Assembly (NCBI GenBank): GCA_900498135.1
Contig: LR026961.1
Location: forward strand, 2,154,693 to 2,218,692
Origin: an uncultured Desulfatiglans sp.
GTDB taxonomy: Bacteria; Desulfobacterota; DSM-4660; Desulfatiglandales; Desulfatiglandaceae
Reading direction: 5' to 3'
Length of the DNA: 64,000 nucleotides
The translations under genes and the position numbers were made by a program. The notes below the pieces were generated by a model. It did no database searches, was not told the DNA's origin, and worked only from the letters and a program-made list of their open reading frames with translations. This document shows positions 1-64,000 of this stretch, one piece after another; position 1 is the first letter of the stretch; each line of letters starts with the position of its first letter.

Positions 1-56
1 AGCGCACCTGAATGGGGTTCAGGGGGTCGGAGGTTCAAATCCTCTCGTCCCGACCA
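1..56 (+). tRNA. tRNA-Pro(GGG), 3' part only
   Basis: This is the 3' portion of a proline tRNA whose 5' part lies before the window. The anticodon stem CCTGA/TCAGG encloses the loop ATGGGGT, giving anticodon GGG, which reads CCC. The T arm has a 5-bp stem (GGAGG/CCTCT with one G-U pair) around TTCAAAT. The 3' acceptor strand CGTCCCG is followed by discriminator A and an encoded CCA. The acceptor 5' strand cannot be seen. Confidence 0.93.
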
Positions 57-64
57 GTAAGATC

Positions 65-98
65 AAGCACTTAGGGGTATCTCCTGAGTGCTTTTTTT
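65..98 (+). terminator. Intrinsic terminator after tRNA-Pro
   Basis: An 8-bp stem (AGCACTTA pairing with TGAGTGCT) is followed at once by seven T residues. It lies 9 bases after the tRNA CCA end, so it probably ends the tRNA transcript. Confidence 0.85.
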
Positions 99-192
99 GT
101 GGTTTCTGGATTCTGCGACCTCTATGTGATTCCCACGCGACTTTTAGGTCACTCCATTCTTGTGATGGCCTGTGCGTTTGTCCTGGATTTGG

Positions 193-1258
193 TTAGCGGT
201 TTTGATCCTGGTAATCCCACGGCATGAAGGTGTGCGGGGAGGTCTGCAGGGCTTTGGTGTTCTTCAGGAGCCGTGTGGGATAGTCGAGCGCATTGATGCC
301 TGAAAGGTGACAGGCGTGGATGAGGCTCATGAAGAGATCCCCGACATGGGTGCCGCGTTGCATCTTGTAGAAGAGGGATTTTTTCCGGTCTAGGATGGCG
401 AACTTCAGGGCCCTTTCCCACAGGTTATTGTCCAGCGGGGCTCCAGGCACTCTGAGAAAACAGGTCAGTTCCTTCCAGTGTTTGAGGAGGTAGGTGATCG
501 CCTTCCCCAAGCCGGAGTTGGGCTCCACGGTCTTCTCTGCAAATTGCTGATGGCACCACGCCTCGAGATCTGTCATGACGGGCTCAGTATTGAGCCGATG
601 GTAAGCCAGTCGATCCTCTGGGGACATTTCTTTCGGTTCTGGCGATCGCCTCATGCACATAGACAGTTGCCAACTCATTGATCACATGGGCGCAGTCGTC
701 CGGGAATCGATCGACCAATTCCACGAACTTCCTGCGGGCATGGGCGAGGCAATTGGCCAGGATCGTTTGAAAGTCCTCGGATACGTTCCGGTTCAGGGCA
801 TCGCACATCTGAATCGGCGGTGGCAGCCCGGTTGCCCGGCGTTTCAACAGGTCGTGCAGGTTTTTCCCGGCATGCTGACTGTGGGTCATGAACATGGCGA
901 CCTGATGGCCCTCGGCGGGGTGTTCGATGCGCACCCTGGCAGCCCCGGTGTGCAAGTCTGCACCGTTTTTCCGTGGCCTTGGGGTTTTGGTTCGTCGCCT
1001 TTTTCCGGGGCGGACCGGTTCGGCTTTATCCTTGAGGATGTTTCGAGCTGTCTCGGTCGGGGCCCCCAGCAGGTACTTGCAAAGCCGGCCGATGGAGTTT
1101 TCTTTCTCGGCAAGGACCTCCCGCAGGCGCGCCACTGTCTCGGCAAGCCCCAGGAGCACGTCGTAGTCCGATTCGGTCAGGTTCCGTTCTTTGATACGGT
1201 CCTGGGGCGCTTCGAACTCGCCGGCGGATATCTTCAGCTTTTGGGGTGATTTTTTCAT
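193..1258 (-). pseudogene. IS66-family transposase, frameshifted and internally deleted
   Basis: Two overlapping minus-strand reading frames together resemble IS66 TnpC. The upstream frame (1258-584) starts with a coiled-coil-like N-terminus, then a K/R-rich stretch, then the conserved block around PPIQMCDALNRN and LANCLAHARRKF. The second frame (about 678-193) continues with the C-terminal block (LRVPGAPLDNN, ERALKFAI, ALDYPTRLL). The break near 640 is a frameshift. The Cys-rich linker and much of the catalytic core normally found between the N-terminus and the HAGKNL motif are missing, so about 350 residues remain of a usual 500 or more. It is a dead copy. No flanking terminal repeats were identified with confidence. 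Confidence 0.85.
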
Positions 1259-1434
1259 CGGCGCAAGACCTCCGTGAACTGGCGCTCAAGCGGATTATTA
1301 AGCGAAAATCCGTAGATTTTGTTTTTACAGGTAAGAAGCTGGGGCCTTAAAACGGGCATAGGTATTTACCCTATGGCAACCTGTTTGCCGACATTTGCAA
1401 CCCAACTTGTCGGTTCCTGATCGGTGCGATACTT

Positions 1435-1689
1435 ATGGAAGAAATAATGGACCGTCTTTTCTATATGCTTTTTTTCAGGGGATTTACACCACGCGAATCC
1501 CTCTTGTTAGTTGAAGATGTGGCGCACATTGTCAGCCGAAGGAATGAAATTACGCCTCAACTAATCAAAATTGATCTGGAAAAGAGGGGCTGGCATAAGG
1601 CGGACGTTGACCCTTTGACCCTTGAACTCATCATCGAATTTCTCGAAAGCCACAGTGAATATGAAGCCAGGAGGCTTGCCACGCATTGA
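1435..1689 (+). CDS. Small hypothetical protein (84 aa)
   Basis: A short open frame with plausible amino-acid composition lies 60 bases before the response regulator and on the same strand. I do not recognise the product. It has a hydrophobic/aromatic N-terminal segment (RLFYMLFFRGF) and a charged C-terminal half with no obvious catalytic motif. The start is uncertain: a second ATG lies four codons in and neither has a strong ribosome-binding site. It could form an operon with the receiver protein downstream. Its predicted pI and lack of a signal peptide suggest a cytoplasmic protein. It may also be a small remnant beside the IS elements. Confidence 0.5.
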   Translation: MEEIMDRLFYMLFFRGFTPRESLLLVEDVAHIVSRRNEITPQLIKIDLEKRGWHKADVDPLTLELIIEFLESHSEYEARRLATH

Positions 1690-1749
1690 TCGGCCGGCAT
1701 CTCATTTTTATGAAAAACAAAAAGCGATGATGAGAAAGAATTAAAGACT

Positions 1750-2241
1750 ATGAGGACTTGTGTAAACAGGGTTATACTGATAGTTGATGACGATCCAGAT
1801 GATTTTTTTCTTGCCAGACTGGCGTTCAAGCGGAGTGGGCAAGAAACTGAAGAAAGGGAATTTCAGCTGGTCTCGGATGGCGAAGAGTTGATGGACTATC
1901 TTTACCGTAGAGGCAGATTTGCGAGTCTCGAAAATACGCCCTTGCCGTGTCTCATTCTGCTGGACCTAAACATGCCTGGAAAGGATGGCCGGGAAGCGCT
2001 CAGGGAGATGAAGCAAGTGCGCGATTTTCGGCAAATTCCAATCGTCGTGTTCACTACTTCCGGGGAGCAGGAAGATATTGTGTACGGTTATGATATGGGG
2101 GCCAGCTCTTACATCTCAAAGCCTGCTGAATTTGATGCACTGGTAGAAATAATGACGTGCATCGGTCAATACTGGTTGAATGTCGTGAAACTGCCAACGC
2201 TATCGGATTCGAATGCACAGGCCAATGAGACCATTTCATGA
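1750..2241 (+). CDS. Single-domain response regulator (Rcp1-like receiver)
   Basis: The 163-residue protein is a stand-alone CheY-like receiver. Acidic residues follow the first strand (ILIVDDDPDD, residues about 9-18). The phospho-acceptor Asp is in LILLDLNMPG (about residue 73), a Thr lies in VVFTTSG, and the conserved Lys is in YISKPAEF. There is no output domain. The YLYRRG segment and the long loop before the phospho-Asp are typical of the Rcp1 group, which is usually paired with bacteriophytochrome or hybrid histidine kinases. No kinase is present nearby, although a decayed second receiver lies 200 bases downstream. It probably relays phosphate in a kinase cascade. Confidence 0.85.
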   Translation: MRTCVNRVILIVDDDPDDFFLARLAFKRSGQETEEREFQLVSDGEELMDYLYRRGRFASLENTPLPCLILLDLNMPGKDGREALREMKQVRDFRQIPIVVFTTSGEQEDIVYGYDMGASSYISKPAEFDALVEIMTCIGQYWLNVVKLPTLSDSNAQANETIS

Positions 2242-2444
2242 ACGGGTCTCTATTCTACTGTTGATGCCGTCGTTCATAGCCGCTTTTAGATTTCCACGTT
2301 TTTTCAAATAGTTCCGATGCCGAGGCCATTCAGGGGATGGTGACTCGATATCCTTGCGATTCTGGAGAAAAACCGGTAATTTCAATTGGAATTGTTTGGC
2401 TGAAAAGCTTAATGAACGACAATTGAAACGGACCGTTCACGCCT
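2242..2444. other. Gap between two receiver genes
   Basis: No convincing gene or terminator was seen here. Coding remnants of a lost kinase are possible, but no motif supports this. Confidence 0.3.
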
Positions 2445-2610
2445 ATGGAAAACAAGTCTGAACCACACGCCATCAGGGTGCTTCTGGTGGAAGATGATGA
2501 GAATGATTATGTTATCATCCGACATTTTTGATCGCAGATTGAGGGACAGATCTATCAGCTAGACTGGGTATCCTTTTACCAGGCGGGATCATCGAGATCC
2601 GATCAGAGAA
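2445..2610 (+). pseudogene. Response-regulator receiver remnant with early stop
   Basis: An ATG at 2445 opens a frame reading RVLLVEDDENDYVIIRHF, the first strand and acidic pocket of a receiver domain. It is closed by TGA at 2529-2531. Past the stop the same frame still reads SQIEGQIYQLDWVS, as in receivers of the Rcp/PAS-linked type, and then fades. It looks like the first 50-60 codons of a paralogue of the preceding gene, inactivated by a nonsense change and 3' loss. Confidence 0.6.
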
Positions 2611-2653
2611 GAAAGAATGAACCGCTATTCTTGCCAGATGAGAATATTAGGTA

Positions 2654-2682
2654 GTTTCTATCCGGAAATAGGGTTTTTCGCA
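2654..2682 (-). repeat. Solo end of the GTTTCCATCCGGAAATG repeat
   Basis: The sequence GTTTCTATCCGGAAAT differs by one base from the terminal repeat of the 176-bp family described at 6525-6700. Similarity is lost after about 28 bases. It lies between the receiver remnant and the decayed transposase. Confidence 0.5.
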
Positions 2683-2844
2683 GTTCAGAAACGCGATTGG
2701 AAACAGATCCAGATCCTGAATTTTGTTCCGGGACAAGGTTTTTCAAATTTTCCGTGCGCTATGTGCTAAATTTGGCAATTTTTGGGCAAACCTCACCCTG
2801 TAAATGAAAAACAGCTTTTTTCGTTTTGTTTTATCCAGTTTGAT

Positions 2845-4212
2845 TTAAGTGGCTGTTTCGCTTCTGGCAATGGTGAATAAATTTGCTGCCAAAATCGATG
2901 TCCATACGTAACTCTTGAAAGATCTAAGAGACTTCCATGTGCAGCGTGACAATCCAAAGCATCGTTTAAGCCAGGAGATGCCAGCCTCGATACCGGCACG
3001 GAAACGACGGAGCTTATTGTAAACCCATGTACTTTTACACATATCCGTTTCTTTTAGGCCGCGTTTCTTGGCAAAGCAGACATCCTTGATGCCCCTCGAT
3101 TTTGCTTCCTGAAGATTGCTTTTTGAAGCAAAACCGCCATCCAAGGAAACTTTTTGCGGGTAACGGCCATAGATCTGCTCATGGCGGTCCAACATTTCGA
3201 CGGTTAAATTTGTATCAGCGGGATTACATTTAAGAATCAAGCAGTCAGTAATCAGATTAGATGGTCCGCCACTCACACATATTTTATGGCCGAACAATGT
3301 ATCCCGCCGGTCTTTGATGATGATGTCTGTATGAGGTTCAAAGATGGAAACGATTTTCTCTGAAGCTGGGACTTTTTCCTTATTGATCACACGCCGCCGA
3401 GTTTGGCTTATGACCCCTTCAGCCAGTGGGATAAGTCGTTTTATTTCTTCATTAATACCTTGCGCCATGGTCGCTTGTAACGGGTCGGGGAACACAGTGG
3501 AGTCTAAAATTGACACGGCGCTATGTGCATAGCCAATTGTCTTTTCGGCTACTATAAGAAGATCTTTATATTTTTCTTTTCGGATTTTGTTGTTTTTGGC
3601 ATTTAATATAGAAAGCATTCTTCGTTTTGCTCTTTTACAATGATCGGAGAATTGCAAATTAACATCATCCAGTCTACTATTGATAAGAAAGAATTTATTT
3701 GTAAAGACACGAACACAGTCCCATAGAAGAGATGAATCAAGTGGTTTATGGATATTCGTTTCTACAACGGTGCAATCAATCCGTGACTGTTTTCATGGTT
3801 CGACCTTTTTGTCAACAGCATATGCTACTATCAGCTTGTTTATGTTTTCCATTGTAGAATCTGCAATGGACTTGATATTGCTACAAAGAGCGGTCTTTTT
3901 AAATCCCTTTTGGGTTATGCCGATCCTACAGAAATTTCGATACGTTCTGGAGTCGACAAGATGGAACGCGAGTTCTTCATAGCTGAAACCTTCCGTTTGC
4001 TTGATGATCGCGGCACGCAGGACTTGCTCTGCACTCATGCCTTCGGCTCCCTTATCACGATTTTTGATTCCATGAGTAAGGTCTTGCAAAACCATCTCGT
4101 TTATAATAGAAAGGTCATCAAGGATGGCACTTATCCGCTCGTAATCTTCGGCATGCGGATGGTTAACACCGTGATCCATCAAGGGCATCTGCTGCTGATA
4201 TTTCTTGCGCAT
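2845..4212 (-). pseudogene. ISNCY-type transposase with one in-frame stop
   Basis: The N-terminal piece (4212-3793) and C-terminal piece (3657-2845) are in the same reading frame. Between them the frame reads on from a TGA at 3795-3793 into KQSRIDCTVVETNIHKP, so a single nonsense codon splits an otherwise open gene of about 455 codons. The N-terminal part has the EQVLRAAIIKQ and YEELAFHL motifs. The C-terminal part has VSLDGGFASK and the acidic residue in RFRAGIEAGISWLKR, the usual layout of ISNCY/IS1202-like DDE transposases. The AT-rich composition contrasts with the neighbouring genes. It is probably inactive unless the stop is read through. Confidence 0.8.
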
Positions 4213-4322
4213 TTTTTGGTGGCCTTTTCCTATTTGTTGTCGTTATTTCAGTTGTTTGAATAACGTTATACCAACAAATCCTGGAAATTGTCCACCTTAA
4301 AATGCGCTTTTTTTAGGTCTTA

Positions 4323-4511
4323 TCAATAAATTACGTTTTCCGGATGGAAACTACCTATATATCCAATACCTATGCGGTCGGGAATAGGGCCCATCACGTA
4401 TACACTCTTTCTTGCCTCTGTATTGTCACCCCATGCATTTTCTAATGAAATTTCTGTCAGTACAGTAGCTTTTGGCGATGCATTCCCCTCAAAATTTTTG
4501 CGATGATGGCG
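4323..4511 (-). pseudogene. Unidentified C-terminal coding fragment
   Basis: A 62-codon open stretch has protein-like content (ATVLTEISLENAWGD, YVMGPIPDRIGIGYIG) but no good start codon, and upstream it is closed by TAG. Its last codons run into a solo end of the dispersed repeat, so the final residues SFHPEN are encoded by repeat sequence. I do not recognise the protein. It could be a gene end replaced by the repeat, or a chance open frame. Confidence 0.35.
4336..4351 (+). repeat. Solo repeat end (TTTCCGGATGGAAAC)
   Basis: Fifteen bases match the right-hand end of the 176-bp repeat family exactly (…TTTCCGGATGGAAAC). No further repeat sequence is attached. It lies upstream of the DUF72 gene. 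Confidence 0.5.
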
Positions 4512-4704
4512 CTATTCGCAAAATGGTTTAGCGAGGCTTGTCAATCATGCTGCATAAATACCATGCTCACCCTATTGTAAAATCTCCTTCTGTGATGTAA
4601 AAAATAACATTGTCACAATTAAAATAAATTCGAAGCCTGACTTTTCCAAATGGGGCAAAAAAATCCGAAGGGAAAATGACTGTTGCCTAAACAAGGAGTT
4701 TTTT

Positions 4705-5445
4705 GTGGCAGAGTTGGAAAATGTACATGTTGGGACATCAGGTTGGCATTATGAGCACTGGGCGGGTCCCTTTTATCCCGAGGATGTGCCCAGAAAAGAC
4801 TATCTCAAATATTATTCCCAGCATTTCCATACCGTGGAAATAAACAATTCCTTTTATCAGCTTCCAACAGCGAAAACCCTGGCGTCTTGGTACAAGGCCG
4901 TCCCAGAAGGATTTAGATTTGCTGTAAAAGCGAGCCGTTATATTACTCACATGAAAAAGCTGAAAGACCCCAAGGAACCCCTGAACGCCTTTTTGAATAG
5001 GGTGGATGTATTGGGAGATAAACTCGGCCCCATTCTGTTTCAGTTGCCCCCGCGCTGGCACTTCGACGCGGACCGCCTTTATGATTTCTTGGCGATGCTT
5101 CCTAGTCGCTACCGATACGCTTTTGAGTTCCGGGACACGTCTTGGATGAACCCGGAAGCCTATGAGGCCATGAAAAAGTCTGGAGTGGCCTTTTGTGTCT
5201 ACGACCTGGCCGGATACCAATCTCCAAAAGAAATTACGGCGGATTTCATTTATGTCCGGCTGCACGGTCCTGGCAGTGCCTATAAAGGTAGCTACAGCGT
5301 TGCCGTATTGTCCGAATGGGCCGGTGCGTTTTCCACCTGGGCCAATAAGGGGAGAGATGTGTTCTGTTATTTTGACAATGATGAAGACGGATATGCGGTT
5401 CAGAATGCGCTGAAGCTTGAGATGATGATGGGAGACCTGGGATAG
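4705..5445 (+). CDS. DUF72 (YecE-like) TIM-barrel protein
   Basis: A 246-residue protein of the DUF72 family. It opens with the signature VGTSGWHYEHW and continues with YYSQHFHTVEINNSFY, RFAVKASRYITH, GPILFQLPP, YAFEFRDTSW and YVRLHG. It ends with CYFDNDEDGYAVQNA. The length and motif order match full-length family members. The start is GTG at 4705 with AAGGAG 6 bases upstream, and an ATG start is not available nearby. The biochemical role of the family is not established. It is probably cytoplasmic. It appears monocistronic, and the following region holds only a gene remnant. Confidence 0.9.
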   Translation: MAELENVHVGTSGWHYEHWAGPFYPEDVPRKDYLKYYSQHFHTVEINNSFYQLPTAKTLASWYKAVPEGFRFAVKASRYITHMKKLKDPKEPLNAFLNRVDVLGDKLGPILFQLPPRWHFDADRLYDFLAMLPSRYRYAFEFRDTSWMNPEAYEAMKKSGVAFCVYDLAGYQSPKEITADFIYVRLHGPGSAYKGSYSVAVLSEWAGAFSTWANKGRDVFCYFDNDEDGYAVQNALKLEMMMGDLG

Positions 5446-5742
5446 ATTTGGGTATTGGATCGTGGATATGGGAGTTGTTGAATTATCGGTTTGCTTATCG
5501 GCTTTGAGCATTTGTGCCCCTTTTTGCTATTATCTCGTATCGGATATCGCACATCGGCTTAGAGGCAGCGATGAACTTCAAAAAACCAAAAGCAATTTTA
5601 AGGATCTGGAGCCGCTCACAGAAAGAAGGCCCATGAGGAGGCAGAGGCGCTGAGATATATTCGCGGTGAAGACGGCTTTTCATGGGAAAGAGCGGCCGGA
5701 GCGGAGGCGGCTCAGGAAGGGGACCTGCCGCATCTGATTAGC

Positions 5743-6462
5743 ATGGAAGATCTTCGAGGCGACCTGCATGCTCACATCAAGGCGACGGATGGACATGCCA
5801 CTTTAGAGGAGATGGCCAAGACCGCCAAAAAGCATGGCTACGACTATCTGGCCATTACCGACCACTCCAAAAAGGTAGCCATGGCCCACGGCCTGGATGC
5901 CAAGCGTCTGACAGAGCAAATCAAGGAGATTGATCACTTAAACGATAATCTAAAGGGGATGGTGTTGTTGAAGGGGATTGAGGTGGATATCTTAAAGGAT
6001 GGTTCTCTCGACTTGTCGGATGATATCCTGAAGGAACTCGACCTTGTGGTCTGCTCTGTACATTATCATCGGGAACTCTCCAAGGAAAAAATGACCGAGC
6101 GGGTTCTTCGCGCTATGGATAACCCCTATTTCAATATTTTTGCTCATCCCACCGGACGTCTGATTAACGAGCGCGACCCTTATGAGATCGATTTGGAAAA
6201 AATTATGGAAGGGGCAAAGGAAAGCGGGTGTTTTCTGGAAATCAACTCCTATCCGGATCGGCTCGACCTGTCCGACAGCCACGCCAAAATGGCCAAGGAT
6301 ATGGGCCTTAAACTGGCGATCTCGACGGATGCCCACAGTATCGCCGATCTGGACTTCATTCGATACGGCATCGATCAGGCCCGACGGGGCTGGCTGGAGA
6401 CGGATGATGTGATCAACACTCGCAGCCTCGAGCAGCTGAGAAAACTGTTGAAGAGGAAATGA
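5743..6462 (+). CDS. PHP-domain protein, resembles the C-terminus of DNA polymerase X
   Basis: The 239 residues form a PHP phosphoesterase domain with all metal-binding motifs: GDLHAHIKATDG, AITDHSK, KGIEVDIL, SVHYH, FAHPTGR, EINSYPDRLDL and STDAHS. This motif set and wording are those of the C-terminal PHP domain of bacterial PolX, a gap-filling repair polymerase with 3'-5' exonuclease activity. In-frame sequence before the ATG (AQEGDLPHL, 5710-5736) also resembles the PolX linker, but the roughly 300-residue polymerase part is absent and the frame is closed at about 5599. It is either a stand-alone phosphoesterase or a truncated polX. The start codon is therefore uncertain. Confidence 0.75.
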   Translation: MEDLRGDLHAHIKATDGHATLEEMAKTAKKHGYDYLAITDHSKKVAMAHGLDAKRLTEQIKEIDHLNDNLKGMVLLKGIEVDILKDGSLDLSDDILKELDLVVCSVHYHRELSKEKMTERVLRAMDNPYFNIFAHPTGRLINERDPYEIDLEKIMEGAKESGCFLEINSYPDRLDLSDSHAKMAKDMGLKLAISTDAHSIADLDFIRYGIDQARRGWLETDDVINTRSLEQLRKLLKRK

Positions 6463-6524
6463 GTGCAAATAGGGTTCAAACCCTATTCATGGAAAATCAA
6501 TAAATCAATATGATGATTATACTC

Positions 6525-6700
6525 GTCTCCATCCGGAAATGATTTCCCGGTAAAACCCAGTTTCCGGTCCGGGAATGAGGATTTTTAGTCAATATCAAGG
6601 AAATCAAGCGTTTGCACGGAGGCGACCTGCAGGTCGCCGCACAAGCAAACGTGCAGATTGACGCCGAGATTGGCCAAAAAGACCATTTCCGGATGGAAAC
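6525..6700 (+). repeat. 176-bp foldback repeat, copy A
   Basis: Full-length member of the dispersed family. It starts TCTCCATCCGGAAATG, has a second inner copy of the end sequence 35-41 bases in, and carries the perfect palindrome GGCGACCTGCAGGTCGCC near 6620-6637. It ends CATTTCCGGATGGAAAC. The two halves can pair over nearly 70 bases with some mismatches. It lies between the PHP gene and a terminator. Confidence 0.85.
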
Positions 6701-6804
6701 GAATTAAGGATTGACACTCCGGCCGACAATGAGTAGAAAATGGGCATGAGGTGCCAAGAAGGCACCCACTCCTGGAATTCAACCGATTGTTAGGATAGAG
6801 AACG

Positions 6805-6860
6805 GCCACGAAGGCCTGGGTCGCCAAGGGCGGTCCATGTGTGCTTCGTGGCTTTTTTTT
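6805..6860 (+). terminator. Intrinsic terminator with GCCACGAAG/CTTCGTGGC stem
   Basis: A 9-bp perfect stem GCCACGAAG/CTTCGTGGC, with a loop containing a smaller GC-rich hairpin, is followed by eight T residues. It overlaps the first bases of the longest open frame that follows, which supports a start for the next gene at 6976. A near-identical stem occurs on the minus strand at 23103-23154. Confidence 0.8.
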
Positions 6861-6975
6861 GGCGCCTTTCGGGGGGCCGATGGTTCATATGAGGCATTTG
6901 TTTTATCCGATGAGGAATCCCGTGCATGGAACGGCTGAGGGTTGGGCCTCAGCGCGAATCCGGGTTCCAGGATTC

Positions 6976-8736
6976 ATGAAGGAATCCGATGCGGTTCCCG
7001 GTTGGAAATGGACCACCCTTTTGGCAGAGGTATGCGCCTTTGTCTGGCTGGTTTTATCGCCGGGGCTTTGGGTCGGTGAAACCTATGGCGCGGAGCGGGT
7101 AGTCCGGCAGGATGCGGACGCCGACGGGCGGATCGACCGTGTTGCCCATCTGGATGCATCCGGCAACGTCGTCTTGCTCGAGGTGGACCTCGACGGGGAC
7201 GAATTCTTCGAAACCCGGCAAGTCTATGAAAAGAGCGTTTTGGTGCGTATCGAGAAAGACACGGACCGGAATGGAAAATCCGACGAGACCCACTTTTTCG
7301 AGAACGGGAAGCGGGTGCGCCAGGAAAAAACCGGTTCGAAGGGGCGGATAACGGACGTCGTGCTCTTCGACCAGGAGGAGAGGCCTTTGCGTTGGGAGCG
7401 CGATACGAACGGCGACGGGCGCATGGATACGATCTCGGAGTATCGGGAAGGCAAAGTCAAGCGGATTACACGGGATACGACAGGTGACGGCCGGGTGAAC
7501 GTCTGGCAGGACTTTCAGAACGAACAGCCCAAAGAGCAGCGCACGGACCGTGACGGCGATGGCCGCCTGGATCAGGTGGTCACCTATGACAGCCAGGGTC
7601 AGCCTGAAAAAAGCCTGCATGATTCGGACGGCGACGGACGGATGGAAACCGTCCGGTTCTACCGCAAGGGCGAACTCGTCCGGCAGGAGGTGGATGAGGA
7701 CGGCGTCCCTCCGCCTGAGCGGATCGTGGAATACAGCGGCGGTCAACCCGTGACGGACAGACATGATACGAACGGGGACGGCCGGTACGATGCGGAGCTG
7801 AAATTCAAGGATGGGAAGCCCGCCTACCGCGAGGAGGATTCCGATCATGACGGGAAGATGGACCGGTTCACCGAATTCGACGCCGCCGGCCGGCCGCTGG
7901 TGGTTAGGGAAGAGGGCCGCACCACCCGTTTTCTCAAGGGCGAAATCCTCAGCGTCGAGGAGACTGGAAAGGGCCGAATCGTCTTCACCGAATACGAGGG
8001 CGGCCAACCCGCGCGTCAGACGGTCGACGAGGACGGGAACGGCCGCCCGGAGCAGACGATCCACTTCGATCGGGAAGGGCGCATCGCCAGGGCCGAACGG
8101 GACACGAACCTGGACGGCCGGCCGGACACGTGGGAAAGGTATCAAACGGGGGTTTTGATCCGAACAGAGCAGGACCGGAACCATGACGGAAAGATCGATG
8201 CAAAGACGGTGTATGTGAAGGGTAACCGGTCCCAAATTTCACTGGATACGGACCATGACGGACGCTTCGAAACCACACAGCGGTTCGATCATCCTGAATG
8301 GTCCATGGTGACGGAGGTGGACCGGGAAGGCGATGGTCAACCCGAAGAGCGCTACGCTTATGCAAAGGATGTCCTGCGACTTAAAACGCTGTTTGAAAAG
8401 GGTGCCGACCGCCCGGTCTTCGAGGAGGCCTACGACGAGCAGGGGCGCGTCGTGTGGTCGCGGGAGGCCCTCTCGGGTGGCACGGGTGCAACGCTGACCT
8501 GGCGTTTCGATGAAGACGAAAAGGCCGTCGAGGCCGAGAAGGATTCGGATGGCGACGGCCGAACCGATGTCTGGTTCCATTACAGCCCCGAGGGGAGCGT
8601 CGAACGGGTGGCCGAAGACAGGAACCGGGACGGGAAAGCGGACCTCTGGGAGGAGTACGATGCCTCCGAAGCGGTGGTTTCGCGTAGTGAAGACCTCGAT
8701 TTCGACGGCGTCGCCGACATCGAGAAGACTTTCTAG
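6976..8736 (+). CDS. Exported protein with about 18 acidic DxDxDG-type repeat loops
   Basis: About 586 residues. The N-terminus has a signal-peptide-like hydrophobic segment (LLAEVCAFVWLVLSPG) with probable cleavage after TYGA. The rest is a tandem array of roughly 22-30-residue units, each with an acidic loop such as DADADGRID, DTNGDGRMD, DRDGDGRLD, DSDGDGRTD or DLDFDGVAD, separated by short strands with the pattern Y..G.......  The loops resemble calcium-binding EF-hand/TSP3-type loops, but no helix pairs surround them, so a beta-structured calcium-dependent surface protein is inferred. The gene is 35 bases before exbB and co-oriented with exbB-exbD-tonB. The start at 6976 avoids the terminator at 6805-6860. 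No known family name can be assigned. Confidence 0.75.
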   Translation: MKESDAVPGWKWTTLLAEVCAFVWLVLSPGLWVGETYGAERVVRQDADADGRIDRVAHLDASGNVVLLEVDLDGDEFFETRQVYEKSVLVRIEKDTDRNGKSDETHFFENGKRVRQEKTGSKGRITDVVLFDQEERPLRWERDTNGDGRMDTISEYREGKVKRITRDTTGDGRVNVWQDFQNEQPKEQRTDRDGDGRLDQVVTYDSQGQPEKSLHDSDGDGRMETVRFYRKGELVRQEVDEDGVPPPERIVEYSGGQPVTDRHDTNGDGRYDAELKFKDGKPAYREEDSDHDGKMDRFTEFDAAGRPLVVREEGRTTRFLKGEILSVEETGKGRIVFTEYEGGQPARQTVDEDGNGRPEQTIHFDREGRIARAERDTNLDGRPDTWERYQTGVLIRTEQDRNHDGKIDAKTVYVKGNRSQISLDTDHDGRFETTQRFDHPEWSMVTEVDREGDGQPEERYAYAKDVLRLKTLFEKGADRPVFEEAYDEQGRVVWSREALSGGTGATLTWRFDEDEKAVEAEKDSDGDGRTDVWFHYSPEGSVERVAEDRNRDGKADLWEEYDASEAVVSRSEDLDFDGVADIEKTF

Positions 8737-8771
8737 GAGAAAGGCCCTTTTTGAAGGGCGAAGGGGGAGGA

Positions 8772-9386
8772 ATGTTCGAGTTTCTTGCGAAGGGCGGCGT
8801 GCTCGTGACGCCCATTCTGTTTTGCTCCGTTCTGGCCCTGGCGATTTTTATCGAACGGGTCATTCGGTTCAGTGTCCTGCGCAAAAGGGGGCGCTATGTC
8901 GCCGAGCGGGTGGCGACCCGGATCGAGGGCGGGGACCGGGAAGGTGCCCGGCAGGCGGCGAGTGAAAGCCGTTCGCCCATGGGGCGCATCCTCGCGCAGG
9001 GGCTGGATGTGGCCGATCAGGACCGGGAGACCTTCGAGACCGTTCTCGCCCACGCCACCGAAGAAGAGGTGCGCGATCTGTCGCGCTATCTGCAGGCGCT
9101 CGCGACCATCGCCAATATTGCGCCGCTCCTCGGGCTTCTCGGTACGGTCATCGGCATGATCAAGGCCTTCATGGTGATTCAGCAGATGGGGGGAAAGGTC
9201 AATGCCGCGGTCCTGGCCGGGGGGATCTGGGAGGCGATGCTGACCACGGCCCTCGGGTTGGCGGTGGCCCTGCCGGCCATGGTCGCCCACAGTTGGCTTC
9301 TCGTCCAGGTGGACCGGTACGAGGCGCGTCTCCAGACCGGGATCGTCCGTTTCATCAAGAGTCTCGGACGCTTTCAGGAGAGCTGA
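8772..9386 (+). CDS. exbB: ExbB/TolQ-type proton channel subunit
   Basis: A 204-residue inner-membrane protein of the MotA/TolQ/ExbB family. The first membrane helix is at residues 8-28 (GVLVTPILFCSVLALAIFIER). The second and third helices enclose the signature IANIAPLLGLLGTVIGMIKAF and the segment AMLTTALGLAVALPAMVAHS. Cytoplasmic residues lie between helices 1 and 2. The start ATG at 8772 has GGGGGAGG just upstream. With ExbD it forms the proton-driven motor that energises TonB. It is the second gene of a four-gene operon with tight spacing (4 bases to exbD). Confidence 0.93.
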   Translation: MFEFLAKGGVLVTPILFCSVLALAIFIERVIRFSVLRKRGRYVAERVATRIEGGDREGARQAASESRSPMGRILAQGLDVADQDRETFETVLAHATEEEVRDLSRYLQALATIANIAPLLGLLGTVIGMIKAFMVIQQMGGKVNAAVLAGGIWEAMLTTALGLAVALPAMVAHSWLLVQVDRYEARLQTGIVRFIKSLGRFQES

Positions 9387-9389
9387 GCC

Positions 9390-9797
9390 ATGCTGGTGCA
9401 TCGAAGAAAAAGGCCGCGCTATGGCATCCAGGCTCCGCTGACCTCCTTGATCGATATCGTTTTCCTGCTGCTGATCTATTTTCTCCTGACCACCAACTTC
9501 ATGGTCGACGAGGGGATCGACGTCAAACTGCCCCAGGCGGAGGCCTCCCGTCCGCAGACCCGGACCGAGATCACGGTCTATGTGGATGCGGAGGGCCGTG
9601 CCTTCCTGGAAAACACCGAAATGAACCTGGGCGAGCTCTTCAAGCGTCTGCAGGAGTTGATCGGGAACGCTCCGGACCAGATGGTCCTCATCAAGGCCGA
9701 GCGCAGCGTGGTGTTGAACAAGGCGGTCCAGGTGATGGACGTGGCGAAGGCCGCCGGCGCCGGGCGGCTTTGCCTCGCGACCGAGAAGGGCTTTTGA
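9390..9797 (+). CDS. exbD: ExbD/TolR-type biopolymer transport protein
   Basis: The 135-residue protein has a single membrane helix (residues about 18-37) containing the functional Asp in PLTSLIDIVFLLLIYFLL. That Asp carries the proton in the ExbB-ExbD motor. The periplasmic domain follows (GIDVKLPQAE … EITVYVDAEGRAFL … VLIKAERSVVLNKAVQVMDVAKAAG). The length is typical. It starts 4 bases after exbB and 11 bases before tonB, so the three genes are almost certainly co-transcribed and co-translated. Confidence 0.93.
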   Translation: MLVHRRKRPRYGIQAPLTSLIDIVFLLLIYFLLTTNFMVDEGIDVKLPQAEASRPQTRTEITVYVDAEGRAFLENTEMNLGELFKRLQELIGNAPDQMVLIKAERSVVLNKAVQVMDVAKAAGAGRLCLATEKGF

Positions 9798-9807
9798 GGG
9801 GGTTTGG

Positions 9808-10512
9808 GTGGAAGCGGCAAGCGGCTCGGGAAAGAGATCCAACTGGCTGTTGCGCGGATTGATCGCGGTCTCGATCGCCGTGCACGCGGTCGTCTTTGTC
9901 CACGTCGCCGGGATATACGACGCGCGGGATCGTGACTACATCGAGCTCACGCTGCAAAACGAGGCCGAGCCTGCTACCAGGAGCATCCCGCGTCCTCCAC
10001 AGAGAAATCGTCAGCCTCCGCAGACGGACGTCGCGCAGCCCAGCCCTCTGAGACCGCAACTCGTCAAACCCCCTCCGGCCCCACCTGCCCCCGAGTCGTT
10101 CAAAGCCCCGAACCCCTCGCTGGTCGAGCCCATCGCGGTGCCCGAACGTCCTGCGATGTCGAAGCCGGGTGCAGTTGCCTGGTCCCTGCCGAAGTCCGTT
10201 CCAGGGGGGGCGGGTGCCTATGGTTCGTCCGAGGACTATTTCGGGATGGTCCGGATGAAGATCGAAGGCAACAAGAAGTACCCGGTCGTTGCCAGAAAGC
10301 GACAGGTCGAAGGGCGGGTCAAGGTGCGGTTCGTCATCGAATCGGACGGAACCGTCAGGGATCTGGTCCTTTCCGAGGGCTCCCGCCATGCGATGCTGGA
10401 CGAGGCCGCCCTCGAGGCGGTAAGGGCTTCTGCGCCTTTTCCGCCGCCTCCAAGACGTCTGTTCAGCGGGCCGGTTTCGCTCGAAGTGAGCATCCTTTTC
10501 GAGCTGATGTAA
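9808..10512 (+). CDS. tonB: TonB-type energy transducer
   Basis: A 234-residue protein with TonB architecture. A short cytoplasmic tail is followed by one membrane helix with the His-containing pattern SIAVHAVVFVHVAG (residues 21-34). A Pro-rich spacer follows (PRPPQRNRQPPQ, PPPAPPAPES), then a C-terminal TonB domain from about residue 155 (YPVVARKRQVEGRVKVRF … DGTVRDLVLSEGSRHAMLDEAALEAV). It starts at GTG with a weak upstream Shine-Dalgarno (GAGGGGGTTTG). It transmits the ExbBD motion to outer-membrane receptors. The only TonB-dependent receptor in the window is at 20649-22862. Confidence 0.92.
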   Translation: MEAASGSGKRSNWLLRGLIAVSIAVHAVVFVHVAGIYDARDRDYIELTLQNEAEPATRSIPRPPQRNRQPPQTDVAQPSPLRPQLVKPPPAPPAPESFKAPNPSLVEPIAVPERPAMSKPGAVAWSLPKSVPGGAGAYGSSEDYFGMVRMKIEGNKKYPVVARKRQVEGRVKVRFVIESDGTVRDLVLSEGSRHAMLDEAALEAVRASAPFPPPPRRLFSGPVSLEVSILFELM

Positions 10513-10516
10513 ACAG

Positions 10517-10632
10517 GTTGTGTTCGGAAACGGTTTTTTTATGCCCATCTCGACCTCAATGGGCACGTTTGCTGGTGCGGCGATCCACAGGCCGCCTCAT
10601 AATAATCGCTTGATGGCATGGATATCGTCAAA
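10517..10632 (-). repeat. Degenerate copy of the foldback repeat (copy J)
   Basis: In minus orientation, the segment keeps TTCGGAAACGG, GGGCACGTTTGCTGGTGCGG and the palindromic tip CGGCGATCCACAGGCCGCC, all recognisable as the 176-bp family. The second arm is badly decayed. Its flank (GGTGGGACTGAGCAC at 10652) is shared with the other degenerate copy at 40863-41054. Confidence 0.6.
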
Positions 10633-11031
10633 CAGGGACTTGGTCCGAAGGGGTGGGACTGAGCACACGGGGCATCTGAAGAAACCGGGATCAGCCCAGA
10701 AGGGGCCGGGCGGATCACCCGCCCTTCGGAGGTGGCCCCGGCGGTTGCCATCAGGAATCCGACCCATGGGCAGGGTGTACGTCCGGTGGACGCCGTCATG
10801 ACCATCGCCGTGAGCCGCTGGGATGGGCATTTTGGTGGCGACGGGATCGACGGGACGATAGGCGCCGCCGGGCGTACATCATTTATTTGGCGCAGGCGCC
10901 GGCCACGAACAGCCCAAGCCGATTTTCGCCCATGGCTTCGATGTCTTCCAGGAGAGAGCTCTCCCGGTGTGAGAAGGGAACAGCGGGACGTGAAGGGCAT
11001 CAGGCTGAGGAAGATCAGGATACGCAGGGTG
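10633..11031. other. Intergenic region with no supported gene
   Basis: This GC-rich gap lies between tonB and the convergent gene at 11032. On the minus strand a 20-30-codon stretch (LEDIEAMGENRLGLFVAGAC) ending in TAA at about 10890 looks coding, but no start or frame upstream can be fixed. It may be the tail of a lost gene. Nothing else was seen. Confidence 0.35.
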
Positions 11032-11529
11032 TCATCGCGATTTTCTTCCTTTCCACCACAAGGCAAACAGGACGATATTGAGAAGGATGCTCAGACCGGC
11101 GGCTATGCCTGCGAGGCGCGATGGGGCGGACCGGTCCAGGGCGGCGGCACCTTTGTGGGGCTCTTCGTCTGTGGTGGTTGCTACAGGGTCGGAGGTTCCG
11201 ACGTCGACCGTCGCCTGTTCTAGGTGGCCCATCCCGTCATCGGCTGTGATACGCCATGTGCCGGATTGATCCGGGTGGAATGCGAATTGTCCATGCAGAT
11301 CGGTCCGGCCGTTTTGGTATTCGATCTTCTGGTTGTCCGGGCTGAAGACCAGAACCTCCGCGTAGCGCATCGGCTCAGCGTCTGAGTAAAAAAAGCCTAC
11401 CGTAATCGCGGTTTTATTCTCCAGGATGCGATGGCCTGTCCCGTGGGCCAGGAGGGTTGCAGGAAGGAGCACACAGGCCAGCAGGGCCGCTGTCGTCAGA
11501 AAAACGCAGCGCGGAGTAAAGGATTTCAT
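11032..11529 (-). CDS. Membrane-anchored periplasmic protein of a metal-uptake type (DUF4198/CbiL-like)
   Basis: The 165-residue protein has a signal peptide (residues 1-28, cleavage near LLAHG). A small beta-sandwich-like domain follows (YAEVLVFSPDNQKIEYQNGRTDLHGQFAFHPDQSG … WRITADDGMGH). One C-terminal membrane helix (IAAGLSILLNIVLFALWW) ends in a basic tail. Proteins of this form occur beside CbiM/NikM-type nickel or cobalt transporters, where they act as accessory periplasmic subunits. The transporter itself is absent here. Its start overlaps the stop of a truncated upstream gene (ATGA), so it was once translationally coupled. The assignment rests on architecture and context only. Confidence 0.65.
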   Translation of the reverse strand: MKSFTPRCVFLTTAALLACVLLPATLLAHGTGHRILENKTAITVGFFYSDAEPMRYAEVLVFSPDNQKIEYQNGRTDLHGQFAFHPDQSGTWRITADDGMGHLEQATVDVGTSDPVATTTDEEPHKGAAALDRSAPSRLAGIAAGLSILLNIVLFALWWKGRKSR

Positions 11530-11735
11530 TTCACCTCGAATATCAGGAAAGTGGTCAGCAAATGGTAATCCCGGTCAGAGGCGTTCTGGCCGGGGATCCT
11601 GCGGTGCAGGAGAAGTAGGCGCCATCCGGCAGCTTCGATCGGAAAGGAGGCGGTTGACTTTGCACCGCTCCGAACCTCCAGGTTCGAGTCGGAATCAACG
11701 AACAGGACCTTGGCGAGCTGAGTAGAGGAAAAACC
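11526..11735 (-). pseudogene. C-terminal remnant of a DUF4198-type gene
   Basis: The minus-strand frame reads VLFVDSDSNLEVRSG, then FPIEAAGWRLLLLHRR and YHLLTTFLIFEVK, and stops at TGA 11528-11526. That stop overlaps the ATG of the next gene. The ending resembles that of the DUF4198 protein at 17614-18435 (…AFTFEVR). Upstream of about 11735 the frame is lost. It is a 3' fragment of a coupled upstream gene. Confidence 0.55.
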
Positions 11736-12555
11736 TCTACGACCGTGAGCCTGGGTTCGACGGCCCGCCGTCGGAGAGAGGATCAGCGATATCCCGCAGT
11801 CCTCGATCGAGGCCTTCGTTCATCAACAAAAAAATACGAAGGCATTCCACCCCCAGGGGGCAGAAAAGACCTTCGTGGTCAGATTCCGATCGAAATGAAT
11901 TGAACCCATCCGCAGCAATGAACGCGGACGGGAAAGCGCCTTTCAAGCCGCGGACATCCAAGTCCGGGTCGGGAACGAAAGGCCGGCAGCTTCAGCTGCA
12001 GAAATGGTACTTATCATAATGGATCGACCTTCAAACGTCAAGCCATTTTGAGGGTTCATCCGAAGAGAACAAGGCAGTGTGCGTTTTAGAGAGGCGGTCG
12101 TTCTGTTGAAATATCCTGCCTTCGAAGGTCGACGAATAAAGATCGCATGCGGGGGCTGAGAAATCCTGCAGGAGGCGGCGAACAGGCGAGGATTTCATGA
12201 ACGGAGACCAGGACGGACGTGCCACACGTGCCTGAACTTCTGGGGAGGCATGCGGTTCGAGGGGTTCAACCTTTGGGTTGAATCCGGGAGGCAGGATCGG
12301 GACGGCGGGGATTTGGCCCGCTGCAGGGATTGCGTCAGATCAGAACGATGCAGAAACAGGGGGAGCGGGAATCAGGAGCGCGGCCCGGTTCGCGCTCGCT
12401 GCAGGCCGATGTTTGCGTCCTCATCCGGGTTGTGCCACAATGTCCTGCGGACGGATCTGCCCCCGTATTCCGCCGCAACAGGGGCGGTGGCTTGCGCTCG
12501 AAGGAGGGGCGGCGGATTGGATGCATTTGGATCTTGGAGTTTAGGAGGTCGAACG
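11736..12555. other. 820-base gap with decayed sequence
   Basis: No gene can be supported here. Short open frames exist on both strands but lack motifs, good starts or neighbours. A small hairpin (GGTTCAACC-TTT-GGGTTGAATCC) lies at about 12262-12287 in front of the ZnuA-like gene. I could not match it to a known riboswitch or Zur-type operator. The region probably once held the rest of the DUF4198-type locus. Confidence 0.3.
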
Positions 12556-13458
12556 ATGAGGATGTGGATGCGGGCGGGGATGATCCCGGTTCTGGTTCTT
12601 CTTCTGTCTTGTGCAGCGGGCCGGTCGCTGGTCCGCGCCGCTGAGCCGCTGAGGGTCTTCGTAAGCGTCATTCCGCAGGGCTATTTTGTGGAGAGAATCG
12701 GGGGCGAGCGGGTGGAGGTGCATGCCATGGTCAAACCCGGCGCGAATCCGGCCACCTATGAACCTAAGCCGAATCAGATGGTTTTGCTGGCCGGGACCCG
12801 AGTTTATTTTGCCACAGGGGTGCCGTTCGAGGGTACGTGGCTGGGCCGGTTTGCTTCGATGAACCCTGGAATGCGGATCGTGCGCACCGATCGGGGCATC
12901 GAAAAGCGTACGATGGAAGGTCATCGTCACGCGGATGAAAAACCCGAGGCCGGCCATTCGTCCGAGGCCGGCAGGGACCCCCACGTCTGGCTCTCACCGC
13001 CGCTTGTCATGCTCCAGGCACGCCGTATCCTCGAGGCCCTGATCCGGGAAGACCCTTCTGGAAGGATGGATTTCGAAGCGAACTACAAGCGGTTGATCCT
13101 CGACCTGATCGATCTCGATGCCGAGATTCGGCAGCTCTTCGCTGACAAGAGAGAGGGGGGGGCATTCCTGGTGTTTCACCCGGCATGGGGTTACTTCGCG
13201 GAGGCTTACGGCCTCTGGCAGATTCCTGTGGAGGTCGAGGGGAAGGAGCCCAAACCTTCCGAACTCTCGCAATTGATCGACCATGCCCGGAAAGAAAAGA
13301 TCACCGCCTTGTTTGTCCAACCCCAGTTCTCTACCCGCAGTGCCCAGGTGATAGCGGAGGCGATCGGCGGGAAGCTGGTCGTCGCCGATCCGCTCGCAGG
13401 CGATTGGATGGCGAACCTGCGCCAGGTTGCGAGAAGTGTCCATGCGGCGCTGCCCTGA
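12556..13458 (+). CDS. ZnuA-like metal ABC transporter substrate-binding lipoprotein
   Basis: About 300 residues of the cluster A-I metal-binding family. The N-terminal signal has a possible lipobox (VLLLSCAAG). The fold motifs are VFVSVIPQGYFVERIGG, VKPGANPATYEPKPNQM, RDPHVWLSP, FLVFHPAWGYFAEAYGL and ALFVQPQFSTRSAQVIAEAIG. A His-rich loop (GHRHADEKPEAGHSSEAG) before DPHVW suggests zinc or manganese. ATG 12556 has AGGAGG 7 bases upstream and is preferred over longer in-frame starts. No permease or ATPase gene is adjacent. It is an orphan and must share a transporter encoded elsewhere or bind metal on its own. Confidence 0.85.
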   Translation: MRMWMRAGMIPVLVLLLSCAAGRSLVRAAEPLRVFVSVIPQGYFVERIGGERVEVHAMVKPGANPATYEPKPNQMVLLAGTRVYFATGVPFEGTWLGRFASMNPGMRIVRTDRGIEKRTMEGHRHADEKPEAGHSSEAGRDPHVWLSPPLVMLQARRILEALIREDPSGRMDFEANYKRLILDLIDLDAEIRQLFADKREGGAFLVFHPAWGYFAEAYGLWQIPVEVEGKEPKPSELSQLIDHARKEKITALFVQPQFSTRSAQVIAEAIGGKLVVADPLAGDWMANLRQVARSVHAALP

Positions 13459-13640
13459 GGCCGGCGCATCGGCCTCCGTCCGGCGTTTTCTGCAATCCCT
13501 GGGAATCACGCTGCAACCCCTTTCGGATACGGGACAGGGCGGGTGGAAATCCAACCGCTGGATTGAGAAAGAAACCATACACCCAAGTGACTCCAGCAGT
13601 GGATCGGCGTTCTGCCTGCCCAGGATCGTTCAAAGGGAGG

Positions 13641-15737
13641 TTATTCGAGCCGGCCCCTGGCCTCGCAGATCAGGACGCTGTGGGTGAGAACCAGGGTCGC
13701 CTCAGGGTGAGGCACGAGCTGCTGACGGTCCTTTTCCGTGATGTCTTCGGGTGGGCGCCGCGAGGTGTCGACGGCCAGGAACCAGGTTTTGCCCGCCAGG
13801 GCGGGAAGCGGGACGCGCAGCGAACGGGTCGACATGTTGCAGATGACGTGTACTGGCTCTTCTTCGGGCGTCAGGCCGGCGAGGGTGAAGGCCAGGAAAC
13901 GGCCCTCGGGATCGTTCCAGGACGGGTCGCTCCCGTCCGGCCCGTGCCAGGTGATGTCGGGGAGATCTTCCGGGCCAGCCGGGGCGCCGGTCAGGAAGCG
14001 CCTGCGCATGAGGGCGGGGTGGCGTTTGCGGAAGGCGATCATCTCGCGGACGAATCGCAGCATGTCTTCGTTCGTGCGCGTGAGCTGCCAGTCGAGCCAG
14101 CCAATGGGGTTGTCCTGGCAATAGGCGTTGTTGTTTCCCTGCTGGGAACGGAGGACCTCGTCGCCGGCAAGGAGCATCGGGACGCCTTGACTCAAAAGGA
14201 GGATCGCCGCGAAATTGCGCGTCTGACGTCTACGGAGGGAGAGGATGGCCAGATCCCTGGTCTCGCCCTCGCAGCCGCAGTTCCAGCTGAGGTTCTCCTC
14301 GGTCCCGTCCCGGTTGGCTTCCCCGTTGGCCTCGTTGTGCTTCCAGTTGTAGCTGACCAGGTCCTGGAGGGTGAAACCGTCATGGCAGGTGATGAAATTG
14401 ATGCTATTGATGGGAAGACGGTCCCTCGGTTCATAGAGGTCGCTGCTGCCGGAGACGCGGGTGGCGACTTCGCCGATGAGGCCGCCGTCCCCCCGTAGGA
14501 ACCGCCGGATGACATCCCGGTAACGGCCGTTCCATTCGGCCATGCGCAGCCCGGGAAAGGCCCCGACTTGATAGAGGCCGCCGGCATCCCATGCCTCGGC
14601 GATGATCCTGGTCTGGTTGAGGACCTGTGAGAACTCGACGCCCCAGACGAACGGGGCATTGCGCATGACGTGTCCGTCTTCCCCCCTGGTGAATACGCTC
14701 GCCAGATCGAATCGAAACCCGTCGACGTGCATTTCTTCGACCCAGTATTCCAGGCATCGAATCAGAAAAAGCGACACGAGCGGGTGGTTGCAGTTGATGG
14801 TGTTGCCGCAGCCCGTGTAGTCGCGGTAGACGCTGCGGTCGTTGCGGTCGAGATGATAGAAGGCGTTGTTCCAGAAGCCCTTGAAGTTGATCGTGGGGCC
14901 GTCCGCACCGCCTTCGGCGGTGTGGTTGAAGACCACGTCCATGATCACGCCGATCTCGGCCTGATGAAGTGCCTTGACCATGTCCCGGAAGTCCTTTAGA
15001 TGGGATCCGAGGTGAGGCGCGGTGCAGTAACCGGGATGGGGCGAATAAAAGGAATGCGGGCTGTATCCCCAGAAGTTGTGGAGACCGCGCTCACGGGGCC
15101 CTTCGGGGACGTCCTGTTCGTCGAAGGCCATCACCGGCATCAGTTCCACATCCGTCACTCCAAGCGCTTTGAGATAAGGGATCTGGTCCACGAGGCCCGC
15201 AAAGGTGCCCGGCTGTTTCACCTTTGATGAGGGGTGGCGGGTGAATCCTCCCACATGAGCTTCATAAATGACCACCTTTTCGAGGCTGTGGTTCAGGGGT
15301 TCGTCACCCTCCCAGTCGTAGTCCGCCACATCGACTACGATGCCGCGCATGGACGAGGCGGTGTTGTCTCCGGGGGCGGAGGCGCGCTGCCGGTCCCACA
15401 AGGCGTCCGATACCGCGACGGCCCAAGGGTCGACAAGGGATTTCCCGCCGTCGAAACGCAGCCCGGTGACGGACGGGTCGCTCGGACCGTCCGCGCGCCA
15501 GGTGTAAGCGGTCGCTGCCGGCAGGGCCTCGACGAAGACATGCCAGGTGAAATAGGTCCGGTTGATCTGCGGATCGAGTTGAATGACCTGAAAGGGCGCC
15601 TGGCTGAGGGCGTTTTCGAAAAGAAGCAGTTCTACGGCGTGAGCGTACCGGCAGGGGAACGAGAAGTTCGTGCCCTCCTCCGAGTATTGCATTCCAAAAG
15701 GGAAGCGTGAACCTGCACGCGTGCTGTATGGTCCCAT
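13641..15737 (-). CDS. glgX: Glycogen debranching enzyme (GlgX, isoamylase type)
   Basis: About 698 residues, GH13 family with an N-terminal CBM48-like domain. Conserved catalytic regions are visible: VVFNHTAEGG (region I), VDGFRFDLASVF with the nucleophile Asp (II), IAEAWDAGGLYQVG with the acid/base Glu (III) and INFITCHDGF (IV). NHEANGE-like text (KHNEANGEANRDGTEENLSWNCG) is the usual GlgX/TreX insert. The enzyme hydrolyses alpha-1,6 branches of phosphorylase-limited glycogen in the cytoplasm. Start: ATG at 15737 with GAGGTG 6 bases upstream; a GTG three codons earlier is an alternative. It is divergent from the phosphofructokinase gene, giving a small glycogen/glycolysis pair. Confidence 0.93.
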   Translation of the reverse strand: MGPYSTRAGSRFPFGMQYSEEGTNFSFPCRYAHAVELLLFENALSQAPFQVIQLDPQINRTYFTWHVFVEALPAATAYTWRADGPSDPSVTGLRFDGGKSLVDPWAVAVSDALWDRQRASAPGDNTASSMRGIVVDVADYDWEGDEPLNHSLEKVVIYEAHVGGFTRHPSSKVKQPGTFAGLVDQIPYLKALGVTDVELMPVMAFDEQDVPEGPRERGLHNFWGYSPHSFYSPHPGYCTAPHLGSHLKDFRDMVKALHQAEIGVIMDVVFNHTAEGGADGPTINFKGFWNNAFYHLDRNDRSVYRDYTGCGNTINCNHPLVSLFLIRCLEYWVEEMHVDGFRFDLASVFTRGEDGHVMRNAPFVWGVEFSQVLNQTRIIAEAWDAGGLYQVGAFPGLRMAEWNGRYRDVIRRFLRGDGGLIGEVATRVSGSSDLYEPRDRLPINSINFITCHDGFTLQDLVSYNWKHNEANGEANRDGTEENLSWNCGCEGETRDLAILSLRRRQTRNFAAILLLSQGVPMLLAGDEVLRSQQGNNNAYCQDNPIGWLDWQLTRTNEDMLRFVREMIAFRKRHPALMRRRFLTGAPAGPEDLPDITWHGPDGSDPSWNDPEGRFLAFTLAGLTPEEEPVHVICNMSTRSLRVPLPALAGKTWFLAVDTSRRPPEDITEKDRQQLVPHPEATLVLTHSVLICEARGRLE

Positions 15738-15962
15738 CGCTCTCACCTCTTTGCGGGCGTTGGTGATTTCAGTCTGCGAGGACTATGATGGATTCTAAAG
15801 GGTCTGCGGCCGGCTGTCAAATGCCGAAGACGGCGGCCTGCGAAGCGGCCATGTCATCGCTCTTTCCAAAGGGGCGGGGCGGTGCTATACTCGTGCCGGG
15901 TTTGGATGAACGAATGAAATTCGGCATCGTTCGAAGAGGGTCTTCAATGCGGGGAGGGCTGG

Positions 15963-17252
15963 ATGACGAACACAGAATTGGACTTCACGATCCAGAAGCT
16001 TGGGGAGGGCGCTATGCCTTCCCCGATGGCGAATACCCAGTTCGTCAGGGACGAGCAGCATGTCGCCTTTCACCGGGATGCGCGCGATATCCTGGACTGC
16101 GTGGAAGCCGGACTCGATCCGCCGCAGTTCGAATTGGCTGGGCCGCGTGAGAAGATCTACTTCGACCCGTGGAAGCTCAAGTGCGGGATCGTCACCTGCG
16201 GGGGGCTCTGTCCGGGGCTGAATGACGTCATCCGCGCCATCGTCCTTGGCCTCTTCTATCACTACGGCGTGCAGACCGTTTTCGGCTTCCGCTACGGCTT
16301 CGAGGGGTTGAGCTATCGCTATCACCATGTGCCGCTCGAACTGACACCGGAGGGGGTGAAGGACATCCACAAGATGGGAGGGTCCATCCTGGCATCGTCC
16401 CGGGGACCTCAGGACGTTTCCGAGATGGTCGACAACCTCGAACGGATGAACATCGGTATCCTCTTTACCATCGGGGGGGACGGCACCCTGAGGGGCGGCA
16501 TGGCCATCGCCGAGGAGATCGAACGAAGAGGGCTGAAGATCGCCGTCATCGGCGTTCCCAAGACCATCGACAACGATATCTCCTATGTCCAGGCCTCCTT
16601 CGGTTTCGACACGGCCGTGTCCGAGGCGCGGATCGCGATCGATTCCGCCAACACGGAGGCGACAGGCGCCCGGAACGGGATCGGTCTCGTGAAGCTGATG
16701 GGGCGTGAGTCCGGTTTTATCGCCGCCTGGGCGACGATCGCGAGCAGCGACGTCAACTACTGCCTGGTCCCGGAGGTCCCGTTTACGCTGCACGGCTTCC
16801 TGCGGTCTCTCGAGGAGCGTATCGAACGGCGGGCGCATGCGGTGATCGTGGTCGGTGAAGGGGCGGGGCAGGACCTTATGCAGGCCACGGGGGAGCGGGA
16901 TGCATCGGGCAACGTGCGGTTCAACGACATCGGCCTCTTCCTGAAGGAGAAGATCAACGACCATTTCAGGGGGCTCGGCGTCGAGGTGAATCTGAAGTAC
17001 ATCGATCCCAGCTACACTATCCGGAGCCTTCCCGCCAATCCAAGGGATTCCGCCTTCTGTCTTCTGCTGGGCCACCACGCGGTCCATGCGGGGATGTCGG
17101 GCCGCACGAACATGCTCGTCGGCACATGGAAAGGCGAGTTTACGCATGTACCGCTCCGGATGGCCACCTCCAGCAGAAAAAAGATCAACCCTGACGGGCG
17201 CTTCTGGAGCACGGTCCTATCCTCCACCGGGCAACCGAGGGAGATGCTGTAG
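15963..17252 (+). CDS. pfkA: 6-phosphofructokinase, long ATP/PPi-type
   Basis: The 429-residue protein converts fructose 6-phosphate to the 1,6-bisphosphate. Family motifs are CGGLCPGLNDVIRAIV (phosphate donor site), GGDGTLRGG, PKTIDNDI and LVKLMGRESGFIA. The GGDGT form, rather than GGDD, points to ATP rather than pyrophosphate as donor, although the long N-terminus and the overall layout are those of the PPi-PFK-related long group. GGAGGG lies just before ATG 15963. It is divergent from glgX, which would feed glucosyl units into it. Confidence 0.88.
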   Translation: MTNTELDFTIQKLGEGAMPSPMANTQFVRDEQHVAFHRDARDILDCVEAGLDPPQFELAGPREKIYFDPWKLKCGIVTCGGLCPGLNDVIRAIVLGLFYHYGVQTVFGFRYGFEGLSYRYHHVPLELTPEGVKDIHKMGGSILASSRGPQDVSEMVDNLERMNIGILFTIGGDGTLRGGMAIAEEIERRGLKIAVIGVPKTIDNDISYVQASFGFDTAVSEARIAIDSANTEATGARNGIGLVKLMGRESGFIAAWATIASSDVNYCLVPEVPFTLHGFLRSLEERIERRAHAVIVVGEGAGQDLMQATGERDASGNVRFNDIGLFLKEKINDHFRGLGVEVNLKYIDPSYTIRSLPANPRDSAFCLLLGHHAVHAGMSGRTNMLVGTWKGEFTHVPLRMATSSRKKINPDGRFWSTVLSSTGQPREML

Positions 17253-17298
17253 ACGAATGTCCCCCATGCTGTTTCCGCATTCTCAGCTGTTTTACTCA

Positions 17299-17474
17299 GT
17301 ACCCATCCGGAAATGATTTTCCGGTACAACCCAGCTTCCAATCCGGAAATGAAGACTTTTTGCCCATATCAGGAAAATCCAGTACTTGCGCGGAGACGAC
17401 CTGTAGATCGCCGCACAAGCAAACGTCCAGATGAATGCCCAGATTGGCAAAAAAGACCATTTCCGGATGGAAAC
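17299..17474 (+). repeat. 176-bp foldback repeat, copy B
   Basis: Exactly 176 bases from GTACCCATCCGGAAATG to CATTTCCGGATGGAAAC, with the palindromic tip slightly changed (GACGACCTGTAGATCGCC). It follows the phosphofructokinase gene by 46 bases. Confidence 0.82.
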
Positions 17475-17613
17475 TCAAGCCTATGGGCTTGGAGGAATGA
17501 TTGCCCCCTCGATTTCCCGCTTGCAGTGTGAAAAGGGCCAGGGCACGGGTATCTGTCGAAGTTTGTGCCTCTTCACGGTCTGCAGCGGGGGATGTGCCGA
17601 CAACCCTTTGCCT

Positions 17614-18435
17614 TCACCGAACCTCGAAAGTGAAGGCCATATTGTGCATGTACTCGTCACAGGTTTCTTTGTCCGGGTAAGGGCTTCTGTGGGAGACGAC
17701 GATCATCCAGTAACCGGGCTCGGTGACGGAAACTGCCGCCTTCCCCTCGCTGTCGGTGACCGTGCTTACTGGAAAAGAGGGCTTATGGCCCTTGGGGTCT
17801 CGGTGAGGAGCGACGTCCTTGGATTGCCCCTGGGAGGTATATCCCGCGAATGTGGCGTTGACAGTGACCCCTTCGACTGCTTTTCCACGGAACAGGACTT
17901 TGAGGTTTAGCTTGTCCCCGGGCTTTATGTTTTTGGGATTGGAAAGAGGGATGATCTCCAATTCTTGGCCGGTGACCGCGCCGAGGCGCTCGTCATTTTC
18001 CCCTGCAATCATGATCGTTTTTGCCTCGATGGAGAAACTTGTGCAGGAAATGGCGTTTTCCACACCCTTCTTGTCGCTCCACTGCCTTCCTCTGGGTGTC
18101 ATGGTGAATACGCCGGGCTTGATCCCTGCGGTCACGAGATAGATGCCTTCCTTTTCGATCTTCAGCTTGTAGCGTTTCTCAGATATCATCTCAGGCTCCA
18201 CCTTCATGCCATCCGGATCCAGCACTTGCATATAAGCAAGGGTTCCAGGTTTCATTTCCTGATCCACGCGGCTGGCGGGGTAGGTGTGCCCCCATCCCAG
18301 GCCGATCTCAAGCGTTTCCCCCACTTTTGGGTAGTGGTTTTCAGGGTTGATCCAGATGTTGTGAGCCAGGGCTTGGGATCCGCCGAACAGAAGAAAGCAC
18401 GACAGTGCAAAAACTGACAACATTTTGATCTTCAT
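17614..18435 (-). CDS. DUF4198-domain periplasmic protein
   Basis: The 273-residue protein has a clear signal peptide (MKIKMLSVFALSCFLLFGG, cleavage after QALA). DUF4198 begins with HNIWINPENHYPKVGETLEIGLGWGHTYP and includes the EIIPLSNPKNIKPGDKLNLKVLF and GKAAVSVTEPGYWMIVVSHRSP segments. Family members sit in nickel/cobalt or other metal uptake loci and are thought to bind metal or chelate in the periplasm. AAGGAGG precedes ATG 18435. It is the last gene of a minus-strand set behind a TonB receptor and the exported methylase-domain protein, with repeat copy C between it and the latter. Confidence 0.85.
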   Translation of the reverse strand: MKIKMLSVFALSCFLLFGGSQALAHNIWINPENHYPKVGETLEIGLGWGHTYPASRVDQEMKPGTLAYMQVLDPDGMKVEPEMISEKRYKLKIEKEGIYLVTAGIKPGVFTMTPRGRQWSDKKGVENAISCTSFSIEAKTIMIAGENDERLGAVTGQELEIIPLSNPKNIKPGDKLNLKVLFRGKAVEGVTVNATFAGYTSQGQSKDVAPHRDPKGHKPSFPVSTVTDSEGKAAVSVTEPGYWMIVVSHRSPYPDKETCDEYMHNMAFTFEVR

Positions 18436-18603
18436 CGCAAACCTCCTTTTTCGATTACGCCGAGGGGAAATACGTGGTTTAGAAGATCCGCTGGGGATCT
18501 TCGAGATGCAATCACACGGTTATGGGCCGTCCTCCAAAGGTCTTGAGTTTGCCGTCTATGACAGTTCAACTCTGCTGATTCAAAATTGCACGCTTCCTAT
18601 CTT

Positions 18604-18779
18604 GTTTCCATCCGGAAATGATTTCGCGGTAGAACTCAGTTTCCAATCCGGAAATGAGGATTTTTGGCCAATATCAAGGAAATCAAGCGTTTGTGCGGAG
18701 GCGACCTGCAGGTCGCCGCACAAGCAAACGTGCAGATTGACGCCGAGATTGGCCAAAAAGACCATTTCCGGATGGAAAC
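18604..18779 (+). repeat. 176-bp foldback repeat, copy C
   Basis: Full-length copy with intact ends (GTTTCCATCCGGAAATG … CATTTCCGGATGGAAAC), inner end copy GTTTCCAATCCGGAAATG, and perfect tip GGCGACCTGCAGGTCGCC. It separates the methylase-domain gene from the DUF4198 gene. Confidence 0.87.
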
Positions 18780-18840
18780 TATCTTGGCGGAGCAACTGAA
18801 AAGGGGCCAAACATCAACCCGAGGGGGCAGTGGAGCGGTC

Positions 18841-20499
18841 TTACCTCTCCGCACCCACATCGAGGGAATCTCCAATATAGATCATATACTCGAAAGGCAG
18901 ATTTTCCGTTGCCTCTTGTCCCATTAAGCCGCTCAGCCTTCTCTTCGATACCATTTCCCTGCCGGCGTAACCGGCGCTCGATACAATGGCGACAGGCGTG
19001 TCAGGTGGATAGTGCGCAGACAGGATGTCGATGAATTTCTTGAATTCTGTGCGCATGGTGAAAAGCGCCATCGTGCACTGCAGCGGGGCCATTTCCTCTA
19101 CGGACCAGCCCGACGCGAGAACAACCGAGTGGAAGCGCCTATCGTCGGCGATTCCTTGCGCCAGGGCTGCATTGGCCGCGTTGAAGCAGCTCAGACCCGG
19201 TACGACTTCAGTGTCCACATCCTTCAACTCCTGGAGGGTCCAGGAGGAGGGCCCGTAAACGAGAGGGTCGCCGCTGTCCATCATGACGACTGTTTTTCCT
19301 TCTGCCACAGCCTTACGAACCCGCGCGGCAAATTCCGCCTGTTTTCGATGGAATTCATCGCAACTCATTTTTTCCTTCTTTTTTTCAGCGTCGCTTACTT
19401 CCGAACAGCTTTTCCCATAAAAGGGAAAGAGCCGATGGAACCCAAATATGACCTCCTTTCCTGACAGCTCTTTCTGAAAGCGATCACTGAGTTTCTCCGA
19501 AGCGAAGACCAGATCCGCCTTTTGGATGACTTCGAGGGCACGGAGGGTGGCCAAATCCGGGTCGCCGGGACCCGTCCCGACCAGGTAGAATTTGCCTGAT
19601 CCTTTTACCTTATCGGCAAAGGCTGCTCTGTAAGGGGCATCTTTCAAGGCCTTTCCAACATAAAGCAGATAAAAACCGGTGCCTTGCACGGGTGATTTCT
19701 GCTTAAGGTCCCCGATTGTACCCACATACACTCCGGTTTTTTCCTGCTGGCCTGCATGGTTGACAACTGCCACAGGCGTATCTGAAGGAAACGAGGCCGA
19801 AAGCCTTTTCACAAGATAGGCCATATCTCCGGGCACGAATATGACCAAGGTCGCCTTATCATACCGGGCTAGGTTTTCAAGGGTATCCTTTTGCTGTTCT
19901 GCGTCATCGCCGCAGAATGGCGTCGTAAGAATCACCTCGCCCAACCCTGCCCGGAGGACAGCGTTGGCGGCGTTAAAGGCACTCAGGCCAGGCACAACGC
20001 TTGGGTTGAGGTCGGCCAATTCTTGAAGCGTCCAAGCATCCGCTCCATAAAGGGTCGGGTCTCCAGGGCTCAAAAAGGCCATTTTTTTCCCCTCCGCTAC
20101 ACCCTTGCGGACGATCTCAGCCAATTCGGCCTGTTTGCCCTGGTAGGTTTCACAGGGGATGCCGTTTTTTTTGCGTTGATCCTCAGCGAGGGCGTTGCAG
20201 TCCTGCCTGTAGAAACTGCCTAGGCCCTGAAAGCCATCAAAGACCTGCTTCCTGTTGACGTCCACAAGGCTGGATAGCCTTTCACGGATGTCCGCGCTGC
20301 AAAAGACTACATCCGCACTCTGGATCGTTGACAGTGCCTTGGCAGTCAAAAGATCTGCGTCTCCTGGCCCGATACCTACCAGAAAAAAGGCGCCTCGGGT
20401 CGTTGCCTGTGTGCTTTGGATCTCCGATGAGGCTGCGCAGGCCATAAAAAGGCTGCACACACATGCCAAAATGCATGTCAGTATTCTCGTTTTTTTCAC
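18841..20499 (-). CDS. Exported protein with two tetrapyrrole (precorrin) methylase domains
   Basis: The 552-residue protein starts with a signal peptide (KKTRILTCILACVCSLFMAC; lipoprotein-like Cys possible). Two tandem CobM/CbiF-like domains follow. Domain 1 (about 36-300) has VGIGPGDADLLTAKAL, LSPGDPTLYGA and VPGLSAFNAANA. Domain 2 (about 303-545) repeats these as VGTGPGDPDLATLRAL, MDSGDPLVYG and VPGLSCFNAANA. These are the SAM- and tetrapyrrole-binding motifs. Each domain has an insert after a Phe-Tyr motif with two Cys exactly 15 positions apart, which suits a disulfide. SAM is not expected outside the cytoplasm, so a binding role (corrinoid, haem or metal chelate) is inferred. Start is GTG 20499. 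It lies behind the TonB receptor. Confidence 0.85.
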   Translation of the reverse strand: MKKTRILTCILACVCSLFMACAASSEIQSTQATTRGAFFLVGIGPGDADLLTAKALSTIQSADVVFCSADIRERLSSLVDVNRKQVFDGFQGLGSFYRQDCNALAEDQRKKNGIPCETYQGKQAELAEIVRKGVAEGKKMAFLSPGDPTLYGADAWTLQELADLNPSVVPGLSAFNAANAVLRAGLGEVILTTPFCGDDAEQQKDTLENLARYDKATLVIFVPGDMAYLVKRLSASFPSDTPVAVVNHAGQQEKTGVYVGTIGDLKQKSPVQGTGFYLLYVGKALKDAPYRAAFADKVKGSGKFYLVGTGPGDPDLATLRALEVIQKADLVFASEKLSDRFQKELSGKEVIFGFHRLFPFYGKSCSEVSDAEKKKEKMSCDEFHRKQAEFAARVRKAVAEGKTVVMMDSGDPLVYGPSSWTLQELKDVDTEVVPGLSCFNAANAALAQGIADDRRFHSVVLASGWSVEEMAPLQCTMALFTMRTEFKKFIDILSAHYPPDTPVAIVSSAGYAGREMVSKRRLSGLMGQEATENLPFEYMIYIGDSLDVGAER

Positions 20500-20648
20500 A
20501 ATCCTTTTCTCCTAGCTTCGTGTTCCAGTTATGTGGCTCTCTGTTGGACGACGGTGCCTGACTTCTCCTATTTCTGTCAACAGGTCCGCTCGGACCTTCC
20601 TTTTAACGCAATTTCACACCTGTAGGGAAAGATGAACATAAAAAAGGC
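20500..20648 (-). promoter_or_regulatory. Spacer between receptor and methylase-domain genes
   Basis: The 149-base spacer holds a small perfect hairpin (GGTCCGAGCGGACC on the minus strand, about 20584-20597). I looked for a cobalamin riboswitch box here and did not find its conserved order. The hairpin could process or attenuate the mRNA between the two genes. Confidence 0.3.
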
Positions 20649-22862
20649 CTAAAACGTCAAAGAGGCCATAAATACCGCTGTGAAGGGACCACCTGGGTAG
20701 TAACTGGCGCTGCCACCCGTGGTGTAGTCAGATGCCCTGATGTAGGAGATATACTCCTTGTCAAACAGGTTGTTGAGGTCCAGAGACAATTTGAGAGACT
20801 TTGCAATGGGGATTTTGTCCCATTCGTAAGCCAATCGCAGATCAGCGATTGCATAGGCATCGACTTTTTGGGAGTTCTCTGCATTCGCATAGCGGGAACT
20901 CATGAATCTCACCATCGGAATAATTTCCAGGTTCTCCCATTTAAATAACAAACCCGCTTTCACAAGGAATTCGGGCGTATCCACCACTTGGTTGTCTTTT
21001 ATGGTGATGATGCTCCCGTTTGAGTCGATGTCTTCATCGTACCGGAGCACAGTCCAACTCGGATTGATGAAAAACGTCAAAGGCTTAGCCAGGTAAAAAT
21101 TCGCACCGACATCGATTCCGTAGCCGCTGGCCTCCGCGGAATTCTGTTGGTAGCTGAGATCTACCCGCGGGTCGTAGACATTGGTGAAGAGGTTTTTGCT
21201 CTTGTTGAAGAAAACGGTAGGTGTGATGTCGAACCAGGAGGTATTCCAGCGAACGCCTACATCGACGGTGTCTGTCTCTTCCATTTCGTAGCCGCTGAAA
21301 AGGTCGTTCAGTGTGATGCCCGCGTCAATAAATCGCTGCCGGTAGGTGTTGTAAAGGTTGACCAGAGGCATGTATGAATAAGGTCGAATAAAGCTTTTCC
21401 CGTAACTCGCATAGACTTGGAAGGCCTCTGAAAAATGATATCCAACCCCCAATGTGGGTAGCAGGATGTCGTAAACCCTTTCCTCTCGGTCTAAATCAGG
21501 CGCCCGCACCAGTTCGTAGGTCTTGGAGTCCGTGACGTATCCTTGGCTGGCACCTTCGTCATATCTGAAATACTTGAGCCCGGCTTGTAGATCAAAGTCT
21601 TCATAGGTGCCTGCAATTTTGAAGTAAGGGCTGTTTATGTAGGAAGCGCTAGGCGAGGCGAAATTTCCATAACCTTGCCAGGCAAGTCCTGATGACGTGA
21701 TGCCGTAGTTTTCTGAAAAAATTTTCATATCGTTCTTTTCAAAATGATAGCCTAAGGTAGCCGTGAATATGTCGGCATCCCATTTTGCTTCAGCGATGGC
21801 GCCAGGACGTTCGATGTCTCGATTTCTTTTTTGAATGCGGCCACCGCCCGAAGTGACGCCTTGATAGATCTGCGAGTCTTCGACGCTGTAATATGGTTTG
21901 ATAGTGAAAATCAAGTTCTGAAAGTGATTAATAGTGATAAGTCCGAGAACATCCGTGTTTTTATAGGCTCCCGTGTTATACTTATAATAATAGATGTCTT
22001 GGGATTTCTTCCCGGTCAAATCCGGGTTGTAGTCAAATTTATAACTATCTGAAAGATTTTGAACCTGGCTATAGCTGAGAGCTCTATACAAATCTTGTTT
22101 TAGATCGTTATAGTTGAACCAGACATCTATACTGACTTCCTGGCCGAGAGGTTGTGATAATGCCAAATTTGCATTGTTTCTGGGCCCGATTTCTCCCGGA
22201 CCTTTCCACTTGTCGGCTTGTGTATAGGAATAGGACCCCGAAAACCGCGTATCAAAATCTGTCAGTGATCCAGAATCCAACCTTAAAAAAGTTCGATTGT
22301 AGCTGTCGGTGCCTACACCCTGATTAATGATCGCCCCGAATTCCTTCGCGGGCCAACGCGGTTTCAATTCGATCGCCCCACCCCGGTCTCCGACGCCCGT
22401 CCCGAGGTCTCCGGGCACTGCCCCCTTATAGACCGAGATTGACTGCAGGTTTTCCATGTCATAGATGTAATCGCGGGGGCCGATGGGGTTTCCACCGTAA
22501 TTGGGCACCCCTTCAACCGTCATGGCACCCAATGATCCTCGCATCCCTCGGATTCGGGAGGAGCTTTGCTCCGCGCTCAGGCCATATGGATCGGCGCTTT
22601 CCACACTGATCCCGGGAAGGATGTCGATGGCTTTGTACACACTGGTTTTAGCACTGGGCCCTTGGCTGTCTATGCCCTCTTTGGTCACTTCAGTACCGGT
22701 GTAGACCGTGTCATCCAATTGCATGGTGGGGGCGAAGAGTTTTTCTCCGCTGATCCGGACCTCTCCGATTTCGATAGGCTCCTCGCCCATGGCTGTTATG
22801 GGCGCCATGAGGCCGAAAAGGCTTACTATGGCGGCCAGTGCCATATTCTCCAAAAGCCGCAT
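20649..22862 (-). CDS. TonB-dependent outer-membrane receptor
   Basis: The 737-residue protein has a signal peptide (cleavage near TAMG-EE) and a plug domain (about 40-180) with SVYKAIDILPGISVES, RIRGMRGSLGAMTVEGVPNYGG and LQSISVYKGAVPGDLG. A beta-barrel to the C-terminus ends in Phe (TAVFMASLTF), the usual outer-membrane signal. Segments such as VYASYGKSFIRPYSY and GVRWNTSWFDITPTVFFN are typical of siderophore or metal-chelate receptors. The substrate cannot be told from sequence, but the neighbours point to a tetrapyrrole or metal chelate. GGAGG lies 6 bases before ATG 22862. A half copy of the dispersed repeat begins only 24 bases upstream of the start codon. Confidence 0.92.
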   Translation of the reverse strand: MRLLENMALAAIVSLFGLMAPITAMGEEPIEIGEVRISGEKLFAPTMQLDDTVYTGTEVTKEGIDSQGPSAKTSVYKAIDILPGISVESADPYGLSAEQSSSRIRGMRGSLGAMTVEGVPNYGGNPIGPRDYIYDMENLQSISVYKGAVPGDLGTGVGDRGGAIELKPRWPAKEFGAIINQGVGTDSYNRTFLRLDSGSLTDFDTRFSGSYSYTQADKWKGPGEIGPRNNANLALSQPLGQEVSIDVWFNYNDLKQDLYRALSYSQVQNLSDSYKFDYNPDLTGKKSQDIYYYKYNTGAYKNTDVLGLITINHFQNLIFTIKPYYSVEDSQIYQGVTSGGGRIQKRNRDIERPGAIAEAKWDADIFTATLGYHFEKNDMKIFSENYGITSSGLAWQGYGNFASPSASYINSPYFKIAGTYEDFDLQAGLKYFRYDEGASQGYVTDSKTYELVRAPDLDREERVYDILLPTLGVGYHFSEAFQVYASYGKSFIRPYSYMPLVNLYNTYRQRFIDAGITLNDLFSGYEMEETDTVDVGVRWNTSWFDITPTVFFNKSKNLFTNVYDPRVDLSYQQNSAEASGYGIDVGANFYLAKPLTFFINPSWTVLRYDEDIDSNGSIITIKDNQVVDTPEFLVKAGLLFKWENLEIIPMVRFMSSRYANAENSQKVDAYAIADLRLAYEWDKIPIAKSLKLSLDLNNLFDKEYISYIRASDYTTGGSASYYPGGPFTAVFMASLTF

Positions 22863-22885
22863 ATATTCCTCCGATTGCTCTTATT

Positions 22886-22970
22886 GTGTTTCCATCCGGA
22901 AATAGTCTTTTTTGCCAATTTCGGCGTTGATCTGTACGTTTGCCGGTGCGGCAACCTACAGGCCGCCTCC
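22886..22970 (-). repeat. Half foldback repeat (copy G)
   Basis: Only one arm is present, from GTTTCCATCCGGAAATAG to the tip (GTGCGGCAACCTACAGGCCGCC). Similarity stops just past the central palindrome. Its outer end lies 24 bases from the TonB-receptor start codon, so the receptor transcript probably begins in or reads across it. Confidence 0.7.
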
Positions 22971-23402
22971 GTTTCCGTTTCTATTCTCTTGAGCGGTTTT
23001 TCGCGTCACATCCTTTGCCTTTCCATCTTTTTCGCCTGAACCGATGCTGCACGAAGCCTGTTTATCGCCGATCGGGCGAACATCCGAGCACTACGTTCCG
23101 GCAAAAAAAAACCACAAAGGTCACCGATCGCCATAATCGGAAGCCTTCGTGGCCTGATTGATTTCGGGAATTGCAGGGCGCGGGTTTAGGACGAATGGTG
23201 CGCCCAAGCCCGCTATGTTCGAGGTTCGCGGTTACTGGTCGAGATTATACTTTGTACGGGAGCATCTTCGTGAAGATCCCGCGGCTAACAGAACCCGCCA
23301 GCGAAAAGTTTGTAACCGATTCACCTTTGAAAATCAAGAAAAATATAGAAGAAGAGGGTTGGCATTGGCTTTCCCTGCGACTTGGACGCCGCTTTTAAGG
23401 GT
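22971..23402. other. Gap upstream of the TonB receptor
   Basis: No gene was seen. It contains the minus-strand terminator listed at 23103-23154. I searched for Fur-type boxes and a cobalamin riboswitch and saw neither clearly. Confidence 0.3.
23103..23154 (-). terminator. Minus-strand terminator with CCACGAAGG stem
   Basis: Read on the minus strand, GGCCACGAAGG pairs with CCTTTGTGG (one G-U), with an inner CCGAT/ATCGG hairpin, and nine T residues follow. It would end transcription from the MBL/GNAT gene before the receptor gene. The outer stem is nearly the same as that at 6805-6860. Confidence 0.7.
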
Positions 23403-23578
23403 AGTTCCACCCGGAAATGATTTCCCGGTAGAACCCAGTTTCCAATCCGGAAATGAGGATTTTTGGCCAATATCAAGGAAATCAAGCGTTTGCGCGGAGG
23501 CGACCTGCCGGTCGCTGCACAAGTAAACCTGCACATTGACGCCGAGATTGGCCAAAACGACCATTTCCGGATGAAAAC
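23403..23578 (+). repeat. 176-bp foldback repeat, copy D
   Basis: Exactly 176 bases, with ends AGTTCCACCCGGAAATG and CATTTCCGGATGAAAAC. The tip is slightly diverged (GGCGACCTGCCGGTCGCTG). It lies downstream of the MBL/GNAT gene. Confidence 0.82.
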
Positions 23579-23698
23579 TGTTATGCTCCCAGGGGTATAT
23601 GGGAGGTTGAGGAAACACCGGATTTGATGTTTGCACCGGCCGCACCTCCGCTTGGATAGCTTCCTTCCCTGAGATGTCAGGTGCCCGAAGGGCTACTT

Positions 23699-26269
23699 TC
23701 AGGCTATCCAGATGCCCTCCAGATAAGAAGCTGTAAAATCCAGCATGATCCTAGGTTGATTGCTCTTCAGGTTCCAGGAGACGAAAGGCACCAGCTGGTC
23801 GGTAATGGCATCCTTTTCGAGCCCCAGATGGTCCGCGATCGTGGCGAGAGCCTGCCTCACGGTGGCGACCAGGACCTGGTCGAGCCGTGAAGCGGCGTTG
23901 ACGGCCTTGAGTTTCGGGTTGCTCTGCAGCTCCGCCAGCGCCTCATCCCAGTGGATGGCGTCGATCTGACGGCGGAGGACGTAGCCGTTGCCGCGGTCCC
24001 GGATGATGAAGAGGATCGGGTTGACCTTCAGCCAGGCGCCCTTGATCTTGACGTCTTTGAAGGATGCGCCGATCCGCTCCAGCAGTTCGTTTTTCTTCTG
24101 GAGCCCCTCGATCTGGCGCGCCTGAACCCGTTCAATGATATACGGTTCGTTGTCGATGGCGATTTCTTTCAAGCGGGTCGGGTCGAACCCGAGGTCCATG
24201 AGATCGCCTAGCGTCAGCGGGTCCGTGTAGGACTTGCCGCGCTCCTCGAGCCAGGCCATGAAGCTCGGCCGCCGGTAGTTCGGCAGGGCCTCGATGGCGC
24301 GGGCCGGGTCCTGGGTCAGATCGGCCGGGAGGCGCGAGAGCAGGTCGAGCCGGCCCGCGCAGACAGGGCTCTTGTCCGCGAGTTCCCGCGGGGCGTAGCT
24401 CTTGATCTGAAGATTCGCGACCTCCGGTGCCAGGGTGATCTGTCCGGCGGACTCGCCGCCCGTGTAGCCGATCAGTGAACCGATGCGGCGTCTGAAGGCG
24501 ATGAATTTTGTGACGAAGCGGGTGAACATGAACCGCATGTAAACGGATGACTGCCTCGCATCGATCTCCGCCCCGAAATACGTGCACAGGGTCCGGTAAA
24601 GGGTTTGGAACTCCTCCAGGGTGCGCCGCACCATGACCTCGTTGTCCCGCGCGTCAATGACGGCGCGCTTCCGGTTGAGGTGATAGAGAAGCTTCAGGAG
24701 CGCCGGCTTCAGATCGTGTTCTTTGAAGGCCGGCGGAATGAAGACCATGTAGTTCGAGTCCTTTTCCAGGGCCGTCTCCCCGACGATTTCCGTGACGGGT
24801 TTCCAGGCTTGCTTCAGATAGATATCGTAGGTCGGGTCCTGATTGGGGATGATGTTGTCGAGGATCCCCAAGGCGGATTTCCCGGTCAGAAAAGCCCCGA
24901 AGTGTTCGAGAATGCGGGTCCCCAACCCCTTCCTGCGAAAGGGGGCGGCGACCTCCACGTAGACCAGGTAGTAGCAGGGGGCGGGTTTCTTGAGGTAGAG
25001 CATGTTGAGGCGCCCCAGGCTTTCGCCGGTTTCGGCTTCGATCTCGAGTTGATGGAAGCCGTTCTCGGAATCCCCCGGCCGTTGGCGGCTAATCCGGCTG
25101 CCGGCGACGGTGGCGTCCACGAGGTCCCAGAGGTCGTTGAAGAGATCGGCCACGATCGGGGCGTCCGGAAGCCCGCGGCGCATGCCTTCGTCGATCAGCG
25201 CCACGAGGCTCAGGCGTTCGGAGGCACTGAGGGTTTTTTCGCCGATGGGCAGGCGGAGGGGGGAGATCTGCCGGTGTTCTGCGGGGCTTGAATCCGCATC
25301 GCGCCGGGGTTCGGGAATCGCCTCTTCTGCAGCGGCCCCCGGGCGACAGGGGGAGGGCCCGGAGGCCACTTCCCTGGACCGTATGATCATCAGGCGGGAG
25401 AGGTCGTACATCACCTTGAAGGGCTGAATGTCCGTCAGACCGCTTACGAAGCGCGCTTTGTCGAGGGCGATCGCCCCAGCGTTCTCGCCGGCGGCGAGGC
25501 GGTTCACCATCTCCGTGTGGTATTCCTCGGCTGCCGCGATGGCCTTTGCAATGAATCGACCGGCCCCGCCGTTCACAACGCCGTTGTGGCTGAGGATCAC
25601 CCGTTCGGCCTGGAGGGTCTCGAGCCTTCGGAGGCTTGCGCAGTATTGCCCCAGGGAAACGAAGTAATTGGGCCAGAAGATGTCCTTTTCGGGAAGATAG
25701 AATCCGGCTGCGTCTCCGATGGCGATCGTTTTTTCTTTTTGTTCGTAGAGCGACATGTGGCAGGGGGAATGTCCGGGGGTGGCGATCGCCTGCCAGACGA
25801 CGCCTTGACCGAGTTCGATGCTGTCTCCGTCGCGGATGATGAGGTCCGCCTCGAAGCGAAAGTCGCGGAGCGACGGGGGCATGGCCGCAAGCTCCGCCTT
25901 GGCCTTCAGCAGCTGGGCGATGCCGAGGTCCACCAGGATGAATTCCCGCTGCAATTCGGGGGTGCTCAGGATCTCGGCGCCCGGAGCGCTGACGACGAGC
26001 TTCAGATGCGGCCAGATCCGTTTGAGATACGGCACGGCCCCGATGTGGTCGGCATGGGTGTGGGTCAAAAAGACATATTCTATGCGGTTCGGATCGATGC
26101 CAAGGCTCAGGATCTGTTCTGCGATGAGGGTCGAAGTGGGGCCTGTCCCCCCTTCGATGATCATTCCGGAGTCGCCCAGGGAGAGGTATACCGGGAAGGC
26201 CGGTATGCCAAGCTGAAACAGGTGGGGTGTCACGGCGATCGCGGGGTGTTCTTTGGGGTGGTCTTCCAT
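23699..26269 (-). CDS. Large fusion: metallo-beta-lactamase fold + GNAT-like domain + unknown C-terminus
   Basis: 856 residues. The N-terminal MBL domain (about 1-250) has the zinc motif THTHADHIG, the metal Asp in AIGDAAGFYLP and an ATPGHSPCHMSLY segment, as in hydroxyacylglutathione-hydrolase-like enzymes. A Pro/Glu-rich linker (about 305-345) leads to a region with a GNAT acetyl-CoA loop (APFRRKGLGTRILEHF, about 440-455). The last 350 residues (e.g. YMRFMFTRFVTKFIAFRRRIGSLIGYTGG) are not recognised, and the basic, helical content suggests nucleic-acid or membrane association. The role is unknown. It is the only gene behind the leader at 26363-26446 and has a weak Shine-Dalgarno. Confidence 0.75.
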   Translation of the reverse strand: MEDHPKEHPAIAVTPHLFQLGIPAFPVYLSLGDSGMIIEGGTGPTSTLIAEQILSLGIDPNRIEYVFLTHTHADHIGAVPYLKRIWPHLKLVVSAPGAEILSTPELQREFILVDLGIAQLLKAKAELAAMPPSLRDFRFEADLIIRDGDSIELGQGVVWQAIATPGHSPCHMSLYEQKEKTIAIGDAAGFYLPEKDIFWPNYFVSLGQYCASLRRLETLQAERVILSHNGVVNGGAGRFIAKAIAAAEEYHTEMVNRLAAGENAGAIALDKARFVSGLTDIQPFKVMYDLSRLMIIRSREVASGPSPCRPGAAAEEAIPEPRRDADSSPAEHRQISPLRLPIGEKTLSASERLSLVALIDEGMRRGLPDAPIVADLFNDLWDLVDATVAGSRISRQRPGDSENGFHQLEIEAETGESLGRLNMLYLKKPAPCYYLVYVEVAAPFRRKGLGTRILEHFGAFLTGKSALGILDNIIPNQDPTYDIYLKQAWKPVTEIVGETALEKDSNYMVFIPPAFKEHDLKPALLKLLYHLNRKRAVIDARDNEVMVRRTLEEFQTLYRTLCTYFGAEIDARQSSVYMRFMFTRFVTKFIAFRRRIGSLIGYTGGESAGQITLAPEVANLQIKSYAPRELADKSPVCAGRLDLLSRLPADLTQDPARAIEALPNYRRPSFMAWLEERGKSYTDPLTLGDLMDLGFDPTRLKEIAIDNEPYIIERVQARQIEGLQKKNELLERIGASFKDVKIKGAWLKVNPILFIIRDRGNGYVLRRQIDAIHWDEALAELQSNPKLKAVNAASRLDQVLVATVRQALATIADHLGLEKDAITDQLVPFVSWNLKSNQPRIMLDFTASYLEGIWIA

Positions 26270-26362
26270 AGTGATGGACCTCGAATAGGACGGTGTAGTG
26301 TTTTAAGTCGATCTCGAACGGCGGCTCGGGAATTCCCCGGAAGATTCACCGCCGCAAAGGCC

Positions 26363-26446
26363 AAAAAAAAACCGTGGGCACCTGGTGTGCCCACGGTTTT
26401 GAAAATCAGACAGAACCTGTCAACCCATGGGCACAGTCCACCTCCT
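26363..26446 (-). promoter_or_regulatory. Putative translation-coupled attenuator with mini-ORF
   Basis: On the minus strand a strong AGGAGG (26446-26441) is followed, 6 bases later, by the mini-ORF GTG CCC ATG GGT TGA. The mini-ORF bases GTGCCCATGG (26434-26425) can pair with CCGTGGGCAC (26396-26387). The same CCGTGGGCAC alternatively pairs with GTGCCCACGG to form a perfect terminator stem (26396-26372) before nine T residues (26371-26363). The layout fits a switch in which a ribosome on the mini-ORF masks the first strand and favours termination, 94 bases before the MBL/GNAT start. Inference from base pairing only. Confidence 0.55.
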
Positions 26447-26744
26447 AAAATAAAAAAACAGCCCGGATTGACGATCGAATGTAACCATCGATAACCTTCT
26501 TCTCTCCACGGCCACGGCCGGCCCCCTCGAAAAGAACCTTTTGGCGCCGTCCGCCGTCTTACGATCCATCCCGGATCTTCTTTTGCGTTGCGATGCTCTT
26601 GTGCGCTGTCTTACCGCGCCTTCGGCCGGAATACGAGCAACCCTTCTCTCGAAGGTTCAAGGAAACGGAATACCGCCCAGAATAAACATCACCCCAATCA
26701 TCATCCAAAAGGGTTCGGTTTGTCAAGTTTTTTGAAGGGTCAAT
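26447..26744 (-). promoter_or_regulatory. Leader and possible promoter for the MBL/GNAT gene
   Basis: On the minus strand TTGACA (26726-26721) is followed after 17-18 bases by GATGAT, a poor -10. If used, the leader would be about 420 bases. No gene lies in the interval, and no known riboswitch fold was recognised. Confidence 0.35.
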
Positions 26745-27140
26745 CTACCGAGCCGATTTTGAGCGTCGATCCTCCTCCACATGCCGTGTGGCGACAACGT
26801 TGCAGGCCGTTCCAGCAGGTGTCCGCAGCAGGACATCCCCGATACGGACAGGCGCGGTGATCCGAAGGCCCCGGATCGCTTGCATGACTTCGGTGATGCG
26901 GTCGAGCGGGATCGGGCTGTCCGTCCGCACGCTGACCAGGGGGAAGGCCCCGGCCTCGACGGCGATGCTGCTCGCGATAGTGCGGACGGGGTTGAGGAGT
27001 TCCTGCTCCGCCCAGGCAAGACCTTTGTCGCAGGTGTATCCGGAGACCTCCTTCACGACGACAGCCGGTGTCTCTTCGTAAGCGATGGTCAGTTCGCAGC
27101 CGTTCGGGCAGATGACGCAGGTCAGCTGTTTTGTTTTCAT
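26745..27140 (-). CDS. DUF1667 protein, iron-sulfur/FAD operon partner
   Basis: The 131-residue protein starts with the DUF1667 cysteine pattern CVICPNGCEL, followed by a third conserved Cys in VSGYTCDKGLAWAEQE. Next comes the NPVRTIASSI motif and PLVSVRTDSPIPLDRI. These proteins accompany two FAD enzymes (a GlpA-like oxidase and an NAD(P)H-type disulfide oxidoreductase), and the Cys residues probably bind an iron-sulfur centre. Its start overlaps the end of the upstream FAD gene by 4 bases. It is the last gene of the operon. Confidence 0.88.
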   Translation of the reverse strand: MKTKQLTCVICPNGCELTIAYEETPAVVVKEVSGYTCDKGLAWAEQELLNPVRTIASSIAVEAGAFPLVSVRTDSPIPLDRITEVMQAIRGLRITAPVRIGDVLLRTPAGTACNVVATRHVEEDRRSKSAR

Positions 27141-28378
27141 TCCACCGAAACCTCCAACTCTTTTGCGTCCTGGAGTTTTTCCGCCTTGATCTTGACGCGG
27201 ATCATCTCAGCCGGGTGGAGGCGCATGAGCTTCTTCCGCGCCACCTTCCGTTCCCCGGCCCGCACCCAAACGGCCCTTTCCCGGGCAGGCTCCGCGACCC
27301 GCAGGGACAGCGTGAAATCCCCCCGCCCGCTCACTGTCTGCGGCAGCACATAGCGGACGCCGGGTCCGGGGCTGATGGCGATCCGGGGCTCCGCAGTGCG
27401 GGCCTCACCCTGGACGTAGGCCGCGGCGCAGGCTCCCGCGAGGGCCGCCTCCTCCGAGACCCAGTCGACCAGATCGTGGACGTGCAGGACGTTGCCGCAG
27501 GAAAAGACCCCCGGAATACTGGTCATGAACGTATCGTCCACGGCCGCCCCGCTCGTCCGGTCTTCCATGAGCACCGAGGCGCTCCGTGAAAGCTCGTTTT
27601 CGGGGATCAGTCCGACCGAAAGAAGCAGCGTGTCGCAGGGGACAAAGCGCTCGGTGCCCGGGACAGGGCGGCGGATCGCATCGATCTCCGCGACGGTTAC
27701 ACCCGTCAGGCGTTCCTTGCCATGGACCTCGATCACCGAGGTGCCGAGATATAAGGGGATGCCGTAATCATTCAAGCACTGCTGGATGTTCCTGGGTAGG
27801 CCGCTTGCATAGGGGAGGATCTCGAAGACCGCCTCGACCTTGGCCCCTTCCAGGGTCAACCGCCGGGCCATGATGAGCCCGATGTCGCCCGAGCCCAGGA
27901 TGACGGCCCGTTCGCCGACCATGATGTTCTGAAGGTTGATCAGGTTCTGGGCGGCTCCGGCCGTGTAGATCCCGGCAGGCCGGGTGCCTGGAAGGGAAAT
28001 GGCGCCGGCTGTCCTTTCGCGGCAGCCCATCGCCAGGACCACGGCGCCGGCGTCGATCTGCATGAACCCGCCGCGCGAACTGACCTGGAGGGACCGGTTG
28101 GCGCCGAGGCCGAGGACGATCGTCCCGAGCATCGCCTCGATGCCGAGGGAATGGAATCGGTCGATGTAGCGCTGCGCGTATTCGGGACCGCTCAGGGCCT
28201 CCCCGAAGCGGTGCAGCCCGAAGCCGTCGTGGATGCACTGGTTGAGAATGCCGCCGAGGATCTTGTCCCGTTCGATCAGCAGGACGTCTTTGCACCCGTT
28301 TGTTTTTGCGGCAATGGCGGCGGAGAGGCCTGCCGGTCCTCCTCCGATGACGACCAGATCGCGTTTTATCGTTTGCAT
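27137..28378 (-). CDS. FAD/NAD(P)-dependent oxidoreductase
   Basis: A 413-residue flavoprotein of the pyridine nucleotide-disulfide oxidoreductase superfamily. The FAD-binding motif is near the N-terminus (VVIGGGPAGLSAAIAA). QCIHDGFGLHRFGEALSGPEYA and GCRERTAGAISLPGTRPAGIYTAG are typical of the family linked to GlpA and DUF1667. The NAD motif is VILGSGDIGLIMARRL, and the C-terminal FAD-contacting segment is PGVFSCGNVLHVHDLVDW. It has a characteristic C-terminal extension. It probably accepts electrons from the GlpA-like subunit. It sits between the two partner genes with overlaps or gaps of under 15 bases. Confidence 0.9.
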   Translation of the reverse strand: MQTIKRDLVVIGGGPAGLSAAIAAKTNGCKDVLLIERDKILGGILNQCIHDGFGLHRFGEALSGPEYAQRYIDRFHSLGIEAMLGTIVLGLGANRSLQVSSRGGFMQIDAGAVVLAMGCRERTAGAISLPGTRPAGIYTAGAAQNLINLQNIMVGERAVILGSGDIGLIMARRLTLEGAKVEAVFEILPYASGLPRNIQQCLNDYGIPLYLGTSVIEVHGKERLTGVTVAEIDAIRRPVPGTERFVPCDTLLLSVGLIPENELSRSASVLMEDRTSGAAVDDTFMTSIPGVFSCGNVLHVHDLVDWVSEEAALAGACAAAYVQGEARTAEPRIAISPGPGVRYVLPQTVSGRGDFTLSLRVAEPARERAVWVRAGERKVARKKLMRLHPAEMIRVKIKAEKLQDAKELEVSVE

Positions 28379-28391
28379 GGTGATTCGGCCC

Positions 28392-29852
28392 CTAACGCAC
28401 GCGCCCTGAAAAGAGGTGCGAGCCTTTGCTGAACAATAGATAATCCTCCGGCCGGTAGCCGAATTCCTTTTCCAGGATCTGCACGATTCGCGGGAGGCAG
28501 AATCCGCCCTGGCAGCGCCCCATCATGGCCCTTGAACGATACTTGATCCCGGCGATCGTCCGCGCACCGAGGGGGTTCTGGATGGCCTCCAGGACCTCGC
28601 GCTTGGTGATCTGTTCGCAGCGGCAGACGATCTCACCGTAATCCGGGTCCTGCGCGACCAGATCGGCCTTCTCCTCCGCCGGCAGCTCGTGGAACAGCTC
28701 CGCGCGGCCGGGGCGTTCTGCGATGAACGCGGCCTTTTCCACCAGGGGCAGCCTCTCCGCCACCATCTCCCGCACCATCTCGGCAATGGCCGGGGAGGAA
28801 GTCAGTCCGGGGCTTTCGATCCCGACCAGATTGATGAAACCCGGGAAATCGGTGCGGCTTTCGATGACGAAGTCCTTGAAGCCCTTGATTTCCGGTGGGG
28901 TCTGTTTGGCCCGGAGGCCGGAAAAGCTGCGGATGAAGTCCGCCGTCGAGATCCCGGGCAGGAGTTCGTGCCCCTCCTTCTTGAGCTGGGCGATGATGTC
29001 GGATGTGCAGGCGTAGTCGTCGGGCGTATCCACGTATTCGTTGCTCGGGCCGATGAGGATATTACCGTCGACGGTGTTCGTGAGGTGGATTCCCAGACCG
29101 GCGCCCCCCTTTCGCGGGGCCGGGTAGACGAGTACGGAGAGGCTTCCTTGCAGGCGCTTGTCGAGGATCAGGTATTCACCCCGGCAGGGGTAGATGCGGT
29201 ATTCCGAGATGCCGAGCAGCGCGCAGATCCGGTCGGCGTAAAGGCCGGCGGCGTTGATCAGGACGCGGGCCTCGAAGGTATCGCCTCCCGTGGTCGTTAC
29301 TGTGAATCCATCGGCGCCGTAGCGGACGGCGTCGGCCTCCTGACCAAGGTGGAAGTCGACGCCGTTCATCCTGGCATTATCGGCGAGGGCGATGGTCAGC
29401 CCGTAAGGGCAGATGATCCCGGTGGTCGGTGAATGAAGCGCCCGGATGCCGCCCACGCCCGGCTGGATCGCCTGCATGGTGGCTTTGTCGAGGATCTCGA
29501 GTCCTGGAACTCCGTTGGCTTCGCCCTGCTCTTTCAGGGCATGGAGCGTGCGGACGTCTTCTTCGTCCTGGGCGACGGTGAGCTTGCCGATATACTGGAT
29601 CTTGACCTTCAGCTCCCGGCATAACGGGCCCATCAGGGCGTTGCCCCGCACGTTCAGGCGGGCGCGCAGGGCCCCGGGTTTGTAGTGAATGCCTGAATGG
29701 AGCACCCCGCTGTTGCGGGAGCTCGTGCCCATGCCCACGTCCAGTTCCTTTTCGAGCACTGCGACGCGGATCTCGTAGCGGGACAGCTCCCGCGCGATGG
29801 CGTTTCCCACCACGCCTGCGCCGATGATCAAGACGTCATATGAATGTTCCAT
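28392..29852 (-). CDS. GlpA-like FAD dehydrogenase with C-terminal [2Fe-2S] domain
   Basis: 486 residues. The N-terminal DAO-type FAD domain begins DVLIIGAGVVGNAIARELS. Substrate-side motifs include GTSSRNSGVLHSGIHYKPGA and GVESPGL-like VGIESPGLTSSPAIAE. The C-terminal BFD-like domain (about 400-470) carries CRCEQITKREV and RCQGGFC, four Cys for a [2Fe-2S] cluster. The family oxidises glycerol 3-phosphate or 2-hydroxy acids such as 2-hydroxyglutarate, and the substrate cannot be fixed here. It is the first gene of a three-gene operon with the FAD oxidoreductase and DUF1667. No strong Shine-Dalgarno precedes ATG 29852. Confidence 0.88.
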   Translation of the reverse strand: MEHSYDVLIIGAGVVGNAIARELSRYEIRVAVLEKELDVGMGTSSRNSGVLHSGIHYKPGALRARLNVRGNALMGPLCRELKVKIQYIGKLTVAQDEEDVRTLHALKEQGEANGVPGLEILDKATMQAIQPGVGGIRALHSPTTGIICPYGLTIALADNARMNGVDFHLGQEADAVRYGADGFTVTTTGGDTFEARVLINAAGLYADRICALLGISEYRIYPCRGEYLILDKRLQGSLSVLVYPAPRKGGAGLGIHLTNTVDGNILIGPSNEYVDTPDDYACTSDIIAQLKKEGHELLPGISTADFIRSFSGLRAKQTPPEIKGFKDFVIESRTDFPGFINLVGIESPGLTSSPAIAEMVREMVAERLPLVEKAAFIAERPGRAELFHELPAEEKADLVAQDPDYGEIVCRCEQITKREVLEAIQNPLGARTIAGIKYRSRAMMGRCQGGFCLPRIVQILEKEFGYRPEDYLLFSKGSHLFSGRVR

Positions 29853-30058
29853 GATTCGACAACGATTCGCTTTCTCTGATGTATGTACATGGCGCCCGGC
29901 ATTCAGCCTTCCAGTCGATGCGGTCCCTCGGCAGCCTCGGATTCACTGTGCACGTTCTTTATCGACCTCGGCCAGTGCATGCATCTCTGGATGAACAGCC
30001 TGCCGGTTCGGGATGGCCATTTTCGGGACCTCCTCCGGTTCAATGCCCGGAAACGCAG

Positions 30059-30090
30059 GAGCGCGGCCCGTTGAACCGAGGGCCGCGCTC
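30059..30090 (-). terminator. Strong hairpin downstream of abfD
   Basis: A perfect 11-bp stem (GAGCGCGGCCC/GGGCCGCGCTC) with a 10-base loop lies 21 bases after the abfD stop. There is no T-run on the minus strand, so it may stabilise or weakly end the transcript. Confidence 0.5.
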
Positions 30091-30111
30091 ACGGCTGAAA
30101 ATGGATCAGGG

Positions 30112-31548
30112 TCAGGATTCGATGCCTGCCAGGCGTTTGGCGGCATCTTTTTTCCGGTCGATGTTCGTCTCGCGGAAGATGGTGACCCGATGGGCCTCGG
30201 GCGATCCTCCGCCGTGGATATCGGAGATGGTGTCGGCGCTTTCGAGGGCGAGCTTTTCCGCCAGCCGGTATAGCTTGATGCGGTTGTCGATCGGCACGCC
30301 GTCGGCCCCTTTCATGTATTTTTTCACCAGCGGTCCGATCTCCGGATTCTCGAAATCGCGATCGGAAGGCATGTCGGCCACGAAGCCGCCGCAGACATCG
30401 ACCATGAGCCGGATCGCCTCGGCCATCTCCTTGCCCTCGTGGATCTTGGAGGCGTTGGCCAGGACCGTGTCGATGAAATAGGTCCCGGAGGGCTCCTGCT
30501 TCCCCTCGTAGGAACTGGCGAGACAGCAGCCATAGAGCGTCTCGGCCCGGTGGATCATGTCGATGACCTTCTGTTTGAGGTGTCCGGCCTTCGATGTGCC
30601 ATTATATTCCATCATCGTCAAGGCCGTTCCGATCATGCAGTCGATTTTTCCGGACTTGCAACCGCCGTGGCTCTGACGGTGGAAGGAGGAGAAGCGGACG
30701 ACCATCTCCACCGCGAACTCCGTCTCTCCGCACATGAAGACCCGTTCCCAGGGGACGAAGACATCGTTGAAGATCAGGGTGGGGCAGTACTTGGAGTAGC
30801 GGATGTTGCCGACGTCGTAGCCGTCGAGCTCCCGCATGTCGAGGCTCGAACGGCCCACCACGTGGATGAGCCCCGGTGCATCCGCCGGTACGGCGAAGGA
30901 CAGGGCATAGTCTTCGTCTCCTTTGCGCATCGCGCGGGTGGGCAGCACGATGATTTCGTGCGAGGAAAGAGACCCGGTTTGGTGGGCCTTGGCGCCGCGC
31001 ACCACGATGCCATCGTCCCGTTTTTCGACGACGTGGACATACATATCCTTGTCTTCCTGGTCTTTGGGGCCCTTGGACCGGTCGCCTTTGACGTCCGTCA
31101 CACCGGCATTGGCGGTCAGGTCGTTTTTCTGCATGTATTTCAGGAATTCGACGAAGTTGTCGTAATAGTGCGTGCCGTACTTCTGATCGATATCGTAAGT
31201 GACGATCGAGAGGGTCGACAGGCAGTCGAGCCCCGTGCAGCGCTGATGGCAAGTGCCGACATAGGCCCCGAGCTTTCGGTTCAGCTTGACCCGGGCGACC
31301 AGGTCTTCGATGGAGGACGGCGGCAGGGTGAACCGGTTCACCGGTTCATTGATGAGCGGGCTCTGAGTGACCGCCAGGTCTTTGAAATCATCCAGTTCGG
31401 CGACTTCATAGGTGGCGGCGGTGGCCTCTATCCCCGCCCGCAGCCGGGGGTTGTCCACCACATCGGTGAGTTTCTGTCCGAACATGTAGGCAGTCGGGTT
31501 CATCCGGCGCAGAGATTCGATGTATTCTTCCTTCGTTTTCAAACCCAT
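30112..31548 (-). CDS. abfD: 4-hydroxybutyryl-CoA dehydratase-type [4Fe-4S] flavoenzyme
   Basis: The 478-residue protein belongs to the HpaB/AbfD acyl-CoA-dehydrogenase-like family. The iron-sulfur ligands that distinguish AbfD are present: two Cys in GTCHQRCTGLDC (spacing Cys-x3-Cys) and His with Cys seven residues later in FHRQSHGGCKSG. The enzyme dehydrates 4-hydroxybutyryl-CoA to crotonyl-CoA, usually with vinylacetyl-CoA isomerase activity, and is oxygen-sensitive. The length matches (about 490). It lies downstream of a GntR regulator on the same strand and opposite sucCD. That suggests a succinate/4-hydroxybutyrate conversion module, although no 4-hydroxybutyrate dehydrogenase or CoA transferase is adjacent. 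A related dehydratase of another hydroxyacyl-CoA is possible. Confidence 0.88.
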   Translation of the reverse strand: MGLKTKEEYIESLRRMNPTAYMFGQKLTDVVDNPRLRAGIEATAATYEVAELDDFKDLAVTQSPLINEPVNRFTLPPSSIEDLVARVKLNRKLGAYVGTCHQRCTGLDCLSTLSIVTYDIDQKYGTHYYDNFVEFLKYMQKNDLTANAGVTDVKGDRSKGPKDQEDKDMYVHVVEKRDDGIVVRGAKAHQTGSLSSHEIIVLPTRAMRKGDEDYALSFAVPADAPGLIHVVGRSSLDMRELDGYDVGNIRYSKYCPTLIFNDVFVPWERVFMCGETEFAVEMVVRFSSFHRQSHGGCKSGKIDCMIGTALTMMEYNGTSKAGHLKQKVIDMIHRAETLYGCCLASSYEGKQEPSGTYFIDTVLANASKIHEGKEMAEAIRLMVDVCGGFVADMPSDRDFENPEIGPLVKKYMKGADGVPIDNRIKLYRLAEKLALESADTISDIHGGGSPEAHRVTIFRETNIDRKKDAAKRLAGIES

Positions 31549-31784
31549 GGTAATTCCTCCTTGGTGACTTTTGAGAGTAGATAACGCCGGCGGTTTACAG
31601 CCTTACCTCCTGAGCGTTGTTGCAGTCGTCGATGTCTTTCATCTGCATTCTTTCCGGCGGGCAGAGCGAAAAACCCATACCCGAGGCTCTGCAAAAACGG
31701 CCGGCATGCTTTTAGCTGAAGCTGGCAAGGCATCGGCCGCTACCAGGACCCTTGACAGAAAAGGCAGGCGGGTCCGGGGGTGTC

Positions 31785-32489
31785 TTAAAATTCAGGTTCC
31801 TCCCGCTTCTCCAGGAATTTGCGAATTCCGGCAAGGACCTTTTCCTTGGCGTTGGTGATGTGCGCCGAGAGGACTTCTTGCGCCCCTTTTGCATCCCGCG
31901 CCAGGATGCAGTCGTAGGCTCTCTTGTGGGCCTGATCGGTCAGATCCGCAGGTTCGACCGGGAAATAGTTGCCGCCGTATTTCAGGAAAAGGAGATCGAA
32001 GATATTGCCGAGGATGCGGATCTGCGTCGGTTTGCGGGACAGGGACGCAAGGGTCAGATGGAACTCCCTGTTCTTGAAGAGCCGCTCCTGAATCAGGTAC
32101 GCCTCGTTATCCACGGAGCGGTGGGCCTCCAGGGCCGACCGAAGCTTCTCCGCGCCGTTCTCGTCCAGGTGCCTCACGACGGACGGGATCAGGGATGGTT
32201 CGATCAATTCGCGCAATTCGTAAATCTCTTCGATTTCCTCGAGTCTGAAAGGCTCCATGAAGTAGCCGCGATTGGGCTCGTGACGCACAAAACCCTGGAA
32301 TTCAAGCCACTTCAAGGCTTGGATTACGGGCGTTGGGCTCATGTGGAGCTGTTCGGCCACATCACCGCAGGCGACCTTCTGACCAGGGACGATTTCCTTA
32401 TGGTAAAGCATGCGCCGGATGCCCCTGTACGCAATCTGGGCATGGTCTTTCCGTAGGTCGTCCCGTCTTGAGGTCCTGTTGGATTTCAT
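31785..32489 (-). CDS. GntR-family (FCD) transcriptional regulator
   Basis: A 234-residue repressor-type protein. The N-terminal winged helix (about 15-85) has VACGDVAEQLHMSPTPVIQALKWLEFQGFV, with the typical GntR recognition helix. The C-terminal all-helical FCD domain has the metal/ligand motif (ELRELIEPSLIPS … FHLTLASLS … RDAKGAQEVLSAHI). FCD members bind organic acids or acyl-CoAs. It sits between abfD (same strand, downstream) and sucC (divergent). An AT-rich inverted repeat in the divergent spacer is the likely operator. Confidence 0.9.
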   Translation of the reverse strand: MKSNRTSRRDDLRKDHAQIAYRGIRRMLYHKEIVPGQKVACGDVAEQLHMSPTPVIQALKWLEFQGFVRHEPNRGYFMEPFRLEEIEEIYELRELIEPSLIPSVVRHLDENGAEKLRSALEAHRSVDNEAYLIQERLFKNREFHLTLASLSRKPTQIRILGNIFDLLFLKYGGNYFPVEPADLTDQAHKRAYDCILARDAKGAQEVLSAHITNAKEKVLAGIRKFLEKREEPEF

Positions 32490-32505
32490 TTCTTGATTTC
32501 CGATT

Positions 32506-32545
32506 TAATTAAAAACTTGATTAAAAGTTTAATTACAGATATAAG
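32506..32545 (+). promoter_or_regulatory. sucC promoter overlapping a probable GntR operator
   Basis: TTGATT (32517-32522) and TATAAG (32540-32545) are 17 bases apart. They overlap an inverted repeat TAATTAAA (32506-32513) / TTTAATTA (32528-32535). The site lies in the divergent spacer next to the regulator gene, so autoregulation and control of sucCD are likely. Not tested. Confidence 0.55.
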
Positions 32546-32651
32546 CTTTTTGTCAAGCTTTTTTCTTGGGAGCGGCCACAGCCCGTACGACACGATCGAT
32601 CGCGCGGGCCTCAAACACAAACCTCAGAGCATTCAGGCAAAGGAAAGAATC

Positions 32652-33797
32652 ATGAGACTTTTCGAATACGAAGCCGCGGAGATCTTTGAGTCGAAAGGCA
32701 TCCCCGTCCCGCGCAGAGGAGTCGCGGAATCCACCGAGGAGGCCCTGCGCATCGCCGACGGCATCGGATATCCAGTGATCGTCAAGGCGCAGGTCCTGGT
32801 GGGTGGCCGCGGCCTCGCGGGCGGGATTCAGGCCGCAAACTCCCCGGATGAACTGGAAGAGATCGCGGGCAGCATCCTGAACATGGATGTCAAAGGTCTG
32901 GCCGTTCGCAAGATCATGATCGCTGAAAAGGTGGCGGTTGAAAAGGAACTCTATCTGGGGATCACCATCGATGGGTTTTCGGGCCTTCCCGTGATTGTCG
33001 CGAGCACGGAAGGCGGCGTCAGGATAGAGGAAGTGGCGCGCAAGTCCCCCGAAAAGGTGGCCTCCATGAGGGCCGATCCGCAGTTCGGCTTTTATCCGTA
33101 TCAGGCGAGGACGCTTCTGCGGGGCCTGGGGCTTTCGCAGCGTCTGCTCGTCTCCTGCGCGGATGTGATCGTCCAGCTTTACAAGATCTTCACGCAACTC
33201 GAGGCCGTCATCGTCGAGATCAATCCCCTCGTGGTGCTTGCCAACGGCGGGGTCTTGGCTGTGGATGCGGTTCTCGAGGTCGACAATTCGGCCCTTTCAC
33301 GAATCCGGCGCTACTCCCTTCCGAACCTCATCGGCCGCATCGAAAATGCGCTGGAGCGCAAAGGCAAGGAAATCGGCGTAACCTACGTCGACCTCGATGG
33401 GGACATCGGTCTGATTTCTTCGGGTGCGGGTTTGGGGATGGCCACGATGGATATCATCGGCGAGCGGCTGAGGCCGGCCAATTTTCTCGAAACCGGTGGG
33501 GGGATCACCGACAAACTGCTCTATAACTGCATGGAACTGCTGATGATGAAGGACGGTTTGCGCGGTATCCTCATCAATATATACGGCGGGATCAATCCGA
33601 TCCATGAGGGGGCCAAGGGCGTCGTGCGCTATATCCAAGAAAAGAAACTTAGCCTTCCGATCGTGGCGAAGGCCCTCGGAAATCATCAGGAGGAGACCTG
33701 GGAAATCTTTCGCTCGGCAGGGGTGCACGTGGTGACGGACCCTGCCTCCGAGGCGGCTGTGGAGCGGTTGTACGAGTTGGTGGGCCCCGGGAAGTGA
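32652..33797 (+). CDS. sucC: Succinate-CoA ligase (ADP-forming) beta subunit
   Basis: About 381 residues. The N-terminal ATP-grasp domain begins RLFEYEAAEIFESKGIPVP, with VKAQVLVGGRGLAGGI as the nucleotide loop. Metal-binding residues are in EINPLVV (about residue 200), followed by VDAVLEVDN. The C-terminal ligase domain has NFLETGGGITDK and LINIYGGINPIHEGAKG. ATG 32652 is preferred to the longer upstream frame because homologues start with RLFEYEA. The complex makes succinyl-CoA with ATP. It pairs with sucD 137 bases downstream. Divergence from gntR-abfD hints at use in a 4-carbon acid pathway rather than, or besides, the TCA cycle. Malate- or other acid-CoA ligase activity cannot be excluded. 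Confidence 0.9.
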   Translation: MRLFEYEAAEIFESKGIPVPRRGVAESTEEALRIADGIGYPVIVKAQVLVGGRGLAGGIQAANSPDELEEIAGSILNMDVKGLAVRKIMIAEKVAVEKELYLGITIDGFSGLPVIVASTEGGVRIEEVARKSPEKVASMRADPQFGFYPYQARTLLRGLGLSQRLLVSCADVIVQLYKIFTQLEAVIVEINPLVVLANGGVLAVDAVLEVDNSALSRIRRYSLPNLIGRIENALERKGKEIGVTYVDLDGDIGLISSGAGLGMATMDIIGERLRPANFLETGGGITDKLLYNCMELLMMKDGLRGILINIYGGINPIHEGAKGVVRYIQEKKLSLPIVAKALGNHQEETWEIFRSAGVHVVTDPASEAAVERLYELVGPGK

Positions 33798-33933
33798 CCG
33801 CCGGGTGTAGCGATGATATCCGGCAGCGGCCGGGGAAAGACGCCAAGCGTGTTTTTTATGGGTCCCCGATTCGCGAGGAAGGCTCCACCGATGTTTTGAA
33901 GGGTATTTTTAAAGGGATAAGAGGTCAAATCTC

Positions 33934-34806
33934 ATGAGTATTTTACTTGACGGTGACACCCGGGTGATTGTTCAAGGGATTACAGGCAAGATCGGGCAGG
34001 TGCAGACCTATTGGATGCTCGAATATGGTACGGCGGTGGTCGGCGGTGTCACCCCGGGAAAGGGCGGGTCCACCGTGGAGGGGCTGCCGGTTTTCGACAG
34101 GGTGGCGGAGGCTGTCGAGAAAACCGGGGCCAATGCCTCTGTTTTTTTCGTTCCGGCTGCGTTCGTGCTGGATGCCTTTTATGAGACCGTCGATGCAGGC
34201 GTCAAATTTATTGTGGTTGTTCCGGAGCATGTGCCGGTACACGACGTCATGAAGATGCGAGCCTATGCCCGCGAGAAAGGGGTCTTTGCCCTGGGGCCGA
34301 CGACGCCGGGCATCCTCGTCCCGGGCAAGGGCAAGATGGGGATTATGCCCGCTTCGCTTTTCTCTCCGGGACGGGTGGGGATCATCTCCCGCAGCGGTAC
34401 GCTCTCCTATGAGTTCGCCGGCATCCTCTCCCAAAAAGAGGTCGGACAGAGCACGGTGGTCGGGATGGGGGCCGACCCGGTCGCCTTGACGAATCTGCCG
34501 GACATTCTGAAGCTTTTCCAGGAAGACGAGGATACGGACGGGGTCATTATCGTTGGGGAGGTCGGTGGGGAGCAGGAAGAAAGGGCTGCGGAGTATATCG
34601 CCGGCCAAATGACCAAACCTGTCGCCGCCTATATCGCGGGCCGGTTTTCTCCGCAGGGCAAACGCATGGGGCATGCGGGGGCCATTGTCCGGGGGTCGGC
34701 CGGGACCGTCCAGGGGAAGACCGACGCCTTGAAGGCCGCCGGGGTGACGGTCCTGAAAAGCCCCATCGAAGTGGGTCGGTGGGCCATGGACCACAAACTG
34801 AGGTAG
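33934..34806 (+). CDS. sucD: Succinate-CoA ligase (ADP-forming) alpha subunit
   Basis: The 290-residue protein binds CoA and carries the phospho-histidine. The N-terminal Rossmann domain has VIVQGITGKIGQVQTYWMLEYG and GGVTPGKGGSTVEGLPVFD. PGILVPGKGKMGIMP and SRSGTLSYEFAGILS follow. The active His is in KRMGHAGAIVRGSAGT. The length and motif order are normal. The stop codon overlaps by one base the start of a long repeat copy, so no room is left for a separate terminator. Confidence 0.92.
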   Translation: MSILLDGDTRVIVQGITGKIGQVQTYWMLEYGTAVVGGVTPGKGGSTVEGLPVFDRVAEAVEKTGANASVFFVPAAFVLDAFYETVDAGVKFIVVVPEHVPVHDVMKMRAYAREKGVFALGPTTPGILVPGKGKMGIMPASLFSPGRVGIISRSGTLSYEFAGILSQKEVGQSTVVGMGADPVALTNLPDILKLFQEDEDTDGVIIVGEVGGEQEERAAEYIAGQMTKPVAAYIAGRFSPQGKRMGHAGAIVRGSAGTVQGKTDALKAAGVTVLKSPIEVGRWAMDHKLR

Positions 34807-34984
34807 TTTCCAGGCCGGAAATGGTCTTTTTGCCCAATCTCTGCGTCAATCTTCACGTTTGCTTGTGCGGCGACCTAGAGGTCGCCTCCGCGCAAACGCT
34901 CGATTTCCTTGATATTGGCCAAAAATCCTCATTTCCGGCCTGGAAACTAGATGATTTTCGAAGCTTCATTTCACGCCTGGAAAC
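34806..34984 (-). repeat. Foldback repeat, copy F (minus orientation, about 179 bp)
   Basis: Both arms and the tip (CGGCGACCTAGAGGTCGCC) are present. The core ends GTTTCCAGGCCGGAAATG and CATTTCCGGCCTGGAAAC at 34806-34947 carry a compensatory change (CAGGCC/GGCCTG) relative to other copies. The outer segment (CTAGATGATTTTCGAAGCTTCATT, 34947-34970) is repeated in tandem at 34984-35007. Confidence 0.8.
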
Positions 34985-35011
34985 TAGATGATTTTCGAAG
35001 TTTCATTACCG

Positions 35012-35062
35012 CCGTCCGGAAATGGTCTTTTTGCCCAATCTCTGCGTCAATCTGCACGGAGG
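35012..35062 (-). repeat. Half foldback repeat next to copy F (F2)
   Basis: It begins CCGTCCGGAAATGGTC and reads the minus-orientation arm to CAATCTGCACGGAGGCG, then breaks near the tip. It is preceded by the tandem copy of the 38-base outer segment of copy F. Confidence 0.65.
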
Positions 35063-35610
35063 CGTGCGGTTTGTCTTGCTGGGAGTTCTCGATGGACCGG
35101 CCCCCGACCGTTGTTTTTCACCTCTTCCCGGGAATGAATCCCTGGCTCCCCTTCTTCCCCGGCGGCCTTGCGGGAGCCCCGTGGATTTGCTCTTCAAGGC
35201 GTTGAAACCGTTCATGCCACCGGACTCTGCCAGGCAGAAGCGTGGCGCGAAGTCAAGCGGCTCATTTCACCGATGCCTTCCGCACCTGCGCCTGAGGGGG
35301 TTCCAAGCGACGCTTGACAAAAACCCCCCGGGTCTTTAATCTCCAGGATAGCGCTTATCGGGTCATCCATCGCGAAAATGGGGGCGGTCCTTCATCCTGA
35401 AAATGTCCGTCTTTCCTGTCCGCCCCAATCTCTGAACAATCAACGGTTCTCGAAACAGACCAGCGAGGCCCGCAGATCGACCCCCGGATCAGGAGGCCCT
35501 GTTCTGGGGAGGACACTGTGTGCCGGATTCATGGCCGGGAAGACGGTTTCTGAGGGCGGAACGTACGAACGAAGGCCTATCGTGTAAACAAAGGAAAAGG
35601 AGCGGACAAG
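35063..35610. other. Gap before the RnfB-GltD fusion gene
   Basis: No gene is supported. The promoter at 35314-35342 lies here. The rest shows no clear hairpin or motif. Confidence 0.4.
35314..35342 (+). promoter_or_regulatory. Sigma70-type promoter for the RnfB-GltD fusion gene
   Basis: TTGACA (35314-35319), a 17-base spacer, and TAATCT (35337-35342). The -35 is perfect. It would give a leader of about 260 bases. Confidence 0.5.
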
Positions 35611-37677
35611 ATGATTCAAGGGGCTTTGGTCATGCTGGGTTTGGGCACCATGTGCGGCCTTCTCCTGAGCTTGGCATCACGAGTTTTTCATGTCGAGCAG
35701 GACCCCAGGATCGAGTTGGTGGAAGAATGTCTGGCCGGGGCAAACTGCGGGGGCTGCGGGTATGCCGGGTGTACGGCTGCGGCCGTGGCGATCGTAGCGG
35801 GAGAAGCACCGGCGAGCGCCTGTATCGTGGGTGGGCCGGAGTCCGCCCGCAAGGTGGCGGCCATCATGGGTCTCGACGCGGGGCTCGCTGAGCCGGCGCG
35901 GGCCCTCAATTTCTGCACCGGTGGGGATCGCGCGGACAACAAGTTCCTCTATGTAGGGGTCAACACCTGTCACGCGGAGGCGATGTTGTATGGGGGGAAG
36001 CGTCTGTGCGAGATCGGGTGTCTGGGGCACGGCGACTGCGTCAGGGCGTGCCAGTTCGGGGCCCTGAGCATGGGGCCGGAGGGCCTGCCCGTTGTGGACG
36101 AAGCAAAATGCGTGGGGTGCGGCGCCTGCCAGAGGATCTGCCCCAAGGGCATCATCCGGGTCAAGACCATGTCGGAGCGCCTGCTCCATTTCAACCGTTC
36201 GGATGAGTGCCTCGCGCCCTGCCGGCAGACCTGTCCGGCGGAAATCAATATCTCGAGATATATCCATCAGATCCGTGAAGGCGATTACGAAGGCGCCGTC
36301 CATACCATCCGCGAGCGCAACCCGCTGCTGCTCGCCTGTGGACGGGTCTGTCCACACCCCTGCGAGAACCAGTGCCGGAGGGGCATCGAGGATGAACCGG
36401 TCTCGATCAATCAATTGAAGCGCTTTGTGGCCGACTACGAGATGCATTCCGGAAAACGACTGTCCATCAGCAAGGCGCCGCCGACGAACCGCCGGATCGC
36501 GGTGATCGGCGGGGGGCCGGCAGGGTTGAGCTGCGCCTACTTCCTGGCCCGCCTCGGACACGAGGTGACGATTTTCGAAGCGATGCCGAAGCTCGGAGGA
36601 ATGCTGCGCTATGGCATCCCCGAGTACCGCCTTCCGAAGAAGGTACTCGATTGGGAGATAGAGGGCATTATCAATCTCGGGATCGAGGTTCGCACCAACG
36701 TGACCTTCGGGTTGGATTTCAGCTTGGCTTCATTGGTCGCCGTCGGTTATGACGCCATATTTATGGGGGTCGGGGCCTGGAAGGATTCCAGGCTGAGGGT
36801 CGAGGGAGAGGATCTCAGTGGATGTTACACGGGGATCGATTTCCTGAGCCGCATGGCGGGGGGTGCGCCCGTGGAGATCGGTGAGACGGCGGCGGTCATC
36901 GGGGGCGGGAATACCGCCATCGACTGCGCCCGCACCCTGGTGAGGAAAGGGGCCAAGAAAGTCTATCTCGTTTACAGGCGCACACGCAAGGAGATGCCGG
37001 CCAACGAAATCGAGATCGAGGCTGCCGATCACGAAGGGATCGAGATGCTTTTTCTATGCGCCCCGGTCAGGGTGGTGGGGGACGAGAACGGTAAAGTAAC
37101 GCATCTCGAGTACTTGAAGATGGAGCTTGGAGAGCCTGATGCCAGCGGGAGGCGAAGACCCGTCCCTGTCGAAGGGTCTGAAACCCTTTTGAAAACGGAT
37201 ATGGTGATCACGGCCATCGGCCAGGCGCCTGACATCGGGTTCAAGGAGAAAACCGAGGACCGTCTGGCGCAGCTGAAGACTACACGCTGGAGCACGATCG
37301 AGGGAAACCCCTACACCACGCAGACGAGCATTCCTTATATCTTTGCAGCGGGAGACGCCGCAACGGGGCCCTCGCTGGTGGTGGAGGCCATCGGGGGCGG
37401 CCGGAGGGCTGCGCGCTCGATTCATCAGTATGTCATGGGGGAGGAGGTGCATGCAGACCAGCAGGAACTGGGTCGAAAAATGATGGACAAATCCATTTTC
37501 GAATCGGTGCCGGGTATCGAGCCCAAACCCCGGTGCACCATGGAGGAATTGCCGGTTGATGTGCGCGTTCAATCCTTTGTGGAGGTGGACCAGGTGCTCA
37601 CAGAGGAGGCCGCGCTCGCGGAAAGCCAACGGTGCCTCGACTGCGGTCTGCTTTGCTACAACGTCGATAAAGATTGA
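35611..37677 (+). CDS. RnfB-like ferredoxin fused to GltD-type flavoprotein
   Basis: 688 residues. An N-terminal membrane helix (about 1-28) is followed by the RnfB Fe-S motif (EECLAGANCGGCGYAGC) and a two-cluster ferredoxin region (CLGHGDCVRACQFGAL and CVGCGACQRICPKGI). A GltD-type adrenodoxin-reductase domain follows: CLAPCRQTCPAEIN and CGRVCPHPCENQC bind further clusters. IAVIGGGPAGLSCAYFLA binds FAD and AAVIGGGNTAIDCAR binds NAD(P). It ends with CLDCGLLCY. The fusion would move electrons between NAD(P)H and ferredoxin-like carriers at the membrane. It has no other rnf genes nearby. Two cNMP-domain genes follow on the same strand. Confidence 0.85.
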   Translation: MIQGALVMLGLGTMCGLLLSLASRVFHVEQDPRIELVEECLAGANCGGCGYAGCTAAAVAIVAGEAPASACIVGGPESARKVAAIMGLDAGLAEPARALNFCTGGDRADNKFLYVGVNTCHAEAMLYGGKRLCEIGCLGHGDCVRACQFGALSMGPEGLPVVDEAKCVGCGACQRICPKGIIRVKTMSERLLHFNRSDECLAPCRQTCPAEINISRYIHQIREGDYEGAVHTIRERNPLLLACGRVCPHPCENQCRRGIEDEPVSINQLKRFVADYEMHSGKRLSISKAPPTNRRIAVIGGGPAGLSCAYFLARLGHEVTIFEAMPKLGGMLRYGIPEYRLPKKVLDWEIEGIINLGIEVRTNVTFGLDFSLASLVAVGYDAIFMGVGAWKDSRLRVEGEDLSGCYTGIDFLSRMAGGAPVEIGETAAVIGGGNTAIDCARTLVRKGAKKVYLVYRRTRKEMPANEIEIEAADHEGIEMLFLCAPVRVVGDENGKVTHLEYLKMELGEPDASGRRRPVPVEGSETLLKTDMVITAIGQAPDIGFKEKTEDRLAQLKTTRWSTIEGNPYTTQTSIPYIFAAGDAATGPSLVVEAIGGGRRAARSIHQYVMGEEVHADQQELGRKMMDKSIFESVPGIEPKPRCTMEELPVDVRVQSFVEVDQVLTEEAALAESQRCLDCGLLCYNVDKD

Positions 37678-37846
37678 CCCGGGTGCCTCGGTCTCCGGTC
37701 CCGCACCTGTTTCACAGATCGTCAGATCGAGTGCCGGGACCAGGGCGTTGCCTCATCCCGTTTGACGCGGGCCGGTTTATGTCAACCGCTACCGGTCTAT
37801 GGGGTGAGGGCTGGCGGAAAAAGATTTCGAATGCGAGGGGTTGACG

Positions 37847-38317
37847 ATGCCGAGTGTCGATTTTCTGGGTAAAGTCGATTTATTGAGGGGCCTCGATGAG
37901 CCTCGGCTGCTGCTCATTCAGGAGAGTTGCCAGCCGAGATCCTATGCTTTGGGTGAGAGGCTTTTCAAGGAAGACGAGATTGCAGACAGGATCTGGATCG
38001 TGGAACGAGGCGAGGTGGGCCTTTTTTTCAATCTCCCCGGCCGGAAACGCTCAGATGAAAACCTTGTCGTGTCCATTTCGTCCGGTGAGTCGCTGGGTTG
38101 GTCCGGTTTCATGCCGCCCTATAGATATAGCCTGTCCGCGTACTGCAACTCGGAACGCTGCGATGTATTGATGCTTATGAAGGATGACCTGACCAGGCTC
38201 TCAGAGCAGGACCACCGGTTGGGTTATATGGTGATGTCGAATCTCGCGGCCGTGGTGAGCAGGCGCTTTGATCAATTGCAGGAGTGGGGGACGGTTTTGC
38301 CGCTTCCCTCTGTTTGA
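37847..38317 (+). CDS. Stand-alone cyclic-nucleotide-binding-domain protein 1
   Basis: About 156 residues of Crp/Fnr-type effector domain with no helix-turn-helix. The beta-barrel core is seen in YALGERLFKEDEIADRIWIVERGEVGLFF, and the phosphate-binding-cassette region in SISSGESLGWSGFMPPYRYSLSAYC. The final helix is YMVMSNLAAVVSRRF. The cassette lacks the canonical RSA/RTA Arg-Ser pair, so cNMP binding is doubtful. ATG 37847 follows GAGGGG. It lies 170 bases after the RnfB-GltD gene and is paralogous to the next gene, with which it shares the layout FLxxVxxxRGLDxxRL. Confidence 0.75.
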   Translation: MPSVDFLGKVDLLRGLDEPRLLLIQESCQPRSYALGERLFKEDEIADRIWIVERGEVGLFFNLPGRKRSDENLVVSISSGESLGWSGFMPPYRYSLSAYCNSERCDVLMLMKDDLTRLSEQDHRLGYMVMSNLAAVVSRRFDQLQEWGTVLPLPSV

Positions 38318-38526
38318 GTTTTCCCCATGCGTGTTCGAATCGCTTTAAGCCGGGCTGTATGTGCGGAGCGTCACCCCGTGGTCGGGGTGGTTGACAGCGT
38401 TGCACGCTGCCCGTTCTTCAAGCGCTCGGTGCTGCAAAGGATGCAGGAAATTCAGTGTTTTTTTCGGGCCGGGGCCTGACAACTGCGGTATTCAAGACAA
38501 CCGTTTCCCGAGAGCAGGAGGGTCGG

Positions 38527-39009
38527 ATGGTCAGCCTTGATTTTTTGGAGGAGGTGGAGGTCTTTAGGGGATTGGACGATGACAGGCTCGCAGCTTTGCG
38601 CAGTTGCTGCGAGGAGGCTGAATTCAAAAGGGGGGATGAACTTTTTGGTATCGGGACGGATGCTAAGCACCTGTGGGCGGTGGAGAAAGGTGAGGTGACC
38701 CTGATGGGGGAGCCGTCCAAAACAGCCGGCTCAGCAGCGTTTCCACTTTCTTCGTTGGAGACGAGCATGATCTTCGGCTGGTCGAGTATGGTCCCGCCTT
38801 ACCGGCATATGCATTCGGCGTTTTGCGCCAGCAGGACCTGCCGGGCGATAAGAATCGAAAGCGCTTGCGTTTCAAAGTTGTTCGAGGAGGATCCCGAACT
38901 GGGCTACCGGGTCATGATGAGGCTCTTGAGATCCATCGGAAGGCGGTTCCATTCGCTTCAGGAAGAGCTGGTCAGGCGCCGTGGGCAGGATATGTTGAAC
39001 CAGTGGTGA
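38527..39009 (+). CDS. Stand-alone cyclic-nucleotide-binding-domain protein 2
   Basis: About 160 residues and a tandem paralogue of the preceding gene: VSLDFLEEVEVFRGLDDDRLAALRSCC, then DELFGIGTDAKHLWAVEKGEVTL, then FGWSSMVPPYRHMHSAFCASRTCRAI, and the closing helix YRVMMRLLRSIGRRF. As in its neighbour, there is no DNA-binding domain. It is richer in Cys (CC, C, C), which leaves a redox role open. ATG 38527 has CAGGAGGG at good spacing. Longer in-frame sequence upstream is unlikely to be translated. Confidence 0.72.
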   Translation: MVSLDFLEEVEVFRGLDDDRLAALRSCCEEAEFKRGDELFGIGTDAKHLWAVEKGEVTLMGEPSKTAGSAAFPLSSLETSMIFGWSSMVPPYRHMHSAFCASRTCRAIRIESACVSKLFEEDPELGYRVMMRLLRSIGRRFHSLQEELVRRRGQDMLNQW

Positions 39010-39082
39010 GTATGGTGTGGAGGTGCAGGGCTTTTGTGAAGATTTTAGAAATCCGTAATACACCCGGATGAATCTATAACAC

Positions 39083-40316
39083 CTACCAATATTCACTTCG
39101 GAGAATATGCCAACCGAAATACCATGCATTTGGTGCACTTTTAACTATATCGTAAAACGATCTATTCAAAGTATTTTTGGAATGATAGCTTAAATATATT
39201 ACGCAGCCTTCTTTCTTGGTTACCATCATTTGATGGTCGATAATGTAATCATTATTCCGATCAGCGCTTACTACGTCACCCAATTGAATATCACAGGTTG
39301 TAGTGACATTGTATGCCCGATTCCTAAAATACATATGCCATGCCAGATTATCGGCTGCACTCCATGTGTAAGTCCATATGTTACCTGCACCGCTTTTTTC
39401 ATACCACCATTCTAAAATATTTTTTTTATCCCATCCGGTTGTCATAAACCAACCGCCAGCATAAAGACATTGTGACGCAAAATTGGTGCAATCCTTATTG
39501 TAATGGGTGTCCTTAATAGGGGTTATAACTTTCGGCATAAGCTATAGCATAATTCACTGCCGATGCCCTATTATATGGATAAATTCCCAATTCGTGATTT
39601 AACATTTCCTCACTTTTGGCATGGTTCTTATTCATTTGATGATGCAATGGAATTTCCAAGGGAGGCAATACTAGAGGTTCAATAGCATCAGGATTGTTTT
39701 CCATATATTCATCTAGCTGCATCTTGGCATCTGGTGTATCCGGTACAATTGGGTAGGTTACATCTTTTTTGTCATCTAAGTTTGAATAGAAAATTTCATC
39801 ATGTTGTTGATCATAGATAACATTGTAACCTCTCATTGTCTTTTTAATGATCATTACATGATCCATAACAGTTACAGTCAGTGGAGCGTCAAAATTAGGT
39901 GAATGAACAAGGCGGCTCTGCATTTTGTTTTTCTCGCGCACCTTGATATATATCATTCTGCCGATTTTTTTCGTTATGATTATATCGACTATTTCCGATT
40001 GTGACCATATGTATGCAATTTCATATTCTTCTTTTATTGTATTATATAGAGCTATAAGTGTGTTTTTGTATTCATCGCCTGAAAATTTTCTCCCCATAGC
40101 CTCGGTTATGGGAAAGTTATATCCCTCATCTACACCTGTCATTAATAATATATCTCTCATTCCAAACAAATGCAATATTGTAGATCTGATCGAATCTTTT
40201 TCATCTGGTTGGATATTGTATTCAGCATTGGCAACCATTTCGCCATAAATTAGAACAAAAAAAATTAGACACAATTTGGCGATACTAATACACAGGCTGC
40301 AATTTGCATGTCTCAT
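39083..40316 (-). pseudogene. Amidase_6 (Cys-His peptidase-like) secreted protein, frameshifted
   Basis: Two overlapping minus-strand frames form one protein. The first (40316-39513) has a signal peptide (LCLIFFVLIYGEMVANA) and ends YNRASAVNYAIAYAESYNPY. The second (39538-39083) continues YNKDCTNFASQCLYAGGW with the catalytic Cys of the Amidase_6/CHAP-like fold and DHQMMVTKK with the His. One missing base near 39515-39525 separates them. The AT-rich composition (about 38% GC by eye, against about 60% around it) suggests recent transfer. It may be a real frameshift or a base-calling error. The intact product would be an exported cell-wall amidase. Confidence 0.7.
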
Positions 40317-40559
40317 GTATCATCTCCTTTCTTCAAAGTATGGTCTTTTGATTTTTTAGTGCAATAATGATGCCGTTTGTATTGAATATTGCCTGTTTTG
40401 GGCATTAATATGGGCCATGGAGGTGAAAGCGCCTAATCTTGTCGCTTGTTTTTCCGATGCAGGAAAAATTGCTCTGTCTCGCAGGAACCGGGCGGAAGGA
40501 GAGACTGCACATGTTATTGTGAACACCGATCTTCGCCATATACCGGTCTTTGGGATGAG

Positions 40560-40862
40560 GTCTGGTGGGAAAGGGTTTCGAATGCAAGGGGTCGACGATG
40601 CGGAGTGACGTTTTCCGAGTAAAATTATTTTATTGAAGGGCTTTGAGTAGCCTCGGTCGCTGCTCATCCAGGGGTGTTGCCGGCGGGACTTCCCGGGTGA
40701 TCAGGGTCGACAGCGCCAGTCCTTCCACGGTTCTGTTGGAGGATGATCCCGGAATGGGTGCCAGGTCATGATGAGGCCGTTGAGTTCGATCTGCAGGCCT
40801 TTTCATTCAATCGAGAAAGAGGAGGTGAGGCACCGGGAAGAGGATATTCTGAACCGGCGGTG
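40560..40862 (+). pseudogene. Chimeric, decayed copy of the two cNMP-domain genes
   Basis: The 5' part (40535-40680) matches the upstream region and first codons of the gene at 37847 (ACCGGTCT…GGTTTCGAATGCAAGGGGTCGACG, then the start codon region). The 3' part (about 40740-40862) matches the end of the gene at 38527 (GAGGATGATCCCGGAATGGG … GAGGATATTCTGAACC). Stops and shifts fill the frame. The middle of both genes is missing, so it looks like a deletion between the two paralogues after duplication. Confidence 0.7.
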
Positions 40863-41054
40863 AGTTTCCTTCCGGAAACGGTGTTTTCTCCAACCGCGGC
40901 GTCAATCTGTTGTTTTCTGGGGCGGCGATCTACAGGCCGCTTCCGAGCAAGTGCTGGATTTCATCGGTATTGTGAAAACCGCGGCCCACTTGGCAGCGGT
41001 GGGACTGAGCACCCGAAGGGTGTGAAGAAAATATTGTCATTTCCGGATGGACAC
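40863..41054 (-). repeat. Degenerate foldback repeat (copy I)
   Basis: The minus-oriented arm (GTTTCCTTCCGGAAACGG … GGCGTCAATCTG … CGGCGATCTACAGGCCGC) is recognisable. It is followed by AAGTGCTGGATTTCATCGG and, after an insert containing GGTGGGACTGAGCAC, by the outer end CATTTCCGGATGGACAC. The insert motif is shared with copy J at 10517. Confidence 0.6.
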
Positions 41055-41060
41055 GAGTTA

Positions 41061-41236
41061 GTGGCCGTCCGGAAATGATTTCCCGGTAGAACCCAGTTTC
41101 CAATCCGGGAATGAGGATTTTTAGCCAATATCAAGGAAATCAAGCATTTGCGCGGAGGCGACCTGCAGGTCGCCGCACAAGCAAACGTGCAGATTGACGC
41201 CGAGATTGGCTAAAAAGACCATTCCCGGATGGAAAC
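41061..41236 (+). repeat. 176-bp foldback repeat, copy E
   Basis: Exactly 176 bases (GTGGCCGTCCGGAAATG … CATTCCCGGATGGAAAC, perfect tip GGCGACCTGCAGGTCGCC). It lies 52 bases upstream of the sat promoter and directly after the end of copy I. Confidence 0.84.
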
Positions 41237-41288
41237 GAGTTGAATTTTGAAGGCGCACGGCTTTTGTGAAAATTTGAACAATACCTTC

Positions 41289-41317
41289 TTGACAGGGCTC
41301 GAAACTTTTGGTATTGC
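41289..41317 (+). promoter_or_regulatory. Probable sat promoter
   Basis: TTGACA (41289-41294), 17-base spacer, TATTGC (41312-41317). It gives a leader of about 330 bases before the sat start codon. No terminator or gene lies between. Confidence 0.6.
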
Positions 41318-41654
41318 TCGCACGTTACAATTGGACATGCTGGTCCTGACCCGGCAGGGATTGCGGTAAGGCGCATCGAGACTTAGCAGGTGGGCGTCTG
41401 ATCATAACCGAATTGGACAGCAGAAGCCGCCGGCTGGCTGGAAAAGGCCTTGCCGGCTGCATAAACTGGCAGTCATGCCAAAACCGCTTTGATCCGCCTG
41501 CAGCCGGTGCGCACGAGGAGCGGGTTCGCTTGGAGCGTCCAAGCTTGCGCCAATGCAAAGGGGTTCCAATGACCGGCTTTGGCGGGGATCACCGAGTTTG
41601 TAGCGATGCTTTTGTGGCAGGGAATCACCAACTAAACCCAGAGGAGAGGAAACG

Positions 41655-42851
41655 ATGATTAAGCCGCATGGATCCGATAAACTGAATCCGTTGTATGTCA
41701 TGGACGACGCAAAGCGCGCCCAGTTAACCAAGGAAGCCGAGAGCCTGCCTTCCATCGTGGTCAGTTCGGCCGCAGCCGGCAATGCCGTCATGTTGGGGGG
41801 CGGTTATTTCAATCCCCTGACGGGATTCATGAACGCCGCAGAGGCGATGAGCGTCGCGAAGGACATGAAGCTGAAGAACGGGCTGTTCTGGCCAGTGCCG
41901 ATCGTGAATGTGGTGCCGGATGCTTCCGCTGTCAAAGGTGCGAAGAAGATCGCCCTCAGAGACCCGAACGTCGCCGGCAACCCGGTCCTGGCGATCCAGG
42001 AAGTGGAAGCCATCGAGGAGTTCACCCCCGAGCAGATGAAGGAGATGACGCTATCGATTTTCCGGACGGAAGACGAGAACCATCCCGGGGTAAAGGCCTT
42101 CAACTCGGTTGGAAGGACGGTCATTTCCGGGCCGATTCAAGTGCTGAACTATTCCTATTTCGAGAAGGACTTCGGGGACACCTTCAAGACGGCTTATGAG
42201 ATCCGCGAGATGATGAGCAAACTCGGGTGGGAAAAGGTTGTCGCTTTCCAGACCCGGAACCCGATGCATCTGGCCCACGAGGAACTCTGTCGCATGGCTT
42301 ACAACGACCTCAAGGCCGACGGTATCCTGATCCACATGCTCCTCGGCAAGCTGAAGGCCGGCGACATCCCCGCGGACGTCCGCGATGCCTGCATCCGGAA
42401 GATGGTTGAGCTGTATTTCCCGCCGAACACGGTGCTTGTGACCGGTTACGGTTTCGATATGCTGTATGCCGGCCCGAAGGAAGCCCTGCTGCACGCGGTA
42501 TTCCGTCAGAACTGCGGCTGTACGCACCTGATCGTCGGGCGTGACCATGCCGGAGTCGGCGATTACTATGGCCCATTTGACGCCCAGACCATCTTCGACG
42601 AGATTCCGAAGGACGCCCTCCTGCTCGACATCTACCGGGCGGACCACACGGCCTGGTCGAAGAAATTGAACAAGATCGTCATGATGCGCGATGTTCCCGA
42701 TCACACGAAGGAGGATTTCATCCTGTTGTCCGGGACAAAGGTCCGTGAGATGCTGTGCAACGGCCAGGCACCCCCGCCCGAGTTTTCTCGCCCGGAAGTT
42801 GCCAAGATCTTGATGGATTACTATATGTCATCCGGTTCGTGCGCACGTTGA
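41655..42851 (+). CDS. sat: Sulfate adenylyltransferase (ATP sulfurylase)
   Basis: A 398-residue homo-oligomeric ATP sulfurylase of the dissimilatory type. It makes APS from sulfate and ATP, the first step of sulfate reduction. The PUA-like N-terminal domain has GGGYFNPLTGFMNAAEAMSV. The active-site HXGH-type motif is AFQTRNPMHLAHEEL, and VGRDHAGVGDYYGPFDAQ contains the second nucleotide motif. Length and motifs are complete. GAGGAGAGG precedes ATG 41655. It has its own promoter and terminator, so it is not co-transcribed with aprBA 12 kb away. Confidence 0.97.
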   Translation: MIKPHGSDKLNPLYVMDDAKRAQLTKEAESLPSIVVSSAAAGNAVMLGGGYFNPLTGFMNAAEAMSVAKDMKLKNGLFWPVPIVNVVPDASAVKGAKKIALRDPNVAGNPVLAIQEVEAIEEFTPEQMKEMTLSIFRTEDENHPGVKAFNSVGRTVISGPIQVLNYSYFEKDFGDTFKTAYEIREMMSKLGWEKVVAFQTRNPMHLAHEELCRMAYNDLKADGILIHMLLGKLKAGDIPADVRDACIRKMVELYFPPNTVLVTGYGFDMLYAGPKEALLHAVFRQNCGCTHLIVGRDHAGVGDYYGPFDAQTIFDEIPKDALLLDIYRADHTAWSKKLNKIVMMRDVPDHTKEDFILLSGTKVREMLCNGQAPPPEFSRPEVAKILMDYYMSSGSCAR

Positions 42852-42910
42852 AAAGGACGACATAGCCGTTATCCTTAATAACGCGCGGACACGCCGATTT
42901 CCCGGCGGTG

Positions 42911-42945
42911 AAAGGGCCCTCTCTACAGGAGTGAGGGCCCTTTTT
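42911..42945 (+). terminator. Terminator after sat
   Basis: An 11-bp stem around GGGCCCTC/GAGGGCCC with an 11-base loop and five T residues lies 60 bases after the sat stop. Confidence 0.85.
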
Positions 42946-42996
42946 CCGTACAGACGCAACGCAAGAGATTGAAATCCATGATGCGAGGCAGAGGCG

Positions 42997-43686
42997 ATGG
43001 AAGCAGGGCGTAAAGCGGTGGTCCTGTCAAGCGGCGGGTTGGACTCGACGACCGTCATGGCGATTGCCCTTGAAGAAGGTTTCGACGTCTACAGTTTGAC
43101 GGTTGATTACGGACAACGACACAAAGTGGAACTGGAGGCTGCACGCAAGGTCGCGTCTGTATTGGGCGCCGAGGAGCACAAGGTCCTGCGTGTCGATTTG
43201 GCGGGAATAGGCGGGTCTGCGCTGACAGACAACCTCAGGGTCCCGAAGGGCCGTCAGGAAGATGAAATCCCCAATGAGATCCCCATCACCTATGTCCCTG
43301 CCCGGAATACCGTTTTTCTCTCTCTGGCCTTGGGGTGGGCCGAGGTGCTGGGGGCTGCGCATATCTTCATCGGGGCCAACAGCATCGATTACAGCGGCTA
43401 CCCGGACTGCAGGCCGGAGTATCTGTCGGCCTTCGAAAGGCTGGCCGTGCTGGCCACCAAGGCTGGAGTGGAAGGGCGGCTGAAGATCCGGATACACGCA
43501 CCGCTGTTGCATATGACCAAACGGGAAATCATTCTGAAGGGTTTGGAACTGGGTGTGGATTACGGTTTGACCCACAGCTGCTACGATCCACTGCCGGACG
43601 GCCGGCCCTGCGGAGAGTGCGACAGCTGCCGGCTGCGAAGGAAGGGGTTCCGGGAGGCCGGCATCCAGGATCCTTCGGAAAGGTAG
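42997..43686 (+). CDS. queC: 7-cyano-7-deazaguanine synthase
   Basis: The 229-residue ATP-dependent amidoligase/dehydratase makes preQ0 from 7-carboxy-7-deazaguanine for queuosine. The PP-loop is [14 protein letters not shown] (residues 10-23). [10 protein letters not shown] and [17 protein letters not shown] follow. The C-terminal zinc site uses [17 protein letters not shown]. Length and motifs are complete. No other queuosine gene is adjacent. Confidence 0.95.
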
Positions 43687-43721
43687 GATGCCGGTCGGCC
43701 GGAAAAGGGGTACTCAGATCT

Positions 43722-45551
43722 CTATTTCCCGGGAGGTGACAGGGCTTCTGGGGGATAAAGCTTCTCGATTTCTCCCTTGAATTTTTCTTCGAGGATTTTT
43801 CGTTTCAGTTTAAGCGTCGGGGTCATCTCGCCTGTTTCCTGGGTCCATTCGTGGGGCAGCAGGCGGAACTTGCGGATCTGTTCGACCCGGGCGAAGTCAG
43901 CCATGAGACGTTCGATTTCGCGCGTATAAAGATCGACCACGGGTTGATTCTGGATGAGATCCTCGTGGTCTATGAACGGCACTTGATGGGTCCGGGCCCA
44001 TTTCTTGAGCTCTTCGAAGGCCGGGACGATCAGTGCGGAGAGATATTTCCTTTTTTCACCGATCACGGCCACCTGCTCGATGTAGGGGGATTCCATCAAC
44101 CGGCTTTCAATATTTCTGGGGGCGATATTTTTGCCGCCGGCGGTGACGATAATATCCTTGATCCTGCCCGTGATGGAAAGGTAGCCGTCCGCATCCACAG
44201 CGCCGAGATCCCCTGTCCGAAAGAACCCATCCTCCGTAAAAGCCTCCCGAGTCGCAGCCTCATCCTTATAGTAACCAAGCATGACCTGAGGCCCCTTGAT
44301 GAGGATCTCCCCCTCGGGCGAAATCTTGACGGTGGTTTCCGGCACCGGCGGCCCCACGGTTCCTGGTTTGATAAGACAGAAACGGTTCACGTTGGTGATG
44401 GGGGTCGTCTCCGTCAGTCCGAAGCCTTCCAGCACCGTGATTCCCATGCCGAGGAAGAACTCCGCGTCGGAGACGGACAGCGCGCCGCCACCGGACACGG
44501 CGAATCTCAGGCGATCCATGCCGAGCACGGTCTTCAGCTTCGAGAAGATGATCTTGTCCGCCAAGCGGTAACGCAAGGCGAAAAACCCCTTTGGTGGTTT
44601 CTGGGTGCATGCGTAAGGCAGGTTCAGCCTGGCGGTTTCTATGGCCCATTTGAAAAGGGCCTGCTTGGTGGCCGGGGCTTCGCCGACCTTGGCGAGGATG
44701 CCGGAGTGGATCTTTTCGTAAAACCTCGGTACGCTGATGATGCAGGTGGGTTTGATCTCCACCATGTTCTCCTGAATCCTGGAAAAATCTTCGGCGAAGG
44801 CCACCTGGGCGCCCCATGCGATGGGCATGTAATACCCGGCGGTTCTCTCCAGGGAATGAGAGAGGGGCAGGAAGGACAGGAGGACGTCCTGGTCCGATAC
44901 GAGGTCCCAGAAATCCGCCAGGGCCTGGCGCACATTGGACACGAAATTGTCGTGGGAGAGCATCACGCCTTTGGGGGGGCCGGTAGTGCCCGAGGTGTAG
45001 ATGATGGTGGCCATGTCGGAGGGTTTGACCGCGGCCAGCCTTGATTCGAAGACGTCGTTCAGCCCCTTTTTTTCGCCCTCCTGCAGCGCCTGGTCGAAAT
45101 TGAGCACATCCGGGCCGAACCCCTCGGCGGTGTCATAGGCCACAATGAACTCCAACCCGGGCAGGCGGTCCCGGATCTGCATGACCTTCTGCAGGTGTTC
45201 TGCCGCACCGACCAGGCATCCTTTGGATTCGGAGTGCTGCAGCACATAATAGGCCTCCTCGGCGGAGTTGGTGGCATAGATCGGGACGTCGACCGCGCCG
45301 ATGGAGAGGATGGCCAGGTCGCTCACCCACCATTCATACCGATTGGGGGAGAAGATGGCCACCCGATCCCCTGGTTGGATGCCTCTGGAGACCAGGAAGG
45401 CGGCGAGGTTCCGGACCATGGTGTTCATCCGGCTCCAGGAGATGTCCACATACCGACCCCCCGTTTTGTACGAAACGCAGGCGCGGTCGCCGTACTTGCG
45501 GACCTGTTGCTGGAAAACGGCTGGCATCGATGTGTCTTTCAATCGCTCCAT
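43722..45551 (-). CDS. Long-chain acyl-CoA synthetase (AMP-forming)
   Basis: The 609-residue ANL-family ligase activates a carboxylic acid to its CoA thioester. The P-loop-like motif A3 is IIYTSGTTGPPKGVMLSH (residues about 183-200). GYYKDEAATREAF, GFFRTGDLGAVDADGYL (A8) and GRIKDIIVTAGGKNI follow. SVPRFYEKIHSG and ISGGGALSV-like VSGGGALSVSDAEF are usual for FadD15/long-chain forms. GGAGG precedes ATG 45551. It is convergent with queC and has a non-specific fatty-acid substrate. Confidence 0.92.
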   Translation of the reverse strand: MERLKDTSMPAVFQQQVRKYGDRACVSYKTGGRYVDISWSRMNTMVRNLAAFLVSRGIQPGDRVAIFSPNRYEWWVSDLAILSIGAVDVPIYATNSAEEAYYVLQHSESKGCLVGAAEHLQKVMQIRDRLPGLEFIVAYDTAEGFGPDVLNFDQALQEGEKKGLNDVFESRLAAVKPSDMATIIYTSGTTGPPKGVMLSHDNFVSNVRQALADFWDLVSDQDVLLSFLPLSHSLERTAGYYMPIAWGAQVAFAEDFSRIQENMVEIKPTCIISVPRFYEKIHSGILAKVGEAPATKQALFKWAIETARLNLPYACTQKPPKGFFALRYRLADKIIFSKLKTVLGMDRLRFAVSGGGALSVSDAEFFLGMGITVLEGFGLTETTPITNVNRFCLIKPGTVGPPVPETTVKISPEGEILIKGPQVMLGYYKDEAATREAFTEDGFFRTGDLGAVDADGYLSITGRIKDIIVTAGGKNIAPRNIESRLMESPYIEQVAVIGEKRKYLSALIVPAFEELKKWARTHQVPFIDHEDLIQNQPVVDLYTREIERLMADFARVEQIRKFRLLPHEWTQETGEMTPTLKLKRKILEEKFKGEIEKLYPPEALSPPGK

Positions 45552-45766
45552 CGCGGTACCTCCGGGCGCTCCTGTTCGCGGGCGCAGACAAACATGGTCC
45601 TGTCACAAAAAGAGCCTACAAAAGGCGGTTTGAAACAGAAAAGTGCGTTGCACTCGATCGTTGATCTCTATAGGGATCGCCGGGGCGGTCGCTTTCGAGG
45701 CCCCGCTGCCTCAATGGGATAACGCCGGCCTGCCGATGGGTGGGAAGGCCGGCGGAAGGAGGATGA

Positions 45767-46612
45767 TTATGCTTGTTTTTTGGGCTTTTTCCAAGCGATC
45801 AAAGGACAGAGTTTGCAGATGTCGAAACCGGGATAGGTTTCTCCCGTACGCGGGAATGAGGCGCCGCCGTCACGGATGGTTCTTTGAAGGGTCCATCGGA
45901 CCGTTTTCTCGAGGTGGGAACCGGGCCAGATCCAGTTGATTTCCCCCTGTTCGGTCTTGCCGGAGGTGTAGCTGCTGCTGCACATCGGGGTGATGTTGGG
46001 TTCCTGTGTCACGTAACATCGAACGATTCCGTGGCAGACAGAAGAATTCATGCTCATGGTCATACGAAAAGGATGCGTGTCGAAAGCTGCGCACCAATCA
46101 TTTCCCAAGTGATAGGACTGGAGGACGTCGGACATGCCATGGATGACGTCCGGCACGAAGGGGCTTTTGTGCAAGGGGGCTGTGGCAAAGGCGAGCAATC
46201 CAGGCGGCAGACGTTTCTTTGTTTTAACAAAGCGCTCGGCCTGTTCCAGGTTTTGGGTATATTTGAGGTGCCCTTTGATCTCGGATTCATCCAGCTCTTT
46301 CCATCCAAGAACATATTTTGCATTTGAACATCCGGTTTTTTCCTTGTTGCTGAGAGTGATTTCGCCGCCTTGTCGTGAAGCCGCAACGTAGTGGCACAAA
46401 GTAAAAGGATGAAGCGCTTCTTTATATTCGGTTTTCTGTTTGAAGTCTTCGAGTTCTTCTTCCGAAAAGAAAAATTTGACTGCTACAGGATAATATTTGA
46501 ATTTCAACAGATTGCGTAGAGTGAAAACAATGTCCGAATGGCTGAGAGTTTCCTTTTCAAGCATTTGTCTTGCAAACTCTACGTCGTTCAAAAGCATTGT
46601 CGTGTCTATCAT
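45767..46612 (-). CDS. DUF169 family protein
   Basis: About 281 residues. Family features are KYYPVAVKFFFSEEELEDF near the N-terminus, LCHYVAASRQGGEITLSNKEKTGCSNAKYVLGW, a Pro-rich PPGLLAFATAPLHKS segment and the Cys-rich NSSVCHGIVRCYVTQEPNITPMCSSSYTSG. The family occurs in anaerobes, sometimes with one-carbon or corrinoid proteins, and its function is not known. ATG 46612 with GGAGAG 7 bases upstream is preferred to a longer frame from 46669. It stands alone. Confidence 0.85.
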   Translation of the reverse strand: MIDTTMLLNDVEFARQMLEKETLSHSDIVFTLRNLLKFKYYPVAVKFFFSEEELEDFKQKTEYKEALHPFTLCHYVAASRQGGEITLSNKEKTGCSNAKYVLGWKELDESEIKGHLKYTQNLEQAERFVKTKKRLPPGLLAFATAPLHKSPFVPDVIHGMSDVLQSYHLGNDWCAAFDTHPFRMTMSMNSSVCHGIVRCYVTQEPNITPMCSSSYTSGKTEQGEINWIWPGSHLEKTVRWTLQRTIRDGGASFPRTGETYPGFDICKLCPLIAWKKPKKQA

Positions 46613-46709
46613 AAGGTGCTCTCCAGACTGTAGAAGGTTAAAAATTGTCTGCCTTTTAAAAACGCCCATGCCTATCGGTCATACCGTCTGAGCTATGCCG
46701 GCATGGTGC

Positions 46710-46834
46710 GGGTGCTTGCGCGCCGGCCACCAGGTCGCCTCCGCTCAAGCGATCGATTTCCTTAGATAATGACAAAAAACCTCATTTCCGGATTGGAAAC
46801 GGGGTTTTAGCCGGAAATCATTTCCGGATGGACA
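46710..46834 (-). repeat. Half foldback repeat (copy H)
   Basis: Reading the minus strand, GTCCATCCGGAAATGATTTC, the inner end GTTTCCAATCCGGAAATGAGG and the arm to GCGGAGGCGACCTGG are present. The second arm is missing beyond the tip. A further partial end (ATTTCCCAGATGGACAC) lies at about 46874-46892. Confidence 0.65.
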
Positions 46835-47196
46835 CCCATTACGGATCAAGGTCTGAAAACCCTCTGAAAAAGATTTCCCAGATGGACACAAGTTGATGGA
46901 AAGCCTATTAAATTGAGTGAAGGATGTCAACGGGAAACAGCATCACTCCCGGCTCGAGGGTGGATCATTTGCTGCGAGGCTGGCCGGGTAGGGGCGATGC
47001 CGATAGGTGTGTCTTCATAAAGAGAGGGGTGTGCGCAGGGGCGGGGATGGAATCGTGGAACCTTGCCTGTGTCGGCGGGGATAAGGGCTTGGCATGGGAG
47101 GCTACGGGTTTCTTAAGATCTTCCAAAAACCCGATGTCTGTGGCAGACTGGTGGGTGATCGAGGCCAACCGCAGGCATGCTTGACGCCCTGGGAAG
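46835..47196. other. Gap between DUF169 and radical SAM genes
   Basis: No gene was seen apart from the repeat end near 46880. Short open frames lack motifs. Confidence 0.4.
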
Positions 47197-48282
47197 TCAG
47201 GAGGTTATGTGCGCCGGATTCCGGCCGACGGAGATCGAGGGGTGCGGATCGGGAGAGCTGAAGGCGGTTCGATAGTCGACGGAGCAGCACGTTGCCTGGA
47301 AACGCGGGCGCAGCCCGAGTGCCAGCGCCTCCTCGACCGCTTCTTCGGACCAGACCGCCATACGGGTGATGCCGGCGCGGAGGGCGAGACACTCGAGGGA
47401 TGTGCCCTCGCGATTGCGAGGTCTTTCACACCCGAGGGCGATGGGGACATCCGGCATGAGGAGCCGGGCGGAGGCGATGAGACGCGCGATCGCCAAGGGG
47501 GCAGGCGGTTTGACGGCCGACATGGCGGTCCCTTTTAGCGGGCTCAGGACAACGATGACCACTGCGGTGGGATGGTAGCGGCGAATGATCTCGAGCGCTC
47601 GATACTCTGAATCGATGCGGCCGAAGTAGAGCCCGGCCACGATATGTGGAATCCAGGCGATGCCGCTCGTTTTAACGGCTTCGATGGCCTCGATGACCTT
47701 GTGGAGTCCTGGAAGCCGATACACCTCTGTTGCGGCCTTTTCATCTCCCATGACATCGAGGAGGGCCTGACGGATGCCGGCGGCCTTGAGTGCCTTGGCG
47801 GTGCGGAGGTCCGGGAAGCCCGTGTGCGCCGAAAGGTGCAGGGTTGTTTCGCGTCCGAGGGACGAGATGACGTCTAGATAGCGTTTCCAGGGCAGTTCGC
47901 CGTTCCGGTCGGATCCACCGGTCAGGAGAATACCGTGGTTCCCGTTCGCAGCGAGCAGACGGCCGCGGCGCAATAGCTCCTCGGGCTCATCGACCTTGAG
48001 CATCGGTTGGAGGAGTGTCCCTGCGCAGTGGAGGCACTGCAGCTCGCAGCGGTTGCCTGTGATGGAGAGGGCGGGATATCGGCCGCGGAAGCCGTGGAAG
48101 CGTATCATTCCGGGGAGATAGAAGGTGATTTCTTTACCATGGCGGTCTCTGGCGATGTTCCACGCTTCGCGAAAAAGGGCTTCGTCGGCGGGACCGAATT
48201 CAGGGGAGAGGGGTGCAAGACCGGTCGTGATGGCCGTCCGGAAATCGGGAAGTGGGGGCTGATTGCTCGATCTTTCGGGCAT
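47197..48282 (-). CDS. Radical SAM protein, possibly LipS2-like
   Basis: 361 residues. The cluster motif is CELQCLHC (Cys-x3-Cys-x2-Cys, about residues 78-85) in SITGNRCELQCLHCAGTLLQ. Downstream motifs are ILLTGGSDRNGELPWKRYL, LSAHTGFPDLRTAKALKAAGI, LLDVMGDEKAATEVYRL, PHIVAGLYFGRIDSEYRALEII and GCERP, ending FQATCCSVDYR. From memory this wording matches the group of radical SAM proteins that includes LipS2 of the two-component lipoyl synthase. No LipS1 partner is adjacent, so the call is tentative. It is divergent from the lipoprotein gene. Confidence 0.8.
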   Translation of the reverse strand: MPERSSNQPPLPDFRTAITTGLAPLSPEFGPADEALFREAWNIARDRHGKEITFYLPGMIRFHGFRGRYPALSITGNRCELQCLHCAGTLLQPMLKVDEPEELLRRGRLLAANGNHGILLTGGSDRNGELPWKRYLDVISSLGRETTLHLSAHTGFPDLRTAKALKAAGIRQALLDVMGDEKAATEVYRLPGLHKVIEAIEAVKTSGIAWIPHIVAGLYFGRIDSEYRALEIIRRYHPTAVVIVVLSPLKGTAMSAVKPPAPLAIARLIASARLLMPDVPIALGCERPRNREGTSLECLALRAGITRMAVWSEEAVEEALALGLRPRFQATCCSVDYRTAFSSPDPHPSISVGRNPAHITS

Positions 48283-48425
48283 CGAAGGACGACCACTCGA
48301 GCCGCAGAGGCCAACGGCGTTTCAGGTTGAAGGGAAACCGTCTGAATGCAACGGGTTTTTCAACACGCTGCCAAAGCCACGTTTTCCGGGGTGGAATCGG
48401 AATTGAATACAGGGAGATTATGCAA

Positions 48426-49049
48426 ATGCTGAAGAGAAATCAAGCCTGGTTTTTTTGGGTGTTGCCGCTCCTGATTTGCTTCGTGGCTTCAGGGTGCAGC
48501 ACGCTTGCTGAATTGAAAGTGCACTATGAACTTCCCCCCGGCTCCACCGCTCTGTCTGGGCGGAGCATGGCGCTGTTGGTGGAAGATGGGCGCACGGTCA
48601 CAGAGATCCTGGGAAAGGGCGCGGCCAAAGAGTATGAGCATTTTTCAGGGAAGGTCTCCTTCAGTTATGCCCGTTACGGGGAACCCGGCTTCAAACAGGG
48701 GCTCTATGATCTGCGCGAGCTGTTCACTGCGGCCTTCACGAAAAAATTGGAGAATCTCGGGATGGACGTGCGGACGGAGCGTGCACCGGGGGCGCTGGAG
48801 CTCGTCATCCGTGTCGAGGAATGCTCTCTGGACTTCGTTGACCGGCGGTGGATCGCCAGGGCGGTCTATGAAGCTCGAGTCGAGGAAAACGGGCGCTTTT
48901 TGGCCTCGCAGCGGATCAGCGGCCAGTCCGAAAGGCTGAAGATCATCGGCCGGAAGCAGGCGGATGCAGTCATGAGCGAGCTTTTCACCGATACCGTCAA
49001 TCAGCTCGATGTCGTAAGACTTCTGGAGCAGGCCGAGCGAGTGCGCTGA
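48426..49049 (+). CDS. Putative lipoprotein (208 aa)
   Basis: The signal peptide ends in a clear lipobox (CFVASGCSTLAEL). The mature part has a small mixed domain (MALLVEDGRTVTEILG … KKLENLGMDVRTERAPGALELVIRVEEC … YEARVEENGRFLASQRISG). It is similar in style to auxiliary lipoproteins of envelope ABC systems, without enough evidence to name one. ATG 48426 has AGGGAG 9 bases upstream, and an ATG two codons earlier is too close to that site. Two bases separate its stop from rimO, so the two are likely co-transcribed. Confidence 0.75.
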   Translation: MLKRNQAWFFWVLPLLICFVASGCSTLAELKVHYELPPGSTALSGRSMALLVEDGRTVTEILGKGAAKEYEHFSGKVSFSYARYGEPGFKQGLYDLRELFTAAFTKKLENLGMDVRTERAPGALELVIRVEECSLDFVDRRWIARAVYEARVEENGRFLASQRISGQSERLKIIGRKQADAVMSELFTDTVNQLDVVRLLEQAERVR

Positions 49050-49051
49050 GA

Positions 49052-50419
49052 ATGGCCATCGCTATGAAAAATCGGCCACTGGACGATCATGGGGTGTATT
49101 GCATCAGCCTCGGCTGTGCAAAAAATCTCGTCGACACCGAACACATGCTTGGTTTGATGCAGGCAGGCGGCTGCAGATTGACCGAGACCCTCGACGAGGC
49201 CGAAACGGTGGTGATCAACACCTGCGGTTTTATCCAGGAGGCTGTGGAAGAGGCGATCGGAACCATCCTTGAAGCAGCACGCGCGAAGGCCTTGGGAACC
49301 TTCAGAAATCTGATCGTTACCGGGTGTTTTGTGCAGCGGTACGGCTACAAGCTGACCCGGGAAATCCCCGAGGTGGACGCTTGGGTGGGTACCGGAGAAT
49401 TCCACCGAATCGTGGATGTGGTGAGCGCCCTGGAGGCTCGAGAAGGGCCTCTTTTCCTGATCGGTCCGCCCCGCTACCAGGCGGACCACGGCGTGCCGCG
49501 CATCCGGACGACGCCGTTTTTCAGCGCCTATCTCAAGATCTCTGAAGGGTGCTCCCATCGTTGCAGCTACTGCTGCATACCCCGCTTGAGGGGGCCTCTT
49601 CGCAGCCGCAGCCTGGATTCTCTGGTCCTCGAAGCGGAGCGGATGGTCGCAGACGGCGTCAGGGAGATCAACCTCGTCGGCCAGGATATTACGGCTTACG
49701 GGCGCGATCGTTTGGAGCGCGGGGGGCTGGAGCGGCTCCTGAGGCGTCTGGTCAAGGTGGATGGGCTTGCCTGGATCCGGCTGATGTACTGCAATCCCGA
49801 AGGGATTACCGACGCATTGTTGGAATTGATCGAAGGAGAGGAAAAAATCTGCCCTTATTTGGATATTCCCCTCCAGCATGTCAGCCCTGCCGTACTTCGT
49901 GCCATGGGGCGGGGGGGCGCGGGAGAAAGTCCGTGGGAATTGATCGGGCGGATCCGCTCCGTCAAGCGCGGTATCGCCATCCGTACGACCTTTATGGTGG
50001 GCTTCCCGGGAGAAACGGAGCAGGATTTCGAGAATCTGCTCCGTTTTGTGAAGGAGACGAGTTTCGATCATCTCGGTGTATTCTCGTTCAGTCCGGAGAG
50101 TGGCACGCGAGCGGCGAGGATCAGGGCGGGCATCGTGCGCAAAAAGATCGCCGTCGAGCGGCGCCGCAAGGTGATGCAGCTTCAGTGCCGGATGGCGAAG
50201 AAGGCCAAGCAGGGGCTGATCGGATCCGTTTTTCCGGTTCTGATAGAGGGGTATTGCCCAGAAACGGAGCTTCTGCTGAGCGGGCGCACCTCCATGATGG
50301 CTCCGGAGGTCGACGGACAGGTCCTTATCACTAAAGGGACGGGAGCCGAAGGCGTTATCCTCCCGGTCACGATTACCGAGGCCCACCCCTATGATCTAGT
50401 CGGCGAGATTGTTTCTTGA
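49052..50419 (+). CDS. rimO: Ribosomal protein S12 methylthiotransferase
   Basis: The 455-residue radical SAM enzyme adds a methylthio group to an Asp of ribosomal protein S12. The N-terminal UPF0004 domain has SLGCAKNLVDTEHMLG and INTCGFIQEAVEEAI. The radical SAM motif is CSHRCSYCCIP. The C-terminal TRAM domain ends the protein (SGRTSMMAPEVDGQVLI). All three UPF0004 Cys are present. It is coupled to the lipoprotein gene before it. Confidence 0.95.
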   Translation: MAIAMKNRPLDDHGVYCISLGCAKNLVDTEHMLGLMQAGGCRLTETLDEAETVVINTCGFIQEAVEEAIGTILEAARAKALGTFRNLIVTGCFVQRYGYKLTREIPEVDAWVGTGEFHRIVDVVSALEAREGPLFLIGPPRYQADHGVPRIRTTPFFSAYLKISEGCSHRCSYCCIPRLRGPLRSRSLDSLVLEAERMVADGVREINLVGQDITAYGRDRLERGGLERLLRRLVKVDGLAWIRLMYCNPEGITDALLELIEGEEKICPYLDIPLQHVSPAVLRAMGRGGAGESPWELIGRIRSVKRGIAIRTTFMVGFPGETEQDFENLLRFVKETSFDHLGVFSFSPESGTRAARIRAGIVRKKIAVERRRKVMQLQCRMAKKAKQGLIGSVFPVLIEGYCPETELLLSGRTSMMAPEVDGQVLITKGTGAEGVILPVTITEAHPYDLVGEIVS

Positions 50420-50440
50420 AACGATGCAGTCGGATTTGAT

Positions 50441-50469
50441 TTGACATGACTTCATTGCTTATTTAACCT
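50441..50469 (+). promoter_or_regulatory. Possible promoter for the polyprenyl synthase gene
   Basis: TTGACA (50441-50446), 17 bases, TAACCT (50464-50469), 59 bases before the start codon of the prenyl synthase. Confidence 0.45.
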
Positions 50470-50527
50470 TACCCATTTATCTCAAAGCAGCTAAAGCGGC
50501 TGGATGCGCCATCAGCGGGAGTTTCGG

Positions 50528-51511
50528 ATGAACCCAGACCAGGCTATACTGAACAAGCACAGACTTCACCTCGAAAAAATCGAGGCGGAACTGGCCCTTT
50601 CCGTCGGATCCCGCGTAGCGAAAATCGAAGAAATATCCCGGCACACCCTCCTTGGAGGAGGAAAGAGACTCCGCCCGCTCCTCTTTGTTCTTTCTTGCGG
50701 GCTTCTTGGATCGCGGGTTCAGGGATGCTACCGGTTGGCGGGTATTTTCGAGATCATCCACGCCGCCTCGCTCCTGCACGACGATGTCCTGGACAACGCG
50801 GAGACCCGGCGCAGCCGCCCTTCGGCCAACCGTCTTTGGGGCAACCACGCAGCGGTGCTCGTAGGAGACTTCTTGTACTCCAAGGCCTTTGCCGTGGCAT
50901 TCGACACGGGGCATCGCCCCTTTCTCCAGCGCCTGACGGAGACTACCACCCGTATGGCCGAAGGCCAGGTTCTGGAACTCGAGCATACCTTCGACTGGGA
51001 CATCGGGAAAGAAGCTTACCTGGAAATCGTCAAGGCCAAAACAGCGGTGTTGATTTCGGCTGCCTGCGAGTGCGGGGCGATCCTGAGCGGTGCGGGAGAA
51101 ACGGCCGAATCGGCGCTTGCGCAGTTCGGCTTCCATATGGGCGTGGCCTTTCAGTTGATGGACGACCTCCTGGATTACACGGCAGAGGAGAAGGTATTCG
51201 GCAAGCCGGTGGTCAAAGACCTGAGGGAGGGGAAGATTACCCTGCCGTTGATTTACGCGCTTGCGGATCTGGAAGAAGCGGACCGGGCTGCCCTTCGGAC
51301 CCGCCTCACGCCTGAGGGAGCGTTTCCGAGCGAGGCGGATTTCCAGCAGGTTTTGGAGATGGTGCGCACTGGCGGCTGCCTGGAGCGCGTCCGCGAAGAG
51401 GCCTCTGAAAGCGTTGAGCGGGCGGCCGGTTGCCTGGCGATTTTCCCTGACTCCCCTGCAAAACGCGACTTGCTCCAAATGAACCGTTACATCCTTGACC
51501 GGAGCTATTGA
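50528..51511 (+). CDS. Polyprenyl diphosphate synthase (long chain)
   Basis: About 327 residues of a trans-prenyltransferase. FARM is LLHDDVLDNAETRR (DDxxD with the aromatic and Arg residues), and SARM is LMDDLLDYTAEEKVFGK. GGGKRLRPLLFVLSCGLLG and KTAVLISAACECGA are also typical. The product chain (C35-C50 quinone tails) cannot be given from sequence. Sulfate reducers need it for menaquinone. ATG 50528 with GGGAG upstream is preferred to a start 8 codons earlier. Confidence 0.92.
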   Translation: MNPDQAILNKHRLHLEKIEAELALSVGSRVAKIEEISRHTLLGGGKRLRPLLFVLSCGLLGSRVQGCYRLAGIFEIIHAASLLHDDVLDNAETRRSRPSANRLWGNHAAVLVGDFLYSKAFAVAFDTGHRPFLQRLTETTTRMAEGQVLELEHTFDWDIGKEAYLEIVKAKTAVLISAACECGAILSGAGETAESALAQFGFHMGVAFQLMDDLLDYTAEEKVFGKPVVKDLREGKITLPLIYALADLEEADRAALRTRLTPEGAFPSEADFQQVLEMVRTGGCLERVREEASESVERAAGCLAIFPDSPAKRDLLQMNRYILDRSY

Positions 51512-51631
51512 CCTGCAGCCGGCTTTGGGCGGTGCAAGGAGATAAAAGGCCTCCTGTTTTCTCCGGGACAGTGCGTCTTTATCGGGCGCTCCGGCCTTTG
51601 CCGGGAAGCAGGAGGCTGAGTCGGAGCACGG

Positions 51632-52678
51632 TCATTTTCCGAAGGGACAGACGGGATAGCGGCATGCCTCACACTGAAGACACATGCCGCCGTGGGCCAT
51701 TTCGGCCAGGTCGCGGCGCGTGATCTCCTCTCCGGCGAGCACCCTCGGGAGAACGAGGTCGAGAACGGTCGCCCTGTAAAAAAGTACGCATGCCGGCAAA
51801 CCGAGGATCGGGATCTCTCCGATGCGGCCGTAAAGGAACATCGCCCCGGGCAGGACCGGCGTACCGTAAATGACGGGGTCGGCTCCGGCTTCAGCGACTG
51901 CGAGCCGGCTGATGTCGTCCGGGTCGACGCTCATGCCGCCGGCAACCATGACGAGCCGGGCGCCGGCTTGAATGACCGAGCGGATGCCTTCCACGATCCG
52001 GTCCAGTTTGTCGGGGGAGAAGACGAGTTTGCATACCTCACAGCCATAGGCGGCCAGCTTCTTGCGGATAATGGGGGCGAACTTGTCCTCGATGAGACGG
52101 TTGTACACCTCGTTTCCCGTCACGACCAGGCCGGCCGGGGGCTGGGCCAATGCTTTGACCGTAAAAACGGGCCCATAGGCTCGTATCGCGTCCAGCGCTT
52201 CCATGAGGGTCTTTTCTTTCAGGATGAGAGGGATAGCGCGGGTGGCAGCCAGGATGTCGCCGGCTTGGACGACGGTGTTCGTGTGGCGGGACGAGCAGGA
52301 GATCTCCGGTGTCATGTTTAGTTCCACCAGGGCTTCCACGTTGATCTTCAGCAGTCCTGCGTGCGCCGCCTTGAGGGCGATTTTCCCTTCAGACGGAGAC
52401 TCTTCGAAGCTCACGCCCGGTCCTGCGATGACGTTGGCGATCCTGAGCGCGGCTTCGTCCTCATGAAGTTCGTCCCGGCCGAGTTTCAAGACATACAAAT
52501 GTTCTTTCCCTAAACGCCTCAGATGCTGTACGTCTTCCTCCCGGATGATATGCCCCTTCTTGAAAGCCGGGCCTTTGAACTGGCCGGGCCTGATCTCCGT
52601 GATGTCATGTGCCAGGACGGTGCCGACGGCCTGGTCGACAGATATGATGGTCGCGGATGACTTGTATTTGCCTGTCAT
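51632..52678 (-). CDS. MoeA-like molybdopterin-binding protein with C-terminal Cys cluster
   Basis: About 348 residues with the MPT-binding domain of MoeA/MogA type (VVTGNEVYNRLIEDKFAPIIRKKLAAYGCEV … MVAGGMSVDPDDISRLAVAEAGADPVIYGTPVLPG). The N-terminal part has VGTVLAHDITEIRPGQFKG. The C-terminus has the unusual extension MCLQCEACRYPVCPFGK with four Cys, which could bind a metal or cluster. It probably works in molybdenum/tungsten cofactor insertion, with the tail giving partner or metal specificity. ATG 52678 follows GAGGAG. Confidence 0.82.
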   Translation of the reverse strand: MTGKYKSSATIISVDQAVGTVLAHDITEIRPGQFKGPAFKKGHIIREEDVQHLRRLGKEHLYVLKLGRDELHEDEAALRIANVIAGPGVSFEESPSEGKIALKAAHAGLLKINVEALVELNMTPEISCSSRHTNTVVQAGDILAATRAIPLILKEKTLMEALDAIRAYGPVFTVKALAQPPAGLVVTGNEVYNRLIEDKFAPIIRKKLAAYGCEVCKLVFSPDKLDRIVEGIRSVIQAGARLVMVAGGMSVDPDDISRLAVAEAGADPVIYGTPVLPGAMFLYGRIGEIPILGLPACVLFYRATVLDLVLPRVLAGEEITRRDLAEMAHGGMCLQCEACRYPVCPFGK

Positions 52679-52711
52679 GAAGTATCTCCTCAAGCTATCA
52701 TCGATGAGCTG

Positions 52712-52746
52712 GTTTCCATCCGGAAATGGTCCTTTTGGCCTGTCTC
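52712..52746 (-). repeat. Solo foldback-repeat end (copy K)
   Basis: GTTTCCATCCGGAAATGGTCCTTTTGGCC matches the minus-orientation end for about 29 bases, then stops. It sits 33 bases upstream of the MoeA-like start codon. Confidence 0.6.
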
Positions 52747-52799
52747 GGGAGAGGCGGTTCCTGTCTTTTTGGGACCGGAAGCGGGGCGGGATGCGCCGT

Positions 52800-53567
52800 T
52801 CAAAGCCTCAACAGCAGTAAATCCGAGCCAAGCGTGAGCTCTCCACTATACGCCCGCCGGCACTCTCCTGCAATGTCTGTTTTGAGGCACTCCGGATAAA
52901 AATGGGTCAGCACCAGATGCCGGGCGCCGGATTGTTCCGCAATACGAGCGGCTGAGGAAGGGGTCAGGTGCCCGGGTACAGGCGAATGGTCTGGAAAGGC
53001 GCATTCGAGGATGAGAATATCGGCATCCTGCGCAAGGTGCACGATCTCGTCACAATAGTCTGTATCGCCTGAATATACGAGGATCTTCCCGTCCGAGGAG
53101 CGCAAGCGATAACTGATTCCCTGCCCAGAGTGGCGGGTGCATGCGGTCGATATCTCCAGCGACCCGATGGCCAGGACTCCATCATTTTCAGGGCGGATTT
53201 CCCTGACCGATACGTATTCATGCGATCCTAATGCAGAGCCCGCGTAAGCTGCTTCGAGGTGAGAGAGCATGTCCACCAGGCCGAACGGGCCGGCGAGGAC
53301 CATTCGAGTTCTGAAGGCGGCAAAGGACGGGTTGCGCAAGGCGAAGAGAAGCGGAACCAGATCGGCGCAGTGGTCCGGGTGGAAATGGGTTAGAAACACC
53401 CCTCGCAGAGCGGTCAAGGGCAGGCCGGCTCTGGCCATTTGCCGAAGCGTGCCCGGTCCGAGATCGAGACAGAAAAGGTGGCCGGCCTCGCGGACGGCAA
53501 TGGCTGGGGATGCGCGATCGGATAACGGCAGGGCGGTGCCCGTGCCCAGGAGGATAATATCCATCAT
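52800..53567 (-). CDS. RNase Z-like metallo-beta-lactamase protein
   Basis: About 255 residues. Motifs are ILLGTGTALPLSDRASPA, LDLGPGTLRQM, FLTHFHPDHCADL (zinc motif HxHxDH), TRHSGQGISYRL, LVYSGDTDYCDEIV, LECAFPDHSPVPGHLTP and LVLTHFYPE. This is the short RNase Z/ElaC-like group, though the exosite of true RNase Z was not identified, so tRNA 3' processing is only one option. The start lies within the codons ATGATG at 53567. It precedes the MoeA-like gene on the same strand. Confidence 0.85.
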   Translation of the reverse strand: MMDIILLGTGTALPLSDRASPAIAVREAGHLFCLDLGPGTLRQMARAGLPLTALRGVFLTHFHPDHCADLVPLLFALRNPSFAAFRTRMVLAGPFGLVDMLSHLEAAYAGSALGSHEYVSVREIRPENDGVLAIGSLEISTACTRHSGQGISYRLRSSDGKILVYSGDTDYCDEIVHLAQDADILILECAFPDHSPVPGHLTPSSAARIAEQSGARHLVLTHFYPECLKTDIAGECRRAYSGELTLGSDLLLLRL

Positions 53568-54187
53568 CGGTTTGCAGTCCAAATGTTTCAGGTTGGTGAT
53601 GCTACAGCTTCTCTACGGACACGGCCTGGGATGCCCTTCGGTGCGGATGCGAGGGGGTGTGGCGTTCCCCTGTTTACGAGGCTTATGCCGGTGCCCCGTC
53701 CGGAGAAACAAGAGATGCCGGCCGGAATCCGGACCACTGGAGACTGCCGAAAAAGGGTGGCCGAGCGGCCGGAAGGGTGATCCATACCCACTCTGACCCA
53801 AAAAAGAGGCACGATGACGAGGCCGAGTCCCCGGACCGCACGGAGGCATCTTATCCGTGAATCGGTTCCCGGTCAATCTTTGACGAATCCGCGAAACATG
53901 CCCAGTCAGGCGCACTTGACAGAGTGTAAGAAAACCTGACACCTTTCAATGTCGATCCGGTTTATTCTTTCTGCTGGTGGGATGCACGGATCGATAGTGC
54001 TCTCGACAGGTTGCCCCTTTTCGCTTTCAATGGCGGGGGCTGGCATGTTTCTTGTTTGAAGAAGATGTATTGTGGAGGTAGGACTGGAATGTCCGTTGGG
54101 GCCCCTTGATCAAAATCGAGATATTTATCTTTAGAAATTAGTATGTTATTCAAAGTCTCCGAATAGAAAACATCAAGCGCGACGATG

Positions 54188-54224
54188 AAAGGGCCTGCGA
54201 GCGGGAATGCCCGCCGGCCCCTTT
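54188..54224. terminator. GC-rich hairpin before the apr promoter
   Basis: AAAGGGCC and GGCCCCTTT flank an inner GCGGG/CCCGC stem with loop AATG. There is no long T-run, so its role as a terminator is uncertain; it sits just before the apr promoter. Confidence 0.45.
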
Positions 54225-54244
54225 CCTGGCCGGCTCATTTTTAC

Positions 54245-54272
54245 TTGACACCACAGGAAATTTATATATAAA
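54245..54272 (+). promoter_or_regulatory. Strong promoter for the apr-qmo operon
   Basis: TTGACA (54245-54250), 16-base spacer, TATAAA (54267-54272) in an AT-rich stretch. This is the best sigma70-type match in the window. It gives a long leader (about 510 bases) to aprB. Confidence 0.65.
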
Positions 54273-54784
54273 AGGGTGCTTGTTACAAAAAGCACAAAGT
54301 ATCGGGGAGAAATCCTGGCACGGGAGGCTTTTTGGGTTGATGGATTGAGAATAGGGGCGGCAGGGTTGCCGATGTCTGTAAAACATGAGGCAAACCGGGC
54401 TTTTGCCCTCGCGAGTGCGGCGGTGGAGGTGCTCAGCCAGGCCACCGCCGGAGAAGGAGGACCGGGTACCGTTCCTGTGCGGTTTACGACGCTGCTCCCT
54501 GCTGGTTCGCTCGATGGCAAGGCGCTGAGTTTCTGCTTGTGCACAAGGCGCCCTTGGAAGGGCTATAGGAAGAGCGGGGAAATCCGGAATGAATCGGGAA
54601 GTGTCGAAGCTGCGGGGGCGAGGCTTGTCTACCTGAAATCGACACCGGTTCCTGGGCCTTGATTGCTTGAGATCGCAGTCTAGAGAAAGATCGTATTCAA
54701 GAGAAAGGAGGTGGCATTCACAACTTTTGTAAACACCCTTGTCTTTGTAGAATCCATTCATTTGTCTATCAGGAGGTGTAGATA

Positions 54785-55222
54785 ATGCCAAGTTATGTGA
54801 TCACTGAGAAATGTGACGGTTGCAAAGGGCAGGACAAGACCGCTTGCATGTATATTTGCCCGAACGACCTAATGGTGTTGGATAAGGAAAAGATGAAGGC
54901 ATATAACAGGGACCCAATGATGTGCTGGGAATGCCAGTGCTGCGTCAAGATCTGCCCGCAGCAGGCGATGGACGTGCGCGGCTATGCCGACTTTATTCCG
55001 ATGGGTGCCAGCGTTGTGCCTCTGCGTGGTTCGCAGGATATCATGTGGACGGTCAAATTCCGCGACGGCAGCCTGAAGCGCTTCAAGTTCCCCATCCGGA
55101 CGACCGAAGAAGGGACCGCGGATCCGTTGGGCGGCTTTGCTGCGCACGACGACCTGAACAGCCCGGCCCTGGCCACCGAACCGGCATCATTGGGACTGAA
55201 GGAAGTCCCCACAATAAAGTAG
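54785..55222 (+). CDS. aprB: Adenylylsulfate reductase beta subunit
   Basis: The 145-residue ferredoxin-like subunit carries two [4Fe-4S] clusters that feed electrons to AprA. The Cys motifs are CDGCKGQDKTACMYICPN and CWECQCCVKICPQQAMD, and the Trp/Pro-rich tail (GASVVPLRGSQDIMWTVKF) wraps AprA. AGGAGGTG precedes ATG 54785. It is 17 bases from aprA. Normal length. Confidence 0.97.
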   Translation: MPSYVITEKCDGCKGQDKTACMYICPNDLMVLDKEKMKAYNRDPMMCWECQCCVKICPQQAMDVRGYADFIPMGASVVPLRGSQDIMWTVKFRDGSLKRFKFPIRTTEEGTADPLGGFAAHDDLNSPALATEPASLGLKEVPTIK

Positions 55223-55239
55223 TTTAAGGAGGGTAAGTT

Positions 55240-57123
55240 ATGGCAAATTTTCAGACTGTTGAAGTGAGTACCGACCTCCTGATCGTTGGTGGGGGATTTG
55301 CAGCTTGTGGCGCCGCCACCGAGGCGGCCTATTGGGCCAAGAAAAAAGGCTTGAAGGTGACGTTGGTCGACAAGGCTGCTCTGGATCGGTCCGGCGCCGT
55401 GGCGATGGGCCTCTCCGCCATCAACCAGTATGTCGGCGTCAAAGACGGCGAGAATACCTGCGAAGACTATGTACGTTATGTCCGCCAGGACCTGATGGGA
55501 ATCTCCCGCGAAGACCTGGTTTTCAATATTGCCCGTCACGTCGACTCCACCGTGCACCTTTTCGAGAAGTGGGGCCTCAAGATCTGGACGGACGAGGCCG
55601 GCAAGTATGTCCATGAAGGCCGCTGGCAGCTCATGATCAACGGTGAATCCTACAAGATCATCATCGCTGAAGCAGCCAAGAACGCCCTGAAGGAAGCGGG
55701 CGGCGAGATCTACGAGCGCGTTTTCATCGTCGAGCCGCTGGTGGAAAACAACAAGATCGTGGGAGCCGTAGGCTTCAGCACCCGTGAAGAGAAATTCTAC
55801 ATCTTCAAGGCGAAGGCGGTCATCTGCGCCATGGGCGGTGCGGTCCACGTGTTCCGTCCCCGGTCCGTCGGCGAGGGCTTCGGCCGCTCCTGGTATCCGC
55901 CGTTCAACACCGGCTCCAGCGCCTATTTCACCCTGAAGGCCGGCGCCGAGATGACCTGCCAGGAAGTACGCTTCATCCCCGTTCGTTTCAAGGATGCCTA
56001 CGGTCCGGTCGGCGCCTGGTTCCTGCTGTTCAAATCCAGGGCCGTCAGCGCTGAAGGCGGCGAGTATATGGCCGTCCGCAAGGACGAGCTCCAGAACTGG
56101 GCCCCCTACGGCCTGGCCAAACCCATCCCGGCCAACCTGAGAAACTATCTCGGCATGCTGGATGTGGACGCCGGCCTCGGCCCCCTGTACATGGAGACGG
56201 CAGAAGCCATCGGCAAGATTGCGGATGCTTACAAAGACGACCCGAAGGCCTTCAAGAAGAAGATGAAGGAACTCGAGGCGGAAGCCTGGGAAGACTTCCT
56301 GGATATGACCATCTCGCAGGCGCACCTCTGGGCCTCCCAGAACGTGAAGCCTGAAGAGAAGCACTCCGAGATCGCGGCCTGCGAGCCGTACTTCATCGGC
56401 TCCCACTCCGGCGCCTCCGGTGCCTGGGTCAGCGGTCCCGAGGATATGAACACCCCCTACAAATGGGGTTATCCCAACATGACCACGGTGGAAGGTCTGT
56501 TTGCGGCCGGCGACGCCTCCGGGGCCTCCAGCCACAAATTCTCCTCCGGTTCGCATGCTGAAGGCCGGATTGCCGGCAAGGCTGCGATCAAGTATATCGT
56601 GGAGAAGGGCGCCGAGCCCAAGGTCGATGCCGGCAAGGTGGATGCACTGAAGGCCAAGATCCTGGCCCCGTTGGACACCTATGCAGCGCACTGCAAAGAG
56701 ACCACAGCCCCCGAGATCAACCCCAATTACATCCTGCCCCTGCAGTTCATGCATCGTCTCCAGAAGATCATGGACGAATACGCAGGTGGTGTGACCGCGG
56801 CCTTCAAGACCAGCAAGTCGAACCTGCTGCGGGCCGAGGAACTCTTCGTCTTCCTGAAGGAAGATGCAGAGAAATTGGGTGCTGCGGATATCTATCAGCT
56901 CGAAAGATGCTGGGAAAACGTCCACAGAATGTGGCAGGGTGACGCCCACGTCCGGACCATGCTCTTCCGCGAGGAGACCCGGTGGCCGGGCTACTACTTC
57001 AGGGCTGACACCCCGAAGATGGACGAGAAGAACTGGCATTGTTTCGCCAACTGCCGCTTCGATCCCGCTAAGGGTGAATGGGAAATGATGAAGCGCGACG
57101 TGTGGAACATTCCCGGTGTATAA
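55240..57123 (+). CDS. aprA: Adenylylsulfate reductase alpha subunit
   Basis: The 627-residue FAD subunit reduces APS to sulfite and AMP. FAD motif: DLLIVGGGFAACGAATEAAYW. DRSGAVAMGLSAINQY and the active-site neighbourhood LFEKWGLKIW are present. The His/Arg substrate residues lie in EVRFIPVRFKDAYGPVGAW and GSHAEGRIAGKAA. The C-terminal part is rich in Trp/Arg (RWPGYYFRADTPKMDEKNWHCF). Length and motifs are complete. AAGGAGG precedes ATG 55240. A terminator follows before qmoA. Confidence 0.97.
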   Translation: MANFQTVEVSTDLLIVGGGFAACGAATEAAYWAKKKGLKVTLVDKAALDRSGAVAMGLSAINQYVGVKDGENTCEDYVRYVRQDLMGISREDLVFNIARHVDSTVHLFEKWGLKIWTDEAGKYVHEGRWQLMINGESYKIIIAEAAKNALKEAGGEIYERVFIVEPLVENNKIVGAVGFSTREEKFYIFKAKAVICAMGGAVHVFRPRSVGEGFGRSWYPPFNTGSSAYFTLKAGAEMTCQEVRFIPVRFKDAYGPVGAWFLLFKSRAVSAEGGEYMAVRKDELQNWAPYGLAKPIPANLRNYLGMLDVDAGLGPLYMETAEAIGKIADAYKDDPKAFKKKMKELEAEAWEDFLDMTISQAHLWASQNVKPEEKHSEIAACEPYFIGSHSGASGAWVSGPEDMNTPYKWGYPNMTTVEGLFAAGDASGASSHKFSSGSHAEGRIAGKAAIKYIVEKGAEPKVDAGKVDALKAKILAPLDTYAAHCKETTAPEINPNYILPLQFMHRLQKIMDEYAGGVTAAFKTSKSNLLRAEELFVFLKEDAEKLGAADIYQLERCWENVHRMWQGDAHVRTMLFREETRWPGYYFRADTPKMDEKNWHCFANCRFDPAKGEWEMMKRDVWNIPGV

Positions 57124-57138
57124 TGGTTGACCGTTGAG

Positions 57139-57174
57139 AAAATGCTCCAGGCATTTCAGTTGCCTGGAGCATTT
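57139..57174 (+). terminator. Hairpin terminator after aprA
   Basis: A perfect 14-bp stem (AAATGCTCCAGGCA/TGCCTGGAGCATTT) with a 7-base loop, 16 bases after the aprA stop. The T-run is short (ATTT), so read-through into qmo is plausible. Confidence 0.75.
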
Positions 57175-57412
57175 CCGTCATGGAACTCCTTTGCGTTGTC
57201 TCCCGAAGGACTTAATCCGGCCGACTAGGAAAGCAGCGCGCATGCTGGTGGTTGCTCTCCATAAATACAACGAATAGAAGCGTATTTGGTCGATGGGCAT
57301 TCCGCTGACCGGAAAACGGGGGCATCGGATGCATATGGACGAAGTACGCTTTTTGTATGGACGGGCATACAGCACGATGAGATGATGCAAAAATTCAACC
57401 CTGGAGGATACA

Positions 57413-57466
57413 ATGGCAGATGTACAAACGACAAACCAGAGCATATTAGTGGTTGGCGGCGGCATC
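57413..57466 (+). pseudogene. qmoA start remnant (second allele)
   Basis: An ATG with its own CTGGAGGATA Shine-Dalgarno opens 18 codons identical in protein to the start of QmoA (ADVQTTNQSILVVGGG). It then runs into inverted sequence and stops at TAG. Its DNA differs from the intact qmoA at several silent sites, so it is a separate allele and not an exact duplication. Confidence 0.8.
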
Positions 57467-57553
57467 TGCCATCGTATCCTCCAGGGTTAGATTAATATAA
57501 GGTATAAGGTATACCTTATATTAATCTAACCCTGGAGGATACGATGGCAGATG
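57463..57553. repeat. Perfect 44-bp inverted repeat covering the qmoA start
   Basis: Arms 57463-57506 and 57510-57553 are perfectly complementary, with a 3-base loop AGG. The right arm contains the qmoA Shine-Dalgarno (CTGGAGG) and its first codons. The hairpin would bury the translation start if transcribed through. Confidence 0.9.
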
Positions 57554-58812
57554 TACAAACGACAAACCAGAGCATATTGGTTGTGGGCGGAGGCATGAGC
57601 GGGATCACGGCCGCCCTCGAAGCAGCGGAAGCAGGGTATGATGTGGTCTTGGTCGAAAAGAGGCCGTACCTGGGTGGCCGTGTAGCCCAACTGTATGAAT
57701 ATTTCCCGAAGCTGTGCCCCCCGAACTGCGGTCTGGAGATCAATTTCCGGCGGTTGAAGGCGAATCCGCGGGTCCGTTTTTTTACCATGGCCGAGGTTAG
57801 CAAGATCAGCGGGAAAGAGGGGGATTATGATGTGACGGTCACCCTGAAGCCCCGTTACGTCAACGAGAAATGCACCTGCTGTGGGAAGTGCGCCGAGGTT
57901 TGCGAGAGGGAGATCGACAATCCTTTCAATTACGGGATGGACAAAATGAAAGCGGCGTACCTGCCGCACGATTTCGCTTTCCCGATGCGATACGTCCTCG
58001 ATCCGTCCATCGTGAAGAACGAAGAAGGGGAAAAATGCAAAGAGGCCTGCGCCTATGACGCGATCGATCTGGATATGCAGGAAACCAGCTTCGATCTGAA
58101 AGCGGGAGCCATCGTCTGGGCCGGCGGATGGGATCCCTACGATGCCTCGAAGATCGAATATTATGGTTATGGAACCTACAGGAACGTCATCACGAATGTC
58201 ATGATGGAGCGGCTGGCCTCCCTGGAAGGGCCGACCGCCGGCCGGATCCTGAGGCCGTCGGACGGAAAGCCGGCGAAGAACGTGGCCTTCATCCAGTGCG
58301 CCGGTTCGCGGGACGAAAATCACCTCGCCTACTGTTCCGGCATCTGCTGTCTTGCCTCCATGAAGCAGGCGAGCTATCTGAGGGAGAAGGACCCTGAATC
58401 CGCGGCGACGATCTTTTTCATCGACATCCGTGCCCTGGATCGTTTGGAGGATTTCTATACACGGGTCAAGCAGGATGAAAAGGTCAGCTTTGTGAAGAGC
58501 AAGATCGCTGTGATCACCGAGGACGAAGAGACAGGAGATCTCCTGCTCGAAGGTGAGAACACCCAGACAGGCGAGCAGATCCGTATGCGATTCGATCTGG
58601 TGATCCTTGCCACAGGGATGGTTCCGAATCGGATGAGCGCCGATGTGACCGGGGATATTTCCTGGAACGAATATGGTTTCTTTGCCTGTGACCCCGGAAA
58701 GCCCGGAATCTACGGCGCCGGGTGTGCTCGAAGACCCACTGATGTCGCTTCCTGTGTGCAGGACGCCACAGCCTCAGCCCTGAAGGCCATTCAATCAATC
58801 GCGAGGAGGTAA
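57544..58812 (+). CDS. qmoA: Quinone-interacting membrane-bound oxidoreductase subunit A (HdrA-like)
   Basis: The 422-residue HdrA-type flavoprotein has FAD motif SILVVGGGMSGITAALEAAEAGYDVVLVEKRPYLGGRVAQL. CPPNCGLEI is conserved in QmoA. A single [4Fe-4S]-type motif region (CTCCGKCAEVCEREIDNPFNYG) is followed by VGC-type segments ending VASCVQDATASALKAIQ. It passes electrons toward AprBA. It is 4 bases before qmoB. The start codon lies inside the 44-bp inverted repeat. Length is normal. Confidence 0.94.
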   Translation: MADVQTTNQSILVVGGGMSGITAALEAAEAGYDVVLVEKRPYLGGRVAQLYEYFPKLCPPNCGLEINFRRLKANPRVRFFTMAEVSKISGKEGDYDVTVTLKPRYVNEKCTCCGKCAEVCEREIDNPFNYGMDKMKAAYLPHDFAFPMRYVLDPSIVKNEEGEKCKEACAYDAIDLDMQETSFDLKAGAIVWAGGWDPYDASKIEYYGYGTYRNVITNVMMERLASLEGPTAGRILRPSDGKPAKNVAFIQCAGSRDENHLAYCSGICCLASMKQASYLREKDPESAATIFFIDIRALDRLEDFYTRVKQDEKVSFVKSKIAVITEDEETGDLLLEGENTQTGEQIRMRFDLVILATGMVPNRMSADVTGDISWNEYGFFACDPGKPGIYGAGCARRPTDVASCVQDATASALKAIQSIARR

Positions 58813-58816
58813 CCCG

Positions 58817-60934
58817 ATGGACAAGAAGACAGTCGTATATATATGCACAGGATGCGGCATTGGCGACGCCGTGAATGTGGATCAGTTGAAGGAGGTCGTT
58901 GACGAAGACTTCAGCCTGCCCTGCAAGGATCATCCGTTCCTTTGCGGACCGGAAGGGGTGGCGATGCTGAAGCAGGACATGGAGAGCGAAGGGGTCAACA
59001 CCTTTGTGATTGCAGCCTGTTCGGGACGTGTGAACTATGATGTATTCAACCTTGGGCCTGAAACGATCGTCGAGCGCGTGAACCTGAGGGAACAGGTGGC
59101 CTGGAGCATGCCGCCGCAGGATGAAGATACGCAGATGCTGGCTGAGGATAACCTGCGCATAGCCTGTGCCAAGGTAAAGGATACGAAGCTGCCTGAAGCC
59201 TTTAAGGCCGAAGAAGAATATTCGAAGGATATACTGGTGGTTGGCGGCGGTCTGGCCGGGTTGACAGCTGCCCTCGAGACTGCCAAGGCAGGGTACAACG
59301 CCGTTCTGGTCGAGAAAGAGGCGACCCTGGGAGGGTGGCTGGCCCGGAACAAGAAGCGGATCACCATGCCCTACAAGGAACTTACCGACATCGGCATCGA
59401 GGACTTGGTGTCCGCTGTGACGGGGAACTCGAAGATCAAGGTGTACACCTCGGCGAGCGTCGAGAAGGTCGAAGGGGGGCCGGGACTCTTTTCTGTCGCG
59501 ATCAAGGCTGACGGCAATGCCGTAACGGAGCGGATCGGCGCCATAGTACAGGCCAACGGCTGGGTCCCGTACGATGCGAACAAGCTGGGCCATCTGGGAT
59601 ACGGCAAGTTCAAAGACGTCGTGACCAATGTCGAATTCGAGTTGATGGCGGCGGGCGGGAAGATCGCACGGCCGTCCGACGGAAAAGAGGTCAAGAATAC
59701 GCTGTTCATCCAGTGCGCCGGGTCGCGTGATCCCGAGCATCTGCCTTACTGCTCGTCCGTATGCTGTATGGTATCCCTCAAGCAGGCGACCTACCTCAAA
59801 GAGCAGGATCCCGAAGCGGTTAATTACATTCTTTACAAGGACATGCGGACGGTCGGCCAGGCCGAGGATTTTTACCGGAAAGCCCAGAACGACGGGAATG
59901 TCTTTATCCGTGGCAGTGTTCAGGAGGTTGGAGAATCGGGCGGCAAGTTGTTCGTAGAGGCCGATGACGAACTTCTGGCGGAAAGGATCAGGATCGAGGA
60001 CATCGACCTGGTGGTTCTCGCTGTCGGAATGGTGCCCGCCACCAAGCCGCTGCAGACCCCGCGGATCAAAGCGCCGCAGGATGCACCGGACAAGGATGAA
60101 GAAGGGATGATAGAGGTGAAGCCCGATTCCGGTTTCTTCGCTACGCCCGCTTTGAGGCTTGCCTATCGCCAGGGACCTGAATTGCCGACGCTCAAGTACG
60201 GCTTCCCGGATTCGCACTTTATCTGTTTCCCGTATGAAAGCAGACGGACAGGGATCTATGCGACCGGCTGTGTGCGGAAGCCTATGGAAACCGCTAAAGT
60301 GGTCGACGACGCGGTGGGTGCGGCCATGAAGGCGATCCAGTGCTGCGAGGCGACCGCCAACGGAATAGCCGTGCATCCACGGGCCGGTGATATGAGCTAT
60401 CCTGAGTTCAACATGAATCGGTGTACGCAGTGTAAACGGTGTACGGAAGAGTGTCCCTTCGGGGCTATCAACGAGGATGAAAAGGGGAACCCGCTGCCCA
60501 ACCCCACGCGCTGCCGCCGATGCGGCGTGTGCATGGGTGCCTGTCCCGAGCGGATCATTTCTTTCAAGAACTACTCGGTGCCGATGATCGGCAACATGAT
60601 CAAAGCCATTCATGTGCCCGAAGAAGACGAGGAGAAGCCCAGAGTGGTGGCGCTCATCTGTGAGAACGACGCCTATCCCGCGCTGGATATGGCCGGCATC
60701 AAACGGATGAAGTGGAGCCCCTATGTCCGTTTCATTCCGGTCCGGTGCCTCGGTTCGGTCAATCTGGTATGGGTCGCCGACGCACTTTCACGGGGGATCG
60801 ATGGTCTGCTGCTTTTCGGGTGCCGGCACGGTGACGACTATCAGTGCCACTTTGTTAAGGGCAGTGAACTCGCCAATACCAGATTGAGCAAGGTATCAGA
60901 GACCCGTCACAGTCTGTTATACCAACCTCGATAA
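58817..60934 (+). CDS. qmoB: QmoB (HdrA-like plus MvhD domain), aberrant C-terminus
   Basis: 705 residues as read. N-terminal region KTVVYICTGCGIGDAV, then an HdrA-like FAD domain (ILVVGGGLAGLTAALETAKAGYNAVLVEKEATLGGWLARN). Two [4Fe-4S] clusters lie in CTQCKRCTEECPFGAI and CRRCGVCMGACPERI, and a MvhD-like domain is near the end (LICENDAYPALDMAGIKRMKW, LLLFGCRHGDDYQCHF). The protein then ends with a foreign tail (RHSLLYQPR) where the frame enters an inverted repeat. The proper C-terminus occurs as a separate remnant at 61008-61244. QmoB function is probably impaired unless the junction is an assembly error. Confidence 0.88.
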   Translation: MDKKTVVYICTGCGIGDAVNVDQLKEVVDEDFSLPCKDHPFLCGPEGVAMLKQDMESEGVNTFVIAACSGRVNYDVFNLGPETIVERVNLREQVAWSMPPQDEDTQMLAEDNLRIACAKVKDTKLPEAFKAEEEYSKDILVVGGGLAGLTAALETAKAGYNAVLVEKEATLGGWLARNKKRITMPYKELTDIGIEDLVSAVTGNSKIKVYTSASVEKVEGGPGLFSVAIKADGNAVTERIGAIVQANGWVPYDANKLGHLGYGKFKDVVTNVEFELMAAGGKIARPSDGKEVKNTLFIQCAGSRDPEHLPYCSSVCCMVSLKQATYLKEQDPEAVNYILYKDMRTVGQAEDFYRKAQNDGNVFIRGSVQEVGESGGKLFVEADDELLAERIRIEDIDLVVLAVGMVPATKPLQTPRIKAPQDAPDKDEEGMIEVKPDSGFFATPALRLAYRQGPELPTLKYGFPDSHFICFPYESRRTGIYATGCVRKPMETAKVVDDAVGAAMKAIQCCEATANGIAVHPRAGDMSYPEFNMNRCTQCKRCTEECPFGAINEDEKGNPLPNPTRCRRCGVCMGACPERIISFKNYSVPMIGNMIKAIHVPEEDEEKPRVVALICENDAYPALDMAGIKRMKWSPYVRFIPVRCLGSVNLVWVADALSRGIDGLLLFGCRHGDDYQCHFVKGSELANTRLSKVSETRHSLLYQPR

Positions 60935-61004
60935 ACTTCACCCTGTCGGATTCCAGCGACAGTCTGTCCAGGGTCTCTGATACCTTGCTCAATCTGGTAT
61001 TGGC
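60872..61004. repeat. Inverted duplication of the qmoB 3' end
   Basis: The 34-base arms 60872-60905 and 60971-61004 are perfectly complementary. The 65-base spacer contains the antisense continuation of a qmoB allele (antisense protein text LDRLSLESDRVKFIEVGI). The direct 9-base repeat ACAGTCTGT occurs on both sides of the spacer. Confidence 0.85.
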
Positions 61005-61007
61005 CAC

Positions 61008-61244
61008 CTCTTTATCGGTTGCAACCATGGGGACGACTATCAGTGCCACTTCATCAAGGGCAGTGAGCTTGCCAACACCCGGCTCGGAAAGGTTTCAGAG
61101 ACCCTGGACCGCCTGGCGCTCGAATCCGATCGTGTGAAATTCGTTGAAGTGGGGATCTCGGACTACCACAAGATCCCTCAGATCATCAGCGAGTTCATGG
61201 AGACGATCGAGTCGGTCGGACCGAACCCTTATAAAGGCTGGTAG
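61008..61244 (+). pseudogene. qmoB C-terminal remnant (second allele)
   Basis: The open frame reads LFIGCNHGDDYQCHFIKGS, then LGKVSETLDRLALESDRVKF, then SDYHKIPQIISEFMETIESV, and ends at TAG. This is the correct QmoB/MvhD C-terminus in normal orientation. It lacks the upstream 600 codons. The first 30 codons duplicate, with differences, the end of the qmoB above. Confidence 0.85.
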
Positions 61245-61310
61245 GCGTGAAGAAGGTGAAAAGGCAGATCATCTGAAACCCTCACACTCTCCAGCAGGAA
61301 GAGGTTGTTT

Positions 61311-61925
61311 ATGGGAAAGAACGAAAACAAGGGAGGGGGTCAACCGGTGGCTTACAACACATCGTTTGCTGAAGAGGTCTTTCGGAATGTCGACTTCGGC
61401 GATGAGATCAAGATGTGCATGCAATGTGGTGTGTGTGCGGCATCCTGTCCGCTGAGCCTCAAAATGGACTTTTCGCCCCGCAAGATCTTCACGTTGATCC
61501 GTGCGGGTAAGCGTGAGGAAGTTCTGGGCAGCCAAGCCATCATGTTGTGCACCTCCTGCTATTCGTGCAAGGTTCGATGCCCGAGGAAGATTCCGGTTGT
61601 TGATGTGATGCACGGGTTGGCCAATTATGCCCTGCGCCAGGGTTTCGTCCCCCGCAAGAACACATCTGTTTTTGGCAGCGAGTTCTGGCGGCAGATCTAT
61701 AAATTGGGTCGTATCGACGAAAAGGACCTCTCACGGCGTTATTTCTTCGCCGATGGACTCGTCCCTGGCATCAAGAACAGTCTGGAAATGATGGATATGG
61801 GGCTTCAGATGCTTCTGCACAAGCGCATGAAGCTCTTGCCCGAGCGTCCGATCAAGGGGATCAAGGCCCTGCGAAGGATGCTGGACAAGGCCGAGCAGAT
61901 GGGGAAAGGAGGTGCGCGGGCATGA
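61311..61925 (+). CDS. hdrC: HdrC-like heterodisulfide-reductase subunit
   Basis: About 204 residues with two [4Fe-4S] motifs (CMQCGVCAASCPLSLKM and CTSCYSCKVRCPRKIPVVDVM), as in HdrC and in the N-terminal part of QmoC. It lacks the membrane cytochrome domain of QmoC. ATG 61311 with GGAAGAGG upstream is preferred to a TTG two codons earlier. Its stop overlaps the start of the HdrB-like gene (ATGA). Together they replace QmoC in this operon. Confidence 0.9.
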   Translation: MGKNENKGGGQPVAYNTSFAEEVFRNVDFGDEIKMCMQCGVCAASCPLSLKMDFSPRKIFTLIRAGKREEVLGSQAIMLCTSCYSCKVRCPRKIPVVDVMHGLANYALRQGFVPRKNTSVFGSEFWRQIYKLGRIDEKDLSRRYFFADGLVPGIKNSLEMMDMGLQMLLHKRMKLLPERPIKGIKALRRMLDKAEQMGKGGARA

Positions 61926-62800
61926 AGTATTTCCTTTATTGGGGCTGCAGTCTGGAATCCAGCGGAGCGAACTTTCTGGTCTCTTTGAAGTCGGTTGCCA
62001 AGGCACTGGGGATAGACTTCGTCGAGATCGAGGATTGGAATTGCTGCGGAGCTAGCATCTCCTATGTTGGAGCCGGCGACCTTTCCATCAAGGTTTTGAA
62101 CGCGCGAAATCTTGCGCTAGCTGAAAAACAGGGCGGATACGATATCGTTGCACCCTGCAGTTCCTGTTATATCCAGATGATCAAGGTGAATCACGAGATA
62201 CAGGAAAGTGAAAGCCTCGCTGCCCAAGTGAACGAGATCCTCGCCGAAGCCGGGCTGCATTACAGCGGAAAGGTGCGGGTACGGCACATCCTCGATGTGT
62301 TGTATCACGACATCGGCACAGACAGGATCAAGGAGAGGGCGGTCAAGCCGCTGAACGGTCTGAAGGTGGCCGGGTATGTCGGCTGCCAGTCGGTTCGGCC
62401 TTACGGGGAGTATGACAGTGTCGAGAGACCCGTTATTCAAGACCGCATCCTGAATGCCATTGGTGCGGAGGCGGTTCCCTTTCCGAAAAAGATGCGGTGC
62501 TGCGGCTCCGGCATCTTCCTGACAGAGATGGATCACTGTATGCATCTGGTCAAAGATATCCTGGATGATGCCCTCGTCCATGGTGCGAAGCTCGTTTCGA
62601 CGGTTTGTCCCATGTGTGCGATGAATCTTGAGAACTACCAATCGCGGATCAACAAGGCGTTGGGGACACGTTTCGATGTTCCCATCGTTTATCTGACCCA
62701 ATTGATGGCTGCGGCCTTCGGGATGGATCTGAAGAAGGACGCTGCGCTGGACTACAACATCATCCCGCCTGAGACGTTGATCCAAGCCGCTCTAGGATGA
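61922..62800 (+). CDS. hdrB: HdrB-like heterodisulfide-reductase subunit
   Basis: The 292-residue protein has two CCG domains: NCCGASISYVGAGD … APCSSCYIQMIKV and KMRCCGSGIFLTEMD … STVCPMCAMNLENYQ. In HdrB these bind two noncubane [4Fe-4S] clusters that cleave disulfides. It is overlapped with hdrC, so the pair forms a soluble HdrCB unit. With QmoAB it resembles the qmoAB-hdrCB arrangement of Gram-positive sulfate reducers. A terminator follows. Confidence 0.93.
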   Translation: MKYFLYWGCSLESSGANFLVSLKSVAKALGIDFVEIEDWNCCGASISYVGAGDLSIKVLNARNLALAEKQGGYDIVAPCSSCYIQMIKVNHEIQESESLAAQVNEILAEAGLHYSGKVRVRHILDVLYHDIGTDRIKERAVKPLNGLKVAGYVGCQSVRPYGEYDSVERPVIQDRILNAIGAEAVPFPKKMRCCGSGIFLTEMDHCMHLVKDILDDALVHGAKLVSTVCPMCAMNLENYQSRINKALGTRFDVPIVYLTQLMAAAFGMDLKKDAALDYNIIPPETLIQAALG

Positions 62801-62822
62801 TGTGACATTTTGGAACGTTCTT

Positions 62823-62872
62823 GAGAACCAAATCCGACGGGGCTCTACCGCTTGGGTTTGGTTCTCTTTTTT
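62823..62872 (+). terminator. Terminator of the qmo-hdr operon
   Basis: A perfect 13-bp stem (GAGAACCAAATCC/GGGTTTGGTTCTC) with loop and six T residues, 22 bases after the hdrB stop. Confidence 0.92.
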
Positions 62873-62915
62873 CCTCCGTTACGAGGAGGCTCGATGACGG
62901 GGAGATAGGGAGGCG

Positions 62916-63188
62916 ATGGTGACGGAAGATAAAGAAAGATGTCCGCATTGCGGTGAGGCGTTGCTCAAATGGAGGCCCCCGGAGAATTCGACCTGGGATA
63001 CGGAATTTCAGTGGGTATGTTTCAATGACGAATGTCCCTATTACACAAGGGGCTGGGATCACATGCTCAAAACACAGAACATCAAGGCATCCTACCGGTA
63101 CAGGAAGGATCCTCATACAGGGGCGAGCGGACCGCTTCCGTGCTGGTCCCAGGAGGCCCACAAGGACCACATTATCTCCGATGACTGA
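62916..63188 (+). CDS. Small zinc-ribbon (Ogr/Delta-like) protein
   Basis: The 90-residue protein has CPHCGEALLKWRPP near the N-terminus and CFNDECPYYTRGW, a Cys4 zinc ribbon like that of Ogr/Delta-type or RNA-polymerase-binding fingers. The basic C-terminal half has no second finger. ATG 62916 starts the frame. It lies just after the qmo-hdr terminator. Its position next to sulfate-reduction genes suggests it is a lineage-specific conserved neighbour. Confidence 0.75.
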   Translation: MVTEDKERCPHCGEALLKWRPPENSTWDTEFQWVCFNDECPYYTRGWDHMLKTQNIKASYRYRKDPHTGASGPLPCWSQEAHKDHIISDD

Positions 63189-63437
63189 CAAGATGCCCCC
63201 CTGGTCGAGTGTAGCTTTGCTACGGAAAGGGGGGTGAAGTGCGCCGACTCCTCCTGTCTGCAGAGCAAAGGACGTAGAGGCATAGGGCTCTTTTCCTGTA
63301 AAGAGGGGGATCTCCAGACTTCATTTTTACTTGTGGATAGTGGGTGATCTGCTTTGCGAGGGCGCAGGAGCAGACCGAAAGATGAATGGTATGATGGGTC
63401 CAAGGACTCGGCTGTAGGGGCCGACGGAAAGGTGTAC
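63189..63437. other. Spacer before the SEC-C gene
   Basis: No gene seen. In-frame coding-like text upstream of ATG 63438 ([13 protein letters not shown]) makes a longer SEC-C start (TTG near 63354) possible, but no ribosome-binding site supports it. Confidence 0.3.
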
Positions 63438-64000
63438 ATGAGAAAGATCGGGAGAAATGACCCTTGCCCTTGCGGCAGCGGCAAAAAGTTCAAGAAATGC
63501 CACCTCGGGCGGGAGGACGAGCTCTTCCAAAAGGAGGACGGTGCGTTTGCGGCGGATTTGAGCGCCCGTATCACGGCTCTGCCCGAGGTGGATTATGGCG
63601 ACGCCCATGAAATGGTCCGTGCTTTGGACCTGCAAACGTTGAGCAGGGGAGAATTCGGGATTCGGTTCGTGGATCTGAAGGCCTATCAGGAACTCGAAGT
63701 AAACGGAGAGACAGGGAGCGAGTCCAGACAGGATGCAACCGGTGGGGTTCTGATCAATCTCTTGAAGACGCGTCCGAGCGACCCGGCGCATATGTATATT
63801 GCGATTTCCCCCGATATCGGAAAGAGCGCCCTGGCGCATCAGATCGCCCATGTCTTGGACTATGCGGTGGGCTCGGGTTTGATTCCTGGATCGATGAGGG
63901 CGCTCAGTTACGAATTGGGGATTCCTATCGACCAGCTCGAACATCCCCAGGAATTCGGTTACTGGCTGCGTTATGTCCGTGAAAAACTCGGGATCGAACT
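63438..64000 (+). CDS. SEC-C motif protein, 5' part
   Basis: The frame runs off the window end. From ATG 63438 (AAGG 8 bases upstream) it begins [24 protein letters not shown], the SEC-C zinc-binding motif seen at the C-terminus of SecA and at the start of several unrelated proteins. The 165 residues that follow ([16 protein letters not shown] … [24 protein letters not shown]) contain no domain that I recognise. It is co-oriented with the zinc-ribbon gene, 249 bases apart. Confidence 0.75.

Follow-up and report, generated by a model that had tools for sequence, protein, structure and literature searches.

Why should a protein of the tetrapyrrole-methylase (TPM) fold, which usually serves as an intracellular enzyme of vitamin B12 synthesis, be found twice over within a single, seemingly exported polypeptide, and there between a TonB-dependent outer-membrane receptor and a DUF4198 protein? 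That question is raised by three genes found in what is here called the window, i.e., the whole 64,000-nucleotide stretch of DNA, from an uncultured Desulfatiglans sp., that was analysed. The features involved are the following:

20649-22862, minus strand: TonB-dependent outer-membrane receptor, 737 aa (Plug PF07715 plus barrel PF00593)
18841-20499, minus strand: double TPM-fold protein, predicted to be exported, 552 aa, GTG start (two PF00590 domains, E 1.6e-78)
20437-20499, minus strand: predicted signal peptide of the TPM protein with lipobox-like Cys21, residues 1-21 (sequence, homologue Cys column, hydrophobic N-terminus test)
19630-20394, minus strand: TPM domain 1, residues ~36-290, with Cys101/Cys116 pair (PF00590 match plus alignment)
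18862-19596, minus strand: TPM domain 2, residues ~302-546, with Cys365/Cys380 pair (PF00590 plus CobM-like fold, Z 17.3 to 3ndc)
17614-18435, minus strand: DUF4198 (NikK-like) periplasmic protein, predicted mature N-terminus HNIW, GWGH motif (PF10670, E 2.1e-38)

The first-pass annotation of this DNA had described a minus-strand set consisting of a TonB receptor, a double-TPM protein, and a DUF4198 protein, and the open reading frames are indeed found at these positions, with their domains confirmed by profile matches. All three genes run in the same direction, separated by gaps of approximately 150 and 405 nucleotides, and the GTG start of the TPM gene is preceded by an AGGAG-like ribosome site. 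The second gap, i.e., that between the TPM and DUF4198 genes, is the site of a dispersed repeat. The motifs that had been pointed to (GxGPGD, SPGDP, and PGLSxFNAAN) are present in the TPM domains, as GIGPGD, SPGDP, and PGLSAFNAAN in domain 1 and as GTGPGD, SGDP, and PGLSCFNAAN in domain 2. As the combination of receptor, TPM, and DUF4198 proteins recurs in many genomes, it is more than a chance arrangement.

Is the double TPM protein in fact exported? That it is, as first proposed from the window, is well supported by sequence features, these being family-wide signal-like N-termini, a lipobox Cys, and invariant Cys pairs. Its N-terminus, MKKTRILTCILACVCSLFMACAAS, has a hydrophobic core along with a Cys at residue 21, and the corresponding alignment column is Cys in 10 of the 12 homologues possessing a residue there; the N-terminus, that is, looks lipoprotein-like. 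With a 10-residue hydrophobic window before the domain used as the test of export, in place of a signal-peptide predictor, signal-like N-termini are seen in 69/81 exported-TPM open reading frames versus 0/48 canonical ones. Residues Cys101, Cys116, Cys365, and Cys380 are invariant across the alignment (17/17 sequences), with the pairs sitting inside an insert present in each TPM domain, which suggests one disulfide per domain (Cys101/116 and Cys365/380).

Relatives were counted within the Desulfobacterota. Full-length tandem homologues made up 3 of the 148 relatives of a first search (53-60% identity), and the double TPM protein is found in 16 named loci (47-60% identity), its carriers including NaphS2, Desulfosarcina, Desulfatitalea, Desulfonema magnum, Desulfocarbo, and Desulfarculus, along with Dethiosulfatarculus, Candidatus Electrothrix gigas, and others. 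Exported relatives with a single TPM domain are commoner. By score, tandem proteins exceed 880 bits, exported single or fused proteins fall at approximately 90-290 bits, and canonical enzymes reach up to approximately 125 bits; as scores overlap slightly, exported single or fused versus canonical proteins were assigned by tree and N-terminus. One locus, L142, taken as exported by score, was rejected as such since by tree it is canonical and CbiF-like. In a FastTree phylogeny of 156 TPM domains, the exported domains form one clade (98/98, support 0.967) within which no canonical cobalamin enzyme is found. The earlier idea that the CobM/CbiF fold was recruited is supported. Tandem N halves are monophyletic, as too are tandem C halves, from which one old duplication follows. 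A plasmid collection yielded ordinary cobalamin-type enzymes only, at approximately 25-31% identity among the best matches listed.

Neighbourhoods were counted at 69 exported-TPM loci chosen by TPM similarity alone, with partners taken as genes at ≤5 kb on the same strand, and 20 canonical CbiF-type loci treated identically as control; the 69 partly share genomes, include some short contigs, and still count L142. A TonB receptor is a partner at 60/69 of these exported-TPM loci versus 0/20 canonical loci, so that the association of receptor with exported TPM, which had been put forward from the window only, is seen among relatives as well. Further partners are DUF4198 (32/69), an APC permease (31/69), NikL (18/69), and ExbB/D (10/69), each versus 0/20. 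The usual order at tandem loci is TonB receptor, double TPM protein, DUF4198 protein, APC permease, and then a small, His-led, NikL-like protein. In the window's own genome, an APC homologue lies away from the locus (C1:2994569-2995924). An internal stop considered for that permease was rejected, being instead its terminal codon.

These results bear upon a reading in which the double TPM protein is an ordinary cytoplasmic cobalamin enzyme, with its N-terminus misread and its neighbours present by chance. Such an enzyme would be expected to display the TPM family motifs that are seen, but not signal-like N-termini, invariant Cys pairs, a separate clade, or the above receptor association, and the protein scores 181.9 bits against the CobM NCBIfam equivalog, its best NCBIfam match, versus a cut-off of 259.65. 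Cytoplasmic enzyme and chance neighbourhood, together extremely unlikely, were rejected on this exported-family evidence. Likeness to CobM/CbiF, the (cobalt-)precorrin-4 C11-methyltransferase, consists of the TP_methylase (PF00590) fold and the GxGPGD, GDP, and PGxS motifs. Unlike CobM/CbiF, the window protein is duplicated and, as predicted, exported with a disulfide-bearing insert, it lacks that enzyme's YAGSLV loop, and it falls below the family cut-off; exported TPM genes, in addition, adjoin TonB receptors rather than cob genes.

What then may have become of the enzyme's pocket? An AlphaFold model of the double TPM protein (pLDDT 80, pTM 0.82, built on 17 sequences) has as its best structural match CobM 3ndc (Z 17.3, 219 residues, 2.4 Å), with the structural alignment (VIA-align) mainly of domain 2 and domain 1 compared by sequence. 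Of the residues that contact SAM in R. capsulatus CobM (PMC6478909), equivalents of Pro10, Gly82, Asp83, Ser112, and Ala193 (R. capsulatus numbering) are invariant, 19/19 in each tandem half, and that of Leu165 has become Phe or Thr. In single exported TPMs, by contrast, Gly takes the place of Ser112 in 31/44 and Asn that of Asp83 in 14/44, and in fused exported TPMs Pro10 is Cys in 12/16. The precorrin-side YAGSLV loop, found in 15/15 CbiF sequences, is absent from every exported group in the alignment. As the SAM contacts are kept and this loop is gone, tandem TPMs may be read as having retained a small-molecule pocket while losing native precorrin chemistry. Methyl transfer by tandem TPMs would nonetheless still be possible, as those contacts are fully retained.

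The double TPM protein probably is not a methyltransferase. That it is an active one, or some other tetrapyrrole-modifying periplasmic enzyme, employing an unusual donor, would be in keeping with the invariant Pro, Gly, Asp, Ser, and Ala positions of both tandem halves, with the CobM-like fold, and with the periplasmic cobaltochelatase reported from Desulfovibrio. This nevertheless is improbable, given the lost precorrin loop as well as the SAM contacts lost by single and fused relatives in like loci (i.e., the Ser112 to Gly and Pro10 to Cys changes), and no periplasmic SAM pool is known. What counts against a role in ligand handling, in turn, is the keeping of SAM contacts in tandem proteins, along with a model resting on 17 sequences at pLDDT 80. 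A rather doubtful suggestion is that the exported double TPM protein binds cobamides, with adenosyl-cobamide as a bisubstrate analogue, i.e., the SAM pocket for the adenosyl and the precorrin trough for the corrin ring. If so, then an enzyme of B12 biosynthesis would have been turned into a periplasmic B12-coenzyme receptor, one associated with often selenocysteine (Sec)-bearing receptors and a Co/Ni-binding DUF4198 protein.

The DUF4198 protein, for which PF10670 scores 133 bits versus a cut-off of 34, had been presented as a periplasmic partner, which stands. The family no longer counts as uncharacterised, its members being secreted and binding Ni, with His1 as a ligand and a Kd of 18 nM (PMC12537917). 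In the window, His25 of the precursor is the predicted mature N-terminus (HNIW after ALA), and a predicted mature N-terminal His is seen in 33/34 relatives. GWGH, a candidate by sequence for the other His ligand (His18 in the Ideonella protein), occurs in 29/34. In our reading, DUF4198 corresponds to the NikK of Ni/Co ECF systems (PMC545781, PMC2667541). Likeness to those systems consists of this mature N-terminal His, of NikL-like neighbours in relatives (NikL family match below cut-off), and of CbiMQO genes close to the TPM cluster at just two loci, L036 and L122, where CbiM is above cut-off. Unlike in those systems, no NikM/Q/O is found around the cluster in the window, and the set has two further members, the exported TPM and an APC permease, of which no report was found in PMC2667541, PMC545781, and PMC12537917.

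An APC permease is awkward for a corrinoid ligand, against which it counts, and agrees better with what is the main rival, though an unlikely one, namely import of a Co/Ni metallophore of the amino-acid type (histidine or opine/nicotianamine-like). The SAM pocket of the TPM protein would then hold the amino-acid part, with the permease taking the chelate or its product. APC permeases are present also at exported-TPM loci without DUF4198 (L126, L128), their best NCBIfam matches, below cut-off, are to amino-acid transporters, the L-type among them, and a Ni-binding DUF4198 and kept SAM contacts are both as this rival would have them. Nicotianamine synthase as producer gene, however, is present in just 1/12 carrier genomes, i.e., missing from 11/12, although a scavenged metallophore need not be self-made, and the cobalamin riboswitches described below better fit corrinoid or cobalt.

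Also to be considered is handling by the TPM system of molybdenum/tungsten, iron, or another metal chelate, with Co/Ni clues limited to some lineages. Partners in sub-lineages include FmdE, an exported nucleoside-hydrolase/FmdE fusion, TupA/ModA-like binding proteins, and molybdopterin-domain fusions, certain of which (FmdE, TupA/ModA-like, and molybdopterin-domain partners) count against Co/Ni by pointing to other metals, and a FecCD-type permease is found among relatives as well. The window receptor, furthermore, is closest to siderophore receptors (below cut-off), its nearest solved relative, by a weak match, being the enantio-pyochelin receptor 3qlb. The window's tandem branch, however, is accompanied by DUF4198, APC, and NikL-like proteins rather than by FmdE or TupA, and this reading is quite unlikely.

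Cobalamin riboswitches, scoring 104-107 bits, lie upstream of the receptor genes of two related loci, at 7366-7556 in L062 (receptor open reading frame from 7540, with the true start likely some 150 nucleotides downstream of that) and at 7069-7256 in L067 (receptor open reading frame from 7744). As Desulfocarbo has 16 such riboswitches in 5.1 Mb, chance placement is unlikely. Both loci are of the Desulfocarbo/Dethiosulfatarculus lineage and so may represent a single event. None was found in the window, at gathering or permissive thresholds, nor near other exported loci save for more distant ones in L060 and L047, and sites of the delta-proteobacterial and enterobacterial NikR types are in no excess over shuffles; these absences count against the Co/Ni-chelate reading. 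Four cobalamin riboswitches are present in the own genome, and the genes associated with them are those for cobalamin synthesis, for a BtuF-like protein, and for a TonB receptor distinct from that of the window; that this genome already possesses a riboswitch-linked receptor counts against the proposed role. A TonB receptor under a cobalamin riboswitch, as in L062 and L067, resembles BtuB-BtuFCD vitamin B12 uptake, from which the window differs in having no adjoining BtuFCD, that separate riboswitch-linked receptor elsewhere in the genome, and a receptor far below the TonB-B12 equivalog cut-off (37.3 versus 599.7 bits).

On balance, somewhat better than evenly favoured is periplasmic ligand handling by the locus in TonB-dependent uptake of a Co/Ni chelate or corrinoid, the ligand being putative. 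The double TPM protein, that is, probably belongs, as a periplasmic component, to a so far undescribed system for taking up cobalt or nickel chelates, a role that is probable because the exported TPM adjoins both a receptor and a Ni/Co-type binding protein across relatives. The original direction, toward a tetrapyrrole or metal chelate, holds insofar as Co/Ni or a tetrapyrrole is indicated by DUF4198/NikK, NikL-like proteins, CbiMQO at two loci, and the riboswitches of two relatives. The receptor would carry across the outer membrane a Co- or Ni-bearing chelate, possibly a corrinoid. In the periplasm, the double TPM lipoprotein, a CobM/CbiF-type fold frozen into a pseudo-dimer that is covalent and in which a disulfide locks each domain, might then receive or park the ligand within the former SAM/tetrapyrrole pocket, and the NikK-like DUF4198 protein would take the metal, whether as such or as its chelate. 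To cross the inner membrane, most relatives could employ the APC permease, a NikL-like protein, or CbiMQO, a transporter of the ECF type. We infer here binding rather than methylation by the TPM protein, a Co- or Ni-carrying ligand, and the sequence in which the ligand is passed on.

The three genes are part of a conserved module, apparently one so far undescribed. No description of the set of receptor, exported TPM, and DUF4198 was found in a literature search covering few subscription journals, in agreement with what had been asserted for the window. From a fold of SAM enzymes in vitamin B12 synthesis there has arisen an exported family that is monophyletic and, across the Desulfobacterota, coupled to TonB receptors; if the proposed role is true, outer-membrane uptake would thereby gain a novel type of periplasmic partner. 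This would open the capture of Co/Ni or corrinoids by sulfate reducers to direct testing, and would supply a functional setting for selenocysteine TonB receptors and for orphan NikK/NikL proteins, whose neighbourhoods were unexplained by earlier work (PMC2667541). Annotation pipelines, in the meantime, may label exported TPMs as cobalamin methyltransferases.

The first-pass annotation, while supported as to export and fold recruitment, had lacked the difference in SAM-contact residues between tandem and single or fused proteins, the APC permease, and the Sec receptors. Receptors of the Sec models NF049944-NF049947 (PUIUD, FCYXU, CU, and PCPU types) are found beside exported TPMs in related loci; the window receptor, by contrast, is of another type, with no match to those models and no in-frame TGA. 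The receptor selenoprotein is already known (PMC12013277, PMC13188914), papers in which no mention of a TPM partner was found, and the literature search yielded no description of a link between it and exported TPMs. In-frame TGA within RLPCPUDYYWW is found in partner receptors at 13 loci and CxxU at three, and SECIS-like hairpins follow the Sec codon, with energies not clearly beyond those of shuffles. The own genome has tRNA-Sec and a PCPU receptor adjoining another TPM of the exported clade (L048), one whose annotated start is without a clear signal peptide. The L043 receptor is of the PCPU type (NF049947, 1287 bits) and that of L114 of the FCYXU type (NF049945, 880 bits), both above cut-off, and at L114 DUF4198 and TPM are fused into a single protein.

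Selenocysteine (Sec) is found in partner receptors of the exported tetrapyrrole-methylase (TPM) proteins. That is, in TonB receptors adjoining exported TPMs an in-frame TGA is read through within RLPCPUDYYWW, making these receptors PCPU-type selenoproteins, and CxxU variants are seen as well. A tRNA-Sec gene also adjoins one exported TPM/Sec-receptor cluster (L139:3305-3392, minus strand). Loci (L-numbers) are as follows:

PCPU-type Sec receptors: L039, L043, L044, L045, L048, L060, L120, L121, L123, L129, L130, L139, L149
CxxU receptor variants: L056, L060, L114

Exported fusion proteins are a further feature of these loci. In one, DUF4198 and TPM are joined within a single exported protein, while in others, close to TonB receptors, the TPM domain is fused to one of oxidoreductase-molybdopterin type; fusions of a nucleoside-hydrolase domain with FmdE, also exported, adjoin exported TPMs:

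L114:2413-3975(-): DUF4198/TPM
L049:9505-11493(-) (own genome), L126, L128: oxidoreductase-molybdopterin-type/TPM
L043:7892-9400(+), L044, L046, L130: nucleoside-hydrolase/FmdE

Cobalamin riboswitches occur at the following positions, among others, the last one listed sitting ahead of an RhtX/FptX- or AmpG-type MFS transporter:

L062:7366-7556
L067:7069-7256
L060:19787-19970

Within the window, the genes are flanked by a dispersed intergenic repeat of 175 nt, of which there are ~42 near full-length copies genome-wide:

17301-17475, 18606-18780, 23405-23579: direct copies
22884-22971: inverted copy

Upstream of the cluster (23699-26269, minus strand) is an 856-aa protein with a metallo-beta-lactamase domain at its N-terminus, the rest being long and uncharacterised. 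Positions 1-53 (plus strand) hold the 3' part of a tRNA, the gene being truncated by the window start.

Follow-up and report, generated by a model that had tools for sequence, protein, structure and literature searches.

The window analysed here, a stretch of 64,000 nucleotides from the genome of an uncultured Desulfatiglans sp. (contig LR026961.1), encodes on its minus strand a protein of 856 amino acids in which a metallo-beta-lactamase (MBL) domain is fused to a GNAT domain. The DNA 5' of this gene carries a short leader ORF with a run of phenylalanine and tyrosine codons, followed by an intrinsic terminator (Table 1). The DUF1667/oxidoreductase genes further upstream end at 26745 and lie, like the leader, on the minus strand.

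Table 1. Features of the leader region and of the gene behind it (positions are those of the window).
Feature	Position	Strand	Basis
Regulated gene, 856 aa, MBL-GNAT fusion	23699..26269	minus	profile and structure comparison
Intrinsic terminator, T9 tract; overlaps the end of the stem	26363..26371	minus	sequence
Strand 4, GGTGCCCACGGTTTT, terminator 3' arm	26368..26382	minus	duplex energy
Strand 3, AAAACCGTGGGCACA, terminator 5' arm and antiterminator partner of strand 2	26386..26400	minus	duplex energies
Strand 2, TGTGCCCATGGGTTGAC, leader end, including the mini-ORF noted earlier	26419..26435	minus	duplex energies, permutations
Trp17 codon	26438..26440	minus	ribosome-masked fold
AGG AGG, Arg15-Arg16 codons in the leader frame	26441..26446	minus	sequence
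Control codons 11-14, TTT TTT TAT TTT (Phe Phe Tyr Phe)	26447..26458	minus	ribosome-masked fold
Strand 1, GTCAATCCGGGCTG, within the leader, 5' of the control codons	26459..26472	minus	duplex energy, shuffles
Leader ORF, 22 codons + TGA, MVTFDRQSGLFFYFRRWTVPMG	26420..26488	minus	read from sequence
Promoter-like TTGACA-18-GATGAT	26697..26726	minus	sigma-70-like pattern scan

The leader and its RNA strands

The leader, with AGAAGG six bases 5' of its ATG (26488), reads ATG GTT ACA TTC GAT CGT CAA TCC GGG CTG TTT TTT TAT TTT AGG AGG TGG ACT GTG CCC ATG GGT TGA on the minus strand. As expected of an amino-acid attenuator, it is short, translatable and dense in codons for the amino acids concerned (FFYF at codons 11-14). 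A script that looked for a short ORF with at least five F/Y/W in eight codons, a strong hairpin behind it and at least six T residues after that found this leader as its single match in the window and none in 60 shuffles. In a same-genus genome the leader is retained over its whole length from codon 5 onwards, stop included.

Upstream of the structural gene, the terminator hairpin (26400-26368) is perfect over 14 bp and runs into the nine T residues, as the first-pass annotation of this DNA had described. The four strands have a trp-type arrangement of a 1:2 protector (-18.1 kcal/mol), a 2:3 antiterminator (-21.6 kcal/mol) and a 3:4 terminator (-26.0 kcal/mol). The energy of the 1:2 duplex was equalled in 0/200 shuffles, and the 136-nt region folded better than 200/200 dinucleotide shuffles (z -4.7). 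Positions 26390-26740, which cover mainly the long 5' part, folded no better than shuffles (z 0.33), and we therefore claim no riboswitch; an Rfam search of the leader region gave no family at gathering score, T-box and riboswitches included. Sub-threshold Rfam matches (sraA, E 0.49; miRNA) arise from the hairpin alone and are look-alikes.

For the folding of translated transcripts, a ribosome was assumed to mask 17 nt on the 5' side and 14 nt on the 3' side of its A site. In a masked transcript ending before strand 4, the probability of 2:3 pairing was 0.99 with the A site at codons 11-14, fell to 0.23 at codon 15 and was 0.00 between codon 16 and the stop; by computation, stalling at the control codons thus frees strand 2 for 2:3, which excludes 1:2. 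Trp17 is probably too near strand 2 for a role as control codon, since 2:3 is lost once the A site has reached codon 16. At equilibrium the full-length transcript favoured the terminator even when the ribosome was stalled at codons 11-14 (P(3:4) 0.60-1.00), and the decision must therefore be kinetic and co-transcriptional, as in classical systems. The promoter-like sequence, ~210 nt upstream of the leader, is the sole sigma-70-like match in 24500-28500 and a weak call because one match was found against a shuffle mean of 0.9; its -35 and most of its spacer are conserved in the same-genus genome.

The first-pass annotation had proposed that AGGAGG (26446-26441) is a Shine-Dalgarno sequence driving a four-codon ORF (GTG CCC ATG GGT TGA, 26434-26420). 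Both motifs are present, but the frame is open upstream through the whole leader, and AGGAGG consists of two in-frame arginine codons of that longer ORF. The three strands proposed with it (26434-26425, 26396-26387 and 26381-26372) are complementary as described; strand 1 had been overlooked. The idea of a ribosome-controlled attenuator is strongly supported, with the 22-codon Phe/Tyr leader in place of the mini-ORF as the control element. Reading the last leader codons as a mini-ORF hid the signal, so that the four-codon interpretation missed strand 1, the connection with aromatic genes and the likely input, the supply of aromatic aminoacyl-tRNA.

Conservation and covariation of the leaders

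Homologues of the 856-aa protein were taken from relatives, from named genomes and from a phylum sample of 297 genomes, 22 of which contain the GNAT-containing part; the named relatives with homologues (Desulfobacteraceae, strain NaphS2, further Deltaproteobacteria) would place the window most probably in that group. The leaders read upstream of these genes (e.g. MIESQSGYFFNFYFRGESLPMD, MSVAHTFKGVYYYFFSRRSGMP, MRVMHTLKNFFYYYFSRRAGMP, MNAHAEKFFYFCFYFRGGARMA, MNDFFLNPYYFYFYFYSGVCPD and MIRRKGWFNFYYFYYYSFRDRSAFLCQIT) share a run of F/Y/W codons as their constant feature rather than one set peptide, and the leader-terminator unit also precedes homologues that stand in other gene neighbourhoods. 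Among 45 scripted rows (44 distinct loci, since L050 lies second in the L085 operon), an aromatic leader with terminator was clear in 27, weak in four and absent in 14; the same script gave six clear matches among 208 further ORFs in the retrieved DNA. At least two of these six (L070 and L114) stand in front of DhnA-type aldolase genes in aromatic operons and probably represent genuine attenuators. A leader visible by eye fails the script's terminator or codon rule at L064, L066 and L085, and for L060 and L035 script and eye picked different ORFs. Neither script nor eye found a leader at 10 of the 44 distinct loci, three of them directly behind pheA. No leader was found upstream in G049, G086 (two copies), G121 and G179, and the NaphS2/G012 upstream region holds a terminator remnant only. 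The tally excludes a second G012 copy, L041 (with 104 nt of upstream DNA), L037 (leader truncated at the contig end) and fragments L083/L084, as well as L034, L039, L040, L046-L048, L051 and L052, which repeat other rows.

The leaders form three sequence classes with one common logic. Class A, which takes in the leaders of the window and of other fusion genes as well as the aroK leader L002, has a TCAATCCGGG-type strand 1 and CCGTGGGCA as strand 3; in the exceptions L035 and L002 strand 1 differs and strand 2 is altered to match. Class B, which comprises most standalone GNAT genes, has CACACAC / GTGTGTG / GCGGAGCACA, and class C has extra CCATGG-centred strands between leader and terminator.

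With the proviso that all pairing and covariation statistics given here are inflated by the relatedness of the sequences, 97.3% of 255 cells were paired in 17 aligned class B leaders (0/500 shuffles as good) and six of 15 pairs had changes on both sides; all six pairs of helix 1:2 vary, four of them on both sides. At 21 loci, strands paired better with those of their own locus than with foreign ones in all three helices (0, 6 and 0 of 2000 permutations as good for 1:2, 2:3 and 3:4, respectively) but not in the negative control 1:3 (342 of 2000). These loci were drawn from 32 by excluding L004 and L038 as near-duplicates and nine class C/L065 leaders, the latter because their strands are arranged differently, with extra strands between leader and terminator. 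In class B alone (16 loci), permutations were as good for 1:2 in 12/5000 and for 3:4 in 0/5000 cases; 2:3 did not covary there (2488/5000), a test made uninformative by strands that are nearly invariant. Locus by locus, 1:2 reached p <= 0.05 in 17/32 leaders (6/6 in class A, including L004 and L002; 9/17 in class B; 2/9 in class C/L065), and no 1:2 helix was detected by this test in L042, L054, L060, L066 and L067.

The covariation that the first-pass annotation had suggested looking for in relatives is therefore present: pairing is conserved, helices 1:2 and 3:4 covary in class B, and 2:3 is supported across classes. It had also named two observations that would speak against attenuation, loss of the pairing and transcription starting downstream of the mini-ORF. 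The pairing is kept, and in most relatives a sigma-70-like promoter (TTGACA-N17-TATARN-like, by eye) lies just 5' of the leader.

The regulated protein and its aromatic neighbourhoods

Residues 32-228 of the regulated protein belong to the metallo-beta-lactamase family (PF00753, 88.1 bits against a cut-off of 22.7), and the closest solved relatives of this N-terminal domain are PqsE structures (residues 19-242, E about 1e-17). PqsE, a 2-aminobenzoylacetyl-CoA thioesterase, has the metallo-beta-lactamase fold in common with it but, unlike the 856-aa protein, no GNAT domain, and its gene lies in a different operon. The GNAT domain and a conserved C-terminal domain begin at about residue 345; the protein model has a GNAT fold (best Z 11.0, rmsd 2.9, 122 residues aligned, 3ey5), with PF00583 scoring 18.1 bits, below its cut-off of 20.7. 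The C-terminal 533 residues are 45-66% identical to homologues (98% within the genus) and include many invariant residues, and the last 334 were modelled at a mean pLDDT of 86.5. Protein-kinase-like chains matched the C-terminal domain weakly in Foldseek/VIA-align (best E 4.6e-3, Z 7.0), and since a Z under 8 may mean just a common arrangement we claim no kinase.

The tie of the gene to aromatic metabolism is one of linkage, the GNAT gene standing behind pheA in aro operons and the MBL half behind DAHP synthase. The order in G248 is aroE-aroA-aroK-aroC-pheA-gene-DUF362-(nitronate monooxygenase family)-trpE, where the gene is the GNAT homologue; in G226 the GNAT gene comes after a DhnA-type aldolase, a 3-dehydroquinate synthase II-like ORF (by eye) and pheA, in an operon with its own aromatic leader. 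It follows pheA (by eye) in G332 and lies downstream of aroC-pheA, with other genes intervening, in G328. GNAT genes without a leader of their own can follow pheA in aro operons. In G025 and in a Chloroflexi genome a lone MBL-half gene stands behind DAHP synthase genes, and in G030 and G033 the MBL half has F-rich leaders and terminators (by eye). The MBL and GNAT genes adjoin in G087, behind a leader with six Phe codons (MKHGKFFFFFVFTRAHPCP). Separate, adjacent and fused forms are thus under control of the same kind, which supports one shared role, and we infer that the MBL-GNAT protein serves aromatic amino acid supply. A search among 40 genomes for a pathway step missing where the gene is present gave no clean pattern (tyrA, PF20463, matched in 15/40 and pheA, PF00800, in 28/40); the gene-bearing genomes G006, G010, G039, G289, G135, G257 and G049, some of them incomplete assemblies, had no prephenate dehydratase match.

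A DNA search of the window's own genome with the attenuator returned a second site (E 5.7e-4, 72%) directly 5' of aroK-aroC (aroK by eye), with a leader (MTLTAIDIQTISARYYVGAYLYFWAWSPPMG, then a stop), a terminator and similar hairpins. Between aroC and the aldolase-pheA genes of the same genome lies another leader-like ORF (FYFYYWW) with a terminator; it lies upstream of a response-regulator-like ORF (by eye), which is followed by aldolase and pheA, and a prephenate dehydrogenase domain is encoded just beyond these. A covariance model built from class B leaders only gave weaker-scoring matches in G005, G015, G035 and G037, and the matched regions contain aroK-aroC leaders, e.g. MISNQSWQSYYWFYFSGRGLPMD and MNNLSRCSFYFYFFRGGLPMD. 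The aroK-aroC leaders (own genome and relatives; L093, L114-L117) have the same architecture, with CCGTGGGCA / GCCCAYGG-type strands and similar ends (PPMG and LPMD, against VPMG and LPMD in the MBL-GNAT family), but precede shikimate kinase and chorismate synthase and often include Trp in their control blocks. Because these ends and strands resemble class A, the sequences suggest an origin of the fusion-gene attenuator by copying of an aroK leader. The MBL-GNAT gene and the aroK-aroC operon in any case have one regulatory design in common (leader ends, CCGTGGGC strands).

Probable attenuation by aromatic amino acid supply

We conclude, with a probability of roughly 0.93, that the element upstream of the MBL-GNAT gene is a ribosome-mediated transcription attenuator that senses Phe/Tyr supply. 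Sequence and computation establish the leader, its strands, their conservation and covariation and the use shared with aro operons; the behaviour of the ribosome is predicted from these. A ribosome would translate MVTFDRQSGLFFYFRRWTVPMG while RNA polymerase transcribes the leader. With ample Phe-tRNA and Tyr-tRNA it would reach the stop and cover strand 2, and the 3:4 terminator would form; with scarce Phe-tRNA/Tyr-tRNA it would stall on TTT TTT TAT TTT and cover strand 1, upon which 2:3 would pair, the terminator would be blocked and the MBL-GNAT gene would be transcribed. An untranslated leader would adopt 1:2 and 3:4 and terminate.

A start at GTG 26434 after AGGAGG, where the ribosome would choose between 2:3 and 3:4, is extremely unlikely: although the two motifs are well spaced and internal initiation is possible, this ORF is the in-frame end of the longer leader, its four codons contain no cognate codons and so no signal to read, and the GTG is aligned with CTG in L033 and L036 and with CCG in L002, whereas the long leader and its Phe/Tyr-rich control codons are kept. 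We regard it as very unlikely that the peptide arrests its own ribosome on a small molecule (TnaC-/SecM-like) and not via uncharged tRNA. Several leaders do have similar ends (VPMG, PPMG, LPMD), but ends vary widely across the family (AGMP, GARMA, SAHL, FLVDR, AHPCP) around a constant F/Y/W run, and in class A the end is conserved because it encodes RNA strand 2.

The nearby end of the DUF1667/oxidoreductase genes on the same strand would fit an ordinary intergenic terminator of those genes next to a chance aromatic ORF, an explanation to which we give practically no credence given that the arrangement appeared in 0/60 window shuffles and that the leader-terminator unit recurs before homologues in different neighbourhoods. 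A real cis element that reads a general slowing of translation instead of aromatic amino acids would account for the mixed F/Y/W codons and for family members in genomes with no detectable prephenate dehydratase; it is very unlikely in view of the G087 leader, whose six Phe are its only aromatic residues, and of the sister leaders at aroK-aroC and other aromatic genes.

Attenuation sensing Phe/Tyr supply is in itself a known mechanism. The E. coli pheA, pheST/pheM and trpL attenuators are its enterobacterial phe/trp counterparts, and share with the element described here a short leader with cognate codons, the 1:2/2:3/3:4 strands, a U-tract terminator and the biosynthetic logic. The present element differs from them in its mixed Phe/Tyr control block, in a strand 2 that overlaps the leader end, in the uncharacterised MBL-GNAT protein that it regulates, and in sequence and phylum. 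Trp and pheA attenuation are named in PMC1183508. Titles and abstract beginnings found in a literature search contained no description of this leader or of the MBL-GNAT gene; leader peptide or attenuation combined with Deltaproteobacteria, Desulfatiglans, Geobacter or Desulfovibrio returned no literature, and combined with Desulfobacterota, at the level of titles and abstract beginnings, papers on other topics only. A 2010 comparative survey of attenuators by Lopatovskaya and colleagues, cited in PMC4833913, could contain related predictions.

What is new is that a family of uncharacterised genes is tied to the supply of aromatic amino acids. We lean slightly towards reading the attenuator as the mark of a component of aromatic amino acid biosynthesis or salvage that has gone unrecognised in Desulfobacterota and consists of a GNAT protein with a weakly kinase-like C-terminal domain and a PqsE-like hydrolase, which may be separate, neighbouring (G087) or fused (window), each form standing under Phe/Tyr attenuators or in aro/pheA or DAHP synthase neighbourhoods. 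As the gene is also present in genomes where no prephenate dehydratase was detected, the component may belong to another route to Phe and Tyr or to a response to their lack. An ordinary mechanism is thus found in an unexpected place, a Phe/Tyr attenuator 5' of a conserved uncharacterised gene, where it acts as a functional label that assigns the protein family to aromatic amino acid supply and supplies an inducing condition for its assay.

Further matches in the window

A scripted scan upstream of ORFs for short F/Y/W-rich ORFs followed by a hairpin and T-run also flagged VSIWEIFFRGFSDLDP, with both elements, upstream of the window ORF beginning MGVFKRQTIFNLLQSGEHLM; this match probably arose by chance. 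The N-terminal segment of the methylase-like protein listed below is signal-peptide-like in appearance, and the pairing of a secreted methylase-like protein with an outer-membrane receptor-like ORF is unusual.

Additional features of the window
Feature	Position	Strand	Basis
Truncated tRNA match, window edge	1-53	+	RF00005, 29.9 bits
552-aa protein	18841-20499	-	two PF00590 (tetrapyrrole-methylase) stretches
737-aa outer-membrane receptor-like ORF, adjoining the 552-aa protein	20649-22862	-	by eye

Other aromatic leaders

The window's own genome carries a second aromatic leader-like ORF (FYFYYWW; L093, the aroK-aroC region, from position 5460) with a terminator, lying between aroC and a response-regulator-like ORF. 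Similar leaders, with ends GPPVCP/GPPVGW, were found 3' of aroC in genomes G005 and G037, and a Trp-type leader, MDSHGIEISADYLRNWWWRSFFREVRPL*, with a terminator, was found in the relative G024 (L112:454).

Leaders of the GNAT and fusion genes in relatives

Very F/Y-rich leaders precede the GNAT gene in G135 (locus L062) and G257 (L059), two genomes (98-99% complete) that gave no match to prephenate dehydratase and that may have another Phe/Tyr source or, alternatively, be auxotrophic. Upstream of the fusion gene in NaphS2/G012 (L005/L034), the terminator end is retained and the leader block is gone, the attenuator apparently having been converted to another form of control.
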